Virus record (IMG/VR): IMGVR_UViG_3300044951_000816
Span: 1-30,374 of that record
Source of the DNA: a virus
Reading direction: 5' to 3' (one strand)
Length of the DNA stretch: 30,374 nt
Positions 1-30,374 of the stretch are shown one piece after another (the stretch's first letter is position 1; each line of letters opens with the position of its first letter). The position numbers and the translations under genes were made by a program. The notes under the pieces are model-generated. The model was not told the DNA's origin, did no database searches, and was given only the letters and a program-made list of their open reading frames with translations.

Positions 1-114
1 TCGGTTTTGGTCTCTTGAAAACCAATAATATCGAACTCCTGTTTTTGTTATTTTTGAATAAATGTTAAAAATTTTTCCGTTTCCAAATTTGATTTGTGTT
101 CCTGTTGTGATCAT
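1..114 (-). CDS. Small hypothetical protein, 5' part only (runs off the left edge)
   Basis: An ATG at 114 opens a frame that stays open for 38 codons to the window edge. It starts MITTGTQIKFGNGKIF and continues with a Tyr/Arg-rich stretch ending YYWFSRDQNR. The ATG follows an A-rich leader (aaaactaaaaac), as for many genes here, and a good promoter lies just upstream (145-174), which together support a real gene. No family is recognised. The alternation of short polar and hydrophobic residues suggests a small beta-rich protein, but that is only an impression. Confidence 0.55.
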   Translation of the reverse strand, partial: MITTGTQIKFGNGKIFNIYSKITKTGVRYYWFSRDQNR

Positions 115-144
115 GTTTTTAGTTTTAATTGGTTAATTGTTTAG

Positions 145-174
145 CAAAAATAAAACTTTATTTTAATATAGCAA
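145..174 (-). promoter_or_regulatory. Bacteroidota-type promoter facing left
   Basis: On the minus strand a TTG (172-174) is followed after exactly 19 bases by TATTTTTG (145-152). This fits the Bacteroidota vegetative consensus of a -33 TTG and a -7 TAnnTTTG. The start would be near 138, about 24 bases before the ATG at 114. The bases around the TTG (ATAGTTGCTAT) form a short inverted repeat. The same block recurs at the 5089-5118 promoter. Confidence 0.7.
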
Positions 175-203
175 CTATAAAAACAAATTATTTTTATTTT
201 TTT

Positions 204-743
204 TTAATTTTTATTTGTTTCGAATTCGGATCTTTTTAATTTATCCTTGTAAATACTAATGATTTCTTTTAATATTTCCCTTGAAAATTTAACTTCTAAA
301 TGCGCCTTTCCTTGTAAATCAATTAAGCGATCAACCCCAATACGTTTTTGGATCCCGATTTGGTAGTTTAATAAATTACCGTGTAAATGTTGATTACAAT
401 AAACGCACTGACCGTGTACGTTGTCCTCGTTGAACGTTACCGCTTTGTGTCCTCCGCTCGAAAAATAATGACCGGCGTCAAACTTTTGCCCCAACTGCGA
501 ACCGCAGGAAATACAACCTTTGTTGCGGTCCCTATTTCGAATAAATGAATTAAAATAAATTTGCGCTAGTTTTGTTAATTCCTGGACGGTTTGTAATTTT
601 TCCTTTATTTCGGTTTTTCTTTTTTTCCACTCTTTTAATTTTGTTGCCTCAATCCATACTTTTACGCATTCGGATTCAAAACAATATTTTTGATTAAATT
701 TTATAGGCTCAAAACCCGCCTTGCAATTTTTACATTTTTTCAT
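204..743 (-). CDS. ninG: NinG/Rap-like recombination endonuclease
   Basis: The 179-residue protein resembles the lambda NinG (Rap) family, a structure-specific nuclease that resolves recombination intermediates made by phage annealing systems. The N-terminus carries a zinc-binding cluster C4-x2-C7 ... C21-x4-C26. It is followed by a Lys/Glu-rich helix (about 30-60) and then an HNH-like treble-clef region with C77/C80, H92 (DAGHYFSSG), H110, C113/C116, H119 and H121. The length fits NinG (about 200 residues). It is the last gene before a leftward promoter and overlaps the preceding 48-residue gene by 14 bases. Its partner system, ERF plus YqaJ exonuclease, is encoded at the other end of the window. 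The family call rests on the Cys/His pattern and the GHYFS-type motif. Confidence 0.85.
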   Translation of the reverse strand: MKKCKNCKAGFEPIKFNQKYCFESECVKVWIEATKLKEWKKRKTEIKEKLQTVQELTKLAQIYFNSFIRNRDRNKGCISCGSQLGQKFDAGHYFSSGGHKAVTFNEDNVHGQCVYCNQHLHGNLLNYQIGIQKRIGVDRLIDLQGKAHLEVKFSREILKEIISIYKDKLKRSEFETNKN

Positions 744-876
744 TTGTTATTTTTTCTACTTGTTCGTTTTCCCATTGTTTTTTGAATTTTAACCACGCTG
801 CTAATTTTCTTTGCCCTTTGTGTTTTTCTCTTTTTGCACGGTTTTTTTGTTTTTTTTCTTCGTTCGTTATTTCCAT
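730..876 (-). CDS. Small very basic hypothetical protein (48 aa)
   Basis: ATG at 876, TAA at 730-732, starting MEITNEEKKQKNRAKREK and ending KITNEKM. The ATG lies one base after the stop of the upstream gene at 878, and the end overlaps the ninG start, so the frame fills the gap exactly in a tightly coupled operon. The protein is dominated by Lys, Arg, Glu and Gln and is probably one long charged helix that could bind nucleic acid. No family is recognised. Confidence 0.6.
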   Translation of the reverse strand: MEITNEEKKQKNRAKREKHKGQRKLAAWLKFKKQWENEQVEKITNEKM

Positions 877-877
877 C

Positions 878-1162
878 TTAAAAATTATTTGCTTCGATTT
901 GGTTTTCTAGATCCTTTATTTTAAATTTTAAATCCATGTTTAAACGCTCCAAACGATACGCGCTTTGTGCGTGTTCCCTGGCTTGTTTTTCTAAAATTAA
1001 AAAAGTAGTTAAAACCTCACTTAATTCGTTTTCAGTTTCGCACATCGAATTAATAATATCCTTGCGTGAAAAGTGATTTTTTTCTATATCCTCGCGACTT
1101 GCTTTTAACTTCAGTAACGTTTTATGTAAAATCGTCCTGGCTTTTAATATTTGTATTTCCAT
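878..1162 (-). CDS. Hypothetical coiled-coil protein (94 aa)
   Basis: The protein is predicted to be nearly all helical, with heptad-like spacing (LKARTILHKTLLKLKASRED and a C-terminal LERLNMDLKFKIKDLENQI), so a coiled-coil dimer is likely. It contains one Cys (in MCETENELSEV). It lies between the ATPase gene (ending at 1173) and the 48-residue gene (starting at 876), each junction being within a few bases, so it is translated with the replication genes. No domain is recognised. A role as an accessory factor of replication or recombination is inferred only from position. Confidence 0.65.
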   Translation of the reverse strand: MEIQILKARTILHKTLLKLKASREDIEKNHFSRKDIINSMCETENELSEVLTTFLILEKQAREHAQSAYRLERLNMDLKFKIKDLENQIEANNF

Positions 1163-1172
1163 TTTTTTGTTT

Positions 1173-2105
1173 TTATTGGTTTATATTATTGTTTAATTCG
1201 TCCCAAATATCAAGTTTTTTTTGCACTTTAAATAAACTACTTTGTTTTGGCCTGTAATTTTTCAAAGGATCCACGCTGTCGACTGTAAATCCAACGCCAA
1301 AATTATAATTACAAAGTACCGGTATATTTAGTTCGGTATGTTTTCCTCCCGTGTCCGTATCTTTGATTTTTTCAACTCCGACTAACGTTAAAAATTTCAT
1401 CGTTGGGTGCTTTATTAGTCTATGAATAACAAACATATCATCGCAACGGTTTAGAAACGCTTTTCCGCCCTCTACGTGATCCTTTAAAGGTGGTTTTAAA
1501 TGTCCTTTCCATTCGTGATTTTCAGGATATAAATTTCCGCTCCTACCGCTCTCGCTTGTCGGGTGCGTATTTATGTAAATTGTTTTTCCTGTATCGTTTA
1601 CAAATTGTCTCGCCATGTTTAAAAACCTGTAATTGCCTTCGTAATTCATTTCGCGATCAAGTCCCGTAAATGGATCTATTAAGCAACCGTCTGCGTCTGA
1701 ATTCCTGAATATTTCTAATAATTCCGTAGGCTTGTAAAGTTTTGAATTATCGATAAATGTAAATGATTGTTCTAAAAAGGTCGAATAACTAATTATTTCC
1801 TTTTCGCTTAATTCTTTGAACGGACGACCTGAATACATTTGTACCATGTCCCGTAAAATTTGCCCGTGTTGATTTTCTCCACTCCAAAGAATAAATTTTA
1901 AATTATTAGTCAAACTCAACGTTAAAAAATACCACGTGATCCAATACGATTTTCCGACGTTATCATGTCCTAAAATAATATTCAATTGTTTAGGTTTAAA
2001 TCGTAAATGATTATCCAACGGGCAACCAATTTCGAGGCCTTGTTTTATTTTTCCGTGTTTATAATCCAATAAATAATTAATCCCGGACCCGCTTTTAATT
2101 AACAT
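1173..2105 (-). CDS. RecA/DnaB-type ATPase, probable replicative helicase or loader
   Basis: The 310-residue protein has a P-loop GHDNVGKS (G46-S53), an acidic Walker [11 protein letters not shown] (D144) and a following beta-strand [10 protein letters not shown] that resembles the motif-3/sensor strand of the RecA-like core. The arrangement matches RepA/DnaB-type hexameric ATPases (AAA_25-like). No primase domain is present; the length fits a helicase core alone. The gene overlaps the initiator-like gene upstream by 11 bases, reproducing the initiator-plus-helicase pairs of lambdoid and Bacteroidota phages. The likely role is DNA unwinding, or helicase delivery, at the origin found inside the preceding gene. 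A RadA-like recombination ATPase is the main alternative. Confidence 0.8.
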
Positions 2106-2757
2106 TTTTTTGGCTTTTTAAAGTTTCTTCGTTTTTAGCTATTTGCGCCATAACATTTTTATAAAACCTGTCGTCGCTAGTTTCAATTTCGTTTTTTTGT
2201 ACGTCCCGCTTCAACCAATTTTTGGCGGTTAAATATAAACTACTGTAATTTTTATTTGACTTGAAATTTTCGATGTTGTCTAAAACGTTGTCGATTTGAA
2301 TAACTGAATAATCCACTCTTAATTTATCGAACTCCTGGACCGTTAATTTTAAATGATTAAATTTTCTATATATATGTAATACATTATCATTATCATTATC
2401 ATTATCATTATCATTATCAGTTATTTTTGTTATCGCTTGTAATCGTTTGTTATGTTTTGTTATAACAGGAATAACATCGTTATCGTTTGTTATGTTTTGC
2501 CAACGATTCGCCATGCCTATTTTTCCCGCTTTGCTTCGTCGTTCCTTAGTTTCATTGAATTTATCTAAATCCCTTTTTAAGTGCTGTTTAATAGGCGTAA
2601 ATGCGATATTAATAATAACGTCATCGCTTATTGGATCCTCGTCGTTTACATATCTAAAAATATGTTTAATTAATTTTCCCGCTAGCTCATCAGTTAATTG
2701 AGTAAATAATTCCTTTTGATCTGCGTAAAGAATAAATCCTTTTTTGTTTTCCGCCAT
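2095..2757 (-). CDS. DUF6291-like replication initiator with internal iterons
   Basis: The 220-residue protein begins [18 protein letters not shown], followed by a helical region with a conserved-looking [17 protein letters not shown] segment (about 72-88). This is the pattern of DUF6291 proteins, found as predicted replication or DNA-binding proteins in Bacteroidota phages. The centre is a low-complexity linker with six Asp-Asn repeats (near residues 115-126). The C-terminal part is helical with an [11 protein letters not shown] motif, as seen at the C-terminus of phage initiators. Overlap with a helicase-type ATPase gene supports an initiator role like lambda O. The linker DNA carries direct repeats that look like an origin. 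Family assignment is from memory of the N-terminal motif. Confidence 0.7.
2383..2418. repeat. Six perfect tandem copies of a hexanucleotide (attatc / gataat)
   Basis: Thirty-six bases are six exact copies of attatc (gataat on the coding strand), encoding Asp-Asn six times in the linker of the initiator. A change in copy number would keep the reading frame. The array lies directly beside the 18-bp repeats and the AT-rich stretch ttttctatatatatg, so it could be part of a DNA-unwinding element. Confidence 0.9.
2442..2499. repeat. Iteron-like 18-bp direct repeats inside the initiator gene (candidate origin)
   Basis: The 18-mer atcgtttgttatgttttg occurs perfectly at 2442-2459 and 2482-2499, 40 bp apart start to start. 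Since 40 is not a multiple of three, the two copies encode different residues (TKHNKR against QNITND). The DNA itself, not the protein, therefore appears conserved. A short inverted repeat, gttat-N7-ataac, lies between them (2459-2475), and a partial third copy (tatcgcttgt) follows at 2431. With the GATAAT array and the AT-rich tract at 2360-2382 this resembles a lambda-type origin within an initiator gene. Confidence 0.65.
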
Positions 2758-2775
2758 TTTATAAAATTTTTAAGT

Positions 2776-2831
2776 AAAAAAAAACCCTCTTTAAATCTGC
2801 GGGGTCTCACGTCCGCTTCATTAAAAAGGGT
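2776..2831 (-). terminator. Intrinsic terminator with nested hairpin upstream of the initiator gene
   Basis: On the minus strand, acccttttta (right arm near 2831) pairs with the left arm at 2784-2794 to give an 11-bp stem with one G-U pair. It is followed directly by a run of eight or nine T (2783-2776). Inside is a second hairpin, GCGG/CCGC (2813-2816 with 2799-2802), around a 10-base loop. The terminator ends the small-gene operon or attenuates the initiator, whose ATG (2757) is only 19 bases downstream. Confidence 0.8.
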
Positions 2832-2866
2832 AATAATTTTAGTGTTCTTAATTTGTGAGACCGAAC
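2776..2866 (-). ncRNA. Candidate structured leader or small RNA, about 90 nt
   Basis: A -7 element TATATTTG (2873-2880) would start an RNA near 2866. That RNA begins with GGUCUCAC (2862-2855), which is perfectly complementary to GUGAGACC (2810-2803). The latter forms eight of the ten loop bases of the inner hairpin of the terminator. The two can pair as a pseudoknot without opening the outer stem. No convincing -33 element is seen, so the transcript could also be the tail of the upstream operon mRNA. Confidence 0.4.
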
Positions 2867-2872
2867 ATTTTA

Positions 2873-2880
2873 CAAATATA
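2873..2880 (-). promoter_or_regulatory. Possible -7 element TATATTTG (weak promoter)
   Basis: TATATTTG on the minus strand is an exact match to the Bacteroidota -7 consensus TAnnTTTG and lies immediately after the stop codon of the gene ending at 2884. At the expected distance upstream there is no TTG, so the site is half a promoter at best. Confidence 0.3.
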
Positions 2881-2883
2881 TTA

Positions 2884-3117
2884 TTATTTTTTAGTTTTAT
2901 TCATTTTTGAAAAATAAATTTTTTGCTTAATTCCATTAATATTTTTTTCTTTGAAATTTCCACGGTCCTGGTAACTCATCTTATAAACAAAACTTGCGTC
3001 CCCGTATTCGCCTCGTCCAATTTCAACGCCTTTTGTTGCGCTATCATGTATTTTATTAAGTAAAGGTTTTAACCCTATTAAATCGCGTATTTGTATTTCG
3101 ATTAAAATTGTTTTCAT
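2884..3117 (-). CDS. Hypothetical protein (77 aa)
   Basis: The protein starts MKTILIEIQIRDLIGLKPLL and ends with a Lys-rich tail (YFSKMNKTKK). The ATG overlaps the stop of the 59-residue gene before it (ATGA), so the two are translationally coupled. The middle (GVEIGRGEYGDASFVYKMSYQ) looks like beta strands. It is the last gene of the small-gene run and is followed by the structured terminator. No family is recognised. Confidence 0.65.
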   Translation of the reverse strand: MKTILIEIQIRDLIGLKPLLNKIHDSATKGVEIGRGEYGDASFVYKMSYQDRGNFKEKNINGIKQKIYFSKMNKTKK

Positions 3118-3293
3118 TTTTCAGGTGGTAAAATTTTAAACTCCATTATTTCGCCGTTCGTTTTTTCGTTTTTGCTTATCATTTTAACCAAAATATTTTC
3201 CGTGTTTACTTCTATTATTTCGCCAAATTTACGGCCGTTTTTCTTTACTGTTTTATTGTCAAAATTGAAAATAAAATTATTTGCTTTTTTCAT
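3114..3293 (-). CDS. Small hypothetical protein, SH3-like (59 aa)
   Basis: ATG at 3293 to TGA at 3114-3116. The sequence begins MKKANNFIFNFDNKTVKKNG and contains GRKFGEIIEVNTENILVKMI, a strand-turn-strand pattern reminiscent of small SH3/KOW-like barrels. Both ends overlap their neighbours by ATGA (start with the stop of the 48-residue gene, stop with the ATG at 3117). This makes the frame very likely to be translated in spite of its size. Confidence 0.65.
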   Translation of the reverse strand: MKKANNFIFNFDNKTVKKNGRKFGEIIEVNTENILVKMISKNEKTNGEIMEFKILPPEK

Positions 3294-3436
3294 ATTGTCT
3301 CAACTTTTAAAATTAAAGGCCTGTATAAATCCATTTTTATAATTGCGTGGTCGCGGTCGTACGCTTCAAGGATCCGAATTCCGATACGCTTTTTTCCGCC
3401 CTCAAAGTAATTAAAGGTTATTTTAAATCGTTTCAT
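3290..3436 (-). CDS. Small hypothetical protein (48 aa)
   Basis: ATG at 3436 to TGA at 3290-3292. It begins MKRFKITFNYFEGGKKRIGI and ends MDLYRPLILKVETI. It overlaps the end of the upstream gene by 14 bases and the next ATG by ATGA. The pattern RILEAYDRDHAIIK is typical of small beta-alpha-beta phage proteins in Bacteroidota in which a Tyr-rich strand leads into a helix (my impression). The function is unknown. Confidence 0.6.
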   Translation of the reverse strand: MKRFKITFNYFEGGKKRIGIRILEAYDRDHAIIKMDLYRPLILKVETI

Positions 3437-3698
3437 TTTCCGTGTTTTTAAAGGTTTTATTATAATACATTTCGCCCGTAAACCAATATTCGTAATTTTC
3501 TGCGTCTTTGCTTTTTTTTAATTTAGCTCCGTGCGCTTCAATTATTTGCTTTTTTTCAATTTCTTTTGCTTGCTGTAATATATCACTTGTTATTTTATCA
3601 AAAAAAATTGTACCGTTGCTATCTTTATTCCAACTTAATTTTTCGCTGCAAAGTTGATTAAATAACCACTCGACCGCCGTTTGTTTTTTATCGCTCAT
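3423..3698 (-). CDS. Hypothetical protein of the VEWLFNQL family (91 aa)
   Basis: From ATG 3698 the protein reads MSDKKQTAVEWLFNQL, followed by a helix with AKEIEKKQIIEAHGAKLK and a C-terminal GEMYYNKTF. This arrangement (TAVEWL, then QAKxxEKxQI, then YYNxTF) is one I know as a very common short protein of Bacteroidota phages and prophages with no assigned function. The ATG overlaps the stop of the preceding gene, which makes it a better start than the TTG two codons earlier at 3704. The family memory is good; the function is unknown. Confidence 0.75.
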   Translation of the reverse strand: MSDKKQTAVEWLFNQLCSEKLSWNKDSNGTIFFDKITSDILQQAKEIEKKQIIEAHGAKLKKSKDAENYEYWFTGEMYYNKTFKNTENETI

Positions 3699-3879
3699 TT
3701 TCAAAAGTTTTATTTTGGTTAAAATCCTGTTCGCTTAGGTAGTCAAGGTATAATTGTAAATTGAAATTTCCGCCCTTGTCTTCATGTACTGATTGATTAC
3801 GCCACCATCTAACGCAATTCATAACATTTGGGCGTATTGGCGTAAATTCGTTTTCCTGTATTTTAATTTCTTTTTTCAT
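3688..3879 (-). CDS. Hypothetical protein (63 aa)
   Basis: Starts at ATG 3879 (MKKEIKIQENEFTPIRPN), 11 bases after the previous stop and behind an AACTAAAAAA leader like that of neighbouring genes. An in-frame ATG at 3900 would add seven residues but lies inside the upstream gene. The protein contains NCVRWWRNQSVHEDKGG and ends DFNQNKTFENER. The WWRN segment is striking but I do not recognise a family. The end overlaps the next gene by 11 bases. Confidence 0.65.
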   Translation of the reverse strand: MKKEIKIQENEFTPIRPNVMNCVRWWRNQSVHEDKGGNFNLQLYLDYLSEQDFNQNKTFENER

Positions 3880-3889
3880 TTTTTTAGTT

Positions 3890-4207
3890 TTAATAATCAT
3901 TATAATTAAATTGATCCCTACTATCTAACCACTCATCGATTCCGTAACTTTGTAAATCCTGGAAAATTTTATTTTCAATTACTTTCTTAACTTCTAATAA
4001 TTCGCTATCATTTGGAATATAAACGCTTTTAACTCCGTTAATCCATTGTTCACAATCGTAGGAGCTAACGTGTATCGTTGCCTCGTTTAAATCAGCGTTA
4101 TAGCTGTTAAATTCCCAATTAAAAAACAAACAAAATTCTACATCGTTTTCTAGATCATGATAACAAAGATTATTCGGATCCATAAATTCTAAATTTTCAA
4201 TTTTCAT
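3890..4207 (-). CDS. Acidic hypothetical protein (105 aa)
   Basis: The start is placed at ATG 4207 (MKIENLEFMDPNNLCYHD), because this ATG overlaps the TGA of the preceding 56-residue gene. A longer frame from ATG 4252 adds 15 residues but would run inside that gene. The protein is rich in Asp, Glu, Asn, Tyr and Trp. It has a beta-type N-terminal half (DVEFCLFFNWEFNSYNADL) and a helical C-terminal half (LLEVKKVIENKIFQDLQSYG). The strong acidity would suit a DNA-mimic or inhibitor, but this is speculation. Confidence 0.65.
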   Translation of the reverse strand: MKIENLEFMDPNNLCYHDLENDVEFCLFFNWEFNSYNADLNEATIHVSSYDCEQWINGVKSVYIPNDSELLEVKKVIENKIFQDLQSYGIDEWLDSRDQFNYNDY

Positions 4208-4374
4208 TTTGCTAAATTTAAACGTGTTAATAATTCCTCGATAACTATCCATTTTACAACCGCCCTTTGAGTATCTTCGTCTGAAAACCCAAACGCTTCG
4301 CTGTTTTCTTTGTAGTTTTCTTTTAATTCCTGTTCGTAGGTTAAAATAATTTCAATCATTTGTTCTTTTTTCAT
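4204..4374 (-). CDS. Small acidic helical hypothetical protein (56 aa)
   Basis: ATG at 4374 to TGA at 4204-4206. It begins MKKEQMIEIILTYEQELKEN and ends IEELLTRLNLAK, with FGFSDEDTQRAVVKW in the middle. The start follows the shared 17-bp leader (4380-4396) by five bases, and the stop overlaps the next ATG. Both features argue that it is a true gene. It is probably a three-helix protein. The function is unknown. Confidence 0.7.
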   Translation of the reverse strand: MKKEQMIEIILTYEQELKENYKENSEAFGFSDEDTQRAVVKWIVIEELLTRLNLAK

Positions 4375-4379
4375 TTTTC

Positions 4380-4396
4380 TAGTTTTTAAAGGTTAA
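4380..4396 (-). promoter_or_regulatory. Repeated 17-bp gene leader, copy 1
   Basis: On the minus strand TTAACCTTTAAAAACTA lies just upstream of the ATG at 4374. The identical 17 bases precede three other small genes (4597-4613, 4823-4839, 5044-5060). They overlap or directly follow the preceding stop codon and end a few bases before the next ATG, so they most likely act as a translation-initiation leader. Confidence 0.7.
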
Positions 4397-4590
4397 TAAA
4401 CTTCTTTTGCTACGTCGATTAATTCTAAATAATCGTAATCCTGGTATTGGCTTGCAATTGATTTGCATAATTCAACTAACTCGGCAAACGCTCGCGCTTC
4501 TGCGTTAGATAAATCGCCTTGTGGCGGATTATTGTCGCAATCAATTAAATCTTGTAAAGTGTTTTGAAATCTACAATAGGACATGTTCAT
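4393..4590 (-). CDS. Hypothetical protein of the MSYCRFQNT family (65 aa)
   Basis: The sequence MNMSYCRFQNTLQDLIDC, with a later LSNAEARAFAELVELC, matches a small protein family I know from many Bacteroidota phages and plasmids (M-x-Y-x-RF-x-NT-x-x-DL-x-D-C, then an EARA...L-x-x-LC helix). No function has been assigned to it. Either ATG 4590 or the second ATG at 4584 could be the start; the latter gives the family-typical MSYCRF. It stands in the run of small genes that share the 17-bp leader. Confidence 0.8.
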   Translation of the reverse strand: MNMSYCRFQNTLQDLIDCDNNPPQGDLSNAEARAFAELVELCKSIASQYQDYDYLELIDVAKEVY

Positions 4591-4596
4591 AATTTT

Positions 4597-4613
4597 TAGT
4601 TTTTAAAGGTTAA
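4597..4613 (-). promoter_or_regulatory. Repeated 17-bp gene leader, copy 2
   Basis: TTAACCTTTAAAAACTA on the minus strand, ending seven bases before the ATG at 4590 and beginning just after the stop of the previous gene (4617-4619). It is identical to the three other copies in this operon. Confidence 0.7.
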
Positions 4614-4616
4614 ATA

Positions 4617-4817
4617 TTAATATTTAGGATTTGTAAAAGATACACTTGATATAATTTTAATAGCTTGTAAAAAATCATTTTCATTAACTAAAATTTTATA
4701 ACCTCCTCTAATATCTTTTGTAATATACTTAATATTAGAATTTTCTAATTTTGTTCTTACAACATCATTGTAAAAACTTCTGTATTTTGTAATTTGTAAT
4801 GTTGTTACTTGTTTCAT
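4617..4817 (-). CDS. Hypothetical protein (66 aa)
   Basis: The sequence starts MKQVTTLQITKYRSFYND and has GYKILVNENDFLQAIKII near the end. The pattern of a helix, a strand with ITKDIRGGYKILV and a final helix is loosely like small DUF2007-type proteins, but I would not assign it. The start follows a copy of the shared leader (4823-4839) by five bases. Confidence 0.65.
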   Translation of the reverse strand: MKQVTTLQITKYRSFYNDVVRTKLENSNIKYITKDIRGGYKILVNENDFLQAIKIISSVSFTNPKY

Positions 4818-4822
4818 TTTTC

Positions 4823-4839
4823 TAGTTTTTAAAGGTTAA
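4823..4839 (-). promoter_or_regulatory. Repeated 17-bp gene leader, copy 3
   Basis: TTAACCTTTAAAAACTA on the minus strand, followed by GAAAA and the ATG at 4817. The similarity to copy 1 continues beyond the 17 bases (both are followed by GAAAAATG). Confidence 0.7.
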
Positions 4840-4843
4840 ATAA

Positions 4844-5038
4844 TTAATTGTTTTTTATTATTACAAATTCTTTCATTTTGGCTTTGTATTCTGTTAAATA
4901 CAATTTATACATTAAGTTAACAAATGTTCCTGTATGTAAAACTTCTTCATTAAGCCACAACCTATTGTTTTTTTGAATTAATTTGTTGCCTTGATTAAAG
5001 AAATTTAATAAAGTTTGTTGTTTGTTAGTTAGTTTCAT
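4844..5038 (-). CDS. Hypothetical protein (64 aa), first gene of the early operon
   Basis: The sequence begins MKLTNKQQTLLNFFNQGNK and continues with WLNEEVLHTGTFVNLMYKL. The first 20 residues resemble the first helix of a winged-helix domain, so a small DNA-binding protein is possible, but the evidence is weak. It is the first gene after the promoter at 5089-5118 and starts five bases after a copy of the shared leader. Confidence 0.6.
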   Translation of the reverse strand: MKLTNKQQTLLNFFNQGNKLIQKNNRLWLNEEVLHTGTFVNLMYKLYLTEYKAKMKEFVIIKNN

Positions 5039-5043
5039 TTTGT

Positions 5044-5060
5044 TAGTTTTTAAAGGTTAA
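5044..5060 (-). promoter_or_regulatory. Repeated 17-bp gene leader, copy 4
   Basis: TTAACCTTTAAAAACTA on the minus strand, upstream of the ATG at 5038. This is the promoter-proximal copy, so the leader here is not tied to a preceding stop codon. That favours a role in translation initiation rather than termination. Confidence 0.7.
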
Positions 5061-5088
5061 ATAATAATTGTTTCGTTTTGTTATGAGG

Positions 5089-5118
5089 TAAAATTAATAC
5101 TTAAATTCAATATAACAA
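5089..5118 (-). promoter_or_regulatory. Bacteroidota-type promoter of the small-gene operon
   Basis: On the minus strand TTG (5116-5118), a spacer of exactly 19 bases, and TAATTTTA (5089-5096; consensus TAnnTTTG with the last base A). The start would be near 5082. The block TTTTTATAGTTGYTATATT around the -33 element is shared with the promoter at 145-174, including the spacer length and 14 of 19 spacer bases. Between this promoter and the lysin gene, the 268-base gap (5039-5306) otherwise holds only the late terminator and AT-rich DNA. Confidence 0.7.
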
Positions 5119-5244
5119 CTATAAAAAAAAACTTTTTTTAATCTTTTTTTAAAAACCCTTGATTTTACAGCGTTTCATGAACTAAAAAAAAGTGTAATTT
5201 ATATTCATTCTAAATAAGAAACGTTATTTTAAACTATTTTAGAC

Positions 5245-5276
5245 AAAAAAAACCCGCGTTAACCAATAACCGCGGG
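5245..5276 (-). terminator. Strong intrinsic terminator of the lysis/late operon
   Basis: On the minus strand CCCGCG (5276-5271) pairs with CGCGGG (5258-5253). The stem is extended by TTA/TAA after a one-base bulge and is followed directly by eight T (5252-5245). It lies 31 bases beyond the stop codon of the lysin gene, so it ends the late transcript before the early promoter. Confidence 0.9.
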
Positions 5277-5306
5277 CTTTAAACTAGAAACTTTTGTAAA
5301 AATACG

Positions 5307-5879
5307 TTAAAATTCTTTAATTAAACAATACGTAACGATTTTTTGTGGCTGTAATAGATCAATAAATTTATAATATTTTTCAGTATCGTTCAAAACCTGA
5401 CAACCTAAACTAAAACCGCCAATTATTTCTTTAATTTCAGGCGAACTCAAAGCGTACGTATTTGTATGGAAATTAATACCGCACATTATAGGCAAAGAAA
5501 CCCCCTCATCGACCTTTTTATCTTTATTACCGTCCCTGGATATTAAAAAAGGTTTTGCCTGTCTTAACGCACGCATTTTTTTTCTATGTAAACCGTATTT
5601 CCATACGTCGTAATACCATTCGTTTGTTTTAATTACTGCGTAGCCTGTTGGATTATACGTATTATACTTCAAAAGTCCGTTAACGCCTGCGTTGGTCGTT
5701 CCCGTGCTCATCATTATAAATTTTTCACCTTTGAATAAATAAAATTTATCGTCAAAAGTATTAAAAACGTCCTCCAAACTTTGAACGCCTAAAATCCAAT
5801 AATCCGACGGGAAATTTTTAAAACTTGCTAGCGATTTTACTTTATTAAGTAATTGCGCGTCCGTGTATTTTTTAACCAT
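5307..5879 (-). CDS. L,D-transpeptidase-fold cell wall enzyme, probable endolysin
   Basis: The 190-residue protein has the YkuD-type active-site signature: H138 in GINFHTNTY, then 18 residues later S157-x-G159-C160 in GGFSLGCQVL. In this family (HxG...SxGC) the Cys is the nucleophile attacking peptidoglycan peptide stems. There is no signal peptide or cell wall binding domain. The position is right for a lysin: its start overlaps the gene for a membrane-anchored protein by eight bases, a holin-like gene is one further upstream, and the late terminator follows. The likely activity is cleavage (L,D-carboxypeptidase or endopeptidase-like) rather than cross-linking; that is inferred from context. 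Confidence 0.7.
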   Translation of the reverse strand: MVKKYTDAQLLNKVKSLASFKNFPSDYWILGVQSLEDVFNTFDDKFYLFKGEKFIMMSTGTTNAGVNGLLKYNTYNPTGYAVIKTNEWYYDVWKYGLHRKKMRALRQAKPFLISRDGNKDKKVDEGVSLPIMCGINFHTNTYALSSPEIKEIIGGFSLGCQVLNDTEKYYKFIDLLQPQKIVTYCLIKEF

Positions 5880-6150
5880 TTTTTTTACGTTTTAAAACTG
5901 CTATAATTGCGAATAATAAGATCATTACTGAAACGATCACTTTTGAATAATCTTTATTTTCAAGATCTTTTTTTATTTCTTTGGTTTTTTCAGTTACCAC
6001 CGAAATAAAAACACTATCCGTAATAACTAAATGTTCGTCAATTACTGTAACGTTATGATTTTTTAAAGTGTCAACACTTACCGTGTCGCCCGTTGCTGAG
6101 TAACTGAAACTCCATACGAATAAAATTCCAATAAATAAAAATTTTTTCAT
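5872..6150 (-). CDS. Lysis-cassette protein with signal peptide and C-terminal anchor (92 aa)
   Basis: An N-terminal signal sequence (MKKFLFIGILFVWSFSYS, then ATGD) is followed by a polar periplasmic stretch of about 50 residues, a membrane helix (VIVSVMILLFAIIAVL) and a basic end (KRKKNG). There is no Cys, so it is not a lipoprotein and does not fit the classic u-spanin. The start overlaps the holin stop (TAATG) and the end overlaps the lysin start. It could be a spanin-like or holin-regulating protein. I do not recognise a family. Confidence 0.6.
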   Translation of the reverse strand: MKKFLFIGILFVWSFSYSATGDTVSVDTLKNHNVTVIDEHLVITDSVFISVVTEKTKEIKKDLENKDYSKVIVSVMILLFAIIAVLKRKKNG

Positions 6151-6467
6151 TATTTTTTAATTTTAAATTTGCTTTTTAGCCAATCGATAAAAATACCGTA
6201 AACGTCTCCAACTAATAAATCGAGTTTTTCAGTTATTTCATTCGCTATCCACCCGACACAAAACGAAATTAAAATTACAATTTTCGGGCTTAAATCTTTG
6301 TAAAATAATTCAATAACTCCCGTAACTGAAAACGTTAAAATTCCCGCTATTAACATTCCTAAAACAACAGTCGTTCCGCTTAATTTGTTTTTTAATCCTT
6401 TAATCAACGCTCCAAACATTCCGATCGCCATTGCTAGTAAATCGCCAAATTGTTCGATACCTTTCAT
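6150..6467 (-). CDS. Holin-like membrane protein (105 aa)
   Basis: The protein has at least two clear membrane segments (TTVVLGMLIAGILTFSVTGVI and SPKIVILISFCVGWIA) and a basic C-terminus (WLKSKFKIKK). The size and the N-terminal amphipathic stretch (EQFGDLLAMAIGMFGALIKG) match phage holins of the LydA/phage_holin type. Its genes in order are holin, anchored protein, lysin. The ATG overlaps the stop of the preceding gene (ATGA). It would form lesions in the inner membrane that release or trigger the lysin. Confidence 0.7.
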   Translation of the reverse strand: MKGIEQFGDLLAMAIGMFGALIKGLKNKLSGTTVVLGMLIAGILTFSVTGVIELFYKDLSPKIVILISFCVGWIANEITEKLDLLVGDVYGIFIDWLKSKFKIKK

Positions 6468-6823
6468 GATCTTAAATTTAAAAAGTAATTGAACGCCATT
6501 TGCATCGTAAATTCTACTCCGTCAATCATGAAATAATTTATTTCTTTTAAAGTTTCGTCGCCCTCAACGTAGGTAAAATATTCGTTCAAAAAAACGGACC
6601 TAAACGGAAATTCGCATTGTAACCTAAAACCCTGTTGAATAACCATATCGCCGGCTAAAAAATTAATTGAACTAACGAACATTTTATCCGCCCTGGCTTC
6701 AAATTTTAAAACGGGCGTAATTATTGCACCCTCCTCGGGATCAAAAACGTAGTTTTCAATCAGTATTGTAAAATAATTTCCAACTTTGTTAATCGTAAAA
6801 TTTTGTCTTTTAATTTTATTCAT
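6464..6823 (-). CDS. Hypothetical late protein (119 aa)
   Basis: The sequence begins MNKIKRQNFTINKVGNYFTI and ends TMQMAFNYFLNLRS. It is rich in beta-prone residues and aromatics (FEFRS, EYFTYVEGD, INYFMIDGVEF). It lies between the putative tail-tip genes and the holin and is coupled to the latter by ATGA. A small accessory structural protein is the simplest idea; I see no family motif. Confidence 0.65.
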   Translation of the reverse strand: MNKIKRQNFTINKVGNYFTILIENYVFDPEEGAIITPVLKFEARADKMFVSSINFLAGDMVIQQGFRLQCEFPFRSVFLNEYFTYVEGDETLKEINYFMIDGVEFTMQMAFNYFLNLRS

Positions 6824-6841
6824 TTTTCTTTTTTTTAATCG

Positions 6842-8002
6842 TTAATAATATGTTCGTTTGTTCTTAAATTTGTCTTCGACTTTACATTTTAAACTAGCTT
6901 TTCGGCTAAAATCAAAATACGTAATTTCAGGACTTTCGTTTACAATAACCGGTAAATCCAAATAACGGTAACTGTGATTAAATACGTTGTAATCCGAAAT
7001 AAATAATTCATTTTCACTCAATAAAAATAACGTCATTAATGGACGAATAAAACACTCCGTCAAAGGATCCGTATTTATTTCGTATGTATTTAGATTTTCA
7101 CGAATTACTCGCTTCATTTCTCTATTGCCGTATATAATATTGTCCGTCTCCGTATTTGGCTGTTGACTACCAATAAAACCCGCAAATCGAAACGAATAAT
7201 CTACGTTGGAATTCGTAAAATTTATTCCCTCCGTTTCCTGTATTCCATTAAATAAGGCTCGAACCCTGGCCGTTCCCAATGCGTTGGCTACGGAATAAGG
7301 TTTTAAATTATATTTTCCCCAACTAACCGAACCAATAACTCCCGAAATATTATAATCGATTTTTAATTCATAACAACCAATTCCGTCGCTGTTTAATACA
7401 TCAATCCAACTAATCGTACAATAATAAGCATTCGGTTCGCTTGGAAACGGCACCGCTACGGGCAAATAAGACGTTATAACACCGTTTTTGTATAACGCAA
7501 AGGTAAATGTATCGGTCGGGTCGCTTAACTTAATCCACGCGCTCGTTTTATCGTTTTTCCATGTTTCCGCACCTGGCGATCCTAAAACCAAATATTCGCA
7601 GCAACAATCGTCCGCCCCTCGATCCTGTTCGACAAAATCCGTAGGCAACGAAATTGCTGAATATTCTCGTAAAAAACGGTCCTCAACTCCACACGTTGTA
7701 CACGCTATCGCTTCAGTAACAATTGAAACGGGGCTAAGATTAAACCACGTTAACGACAAGGCGATTGAATCCGGGCACGGGTCGGGCGTATCTAACGTTC
7801 CAATCCAATTGGTCGGCAAAGTATAATTCGGCATTATTCCCATTCGCCACCCTAAACCAACGTTATCGAAATAGATCCTATAATCGTTCCCTGAATAATT
7901 GAATAAATACGAATTTTGGCCGTTTACAACGCTATCCGTTTGAACGTTAATAATATCTATTACGGGCCCGTTAGTAAGTGTTATTTTTAGACATTCGCAC
8001 AT
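6842..8002 (-). CDS. Cys-rich putative tail-tip or adsorption protein (386 aa)
   Basis: The N-terminal 140 residues hold an unusual set of cysteines: C2, C4 (MCECLK), C76, C101/C104 (CTTC) and C133-C135 (DDCCCEY). The rest looks beta-rich with many aromatics and Asn. The ATG is just outside the stop of the C1q-like gene. The position at the distal end of the tail module, before the lysis genes, suggests a host-adsorption or fibre-associated protein. No known domain is recognised. Confidence 0.65.
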   Translation of the reverse strand: MCECLKITLTNGPVIDIINVQTDSVVNGQNSYLFNYSGNDYRIYFDNVGLGWRMGIMPNYTLPTNWIGTLDTPDPCPDSIALSLTWFNLSPVSIVTEAIACTTCGVEDRFLREYSAISLPTDFVEQDRGADDCCCEYLVLGSPGAETWKNDKTSAWIKLSDPTDTFTFALYKNGVITSYLPVAVPFPSEPNAYYCTISWIDVLNSDGIGCYELKIDYNISGVIGSVSWGKYNLKPYSVANALGTARVRALFNGIQETEGINFTNSNVDYSFRFAGFIGSQQPNTETDNIIYGNREMKRVIRENLNTYEINTDPLTECFIRPLMTLFLLSENELFISDYNVFNHSYRYLDLPVIVNESPEITYFDFSRKASLKCKVEDKFKNKRTYY

Positions 8003-8004
8003 GA

Positions 8005-8622
8005 TTAAACTTCTACCATTGTTAAAATTACTGACGGCGTTGCAGGATGCGGAACCGAAATATCGGGACTTTGATAAACTAATTGAATCGAACTATCCGA
8101 AACGCTGTACATTATTTGTATATGATCGCCCGCTGTTAAATCGACTAACCAATTCCACGCGGCAACCAATTTACCGCTATTTGCGACTACGGTTAAGTGA
8201 GTATTTGTTTCGGGTAAATCAGCGCCCATTTTACTCAACCAAATAGAAATTTGTTTCGCTGAACCGCCCGAACCCCTTTCGATTTGTGCCGAAAATTGCA
8301 AGTTGTAAACGCCCGTTTTTGCTACGGTTATCAAAGTAGGATTAAACAAAGGATCATTAACAACCGTAACGCCTAAATTTAAAGCGTCTGCCGTATTAAA
8401 TTGCATCGCTGTTGGAGTATTAATAGCTAAAACGCTTTGAGTCGTTGTATCGACAAATTGCGCCCTGTCTTTTGCTAAAAAAGTTTTTATTTCGTTTTTT
8501 AGATCAACGCCCTGAATTTTTGCACTTTCATAAGCTAATCCGTTCCAACGGTCCGTATCGTAGTAATCTAAATCGCCAATTAAAGCCGTGCTTATTGGGT
8601 AATTGTGTATTTCGTTTGCCAT
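8005..8622 (-). CDS. C1q/TNF-like tail fibre (receptor-binding) protein (205 aa)
   Basis: The C-terminal 130 residues have the pattern of a C1q/TNF-like jelly roll: KTGVYNLQFSAQIERGSGG, then KQISIWLSKMGADLPETNTH, then LTAGDHIQIMYSVSDSSIQL. This trimeric fold occurs at the tip of fibres in several phages of Flavobacteriia. The N-terminal 75 residues (DLDYYDTDRWNGLAYESAKI) would be the attachment and shaft part. It probably binds a surface polysaccharide or protein on the host. The fold assignment is by motif memory, not by an alignment. Confidence 0.65.
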   Translation of the reverse strand: MANEIHNYPISTALIGDLDYYDTDRWNGLAYESAKIQGVDLKNEIKTFLAKDRAQFVDTTTQSVLAINTPTAMQFNTADALNLGVTVVNDPLFNPTLITVAKTGVYNLQFSAQIERGSGGSAKQISIWLSKMGADLPETNTHLTVVANSGKLVAAWNWLVDLTAGDHIQIMYSVSDSSIQLVYQSPDISVPHPATPSVILTMVEV

Positions 8623-8626
8623 AATT

Positions 8627-10870
8627 TTAAGATATTTGTTTATTTCCTCCTGTTGTCGTTTGTTTAATTCCTCCCGTTGTCATTTGTTTTCCTGAAACCG
8701 CAAATGGAGACGTACACGCTTTTATTTTCGTCGTAAATTTACAACCATTTTGCAAATTAATTTTGCTCGGATCGAAAAAACATTCCATTCTAGCAATTGA
8801 CGGCGTTGGGTACGTTATCGCCATTAATAAACCACTCAACGGGCTCAAAGGATTTTGTAAATTTCCATCAAAATTAACCGCTGTCGAACACCACCAACGT
8901 GGCGAACTTTCCGTGGGCTCGACTGTAATTTGTCCCCAAACATTTGTCGACCAATTTGTGCCGTCTAGTAATTCGTGAGTAGCCACGACCCGCATTAATC
9001 CACCCTCAACCACCACCCCAACGTTTTGATTTGTCGCGTCGATATATAATTCAATTTTTTGCAAAATATTCGGGTCGCTATCGTAGTCGTTTATTCTCAA
9101 AGAATCCGTATAAATGAACGCTAAATTTTCCTTTACTAATTGTAAATTTAAACGTAAACTCCAGGGCGATTGATTGCCGTACGGTACCCAATTTCTCGTC
9201 TGATTATTCGGGAAAAAATCCGCGTCCGCATTAATTTGTGGTAACCAATATTCCCAACGATATAAAAACGGAAAATAAATTTTAACTCCATACGCTGACG
9301 ACGTGTCGTTTGACGGATCTAATTCTAAAAACGCGTTTCGTTTTACACTTGTCGTTTGAAATTGATTGAATACAGGCGCCGTTAATCCTAAAATATATTT
9401 TCCTGCGACCTGCGGTACATTTGCAATTAAAAACGTTACACTTTGTAAAGTAAACGCTTCATTCGTTAAAAAATTCCATGCCTCAATTTTAGCCGTGAAA
9501 TCAGTACAAAGCGAATTAAACGGAATCCTGAAATTTCCGAAAAAAGCTAAATCGTCCTCGACATTTGCCGTGTAACTTAATTCAAGGCCTGAGCCCGTAA
9601 TTACGTTTTCGCTGTGATCAAAATAATCCGTGTTTTGTAAAGTTAACGGACCTCCTACCGCTGGCTGCGTAATTAATTGATCACTATAAACCAATAAATT
9701 TACGTTTCCATACCTCGCCCAAATATAAAAAAGCCTATCCGTATCCGTTCGTCCTTGCATGAATGTAACGAAACTAGCGTTTGGCGTAAACGTAAAATCA
9801 ATTGTTTGTATCGTACCAACCGTTGTAATTCCTGTAATTAAAAAATCGTAACCCGCACCGAATTCGTTAGTTTCTGACGTAAAAGCCGGTCCCGTTGGAA
9901 TCGACGTAGGAATTAACATTCCGATTTGACTTTGAGTAAAATATCGGTTTTTATAATAGGCTTCGTCGTCTGAAATATAGCAGGATCCAAAACCGTAATT
10001 TAAACTCGCTGAGTCAACGACAAATTGCCCGCTTGTAGGTACATCGTACGCAATATAATTGATTGATTGAACTAAACTAGCGTCGATTAATTCCAAATTA
10101 AACGCTTCATCGAACCAACCGTTATTTGCGTCGTCTGAAATAATTGTCGCTAAATTTGCGTACGGCTCCCCAACTAAACTTTGCCAATTCATTTGCACGT
10201 AAAGTTTTAAACTATTGGCAAAATTAAACGGTGTTTGTGAATAAATACCCGACTGCGTTACTATTAAATTTAACGTGTAATTTCTTACTCTTACGGTTGA
10301 ACTTGTTAAATTTAACGATGCTTTAATTGTAAATTGTCCCGAACTTTTACCAACTTGAACGCCAGGAACGGGACTTGTCAAAAGTAGATCAAATAAAAAC
10401 GTGGTAACTTCTCCGTCTATTAAACTAAAAGCGCTGCCCGTTGTCCCATTTTGAACATGATTAATATTTAAACGGCAACCCTCACGTGCCCTCCCAATAA
10501 CGTAAATACTCATTATTTCGCCTAACGTAAAATCGTACCATGTAGGAACCGCTGTAACGTCTAATTGATCGCCTGTTACCGCTGTAACTACGGACGCCCA
10601 TGTTGTAATAATTCCACCTCCTGAATTATATTTTATAAATTGTAAATTATCATTGACTCTAAATCCTTCGTCCTGGAAATCGCCACCGATCCATGTAACA
10701 ATATTATTAACAGGATCCAAATTTAATAATACTTGATTTGAACTCTGAACGCTTATCGATTCAGTTAGTGTAAATTCAATATTTTGCTCGTCGCCTGCGT
10801 TTGCCTTGTAATAAGTTAAACTATTTCCGAAAACGTCAACGTAATCTTTAGTTAGGATTTGTACCGGCAT
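8627..10870 (-). CDS. Large beta-rich putative tail appendage protein (747 aa)
   Basis: The protein starts MPVQILTKDYVDVFGNSLTYYK and is rich in Asn, Thr, Ser, Val and aromatics throughout, as is typical of phage fibre or baseplate wings. The C-terminus carries two copies of an 8-residue repeat, TTGG(I/N)KQ, encoded by a 24-bp tandem duplication. The gene overlaps the 72-residue gene before it by 23 bases and is followed by the C1q-like gene five bases later. The size and place suggest a tail fibre or side-arm. No catalytic motif is seen. Confidence 0.65.
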   Translation of the reverse strand: MPVQILTKDYVDVFGNSLTYYKANAGDEQNIEFTLTESISVQSSNQVLLNLDPVNNIVTWIGGDFQDEGFRVNDNLQFIKYNSGGGIITTWASVVTAVTGDQLDVTAVPTWYDFTLGEIMSIYVIGRAREGCRLNINHVQNGTTGSAFSLIDGEVTTFLFDLLLTSPVPGVQVGKSSGQFTIKASLNLTSSTVRVRNYTLNLIVTQSGIYSQTPFNFANSLKLYVQMNWQSLVGEPYANLATIISDDANNGWFDEAFNLELIDASLVQSINYIAYDVPTSGQFVVDSASLNYGFGSCYISDDEAYYKNRYFTQSQIGMLIPTSIPTGPAFTSETNEFGAGYDFLITGITTVGTIQTIDFTFTPNASFVTFMQGRTDTDRLFYIWARYGNVNLLVYSDQLITQPAVGGPLTLQNTDYFDHSENVITGSGLELSYTANVEDDLAFFGNFRIPFNSLCTDFTAKIEAWNFLTNEAFTLQSVTFLIANVPQVAGKYILGLTAPVFNQFQTTSVKRNAFLELDPSNDTSSAYGVKIYFPFLYRWEYWLPQINADADFFPNNQTRNWVPYGNQSPWSLRLNLQLVKENLAFIYTDSLRINDYDSDPNILQKIELYIDATNQNVGVVVEGGLMRVVATHELLDGTNWSTNVWGQITVEPTESSPRWWCSTAVNFDGNLQNPLSPLSGLLMAITYPTPSIARMECFFDPSKINLQNGCKFTTKIKACTSPFAVSGKQMTTGGIKQTTTGGNKQIS
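8635..8689. repeat. 24-bp tandem repeat, two copies plus part of a third
   Basis: tttgtttatttcctcctgtt... (8635-8658) and tttgtttaattcctcccgtt... (8659-8682) are 24-bp units differing at a few positions, followed by tttgttt (8683-8689). They encode the repeated C-terminal TTGG(I/N)KQ of the 747-residue appendage protein. The copy number can change in frame. Confidence 0.8.
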
Positions 10871-11066
10871 AATCTTTCGCTATTTTCGTTATTAAATCTA
10901 AATCTCGTTTATCAATTGCATCGAGCAATTTTTTATTATCGTCAAACGCTTTTTTAACTAGTTCGCCGTGTTCGTTGCTTACTTTCAACAACGCCATTTC
11001 GTTTAATTTAATCAATTTTTCAATCGATTGTTTTAACTCCTTTGCTAATTTTTCCGCTTCGTCCAT
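10848..11066 (-). CDS. Small coiled-coil protein (72 aa)
   Basis: The sequence begins MDEAEKLAKELKQSIEKLIKL and continues with charged heptads almost to the end (LLDAIDKRDLDLITKIAKDYA), so a helical coiled coil is very likely. The ATG shares its first base with the stop of the 586-residue tail gene, and its stop lies in the next gene. A small oligomerising linker or chaperone for the neighbouring appendage protein is plausible but unproven. Confidence 0.65.
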   Translation of the reverse strand: MDEAEKLAKELKQSIEKLIKLNEMALLKVSNEHGELVKKAFDDNKKLLDAIDKRDLDLITKIAKDYAGTNPN

Positions 11067-12826
11067 TATTCGTTTATTATCGTAGTTACTACCTTACCGT
11101 TAGCCCAATTATTAGGCTGCCGGAACGTTATTTGCGCAAAACTTTTTTCGTCTATCCACTCAATTTTTAAAATTTCAGAAACGACGCCGTCAATATCCGC
11201 AAAATTATTATTTAGCAAAGTTACGAAATCTTGTGAACTTAATCGAACACGACAATTTTCTTTAATTATAAACTCGTAATTTTGAATTTCATTAATATAG
11301 TGATATTTTAACCAAAGGGCGTGCGCTGAGCAATTATTGCCGTAGTCTTCGCCCTGAACTATTGAACCGCTTACAAATTGACTCGGTTTTGCGTATAAAA
11401 CCTTAGTCGTTGAAAAATATTGTTGACTAATTTTCATCGCCTTTCGACGTTCTCCAATTTGGGGCGCGTAATTTGTACCGCCACCGAAAACCCCTGTAAC
11501 GGAATCGACTAATGTAAAAAAGCCTTTTGCTAATAATTCAATCCAATTTAATTTGTCTTTTCGTGCCGCTAATGCGAAAGGAATAGTAACCTCGTTCAAT
11601 CCTTTAATAGTTACTAAATCAGCGTTTGTAACCGTAAAATTCGGCTCCGTGCTGTATTCTGAATCGTGGATTTTATACATATCGCCCTCGCAAGTATGAA
11701 TATCCGAAAAATCAACCGCATAGTGAATATAATAACGTTTCCAAATATCCTCGGTATTGTAATAAAATTCGTCGTCTCGCTCGTTTTGTAAACTTAACGC
11801 AGGTAAAATTACGTTTGTGCTTTGATTTGCAAGCCAATCGCGCCGTTCTAAGCGTACTTCGCCATTACGGACTATCAATTGACCGTTGAACATCGTTAAA
11901 CACGCGTCGATAAACGTTCCTACGGTTGGTGTCGTATCTGACGAACTCGGCACCCCTTTATTAAACGAACCCGTAAAGGAATTAAACGCCTCTTCGAATA
12001 TAGATTGATTCCCTCGCACTAATGGAACGGGACATAAATTCCAATACGGATCGTTCGTTAATAAATCTGACGCAAAAGTATAGCCCAAAAAATTACAACT
12101 TTTTTCAAGTAATTCGTAGAAACTGCACCCTAATAAATTTCGTTTAGGTGGAAATAATAAACTGAATAATTGCCCCGCTAAATTAATTACCGCTACCAAT
12201 ATCGCAGCGAAATACGCTAGCCTTGCGACAACTTTTAAACTAGCAATTATTATAGCTGAAACGTTATAAGAAACTACCGGACCCGCAGGCGATAATCCTG
12301 GAATAGGTGCCGACGCATTTATTAAATCAGTTATTGCCGTTACAACTTCTACCGTAGCCTGTATTAATTCCTTTGTCATGATATACGTTGAAATCGCCAA
12401 CGTTATTGCCGTTTCCAATTGATTATCTTTTATAATAAAATAAGGGACTTTATTCGTATTAAAAACGACGCCTTTACTCAACATTAATTCAAAACTCGTA
12501 CCGTCTGCGTTGGTTTTAAACGTTTCAATTGCCTTGCGTCTTAATAGATTAACTTCGATTTCATGTTGACGTATTTTTACGCCATTTGTCAAGTCGATAT
12601 AATAATCAATTGAAACGTTTCCCGCTAACTCAACTTTGTACGGTAGCCCCTCAAATAATCCAACCGCTAAAATATGCTGTTTAATTATATCCATCGCTTC
12701 ACGTGGTAAAATAACACTTTCCGTATTCAAATTTAAAATTTCGGGATTGCCTGAAAAATCCGAAACTACTCCTATTTCGTTTCGGTTCCGTGGAGTTATT
12801 TCTATACCGTTTAAAAAGTGCCTCAT
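11066..12826 (-). CDS. Putative tail-tip/baseplate protein with hydrophobic centre (586 aa)
   Basis: It follows the tape measure gene directly (overlap of four bases), the usual place of a distal tail or hub protein. The N-terminus (MRHFLNGIEITPRNRNEIGV...) and the C-terminal half look beta-structured. Residues about 138-226 form a long helical, mostly hydrophobic stretch (ITLAISTYIM, AIIIASLKVVARLAYFAAIL, VAVINLAGQLFSLLF). Such a segment in a tail protein could insert into or pass through the host membrane at DNA entry, together with the tape measure protein. No standard family is recognised. Confidence 0.65.
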   Translation of the reverse strand: MRHFLNGIEITPRNRNEIGVVSDFSGNPEILNLNTESVILPREAMDIIKQHILAVGLFEGLPYKVELAGNVSIDYYIDLTNGVKIRQHEIEVNLLRRKAIETFKTNADGTSFELMLSKGVVFNTNKVPYFIIKDNQLETAITLAISTYIMTKELIQATVEVVTAITDLINASAPIPGLSPAGPVVSYNVSAIIIASLKVVARLAYFAAILVAVINLAGQLFSLLFPPKRNLLGCSFYELLEKSCNFLGYTFASDLLTNDPYWNLCPVPLVRGNQSIFEEAFNSFTGSFNKGVPSSSDTTPTVGTFIDACLTMFNGQLIVRNGEVRLERRDWLANQSTNVILPALSLQNERDDEFYYNTEDIWKRYYIHYAVDFSDIHTCEGDMYKIHDSEYSTEPNFTVTNADLVTIKGLNEVTIPFALAARKDKLNWIELLAKGFFTLVDSVTGVFGGGTNYAPQIGERRKAMKISQQYFSTTKVLYAKPSQFVSGSIVQGEDYGNNCSAHALWLKYHYINEIQNYEFIIKENCRVRLSSQDFVTLLNNNFADIDGVVSEILKIEWIDEKSFAQITFRQPNNWANGKVVTTIINE

Positions 12827-15800
12827 TTTCTTACTTTAAAGCGATTATACGTCGTATTATTTCCTCGTTTAGTACTTTGTACTATTTCCATTAATGAACC
12901 CGTAATTTCGCCTATTTCTATATTCGTTTCCGGCTTGTTTTTTATTACGGATTTTAGATCCTTAACTTCGTTCATCAATAGCGCAAAATCCATACTCGAT
13001 TGAACTTGTAAACCTCCATTAATAGATTTTCCGTTTTGGTATTCCTGCGCAACCTTTGCCAATTGTTCGTTTGTCAAATTTCCGATTTGTTCGTTTAATC
13101 CTTTTGGAATAACTCTTTCGTTCGGGTGCAATACTGCGTGGAATCCGCCTTTACCGTCAACTCCTAAACCATTTTTTCCCGTGTCCTCGGTACCCTTTTC
13201 GAACGCTGGTAAACTACTAATAAATTGTTGTAATAAAACCGTATCTTTTATCGTGTCCGCTAGTGGATTTTTACTGCCGTCTTCGACCTTTTGAGAATAC
13301 GTAGAATAAACACTTTCCGCTAATTTAATTCTCGCTTGTCGTTTTTGTTCGGCTAGTTTTTGACGGTTGCCTTCGTCAATTATTCGTTGCTGTTCCGCCA
13401 TGGAATCTTTGGCGTTAATATTTCCACTATCCGCCAACGCTTTTAAACTTTCTAATTGTTTCTCGCTTGCCGAAATTTCCTTGTCTAAAATAGCGACTTT
13501 TTTCTCCGATTGTTTTGTAAAAAATTCACTCGTTTGCTGAACCATTTTTTTGATTTCGTCCTGTCGTTCCTTTTCGGTTTTTACTGACGACTTTGCGTCT
13601 TTTTTATCTAGCGCAGCAATTTCCTCCGCTTGTTTTTTCTTTAACGCCATAACGTCCCAACCGTATTTTTCGGCCTGTGCAATTAAATAAAAATATTTAT
13701 CATTTATTTCACGTTCCTCTAATTGCCGTGCCGTCATCGTTGCCCGTTCGTATTCGTCCCTCGCTTTTTCCTCTAAATCCGCAATATTATTTAAACGGTC
13801 CGCTTCCTGTTTTTTTCTTGCGTCGATTCGTTCCTGTTGGGTTTTGTCTGCGTCGTCCTCTATTTTTTTTATATCGTCCCAATATTTTTGATCAAGTAAT
13901 AATTTTCCTTCGTTTAATTTTTGTTTTGCCTCCTCGTCTTTTTTAGATTTGTCGTAGATACTTTGTAAATCTTGTTTGTCCCGTATTAATTGATTTGCCA
14001 AAATTTGTTCTTCGCTAACGTTGCCGTCTTCTCGCGCTTGTTTTAATTCTTTTAACTTAGCGATTAATTCCGTGTTTGTCAAAGTTTCATTACTTACTCC
14101 ATTTGTGATTTTTTCCGTTTGCGCTTGGTATTTTTTACCATTATTTGTTAAATCGTTTTGAGTATTTTTTAATTCTAAATCCGTTGACGCTAATTGCGCC
14201 ATTTGATTATTCAAATTTAAAATTGTTGATCTTACGCGGTTTTCCTCTTGCGCAATACCCGCCTTTTCGCCTGACGTTTGGGCGTTCATTTTTCTAGCTA
14301 TAATATCCGTTAATTTTTCCTCGAATTGCATTTCCTGTTGCAACAATTTATTCATTTTTCCCTTATTCGCTTCTAATTTAAAGCGGGTTTTTTGAAACGC
14401 TATGTAATCCTGAACGGCCAAATTTAATTGCGCCTGGAACGCTGTTTCGTCGCTTATGTTTTGTAAAGTCGTTCCGTAGTTCGAATTAATTTCTTTCATT
14501 AAAGTTTTTCGTTCTTTACTACCGGCGTTTGTTTGTTTTAATTGGTAAATCAATCCAACGAACTCCGAACTTTCTTTTGCTACGCCTTCCGTTGTTTCCT
14601 TTTGTGCTTTTGCCCTTTCGACCGCTGCGTCTTTTGCCTCTTTTTGCGCTTTTGTTTCCTTATTTGCAAAGAATAAATATCCGGCAACCGCAGCCGTTAA
14701 GGCGACTAAACCCGCTATTAATAATCCTATTGGGTTTAATTTCATTGCCGTATTCAATCCTGTTTGCGCTACCGTTGCTGTTTCGGTTACCGCTGTTTGC
14801 GCCACCGTTGCACCCGTTTGTACCACTGTCGCCCCCGTTTGTGCCGTTGTCAACGCTAGATCCTCGGCATTTAATACCGCTTGTTCGGTATCCACTACCG
14901 CCTGCGCTGTGTCAACTGCTAAACCCGCCTCGTTTACTGCCGTATTAGTCGCTTGTGCGACCGTTTGTGCCTCCGTTATAGCAACTTGTCCGGCCTGTGC
15001 TGTTGTTTGCGCTATCGTAGCCGTTTTTAGAATACCCATTTTTGACAAAGCGGCCGTAAATCCTGCTTTTATTTCAGTAACTGTATCGCCAATTCCGCCT
15101 AAAACTTTTAATGCGTCCCCTAAACCCGCTAACGCCTGTAATTTTTGCATCGATTTTAAGACGTCTTCGTTCTCAACTCCTAATAAAACCATACTAGATT
15201 GCACCCCCTGGAACGCAGCAACCCCAACTTGTCCGACTTTTGCCATCGAACCCGCCATATTTTCAAGTCCCGAGCCCGCTGTACTTTTAATAACGGCTGC
15301 CGTATCCTGTATTTGATCCTTTAATTCACCGGCCTTATTCGCCATTTCCTGGAATCGTGGGTCGCTCGTTTCCATGTTTTGCATCGCTTGCGTTAATTCC
15401 CTTAATTGAACTTTTAACGGCTTAATAGCGCCCTCGTAATTTCCTACGTTCCTAAAATTATCGCCGACTGTTTTATCAATTCGTTTTAATTCCGCGTCGC
15501 CCTTTTGTGCCTCAATTGTAACCTCGCGAAATTGTTGCTCTAATTTTGCGTAGGTATCCGTTGACTTTTGCCCCGAATCGCGCATTTGTAATAAAGTCGC
15601 TGCTAACTCCTTACTTTGGTTTTTATAGTCCCGTGTATTTTTTTCTAATTGTTTATAAACGCTTGCCTCATTTTGCAAGGCTTTTGCAATTTTAGCGCTT
15701 GCGTTAATTTGTTTTTGTGCCTCCGCGTCCGCAAGTTTTTTTAATTTAACCTCCTCCATTGTTGCCTGCGTAACTAATTTTTTCGCTTGCGCTTCCTGTT

Positions 15801-16044
15801 TTTGAATCTCGATTGATTCCCGTTGTAATTGGTTCGCCTTTTGTGTAAAATTTGTGAACTCCTGAATTCCTTTTGTGTTTGTAACGCTTGAATTTTTAAC
15901 GCCCTCTTTTACTAGCCGTGCGGACTCCGCTAATTCGGTTTTCATTTTGCCTAATGTAATTATAGTATCTTCGGCGGATTTTCTTATCTTTAAAAATATA
16001 TCCGCTTCTTCGAATATATCCGTTACACTAATTTTTTTTGCCAT
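12823..16044 (-). CDS. Tail tape measure protein (1073 aa)
   Basis: This is the longest gene of the window and lies between the chaperone pair and the tail-tip genes. Residues 1-250 are long coiled coils. About 340-435 is an Ala/Thr/Gln-rich degenerate repeat (QTGATV, AQTAVTETATV). About 436-460 is one hydrophobic segment (LNPIGLLIAGLVALTAAVAG). About 460-960 is again charged coiled coil. The C-terminal part has GFHAVLHPNERVIPKG, which I know from tape measure C-termini in Bacteroidota phages. It sets tail length and is thought to help DNA enter the cell. No muralytic domain is seen. Confidence 0.92.
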   Translation of the reverse strand: MAKKISVTDIFEEADIFLKIRKSAEDTIITLGKMKTELAESARLVKEGVKNSSVTNTKGIQEFTNFTQKANQLQRESIEIQKQEAQAKKLVTQATMEEVKLKKLADAEAQKQINASAKIAKALQNEASVYKQLEKNTRDYKNQSKELAATLLQMRDSGQKSTDTYAKLEQQFREVTIEAQKGDAELKRIDKTVGDNFRNVGNYEGAIKPLKVQLRELTQAMQNMETSDPRFQEMANKAGELKDQIQDTAAVIKSTAGSGLENMAGSMAKVGQVGVAAFQGVQSSMVLLGVENEDVLKSMQKLQALAGLGDALKVLGGIGDTVTEIKAGFTAALSKMGILKTATIAQTTAQAGQVAITEAQTVAQATNTAVNEAGLAVDTAQAVVDTEQAVLNAEDLALTTAQTGATVVQTGATVAQTAVTETATVAQTGLNTAMKLNPIGLLIAGLVALTAAVAGYLFFANKETKAQKEAKDAAVERAKAQKETTEGVAKESSEFVGLIYQLKQTNAGSKERKTLMKEINSNYGTTLQNISDETAFQAQLNLAVQDYIAFQKTRFKLEANKGKMNKLLQQEMQFEEKLTDIIARKMNAQTSGEKAGIAQEENRVRSTILNLNNQMAQLASTDLELKNTQNDLTNNGKKYQAQTEKITNGVSNETLTNTELIAKLKELKQAREDGNVSEEQILANQLIRDKQDLQSIYDKSKKDEEAKQKLNEGKLLLDQKYWDDIKKIEDDADKTQQERIDARKKQEADRLNNIADLEEKARDEYERATMTARQLEEREINDKYFYLIAQAEKYGWDVMALKKKQAEEIAALDKKDAKSSVKTEKERQDEIKKMVQQTSEFFTKQSEKKVAILDKEISASEKQLESLKALADSGNINAKDSMAEQQRIIDEGNRQKLAEQKRQARIKLAESVYSTYSQKVEDGSKNPLADTIKDTVLLQQFISSLPAFEKGTEDTGKNGLGVDGKGGFHAVLHPNERVIPKGLNEQIGNLTNEQLAKVAQEYQNGKSINGGLQVQSSMDFALLMNEVKDLKSVIKNKPETNIEIGEITGSLMEIVQSTKRGNNTTYNRFKVRK

Positions 16045-16570
16045 TGTTCATTTTATTACTTCGTTCAAACTCTTTTACTAAATCAAAATATTCACTCGCT
16101 GTGATATTTTTCGTGTTAATCCAACTTCCTAACCATTTACTCAAATGAATTAAACTTTGTTCGATTGACATACCGACTCCGTTGTTATTCATTAACATTT
16201 TTAACGTTTCAATTTCAACCTCGAGCAAAGTTAGCGTAAATCTGTCGTTATTAATTACAAAATCGCATTCGAGTAACGCCTTTTTTTTCATTGCTTTTAA
16301 TATCTTTAAATAAGTCGCGTTTAAGCCCTGTTTATTAATGTAATCATCGAACAGTACCTGCCACGCTTCAAGATCGCTTAAATCGCTTCCTTTTGCTAAA
16401 TTAAGCCTAACGTACTTTATTTCCCCCTGCGTACATTTTAACCAATTGTATAATGGAATTTCTTCGATACTACGATGATAACATTTTGACCGTTTCAATA
16501 TATTTTTCAACCAACTTAATTTTGAATAACTCCAAATTTTCTTCGTTAAGTTTAAGAATATCTTCGCCAT
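16028..16570 (-). CDS. Putative tail assembly chaperone, downstream frame
   Basis: This 180-codon frame overlaps the upstream chaperone frame by 101 bases. From its ATG at 16570, the first 35 residues lie wholly in the overlap. The convincing protein begins near SIEEIPLYNWLKCTQGEIKY, a motif I recall from Bacteroidota phage genes in this position. It may be translated from its own ATG or as an extension of the upstream frame by ribosomal frameshifting, as lambda gpG-gpGT. Its end overlaps the tape measure start by 17 bases, fitting a chaperone that binds the tape measure protein. Confidence 0.65.
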   Translation of the reverse strand: MAKIFLNLTKKIWSYSKLSWLKNILKRSKCYHRSIEEIPLYNWLKCTQGEIKYVRLNLAKGSDLSDLEAWQVLFDDYINKQGLNATYLKILKAMKKKALLECDFVINNDRFTLTLLEVEIETLKMLMNNNGVGMSIEQSLIHLSKWLGSWINTKNITASEYFDLVKEFERSNKMNNGKKN

Positions 16571-16934
16571 ATTTTTGAAATAAATTAGTTTCCTCGCCTG
16601 TTATTTTATCCGTCTTAATTGGGTCGGCGTCAATTTCTAAGTAGTCAACAAAGATATTAAAAATCATCGATTCGTAAAAGTCGCCCGTATCTTTTAAAGT
16701 GTAATGCGAGCCCGCCTTTTTTTCAGGGTTTAATTCTTCCGTGTACGCTGAATAATAACCTAAAATATTTCCGTCGCCGTCCTGACCCTCTTTAAATAAT
16801 TGATCCTGGCGAATTAAATCTAACGTCCAAATTTGGAATTTTTTATCCTGTAAAACGTGTTTCCAAAACGTGCGATTTTCCATGAATTTAAACGTATTTA
16901 TTATGTCGCCCAAAACCGTATCCATTAAATCCAT
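16470..16934 (-). CDS. Putative tail assembly chaperone, upstream frame (154 aa)
   Basis: The sequence begins MDLMDTVLGDIINTFKFMEN and is a mixed alpha/beta acidic protein ending IETVKMLSS. It is the first gene after the terminator and the 209-base gap behind the major tail protein, the standard place of the gpG-type chaperone. It overlaps the downstream frame by 101 bases. A second ATG three codons later is an alternative start. No database family is claimed. The assignment is by position and overlap pattern. Confidence 0.65.
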   Translation of the reverse strand: MDLMDTVLGDIINTFKFMENRTFWKHVLQDKKFQIWTLDLIRQDQLFKEGQDGDGNILGYYSAYTEELNPEKKAGSHYTLKDTGDFYESMIFNIFVDYLEIDADPIKTDKITGEETNLFQKYGEDILKLNEENLELFKIKLVEKYIETVKMLSS

Positions 16935-17031
16935 AACTTTTTTATTTAATTTTTTGACCCGCTGAAACCCTTATGTTTATTGAGTTTTTCGTTATCTATT
17001 TTTTTATGTATAATCTATCATCGAAGTATTA

Positions 17032-17049
17032 AAATCGCTTAAATCGCTT
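17032..17049. repeat. Two adjacent copies of a 9-bp repeat in the tail-gene leader
   Basis: aaatcgctt occurs at 17032-17040 and again at 17041-17049 (aagcgattt twice on the minus strand). It stands in the only sizeable gap of the structural region (16935-17142), about 100 bases before the first tail gene and 45 bases after the terminator. No promoter fitting TTG-N19-TAnnTTTG was found in this gap. Confidence 0.6.
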
Positions 17050-17092
17050 AAAAACTATATTTAAACACATTTGATATAATTAGCCGTTTAAC

Positions 17093-17120
17093 AAAAAAGG
17101 GGAACGTTTGCCCCCCTTTA
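17093..17120 (-). terminator. Intrinsic terminator after the major tail protein gene
   Basis: On the minus strand AAAGGGG (17119-17113), a 10-base loop and CCCCTTT (17102-17096) form the stem, with the T run continuing to 17093. It lies 24 bases after the stop of the probable major tail protein gene. It would set the level of transcript that reaches the tail genes. Confidence 0.75.
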
Positions 17121-17142
17121 ATTACTAAAAATATCGCTAAAA

Positions 17143-18051
17143 TTACACCGCTAGGAATGTAGTTTCTCCGATAAATCCTGTCTTAACAACTCGCAAACGA
17201 TAGTCGTCTCCCGATACGTACGAAGCCAATAAAGTGTATTCGCCGTCGTTAATTTCACTAACCGCCGTTGGTATTAAAGCCGTATTAGTTGACAAATTAA
17301 ACAAAGCAAAATCCGCTAAAATTCCACCCTTAAACCTCAAAGGATTAACCGCAGTTCCGTAATCAAACGTCGCATCGAAAGTAATTGAGGCCGTAGTAAC
17401 CTGAGCCGTTACGTCTAAATTAACATCGATTAAACCGTTAAGGTCGTTAAAATCCTGGCCCGCTTCGTCGCTTGTGATCATGTACATAGTCGACTCGTCA
17501 AAGAAACGATCGAAATCGAAACCTAACATAATTTTTTGAACCGTTGTATCGGTTGCAAACATAAACTTAGGATCCCAACTTTGATTGTCGACGGTTATTG
17601 GGTAAAGGTAGTTTCCTACTTTCGAACCAATTAATGAACCGTTTACATCAACGATATAAACTCCGAACTCAACACAACGTCCGCTCGCCAATTTTCCTAA
17701 AAAGGTAGGCGTTGAATCTGACGCCCACAATTCGCCTGCGAAACTTCTTTTGCCTTGACGTAAAAACGCCATTTTACCGCTGTTCGCCTCCTCGAAAACT
17801 GTATCCGCTTTCGCAAGTTCTACGTTTTCAAAATTTGGCAAAGGATACCAACGCAAACTTGCGTCCGCTTGATTAATTAAAGACGACCAAACGGGAGCCA
17901 CGAAAGGCGCCGTTAAATCAATCTTGTTTGTTATTCCTGCATTTGATACCAACGGCACCAAAATCAGTTTTGACGTAACCGATTGAACGGGTACGCAATT
18001 TGGTTTACCGGTATTCGATAACCCAACGTTACAATTACAACCTACACTCAT
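17143..18051 (-). CDS. Probable major tail (tube) protein (302 aa)
   Basis: It lies between neck genes and the tail chaperone and has its own terminator directly after it, both typical of the highly expressed tail tube gene. The protein is beta-rich, starting MSVGCNCNVGLSNTGKPNC, with three cysteines in the first 19 residues (C5, C7, C19). The core region (RQGKRSFAGELWASDSTP, LGFDFDRFFDESTMYMIT) and the C-terminal domain, which looks immunoglobulin-like (EINDGEYTLLASYVSGDDYR), fit a tail tube protein with a surface domain. The assignment is by position and character. Confidence 0.65.
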   Translation of the reverse strand: MSVGCNCNVGLSNTGKPNCVPVQSVTSKLILVPLVSNAGITNKIDLTAPFVAPVWSSLINQADASLRWYPLPNFENVELAKADTVFEEANSGKMAFLRQGKRSFAGELWASDSTPTFLGKLASGRCVEFGVYIVDVNGSLIGSKVGNYLYPITVDNQSWDPKFMFATDTTVQKIMLGFDFDRFFDESTMYMITSDEAGQDFNDLNGLIDVNLDVTAQVTTASITFDATFDYGTAVNPLRFKGGILADFALFNLSTNTALIPTAVSEINDGEYTLLASYVSGDDYRLRVVKTGFIGETTFLAV

Positions 18052-18072
18052 TTTTTTTATTTTTTAAATTAA

Positions 18073-18765
18073 TTAACATTTACAATTTTCTTTGTATTTT
18101 TCTAAACCAATCCTTAATTCTACGCCCGATAAATTAGCGTCTAAAATGTTTTTAAACATACTTTCGTTTTGTTCAATCCCGAACCTACTAAACGTTATTA
18201 ACTCGTAATCCTCGATAGTTTTATATTGCCTTGTCCGTGTTATGGTATCTAAAAACTCCTTAACTAATCGCTCCATTGGAAATACGACTAAATCCAAATG
18301 ATCCTCGGTATAATAATTTAATACGTTTGTTTCGTCTAGAAAAAATAAACGAACATCAGTATTAAAATCGAGCGTGTTTTCACGTCCGTACTTTGTGATC
18401 CGTAACGTTTGTAATAACCAAATAATTGGCGTTTTTTCAGTTACGTTTTTTCCTGAAATAGTCCATTCGCGATTTGTAGCTATTTTCGTTCCTGTAATCC
18501 AAAACGGATTTGGCAAATTTATTAGATCTTCTAAAATTGGGGCGTTTGGCGTAACGGGCGTTACCTGAATCCACTCGTCAACGATCATATTAGTAATACG
18601 ATATTCGTCACCTGTTGAATTCGTAACCGTTTTGCCTATCCGTGCCCATTTTGTATCGCAAATATTAGTCCGCAAATTAACTGAATCGTACACTCCGAAT
18701 ATAGTGTTATTCATATCCAAAACAATATCCTTAATTAATTGCGAAACTTCCTTTGTCATATCCAA
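18073..18765 (-). CDS. Putative neck/head-completion protein (230 aa)
   Basis: The sequence begins MDMTKEVSQLIKDIVLDMNN and is mixed beta/alpha with ANICDT-type hydrophilic loops. It ends with a Cys-Lys-Cys (YKENCKC). It overlaps the connector gene upstream by ten bases and precedes the major tail gene, the normal position of the head-closure or tail-terminator proteins. It is large for those families (usually 100-180 residues). I do not recognise a domain, so the role is from order only. Confidence 0.55.
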   Translation of the reverse strand: MDMTKEVSQLIKDIVLDMNNTIFGVYDSVNLRTNICDTKWARIGKTVTNSTGDEYRITNMIVDEWIQVTPVTPNAPILEDLINLPNPFWITGTKIATNREWTISGKNVTEKTPIIWLLQTLRITKYGRENTLDFNTDVRLFFLDETNVLNYYTEDHLDLVVFPMERLVKEFLDTITRTRQYKTIEDYELITFSRFGIEQNESMFKNILDANLSGVELRIGLEKYKENCKC

Positions 18766-19988
18766 TAATTAAAACCTTTCGGTTGTCCGTTAAACGTGTT
18801 AAAATGTCCTTTGCCAACGTAAACAACTTCGACAAGCGCATCGTCGTTGCCTCCTGGAATACGCTCAAAATCCCCGACCTCGTAATCAACGCCACCCTCA
18901 ACAACTACTAAATTCGTAATCTCGCCATTGGTAACCGATAAAAGTGTAAACGTACCGTCATTTGCACCGCCTGTAACGGTTAAAATATCCCCGACCGTAT
19001 ATCCTGATCCCTTATCGACAATTACTAAACTACTAATCCCGCCCAACGTATCGTCAACGATATTTACCGTACAACCGCCTCCCGTTCCTCCCGTGGTAGG
19101 TAATCCTAAAGCGGTAACGTAAAGCGTTCCTGGCGTCGTTATGCTATTAAGAAACGCACCCCCGATTGGATTGCAAGTCGTTTGAACTTCGCAACCCGAA
19201 CCAATTTGCAAAGGTGTCGCCGTTGTGATTGTTGCCGTTGCATCGTTGTTGCCGTCTAATATTGTAACGACATTTCCTGAAATATAGCCCGTTCCTGGAT
19301 TATCGACCGAAACGCTTAATATTCCACCCGCTCCGTCGTCTACGTAGTCAACTGTTAAACCTGTGCCCGAACCTCCCGATGTTGCGACTCCGTTGTTTGT
19401 TGCGTATCCTGTACCGATATTCGCAACGTTAATTACAGTTACTTCGCCTGAAACGTTCACTAGTGTAACGATGTCGTCGCTGTATCCTGTACCCGCATTA
19501 TAAAAGGAAAACGAAACGGCTTGATTTGTAGGCAAATTAAAATTTAAAAATATGTAGTTTCTAATTGCCCTGTAAGTCGTAACCGCTTCGTTATAACGTG
19601 CGTAAATCATTGTTTGTAAGGTATTCACAACCGAACTGTTTTCGGCATTTGGACGAACGTTTCCGTATGGCGTCATTTGATTATAAAGATCCTTTGAGTA
19701 TTCGAAATAAATAAAACCTTTTAACATTTCTATTATTCCCGCTGAATCCAACATTTCGTACAAGGTTACGTCCTCATAAAAAGGAAAAAATATTTGTTTA
19801 AAGTTTGGCGAAATCGGTTCAAAATTGGCGTCTAGATCCGAAATAAATTCGGTATATAAAACTGATCCAAATAATTGGCGTAAATACCTCCCTTCGTAAA
19901 TATCAATATACGATTGCAATTTAGCAACGTCGTAAATTCCTGTGTGTAACTCGTATTTGTTTGTAAAATCTGCGGGCGTTAAAAACAT
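18756..19988 (-). CDS. Head-tail connector-like protein with GxGY repeat insertion (410 aa)
   Basis: Residues 1-150 are helical (FTNKYELHTGIYDVAKLQSY, then YARYNEAVTTYRAIRNY) and look like the adaptor proteins of Bacteroidota phages (DUF6712-like). The last residues, GKGHFNTFNGQPKGFNYWI, belong to the same type. Between them (about 160-385) are five degenerate repeats: AGTGYSDDIVTL, IGTGYATNN, PGTGYISGNVVTI, KGSGYTVGDILTV, GGVDYEVGDFERI. Such GxGY-VGD strands are known as beta repeats in phage virion proteins. The insertion would be displayed at the neck. The adaptor call is moderately sure. Confidence 0.65.
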   Translation of the reverse strand: MFLTPADFTNKYELHTGIYDVAKLQSYIDIYEGRYLRQLFGSVLYTEFISDLDANFEPISPNFKQIFFPFYEDVTLYEMLDSAGIIEMLKGFIYFEYSKDLYNQMTPYGNVRPNAENSSVVNTLQTMIYARYNEAVTTYRAIRNYIFLNFNLPTNQAVSFSFYNAGTGYSDDIVTLVNVSGEVTVINVANIGTGYATNNGVATSGGSGTGLTVDYVDDGAGGILSVSVDNPGTGYISGNVVTILDGNNDATATITTATPLQIGSGCEVQTTCNPIGGAFLNSITTPGTLYVTALGLPTTGGTGGGCTVNIVDDTLGGISSLVIVDKGSGYTVGDILTVTGGANDGTFTLLSVTNGEITNLVVVEGGVDYEVGDFERIPGGNDDALVEVVYVGKGHFNTFNGQPKGFNYWI

Positions 19989-19995
19989 AGTTATA

Positions 19996-20298
19996 TTATT
20001 TTAATTTTCCTAATCCTTTTTTCAAAAATATCCTTAACATCGCTCCGGTAACCTCCCAAATCGTACCCTTTTTCATCGTTGGCGCTTCGCCATTGCTTAC
20101 AAAGTGATACGTTTCATCGTCGTTAATTTCAATATCTAACGTTTTTTTGTCTCCGTCTTTTTCAAATTTAACGTCTACTTTTTTCGTGTCAATATCTACA
20201 TTCAACTTACCGTTTTCGTCCCTGTTAATTTCAATATCAATATTTTTTGTATCGATTGAAATATCCAAAGTTTTGCGCTTACGTGGTTTTTTTTCCAT
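19996..20298 (-). CDS. Charged repeat protein between capsid and connector (100 aa)
   Basis: After a basic start (MEKKPRKRKT) come three similar strand pairs in which Asp alternates with Ile or Val: LDISIDTKNIDIEINRDENG, VDIDTKKVDVKFEKDGD, LDIEINDDETYHF. The end is basic and helical (GAMLRIFLKKGLGKLK). It lies 26 bases after the major capsid gene. The alternation suggests a beta ladder with one acidic face that could bind cations or the capsid. It may be a small head protein; no family is recognised. Confidence 0.65.
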   Translation of the reverse strand: MEKKPRKRKTLDISIDTKNIDIEINRDENGKLNVDIDTKKVDVKFEKDGDKKTLDIEINDDETYHFVSNGEAPTMKKGTIWEVTGAMLRIFLKKGLGKLK

Positions 20299-20324
20299 TT
20301 TAGACTAATTTATCGTTTGTTAAA

Positions 20325-21554
20325 TTAAAGCGCTGCGATACAAGTTGCGAAAACTCCTTTGATAAACGCGCCTGTGTCGTTTGCCTTAACGTAGTTAACT
20401 AATCTAGCTTCGCAAAGGATAGTTACCATGTTTCTTTGGAAATCATCGTCAACGTAACCTACTGACATATTAACCGCCTCACGGATTTTAACGTTTGCCT
20501 TTGAGAAATCGCCAATTAAAAAAGTACCCGCTGTAATATTATTACTTTGAACAATTATTAAACCTGCGATCATCATTTCGCCCGTTGTAGGTAAAAATAT
20601 CGGATACGTGTATTCGCCTGTCGTGGATTTTGTCAACTGAATAGCCGCAACGTCTGACGGGTGCAAAACTACGTGCGTAGGATAAAAATTTAAACCCTCC
20701 GATTGTGATTTTCCAACTCGAATAACATCACTAACGTTCGGTTGTGTAATTGTACCCGCAAAAGTACCCGCTGCCCACGTCGTCGCTGTTGAAACTAATC
20801 CAACTAAATCCGTACCGCCTGCTCCGTTAAGTAAAGAATAATCGATTTTTTGTTCAACGTTTGCCATTAATTCGATATTAACCTCACTTGAAACGAACGC
20901 TAAATCCGACATCATTTCCTTTGAAACTTTTAAAGTCGCAGCTACTTTTTTAACCTCGACCGAAACTTCCTGGTATTGTACCTGGCCTTGCGCTTTTAAA
21001 ACCGCTTCCGCAACCCATGCGCCGGTAGATTGTACCGTTTGCTGAATATAAGTTACAAATTTCGAAGTCGTTGTTCCTACGTTTGCAATTTCTAAAATAC
21101 GTCTAGTCGGACGAGCAATACGGTTAACTTCAGGATCCAATACGCTTAATGCGATATTTCCTGTATAATCACCTGTAATTGTTGTATCCGTTTTAACGTC
21201 TAAATTAAACGTCTGACCTTTTTCGATAGTATCTAAAATTGTTTTGTGATTGTTTGCAAAACTTTTAACCATCGCTTGCCCTAACGAACGGCTCGGTGCC
21301 TCAACATTGTGAACTGCTTTCGAACTCATCGCTTCAAGTTTTCCCTCGAATCGTGCGATTGTTTTTTCCATTTCTGAATTTTTTTTGTCTAAATTTTTAA
21401 GCGAATTAACTGCGCTTTTTAATTCCTCTACCTGCTCAACGGTCGCCATTGTTTCCATTGCTGAATCGAATAAACCGTTAATTCTTTCTAATACTTGTTC
21501 CGGTGTTAAGTTAGCGATAATGTCCGCTTGTTCCGGTGTTAAATTTTCACTCAT
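20325..21554 (-). CDS. Major capsid protein, HK97 fold (409 aa)
   Basis: The N-terminal 85 residues form a coiled coil (VEQVEELKSAVNSLKNLDKK, EMEKTIARFEGKLEAM), the scaffold (delta) domain removed in HK97-type maturation. The rest has the HK97-fold pattern of phage_capsid proteins: NRIARPTRRILEIANV, GAWVAEAVLKA, VSVEVKKVAATLKVSKEMM, LLNGAGGTDLVGL, FYPTHVVLHPSDVAAIQL, FLIGDFSKANVKIREAVNM. It follows the protease gene with a four-base overlap. The protein starts with a doubled LTPEQ motif. It forms the icosahedral shell. Confidence 0.92.
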   Translation of the reverse strand: MSENLTPEQADIIANLTPEQVLERINGLFDSAMETMATVEQVEELKSAVNSLKNLDKKNSEMEKTIARFEGKLEAMSSKAVHNVEAPSRSLGQAMVKSFANNHKTILDTIEKGQTFNLDVKTDTTITGDYTGNIALSVLDPEVNRIARPTRRILEIANVGTTTSKFVTYIQQTVQSTGAWVAEAVLKAQGQVQYQEVSVEVKKVAATLKVSKEMMSDLAFVSSEVNIELMANVEQKIDYSLLNGAGGTDLVGLVSTATTWAAGTFAGTITQPNVSDVIRVGKSQSEGLNFYPTHVVLHPSDVAAIQLTKSTTGEYTYPIFLPTTGEMMIAGLIIVQSNNITAGTFLIGDFSKANVKIREAVNMSVGYVDDDFQRNMVTILCEARLVNYVKANDTGAFIKGVFATCIAAL

Positions 21555-22324
21555 TTTTTTAAGTTTTTAAAATTAATATTATTTACTACTTTATTCCAAT
21601 CAAATAAATTTTCGCCTTTTATAATTGGCTCGCTAATTACGGAATAATTTTTTACAATTGGTTCCGACATTGCAAGTAATACAAGTTGACTATTTAGATA
21701 TTTGATTTTCATTTCGATTTCGTACAAACGCTCATCGGATCCTTTGCCGTTGCTTAACGCTTTAACCTGTACGTTTAATTCATTTGTTATTTTATTAATG
21801 TAATCCGTTTTATTTTGGCTTTTAATAACATCAATTACGTTCGTTTCTTCGTTGGATCCAAAAGTTACCGCCGAACCCTCAAATAATTTTACTTCGTTTA
21901 TTTGGTGGTAACCTCCACCGTCTAAATTTTTGTCCTCGATAAAATTTACTTTGTCTTTTATATATTGGAATCCAATAGAATGTTCGCGTATAATTCCGTC
22001 CTCGTAATCTTTAAATGCGTCCTCGCCCATTGTTGAACGTCCCAATTGACCGACTGCAAATAATCCTTTAACGTCCTCCTCGAGCCTTAAAAATTTTCCG
22101 ATAGGCTGTTGCCAATCGTGGTGCCTTAAAAAAGCTATTTTTCGATTAGTTATTGAATCGGGGCCACGCTCCAGGATTGACTTCGTAAACGCTCCTTTTG
22201 TGATCACATCGTTATCGCTATCTAGATTGTCGAATATAGACAAGTAAACGGCAACCTCACGCTTTTCGCTGTTTAAATCCTTTATTTCGCTAGCCTGTTT
22301 TGTGCTATATATATTATTTTTCAT
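21551..22324 (-). CDS. HK97-type prohead protease (257 aa)
   Basis: The N-terminal 160 residues match the S78 prohead protease family. AFLRHHDWQQPIGKF carries the active His (H68 or H69) and REHSIGFQYI the Ser (S116), with an N-terminal SEKREVAVYLSIFDNLDSD strand and GAFTKSI helix. The C-terminal 90 residues are helical and may act as scaffold. Overlaps of four bases on each side with portal and capsid genes give the canonical order portal-protease-capsid. It should cut the capsid delta domain during maturation. Confidence 0.92.
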   Translation of the reverse strand: MKNNIYSTKQASEIKDLNSEKREVAVYLSIFDNLDSDNDVITKGAFTKSILERGPDSITNRKIAFLRHHDWQQPIGKFLRLEEDVKGLFAVGQLGRSTMGEDAFKDYEDGIIREHSIGFQYIKDKVNFIEDKNLDGGGYHQINEVKLFEGSAVTFGSNEETNVIDVIKSQNKTDYINKITNELNVQVKALSNGKGSDERLYEIEMKIKYLNSQLVLLAMSEPIVKNYSVISEPIIKGENLFDWNKVVNNINFKNLKK

Positions 22325-23766
22325 ATTTGCGTATTATTTGGTGTTAAAATTTCGGGTTTTTCTGTAATCATTGTTTCGGCAATTAAGCGTTCGTAACCGT
22401 AGTAATTAACTAAGGTATTAACTCCCGTTTCCCTGCTCATTTGACCCGCTGAAACGGCGCTATTTATTGCTATAATTCCGTTTAATCCTCCGACCGTTCC
22501 CCTCAACTCCGTTTGTGCGTTAATTAATCCCGCTAATTGCGCTTCTTTTGGATCAGGTTTTATTATTTCGACACCAAATTCTTGCGCCACGTATTCAGGT
22601 GTTAAAATTCCGTCCCTAACTAAGATTGAATATCCTTCGGCTTGCGTTTTAATTGCCGTCGCTTTCATTTGTTCGTCGTCCTGTAATATTGGTAAATGGC
22701 TAAAATCTGCCGTTAAATAATAACCCTCCTTATCGAGTCCGAATTGGTGCATTAATGAATCGTACATCGCTTGCGTTTCCGGTATTATAGTATCTTGATA
22801 AACCATTTTAATCGATTCCCTTACATTGTCGTACGTACTACCTTTATCGCTACTAAATATATTTGCGTTCATGCCGTACGTATCTATTATAGCCAATTTG
22901 TCCGCACTTAATTCCTCGAATAGCATTAAATCCTTTGTAGGAAACGACATCGGTTGCCAATTAACTTGCGCCTCCGTAATAATTAATTCGTCTTTTTGTC
23001 GCCTATACCAATCGCGTTGTATCGTGGTTTTTTCTTCAGGCGTCATCGGTATTGCACCCCCTAAATCGTTTTGTTGCGCACTTAAAATTCCAATCGCTCC
23101 GATATTTTCTAATAATACATTCCTTTTGTGATATTGCGCACGTATATTTGATAAAGGGTATTTTAACGTATCAATCCTGGAAACGGGCTTAACAACGTTC
23201 ATGCCGTCATCGGTGGTTAAATAAATCATGTCTATCCATGGAATATTTTCGTCCGTGTTGTCGTCGTATCTAAACGTAAACTTATCTATTAAATCGTCTG
23301 CGTCCATGAAATTCAAACGCTTGCCCGTAGTATGGATTTTAACTTTTGACGCTGGCAACGGTACCATTAAATTTCGCACTCCAAATGAACGTACCGGTGC
23401 GTACGCAAATGAATTACTATATAAAGCGTCCTGAACTGACAAAGAATAAACGACATCGCTCCAACTTTGAATTGCGTTCGGGTGCGCTATAAGATCAAGT
23501 AACCAATGTTCTTCGACTTTATTGCCGTCCTTATCGTATAAACAAGGAATATTCGTAGACATCATGGACGCCCTTTTATTTATTACGGTCCTTAATTCAG
23601 GAATTTCCAAAAATAGCCTCCAACTATCGGTCGTATCAATCCAAATTGCGTCTTTTTTTCCCCAAATTTGCGATTGGATAGGTAACAATTGGCGCGTTTG
23701 GTCGATATATCTACCCGTTTGATTAAATGTAACTCCAAAAAACCGTTCTAAAAAGTTTATATCCAT
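22321..23766 (-). CDS. Phage portal protein, HK97 type (481 aa)
   Basis: The length and motifs fit the HK97-family portal: LRTVINKRASMMSTNIPCLY near residue 60, LLDLIAHPNAIQSWSDVV (the PN motif) near 90-105, and a helical second half with SADKLAIIDTYGMNANIFSS and the DNVRESIKMVYQDTIIPE segment. The dodecamer is the DNA channel at the capsid vertex. The gene follows the terminase gene after 47 bases, which contain the palindrome gtacgtac. No promoter with correct spacing is found there. Confidence 0.92.
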   Translation of the reverse strand: MDINFLERFFGVTFNQTGRYIDQTRQLLPIQSQIWGKKDAIWIDTTDSWRLFLEIPELRTVINKRASMMSTNIPCLYDKDGNKVEEHWLLDLIAHPNAIQSWSDVVYSLSVQDALYSNSFAYAPVRSFGVRNLMVPLPASKVKIHTTGKRLNFMDADDLIDKFTFRYDDNTDENIPWIDMIYLTTDDGMNVVKPVSRIDTLKYPLSNIRAQYHKRNVLLENIGAIGILSAQQNDLGGAIPMTPEEKTTIQRDWYRRQKDELIITEAQVNWQPMSFPTKDLMLFEELSADKLAIIDTYGMNANIFSSDKGSTYDNVRESIKMVYQDTIIPETQAMYDSLMHQFGLDKEGYYLTADFSHLPILQDDEQMKATAIKTQAEGYSILVRDGILTPEYVAQEFGVEIIKPDPKEAQLAGLINAQTELRGTVGGLNGIIAINSAVSAGQMSRETGVNTLVNYYGYERLIAETMITEKPEILTPNNTQI

Positions 23767-23813
23767 ACCAAATTTTTATTAAATACAAAAGTACGTACAA
23801 ATTTTTTGATTAT

Positions 23814-25178
23814 TTACAAAATATTTTTAAACATGGATTGAATAAATATCGATAATCCTGCTAAACAGTCCGGGGCGTCGTCATTTTTATTGCGTCCCTC
23901 CTTTGAATAACTAACTAAATTTTCAATAAACAAATGATTTTCGGGTGCTTCAGTTTTGACAAAAATAATTTTATTTTGGATCCAGGACGAATTCATTATT
24001 ATTCGCGTTTCTTTGTTTGTGGTGTTATGAACTTGTAAAATTCTAGTCGTTGGTGTTAACTTTTGCAATTGACGACTAAACATTGCACCCATTGAATTCG
24101 ACTCGACTCGACAATATGCCGTATTATGCTCGTTTAATTTTCCTGCACATTTTGGTAACGTTGTGTCCGTGTTTTCCCTGCTAAATACGTAATCGACTAA
24201 ATACAATTGTTTGTTGATCAAAGCGCAAACGGCTAACGCTGTAAAATCTTTACCCTGGTCCGCGACATCAATATACGCTAACGTACCGTCGATTGTATTA
24301 TTTGCTTTTATCTCGTTAAAATCCTGCTGAGTAATAAAATTTAAATTGTCAAATAAACGCCCCTGAATATCGACCGGGCTTTGTTGGTATTCCGCCATCC
24401 AAATATCCGGGTTCGTTCGTTTTTTTTTCTCCAAATATTCATCTGTCGTCATCACATTTTCGCAAAACGATTCCATTTTATCAGTTAAGGCGCTTACTAT
24501 TATAGATTTTTCATAAATTCCCTGCTCAATATTCACTCCGATAACGTCTTTTAAACTCCAACGGGTGCCAATATCAATACGGGCGCAACCACTTTCAAAG
24601 CGTGAGTCGTGAGTCGATTGCTTCCATTGTAAAATACGGTCGTTTACGGTGTCGCTCAAAGCGTCCTCGAGCCCCCTGTAAAGATCATCGGTAATCGCAA
24701 CTTTCGTTGCACCAAAACCAATAATCGTACCGCCAACTCCTGCGCCAAAATATCCAACTTGCTTCGAATAGTTAGTATTCCACCCTTGTAAATTTGCTTT
24801 ATCGTCGCTCAATCTAACATTTGGAAATACAACCTTAAATTTATCGCTTTTAACTATCGTACGGACGTCGTAACTAAATTTAATATATAAGGTAGCGGTA
24901 CACGTGTTACGCATTACTGAGTCGCTTGGATTGCGTCCTAACGTCCACGCACAAAATAAGCTAGTGATATACGATTTTCCTGCTCGTGGTGGCATGGATA
25001 CCGACAACGATTTTATTTTACCCTCCTCAACTTGCTGAAACGCTTCCGCAATTTCCTGTAAAAATTTTCTATTGGTAAAAAAATCAAAATCGATATACAA
25101 ACAAAACGCCCAAAATTCTCGACGACATAGCTCGATTTGTAGCGCTTTTTTAAGTTCGTTTTTTTGATCATTATTCAT
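23814..25178 (-). CDS. terL: Terminase large subunit (454 aa)
   Basis: The ATPase domain has SMPPRAGKS (Walker A, K68) and VAITDD (Walker B, near 160-165) after a GTIIGFGATK segment. The nuclease domain starts with LAYIDVADQGKDFTALAV, whose first Asp is the metal ligand of an RNase H-like fold, and ends with NDDAPDCLAGL. The size fits TerL (about 450-550). It overlaps the DUF5681 gene by eight bases. It drives DNA into the prohead and cuts the concatemer. Confidence 0.95.
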   Translation of the reverse strand: MNNDQKNELKKALQIELCRREFWAFCLYIDFDFFTNRKFLQEIAEAFQQVEEGKIKSLSVSMPPRAGKSYITSLFCAWTLGRNPSDSVMRNTCTATLYIKFSYDVRTIVKSDKFKVVFPNVRLSDDKANLQGWNTNYSKQVGYFGAGVGGTIIGFGATKVAITDDLYRGLEDALSDTVNDRILQWKQSTHDSRFESGCARIDIGTRWSLKDVIGVNIEQGIYEKSIIVSALTDKMESFCENVMTTDEYLEKKKRTNPDIWMAEYQQSPVDIQGRLFDNLNFITQQDFNEIKANNTIDGTLAYIDVADQGKDFTALAVCALINKQLYLVDYVFSRENTDTTLPKCAGKLNEHNTAYCRVESNSMGAMFSRQLQKLTPTTRILQVHNTTNKETRIIMNSSWIQNKIIFVKTEAPENHLFIENLVSYSKEGRNKNDDAPDCLAGLSIFIQSMFKNIL

Positions 25179-25518
25179 TAGATAAAAAGGCTTTTATTTC
25201 CTCCGTCGTTAATTCGCTTAGATCAACTGTCGTTTGTTGCTGTTCAATTTGCTGAACGGGTGCGCCGTAACCTGAATCCATTAACGCTTTGTATGCGTTT
25301 ACGTCTCCGTCCCTGGCTTTTTTGATTAACGCCAACGTCATTAAATCTTCTTGCGACATCGTTTCGTTTTGCCCTGTAATTGGGTTTTTTGAATTTTGGT
25401 TAACTTCTAACCATTGCCGGGCGATTGTGCTTCGGTTTTTAGATCCTTTTGGGCGTCCGTTTGGGTTACCGCTCTCGCCTTTATCCCAATTTGGTTTTAA
25501 ATTATTTTCTTTTGGCAT
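25171..25518 (-). CDS. DUF5681 protein, probable small terminase subunit (115 aa)
   Basis: The N-terminus GESGNPNGRPKGSKNRST is the hallmark of DUF5681, with an AT-hook-like GRP core that should contact the DNA minor groove. A helical middle (EDLMTLALIKKARDGDVNAY, then KALMDSGYGAP) follows, and an acidic tail ends the protein. Its overlap with the large terminase gene fits the small subunit that recognises phage DNA. The family has no proven role in general, so the terminase function is inferred from order. Confidence 0.8.
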   Translation of the reverse strand: MPKENNLKPNWDKGESGNPNGRPKGSKNRSTIARQWLEVNQNSKNPITGQNETMSQEDLMTLALIKKARDGDVNAYKALMDSGYGAPVQQIEQQQTTVDLSELTTEEIKAFLSNE

Positions 25519-25538
25519 TATCGGTGTTTTTTCGGTGT

Positions 25539-26441
25539 TTATTTAAACTTTCTTTGATTAGTAAATTTAATATCCTCGGCGTATGTATTCCAGGCTAAAT
25601 TCGAAACGTTATCGGTCTTAATTAGTTTAGGATATAAATAACGGCTTTTTATGTGGTGGTGTAATCGTCCTCCGTTTTTTTCTTGTTTTTCTGCATGAAT
25701 AGCGGACGGAAATTGAATAACGCAAACAAGTGATTTGTTTAATAATTTACACTCGTTGTAAAGATCAGTTAATCCGCCTTTTGCCTTTGCCGATGGCGTT
25801 TGTTTTAAAAATAATCCGTCCCCTAACGAACCCATAAATAAACCCTCATTCATTATACCGACAAATTGACTCGTGTCGTTGTCCTGAACTCCTTTTTCGC
25901 CTCTATAAATAAAATTCGTGTTAATAAAAGTCGTATTCATTACTTTATTTCGTAAAAGTTTTTTATTCGTTCCTCCTATTGCGTCCCCTGTTTGACTTAT
26001 TCCGAAAATTCCTAATTGCTGCCGTAACATGAATTCCTTAATACCTTCGAATACGTTAAAAATATCTTCGAAATTTGCTAGTCTTCTATATTTACCCATG
26101 TATTTAATTTCGTAGGCGTTTGTGTCGTCGTCCTGGACGATATAAAAATCTATATTTAAACTTTTGGCAATATCGTAAAACATATTTCTCGCCTGTCCCG
26201 CACTTCTCCGTGATACGCTAGGTCGGTGGACGTAATCAAATTTTTGTCTCGCTTCATTCATGTTAAAAATATGCAAGTTAAAACCTTTTTTATTTGATTC
26301 GTTTTTATATAGATCAATATCGTCCGTTTCATCGTCGATAAATACATGAATATTTTTATTTTCCCAACCGATTTTTAAAAAATAATTTACAGTCTTTAAA
26401 TTGTCCGACCTGTGATATGACGGAATAAAAATATCAATCAT
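25539..26441 (-). CDS. TET-associated/GREB1-type glycosyltransferase, putative DNA modification enzyme
   Basis: The protein has a GT-A-like start (MIDIFIPSYHRSDNLKTV) with the strand-helix of a nucleotide-sugar fold. It carries a metal-binding acidic motif IVQDDDTNAY (D104-D106), a helix with SAGQARNMFYDIA, and later GISQTGDAIGGTN and GVQDNDTSQF. I recognise this as the TAGT type of glycosyltransferase, described in phages alongside base-modification enzymes. It overlaps the ParB-like gene by eight bases. The likely substrate is a hydroxylated or otherwise modified base in phage DNA, but no base hydroxylase is visible in the window, so the acceptor is unknown. Confidence 0.65.
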   Translation of the reverse strand: MIDIFIPSYHRSDNLKTVNYFLKIGWENKNIHVFIDDETDDIDLYKNESNKKGFNLHIFNMNEARQKFDYVHRPSVSRRSAGQARNMFYDIAKSLNIDFYIVQDDDTNAYEIKYMGKYRRLANFEDIFNVFEGIKEFMLRQQLGIFGISQTGDAIGGTNKKLLRNKVMNTTFINTNFIYRGEKGVQDNDTSQFVGIMNEGLFMGSLGDGLFLKQTPSAKAKGGLTDLYNECKLLNKSLVCVIQFPSAIHAEKQEKNGGRLHHHIKSRYLYPKLIKTDNVSNLAWNTYAEDIKFTNQRKFK

Positions 26442-27156
26442 TCCAACCGTTTATTAAATTGTGAACTCGTAATAAATCGTCTTCGATAAATCCATTAATT
26501 CCGTTATCGCACAAAACTAATCTTAAACGTTCAATTACATTTTTCTCGTCTTCGTTTGCGTTAAAAAAATAATAATTTGCTACATTTTCAAAATCAATTT
26601 TAATAAATCTATACGCAAATAAAGTAAGTATATTTTTTTGTTCTTCGTTTAGTTTACTATCGTTTATTAATTTTATTTTTTGATTAAATTTTGTTAAATC
26701 TAAGCAATCAATTAATGTAATATTTGGTTTTTCTTCAGGAATATAATATACGTCTTCGAACTGTACATTTGATAAATCTTCCGTTGCTGAATTAACGGGT
26801 AAATCTAAACCCCATTCGTCCAATTTATCCGTGTTCCATTCATTCGCTAATAGATCCCAATCCCATTCGCCAAAACCGACATTATCTTTTACGATAAATT
26901 CGTCCTTTTGATCCTCGGTTAATTCCGCAGCCTGGACGATAAAAATTTCTTTTAATCCAACTTCAATACACGCCTTTAAACGCATATTTCCACCCAATAC
27001 GATATTATTCTCGTCTACTACTATCGGCCTTAATTCCAACATCTGCGGAAACTCCTTAATTGATTTTACCAACTTTTTAAACTTATCGTTTTTTATTAAA
27101 CGTGGGTTTTTTGGGTTTGTTTTAATCTCGGATATCTTTACTTTTTTAACTTGCAT
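26434..27156 (-). CDS. ParB/sulfiredoxin-fold protein with phage-type C-terminal domain (240 aa)
   Basis: Residues 1-120 are a ParB N-terminal-like domain: ISEIKTNPKNPRLIKND, then RPIVVDENNIVLGGNMRL, where G55-G56-x-x-R59 is the ParB box, and a DNVGFGEWDWDLLANEW helix. This type is usually fused to a DNA methylase, but here no methylase follows. The C-terminal 110 residues (KNILTLFAYRFIKIDFENVA, NYYFFNANEDEKNVIERLRL) resemble a domain seen in phage ParB-type modification proteins (YYAxAxxExQxLME pattern). It partners the glycosyltransferase. It may bind DNA or NTP. Confidence 0.7.
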   Translation of the reverse strand: MQVKKVKISEIKTNPKNPRLIKNDKFKKLVKSIKEFPQMLELRPIVVDENNIVLGGNMRLKACIEVGLKEIFIVQAAELTEDQKDEFIVKDNVGFGEWDWDLLANEWNTDKLDEWGLDLPVNSATEDLSNVQFEDVYYIPEEKPNITLIDCLDLTKFNQKIKLINDSKLNEEQKNILTLFAYRFIKIDFENVANYYFFNANEDEKNVIERLRLVLCDNGINGFIEDDLLRVHNLINGWND

Positions 27157-27400
27157 AAAATAAATATTGAATTATTTTGATAATTAAATAAATTATCGTA
27201 AAGGTAATAACTCGAATAAACGAATTAACAACGCCTGTCGTAGTTTCAAACCACCTTTTGAGCGTTATAGTATCCAACCAAAAAAAAGCGGTTAAAATCA
27301 ATCTATCCGCGAAATAAACGCAAGTAAATAACGGGAGGAGTAAAACCCCAACCGTTATTTTTAATACTTGTATAATTTTAATTTTTGTTAATGCTTTCAT
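27146..27400 (-). CDS. Small membrane protein (84 aa)
   Basis: Two membrane segments are evident: ITVGVLLLPLFTCVYFADRL, probably with a following hydrophobic TAFFW, and FIRVITFTIIYLIIKIIQYL near the C-terminus. Between them lies a basic stretch (LKRWFETTTG). The gene overlaps the ParB-like gene by 11 bases and precedes it in the same transcript. A role in superinfection exclusion or membrane association would fit a phage, but nothing in the sequence decides this. Confidence 0.65.
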   Translation of the reverse strand: MKALTKIKIIQVLKITVGVLLLPLFTCVYFADRLILTAFFWLDTITLKRWFETTTGVVNSFIRVITFTIIYLIIKIIQYLFYAS

Positions 27401-27415
27401 TTTTCAAAAGTACGT

Positions 27416-27817
27416 TTAATTTTCAATTTTTGTAAATTCTTTAAATTTATCTTTGGAAACGTAAACTAAAAACTCAACGTCGTTTGTGGATCCTGGACGT
27501 TCAACCCTACCGCTTTTTTTTACCTCGCCTGCTATATCGTCCGTTTTTATATAAACTAATTTATCTAAATATTGCATGAATAAATACGTCGGTAAAATTT
27601 TGTTCGCCTCCTGTAATTTGACTAGCTTAATACAACTTATAATCATTCTTTGATACGCTTCGTAATTACTATTGTATTTTTTAATTTCAATAAACGCTTT
27701 TCCTGTAATCTCGTAATCTAGTCCGAACCTGTCTAATTTTTTAAATTCGTTTTTTCCTGCGATTTTTTTGATTATTTCAAGTTCGTTTAATAAATCGTTT
27801 TGAGTTTCAAAGATCAT
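27416..27817 (-). CDS. Possible PD-(D/E)XK-fold protein (133 aa)
   Basis: The N-terminal half reads KKLDRFGLDYEITGKAFIEI, then KKYNSNY. D34, E44 and K46 (FIEIK) fall in the order D-x10-E-x-K typical of this nuclease superfamily, which phages of Bacteroidota carry as short stand-alone proteins. The rest has a helix (AYQRMIISCIKLVKLQEAN) and a beta C-terminus. It could act in recombination or in processing. I am only moderately sure, as the motif is short and the fold not checked. Confidence 0.5.
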   Translation of the reverse strand: MIFETQNDLLNELEIIKKIAGKNEFKKLDRFGLDYEITGKAFIEIKKYNSNYEAYQRMIISCIKLVKLQEANKILPTYLFMQYLDKLVYIKTDDIAGEVKKSGRVERPGSTNDVEFLVYVSKDKFKEFTKIEN

Positions 27818-28026
27818 TTGTTTTCGTTTAAAAATTTACCTATTTTTTCTAGCGTTTTCGAGTGTAATCCTTTTTCGGAATTTGTGTATAAATACAACCA
27901 TAATTGGTTTTGGTGAACGCCTGAACGAACCGCAAACATATTTAACGTTATTCCTTTTTTATCCATGAACGCTAAAATTAATTTTCTAGTTTCAACGTTT
28001 ATATTTTGTAAATCCTGGGCTTTCAT
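27814..28026 (-). CDS. Small HTH-like DNA-binding protein (70 aa)
   Basis: The start is placed at ATG 28026 (MKAQDLQNINVETRK), one base after the stop of the upstream gene. A longer reading from 28053 would add nine residues within that gene. The segment ILAFMDKKGITLNMFAVRSG followed by VHQNQLWLYL has the lengths of a helix-turn-helix of the Cro/XRE type (a helix, a turn around Gly, then a recognition helix), and SKTLEKIGKFLNE ends it. It may regulate or bind phage DNA. It overlaps the next gene by four bases. Confidence 0.65.
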   Translation of the reverse strand: MKAQDLQNINVETRKLILAFMDKKGITLNMFAVRSGVHQNQLWLYLYTNSEKGLHSKTLEKIGKFLNENK

Positions 28027-28027
28027 A

Positions 28028-28387
28028 TTAAAAAGGTAAATCGTCGTTGTCAAAATTACTTTCGTGAATTATCGTTTCCTTTAACGCTTCACGACCTTTA
28101 TTTTCAACCTCACTTTGAACCGCGTTAATTTGCCAACCCTCTATCGTGTTAAAATACTTTATTTCACCCGTTGGCGATTCCCATTTTCTACCGCGTAAAT
28201 TAATACTAACCTCAACTATTTCGCCAACATTATTTTCGGTTAATAGCCCTGTTTTATCCTGCGTTAATTGGATTGTAATATACTGCGGATATTTATCGTC
28301 CGTTAATAAAACTACGTCTTTTGATTTGAATTTTTCGCTAACTACTTTTAGCGCTCCAACAAAGTGAATTTTTCCCGTTACTTTCAT
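28028..28387 (-). CDS. DUF3127-type OB-fold protein with SSB-like tail (119 aa)
   Basis: The sequence MKVTGKIHFVGALKVVSEKFKSKD, with QYITIQLTQDKTGLLTE and GEIVEVSINLRGRKWESP, fits the DUF3127 family, which is common in Bacteroidota and looks like an OB fold. The C-terminus is acidic and ends DNDDLPF, as the tips of SSB proteins (D-D-x-P-F) that bind partner enzymes. With ERF and exonuclease genes beside it, it probably coats single-stranded DNA or binds host SSB partners. The start is coupled by ATGA to the 35-residue gene upstream. Confidence 0.8.
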   Translation of the reverse strand: MKVTGKIHFVGALKVVSEKFKSKDVVLLTDDKYPQYITIQLTQDKTGLLTENNVGEIVEVSINLRGRKWESPTGEIKYFNTIEGWQINAVQSEVENKGREALKETIIHESNFDNDDLPF

Positions 28388-28491
28388 TTTTTTTTGTTTT
28401 TATTAGTTAAATAATCTTGCGCCCAATAGCCGAACGCTAGCCAACCGACAACCATTGCCGGAATCATTAAAATTGTTAAAATTATATTCAT
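28384..28491 (-). CDS. Tiny membrane protein in the recombination operon (35 aa)
   Basis: ATG at 28491 to TGA at 28384-28386. It reads MNIILTILMIPAMVVGWLAF, one hydrophobic helix, then a polar stretch ending NKNKKK. Its ATG overlaps the exonuclease TGA and its TGA overlaps the next ATG, so both ends have the ATGA form used throughout this operon. That is strong evidence that this very short frame is translated. It resembles small single-helix membrane proteins of phage early operons, but no role can be given. Confidence 0.65.
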   Translation of the reverse strand: MNIILTILMIPAMVVGWLAFGYWAQDYLTNKNKKK

Positions 28492-29159
28492 AGCTGTTTA
28501 ATTAATTCATCGTAATATTTGCGACATTCCGTAATTCGTATTTTAATTGCCTCAATTACTTCGTCGTCTTTTGCTATTTTAAACGTTTTTAAGCGCTTTT
28601 CTTTTGGTATATGCCCAAATGTATGTTTTGACTGTACAAATGCGCGTAAATCGCTGTTTTCTTCGATTAAACTCAATTTCCAATGTTCGCGCCTTATTTC
28701 GTCCTCCACTATTTGCAAAGGCGTATCGATTAAACAATAACAAAGTAGCGATTCGGTTTTCCCTGTTAACCACATATAACCGTGCAATTGATAAAAATAA
28801 TCTTTGTTTTTTAATTCAGTATCGAAAAAAGGAAACGTCGTGGCGTCCCAACTTGATTTTACGTCGAGTAAAATTTCTTTCGTGTTAACGTCGGGCGTTC
28901 CTGTAATCCAATCGTTTGTAAAGTGATCTTCGTTTTTATATAAAAATCCCGTCTCCAGGACGTCGTTACAAAGTGCGATTGATAATTCTTCGACCTCGTT
29001 TCCTTTGTCCGTGTAACGGCTCGAAAATTCCTTTCGTATTCCATAAACTTCCGCTATCGCTAATTCCTGTAAATAACTTTTAGTCGTTTGACTTAACGCC
29101 TCCCCTTTTAATTTTGGGGAGGTCATTATTTTGCCGATTGCGCTAGATCTTATTTTCAT
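28488..29159 (-). CDS. YqaJ-like/lambda-type exonuclease (223 aa)
   Basis: The PD-(D/E)XK core is clear. KGNEVEELSIALCN holds E55, ITGTPDV holds D90, LLDVKSSW has D99-x-K101, and YFYQLHGYMWLTG has the Gln-His helix (Q124). The start MKIRSSAIGKIMTSPK with SSAIGKIM is usual for this family. It degrades one strand from DNA ends to give substrate for the ERF annealing protein, whose gene overlaps by four bases (ATGA). The length (223) is near that of lambda exonuclease (226). Confidence 0.9.
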   Translation of the reverse strand: MKIRSSAIGKIMTSPKLKGEALSQTTKSYLQELAIAEVYGIRKEFSSRYTDKGNEVEELSIALCNDVLETGFLYKNEDHFTNDWITGTPDVNTKEILLDVKSSWDATTFPFFDTELKNKDYFYQLHGYMWLTGKTESLLCYCLIDTPLQIVEDEIRREHWKLSLIEENSDLRAFVQSKHTFGHIPKEKRLKTFKIAKDDEVIEAIKIRITECRKYYDELIKQL

Positions 29160-29671
29160 ATCGCAAGTGTTTTTAATTGTTCGTTGGTTAATCCGAAAGT
29201 CGTTGTTAATTCATCAATTGTATAATCGCCTGCCGTTATTGCCTCCAACGCTTTTTTAAATCTGCTATCATTAATCGCAGGTTTTTTCGCCTCAACTTTG
29301 ATTTGTTCGCCACCTGCGTCCGTATCTTTATCGCTAACTATACCCAAAATTGAACTAAGCGCGTAACGTCTTAAATAAGTAATTGCGGACCCTAAAACCT
29401 GGAAATCGTTCATTCCTTTTAACGCTACATTTTGCGGTATTTGTGTTTTACTTTCTATCGTTTCTCCGCTATCAACGTGAAATACGATTGTTATTAATTC
29501 AGTACCGTTAATCAATTGGGTAAATCCTAATCCGTATTTTTTTAATAACGGGTTAATTACTTCAAAAATCTTTGGTAAATCTGCGTAGGTATATCCGTAC
29601 CCTTGCGTTGCTTTGTGAATCGTCGGTACCTCCTGTTGAAATTCCGCTAGGCTTTTAAATAAATGTTTCAT
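29156..29671 (-). CDS. erf: ERF-family single-strand annealing protein (171 aa)
   Basis: The N-terminal 120 residues have the ERF pattern: FKSLAEFQQEVPTIHKATQG, then GYTYADLPKIFEVINPLLKK, YGLGFTQLI, and SAITYLRRYALSSILGI with the conserved YxRRYxL. The C-terminal part has DKDTDAGG, then a linker and a helical end. It anneals complementary strands made by the YqaJ exonuclease and thus allows recombination and circularisation or concatemer formation. The gene is second in the recombination run after the RadC-like gene. Confidence 0.92.
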   Translation of the reverse strand: MKHLFKSLAEFQQEVPTIHKATQGYGYTYADLPKIFEVINPLLKKYGLGFTQLINGTELITIVFHVDSGETIESKTQIPQNVALKGMNDFQVLGSAITYLRRYALSSILGIVSDKDTDAGGEQIKVEAKKPAINDSRFKKALEAITAGDYTIDELTTTFGLTNEQLKTLAI

Positions 29672-29693
29672 TTTATATTGGTTTAATTGGTTA

Positions 29694-30143
29694 CTAAATT
29701 TTTCCTTGATCTGCGTACGAATAATATCCTTCGCTAGTTATTATTAAGTGATCTAATAAACTAAACTCCATTATTTCGCAAGCGCTTTTTATTTGCTTTG
29801 TTAATTTGTCGTCCGCTCCACTCGGTAATAAATTCCCGCTTGGGTGATTGTGGCTTAAAATAATTCCTGTCGCACCACATTTTAACGCTGTTGCTAAAAT
29901 CATGCGTACATCAACGACCGTCCCTGTTATTCCGCCCTGGCTTATTTTTTGCCAACCGATTGAATTATTTGCCCTGTTTAAATAAATTACTATTGAACTC
30001 TCGCAATATTCTAACGTGTCGGCATCGTACATTTGTTTAAACATTTCGTACGCCGTTTCCGAACTTGTAATTTTTGTTTTTTTAACCCCTGTACTTTTAT
30101 ACTTTAAAGTGATTTCGGGCGTGTCTCCGTTGTAAGTTTTCAT
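29694..30143 (-). CDS. radC: RadC-like JAB/MPN-domain protein (149 aa)
   Basis: The protein has GATGIILSHNHPSGNLLPSG, with H98, H100 and D111 in the JAMM-like zinc pattern of the RadC family, preceded by E48 in LEYCESSIVIYLN. There is no N-terminal helix-hairpin-helix of the full-length (about 220 residue) chromosomal RadC, so only the catalytic-like domain is present. Such forms are common in Bacteroidota phages and mobile elements. The enzymatic role of RadC is unsettled, and the link to recombination is by context (ERF follows 22 bases later). Confidence 0.9.
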   Translation of the reverse strand: MKTYNGDTPEITLKYKSTGVKKTKITSSETAYEMFKQMYDADTLEYCESSIVIYLNRANNSIGWQKISQGGITGTVVDVRMILATALKCGATGIILSHNHPSGNLLPSGADDKLTKQIKSACEIMEFSLLDHLIITSEGYYSYADQGKI

Positions 30144-30166
30144 TTTATTGGTTTTATTGGTTTTTA

Positions 30167-30374
30167 TTAATTTATATTATTTTGAAAATTTATAAAAATT
30201 TCAATTTCATTTTCATAAAGTGAATATACTAAACACTTTTCAATTGTTGCCCTTTTAGATACATCTTTTTTATCGTGAAATTTAAGCGCTTTGCTTAGAT
30301 CCTTTGAAAATAAATTTTCACCATAACAACCCGTAAAAAATTGAGTCCCTTTGTTTGTGGTTTTAATTAAAAAG
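30167..30374 (-). CDS. Hypothetical protein, 3' end only (runs off the right edge)
   Basis: An open frame enters at the right edge and ends at TAA 30167-30169, giving the final 68 residues. They include KTTNKGTQFFTGCYGENLFS, SKALKFHDKKDVSKRATIEK and a last IFINFQNNIN. The end is 23 bases upstream of the radC ATG, in a leader with the repeated element ccaataaaa. No family is recognised; the Lys-rich alternating pattern suggests a small beta/alpha protein. Confidence 0.6.
   Translation of the reverse strand, partial: FLIKTTNKGTQFFTGCYGENLFSKDLSKALKFHDKKDVSKRATIEKCLVYSLYENEIEIFINFQNNIN

Follow-up and report, generated by a model that had tools for sequence, protein, structure and literature searches.

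The window analysed here, a 30,374-nucleotide stretch of viral DNA (IMG/VR record IMGVR_UViG_3300044951_000816), carries two overlapping genes, one for a ParB-like protein and one for a glycosyltransferase of the TET-associated type (TAGT). The locus raises the question of what such a pair modifies when no recognisable enzyme for making a modified acceptor base accompanies it. TAGTs were first predicted to glycosylate modified bases in phages, and their genes were often found near ParB-type genes. An earlier note, made from the sequence alone, had proposed that the two proteins form a functional pair that adds sugar to the phage DNA. Read along the minus strand, the gene for the ParB-N protein is followed by those for the TAGT, DUF5681 and TerL; the features of the locus are:

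26434..27156 (-): gene for the ParB-N + PART adaptor protein, 240 aa (PF02195)
26872..27156 (-): ParB N-terminal domain (ParB/Srx fold), residues 1-95 (structure model)
26980..26994 (-): GGNMR nucleotide-loop motif of ParB-N, residues 55-59 (sequence)
26461..26784 (-): PART domain, all-helical, C-terminal, about residues 125-232 (HMM)
26434..26441 (-): 8-bp overlap of the ParB-PART and TAGT genes (ORF coordinates)
25539..26441 (-): gene for the TAGT-family GT-A glycosyltransferase, 300 aa (PF20691, phrog_842)
26124..26135 (-): QDDD metal-binding motif, TAGT residues 103-106 (D104-D105 invariant)
25875..25877 (-): Asp189 of the TAGT, candidate catalytic base (invariant in A10)
25656..25661 (-): His261-His262 pair of the TAGT (invariant in A10)
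25171..25518 (-): DUF5681, probable small terminase (PF18932, 3e-15)
23814..25178 (-): terminase large subunit TerL (phrog_38, 1.8e-76)

The gene pair and the domains of its two proteins

The eight-base overlap of the pair and the position of DUF5681 and terL directly after it, both described in the earlier note, were borne out by the coordinates and profile matches listed above. DUF5681 occupies the position annotated as 'terminase small subunit' in loci L058 and L070, and overlap or near-contact of the ParB and TAGT genes is retained in relatives. On the upstream side, window positions 27146-27400 encode a probable membrane protein of 84 aa that occurs in only a few close relatives; the end of its reading frame overlaps the start of the ParB gene by 11 bp.

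The assignment of the glycosyltransferase to the TAGT family held in an HMM search, in which the protein matched PF20691 with an E-value of 2.1e-9 (38.1 bits, above the curated cut-off of 27.5) and phrog_842, 'beta-glucosyl-HMC-alpha-glucosyltransferase', at 2.3e-21. The conserved acidic metal motif and the other catalytic residues are present. The QDDD sequence that had been noticed earlier occupies residues 103-106, and its D104-D105 are invariant across T6-type TAGTs, the partnered clade and the window clade; Asp189 falls at the position of the 'ED' acid in other TAGTs and may, judging from the alignment, serve as the catalytic base. A fold prediction, proposed as a check in the earlier note, gave a GT-A fold in a model of moderate confidence (pLDDT 68). 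The six best matches of this model among viral models (BFVD fold search) all carry a TAGT domain, the lowest E-value being 1.4e-13, and its matches among solved structures (Foldseek, VIA) are GT-A enzymes, the best being GnT-I (Z 11.1).

The T6 TAGT puts glucose on glucosylated hmC (available text of PMC13216743). The window TAGT shares with the T2/T6 enzymes (PF20691) the GT-A fold, the catalytic DD, the ED-type acid, ARN and HH, whereas the window phage, unlike T2 and T6, lacks an hmC pathway. In the tree, the window's TAGT clade, from Bacteroidota, is very divergent and sits on an extreme long branch with 100/100 support, and transfer of function from T6 is therefore weak.

The partner protein matches ParB_N (PF02195) with an E-value of 7.8e-6 and a score exactly at the cut-off of 26.3, in agreement with its earlier assignment to the ParB family. 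The model of its N-terminal domain superimposes on CTP-bound ParB structures, with a Z of 13.3 and an rmsd of 1.6 A across 90 residues for 7bnr. Sequence and profile search likewise confirmed a ParB box, GGNMR, in a protein without a methylase domain, as had been claimed; G56-N57 of this motif are invariant in A1 and A4. While the GGNMR loop is kept, the second nucleotide motif is altered, with an ENxxR-type motif not recognised by eye. The match to TIGR00180 reached 25.3 bits against a cut-off of 58.45 and covered residues 3-92 only.

The earlier note overlooked a second conserved domain of the ParB protein, which is C-terminal and tied to the TAGT. We refer to this previously unnamed helical domain by a label of our own, PART. 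Residues 125-232 had no Pfam match, no Pfam or NCBIfam model for PART was found, and a search of the PDB with its sequence gave no credible match. PART takes the place of the central HTH and the C-terminal dimerisation domain of partition ParB, both of which are absent, and this replacement rules out a canonical plasmid-type ParB. The protein thus resembles ParB/Spo0J/Noc in its N-terminal fold and differs from them in carrying PART, and no ParA ATPase was found among the window proteins scanned, which were part of the window's total. PART is usually fused to ParB-N and sometimes free-standing, as in L064, L129, L145, L153, L155 and L158. In Vibrio phage SRILMA (195 kb), a free 139-aa PART without ParB-N is encoded directly upstream of the TAGT (L064:4450-4869), and in L048, L049, L051 and L058 the ParB-N domain is swapped and the C-terminal domain retained.

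Conservation of the pair and the occupants of its slot

Among 56 IMG/VR relatives with TAGT identities of 54-97%, a ParB gene lies directly upstream of the TAGT gene wherever the contig has room, the two genes overlapping or standing at most 3 bases apart. Since the pairing is conserved in these 56 loci and in Porphyromonas phage 005b, it is not due to chance. Similarity in terL was seen in far fewer of the 56 relatives than the ParB-TAGT pair. The functional pairing suggested in the earlier note is thus supported by conservation that exceeds that of terL or the other neighbours, and the terminase, whose large subunit diverges while the pair persists, is ruled out as a member of the module.

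A second set of 80 IMG/VR TAGT loci showed the pairing again. In total, a PART gene was found directly upstream of the TAGT gene at 132 of the 133 loci that had room for it. The script detected 131 of these; the remaining one, L060, was added because there the script had taken a TAGT start that was too early. In two of the 132, L153 and L155, a single methylase-like gene separates PART from TAGT; in the sole exception, L137, PART lies 3.2 kb upstream. The viruses concerned have hosts among Bacteroidota, Firmicutes, Actinobacteria, Proteobacteria and haloarchaea. Removal of near-copies (>90% TAGT identity) left 62 pairs. The PART HMM matched only ParBs beside a TAGT, with no match in ParB-MTase, ParB-DUF4417, ParB-GNAT or ParB-TET proteins, and a tblastn search of 50,697 phage records with free PART returned 28 records, all from TAGT phages. 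No PART accompanies the T6-type TAGTs of two Aeromonas phages; the window TAGT differs from them in having a PART-ParB partner, and the T6-type is split off by a long branch.

Within the window clade, mean distances were 0.53 for TAGT, 0.58 for PART and 1.47 for ParB-N; PART thus matches TAGT in conservation and exceeds ParB-N. TAGT distances correlated with those of PART at r 0.92 (partial 0.89 given ParB-N) and with those of ParB-N at 0.57 (partial 0.19); the r of 0.92 stems largely from the split between clades, the window clade alone giving 0.63 for TAGT-ParB-N and 0.53 for TAGT-PART.

The order ParB-TAGT-terS-terL is found in Porphyromonas phage 005b, in the Lactobacillus phages jlb1/JNU_P11 and c5, where the c5 cassette starts 90 bp from the cos site, and in E. 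coli P22-like phages. In Nocardia NTR1 the TAGT gene stands directly before terL. HHTV-2 (Haloarcula) retains the pair with terL about 3 kb away, and the Vibrio SRILMA pair (L064) lies far from the terminase and is adjoined by a helicase gene.

What else occupies the slot beside a phage ParB was surveyed at 80 loci picked by ParB-N similarity alone. PART was present in 8 of these loci, all with a TAGT. The ParB was fused to N6_N4_Mtase in 25 of 69 cases and to DUF4417 in 2 of 69. The next gene (n=55) encoded a TAGT in 9 cases, N6_N4_Mtase in 6, SAM synthetase in 5, radical SAM in 3, Mom in 2 (best 1.2e-53) and a C5 methylase in 1, and many of the next-gene proteins had no informative family. 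ParBs without PART adjoin or are fused with methyltransferases, Mom, TET/JBP and other enzymes, and in the cases checked their cassettes lie just before the terminase. Prochlorococcus phage MED4-184, for example, has the order ParB, FkbM methylase, TET/JBP oxygenase, terL. That the slot of the TAGT elsewhere largely holds DNA-modifying enzymes is our main argument, one of association and not proof, that the TAGT acts on DNA; together with the exclusivity of PART and TAGT, it speaks for a TAGT that acts on DNA and is guided by ParB-PART. The closest parallel in layout is offered by phage ParB-methyltransferase fusions (phrog_498 type), in which ParB-N, usually encoded immediately upstream of terS-terL, is coupled to a DNA-modifying activity; unlike these, the effector here is a separate glycosyltransferase joined via PART. 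The obligate pairing, the PART/TAGT link and the sharing of the slot were computed directly, as were the families and the intact catalytic residues.

Several loci of these surveys depart from the minimal arrangement. In MED4-184, the gene at L077:5274-6059 (NC_020847.1 17129-17914) is labelled 'queuine tRNA-ribosyltransferase'; it matches Tet_JBP (3.4e-6, below the curated cut-off), and queuosine/7-deazaguanine chemistry was rejected for this phage on that ground. L210:826-3291 encodes a ParB with a different C-terminal adaptor, a radical SAM enzyme and a T6-type TAGT, and has no PART. The tail of this ParB resembles the N-terminal extension of the T6-type TAGT of Aeromonas phage Ah1 (E 6e-8) and, by this likeness, appears to be a second adaptor that follows the same logic. 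L145:5607-9191 holds two tandem PART-TAGT pairs, which possibly add two sugars in turn; a radical SAM/SPASM gene comes directly after them, and an N6/N4 methylase gene lies upstream. At L199:5738-8115, the TAGT has ~180 extra N-terminal residues with a P-loop-like motif at the start, and a radical-SAM-like gene with CxxxCxxC follows it (both motifs by eye). A class I methyltransferase domain is fused to the TAGT at L137:6001-7719, and a class I methyltransferase-type gene lies between PART and TAGT at L153:4701-5468; methylation of the sugar is a possible role for both. At L164:5513-6187, the gene directly after a phage ParB has ABC/AAA-like P-loop matches, and similar genes, encoding about 225-235 aa, recur in L172, L179, L195, L198 and L201.

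The likely substrate and rival readings

The earlier note had pointed to the absence of an oxygenase or base hydroxymethylase from the window, and profile searches agreed, finding no TET/JBP, thymidylate-synthase-type or C5-methylase family there. Among TAGT records, PF12851 was found in 0 of 56, with the positive control detected, PF00303 only in the Vibrio phage (195 kb), where it is annotated thymidylate synthase, PF00145 in 2 of 34 and radical SAM in 2 of 56. A relative with a TAGT 89-90% identical to that of the window, IMGVR_UViG_3300042485_002443 (about 35.3-35.4 kb), is complete, as its 127-bp terminal overlap indicates; its 45 scanned ORFs matched 14 Pfam families, with no base-modifying enzyme among them. 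The annotated gene lists of the complete phages c5 and jlb1 likewise hold no oxygenase, hydroxymethylase or C5-methylase. The suggestion that phage genes outside the window make the acceptor is thus unlikely, none being recognisable in the complete relative, c5 or jlb1.

The window TAGT resembles the solitary TAGT homologues, without alpha- or beta-GT, reported from 288 of 753 phage genomes (PMC13216743, NAR 2026, available text), whose function that 2026 survey calls undefined. The available text of PMC13216743 does not mention a ParB or adaptor domain; PART is described here.

The tetramer composition of the phage genomes bears indirectly on how much of the DNA could be modified, with the proviso that palindrome avoidance reflects past hosts and restriction history. 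In the window, 4 of 16 palindromic tetramers fell below half of expectation, as against 2 of 240 other tetramers (observed/expected: CGCG 37/126, AGCT 20/55, GGCC 18/47, CCGG 27/60). The complete relative gave 0/44 for CCGG, 0/39 for CTAG, 1/33 for GGCC and 4/42 for CGCG. Avoidance was similar or stronger in G020, G024 and HHTV-2, and none was seen in NTR1; in the T6-type Aeromonas TAGT phages, 1 of 16 palindromes each fell below half, and in Vibrio SRILMA one. A sugar coat over the genome should leave little pressure from restriction. Because palindromes are strongly avoided, a whole-genome shield is disfavoured and a sparse mark or a role away from DNA is favoured. Of the proposal that the pair sugar-modifies the phage DNA, the DNA role is supported by the context of the slot (N6/N4 methylases, Mom, TET/JBP), and a protective coat over the whole genome is not.

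We favour sparse, ParB-targeted DNA glycosylation. According to this model, to which we assign a probability of roughly 50%, the TAGT and the DNA-targeting ParB-PART adaptor form one machine that puts sugar on DNA at limited sites around packaging. PART would bind and position the TAGT, and the ParB-fold domain would bring it to the phage DNA, probably close to the packaging end or at recurring sites. The TAGT would then move sugar from a host nucleotide-sugar to the DNA at these sites, either while the DNA is packaged or shortly beforehand. Cassettes that combine ParB with a methylase, Mom or TET in the same slot presumably act likewise, each with its own chemistry. We infer the physical binding, DNA as the substrate, the site-limited action and a benefit to the phage. 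More tentatively, the minimal pair of ParB-PART and TAGT might glycosylate an unmodified DNA base directly, with a host nucleotide sugar, no hydroxylation and sites chosen by ParB, although we know of no such transfer of sugar to an ordinary DNA base.

Genome-wide hypermodification as in T4/T6, with most copies of one base sugar-coated as a shield against restriction, would suit the membership of the TAGT family and a slot common to DNA-modifying enzymes. Complete relatives, however, have no hydroxymethylase, TET or C5-methylase, and the window and the complete relative strongly avoid palindromes, unlike the T6-type TAGT phages; we consider such a shield very improbable. It is less strained, but still doubtful, that the host, or a phage enzyme that escaped recognition, supplies a modified base as the acceptor and that the TAGT carries out the classical second step. 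Known TAGTs use pre-modified bases (PMC13216743, available text), and some cassettes include extra enzymes, either radical SAM (L145, L199, L210) or a methylase-like domain (L137, L153). Against this, the cassettes share no accessory gene, and c5, jlb1 and the complete relative make do with the minimal pair; the host range, moreover, spans bacteria and archaea and so makes a common host-made base unlikely.

Two further readings draw on the terminase genes. The TAGT may be directed at a protein, be it terminase, portal, capsid or ParB-PART, with ParB-PART as scaffold or substrate; the adjoining terminase genes, a GT-A fold common to protein and polysaccharide glycosyltransferases and the lack of a DNA acceptor pathway point this way. 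We nevertheless judge it quite unlikely, given the pairs far from the terminase in Vibrio SRILMA and HHTV-2 (terL about 3 kb), the DNA methylases, Mom and TET/JBP in the same ParB slot, and nearest viral folds that are TAGT proteins. The pair may instead leave a packaging mark confined to the pac/cos region: the complex would glycosylate that region, or simply occupy it, and so control cutting by the terminase, a role that methylation plays at the pac site of P1. The gene order shared by phages of Bacteroidota, Lactobacillus and E. coli and the c5 cassette beside cos are consistent with such a mark, and an otherwise unmodified genome would fit the avoidance of palindromes. The PART-TAGT of L064, however, is far from the terminase, and since the cassette has been lost in some isolated phages (KC5a, Ld17/LL-Ku/Ld25A) it is not essential for packaging; this reading seems unlikely to us.

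Distribution in E. coli and losses of the cassette

The cassette is present, as prophage, in 885 of 5426 complete E. coli genomes, or about one in six, counting those with at least 80% of it in one place. PGAP names the E. coli TAGT 'GREB1-related protein', and ynaK of K-12 (b1365, prophage Rac, L242:6878-7141) is an 87-aa ParB-N stump of the cassette; a literature search on ynaK, phage GREB1 and ParB-TAGT found nothing useful. The obligate PART partner sets apart a large class of TAGTs and offers a mechanism of targeting through a ParB fold and an adaptor. The cassette predicts sugar-bearing DNA without a hydroxylase, which can be tested in laboratory strains because intact E. coli copies and the K-12 stump are at hand. 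If true, direct glycosylation of an unmodified base would span bacterial and archaeal viruses.

The cassette has also decayed in other phages. KC5a retains the ParB stump only, a frame change in phage phiLdb (L079:848-1713) splits the TAGT into two ORFs, and the related dairy phages Ld17, LL-Ku and Ld25A hold remnants. These losses show that phages can do without the cassette in some conditions, as one would expect if it served counter-defence. An allelic swap of effectors between jlb1 and KC5a was ruled out, since KC5a has no more than the ParB stump.
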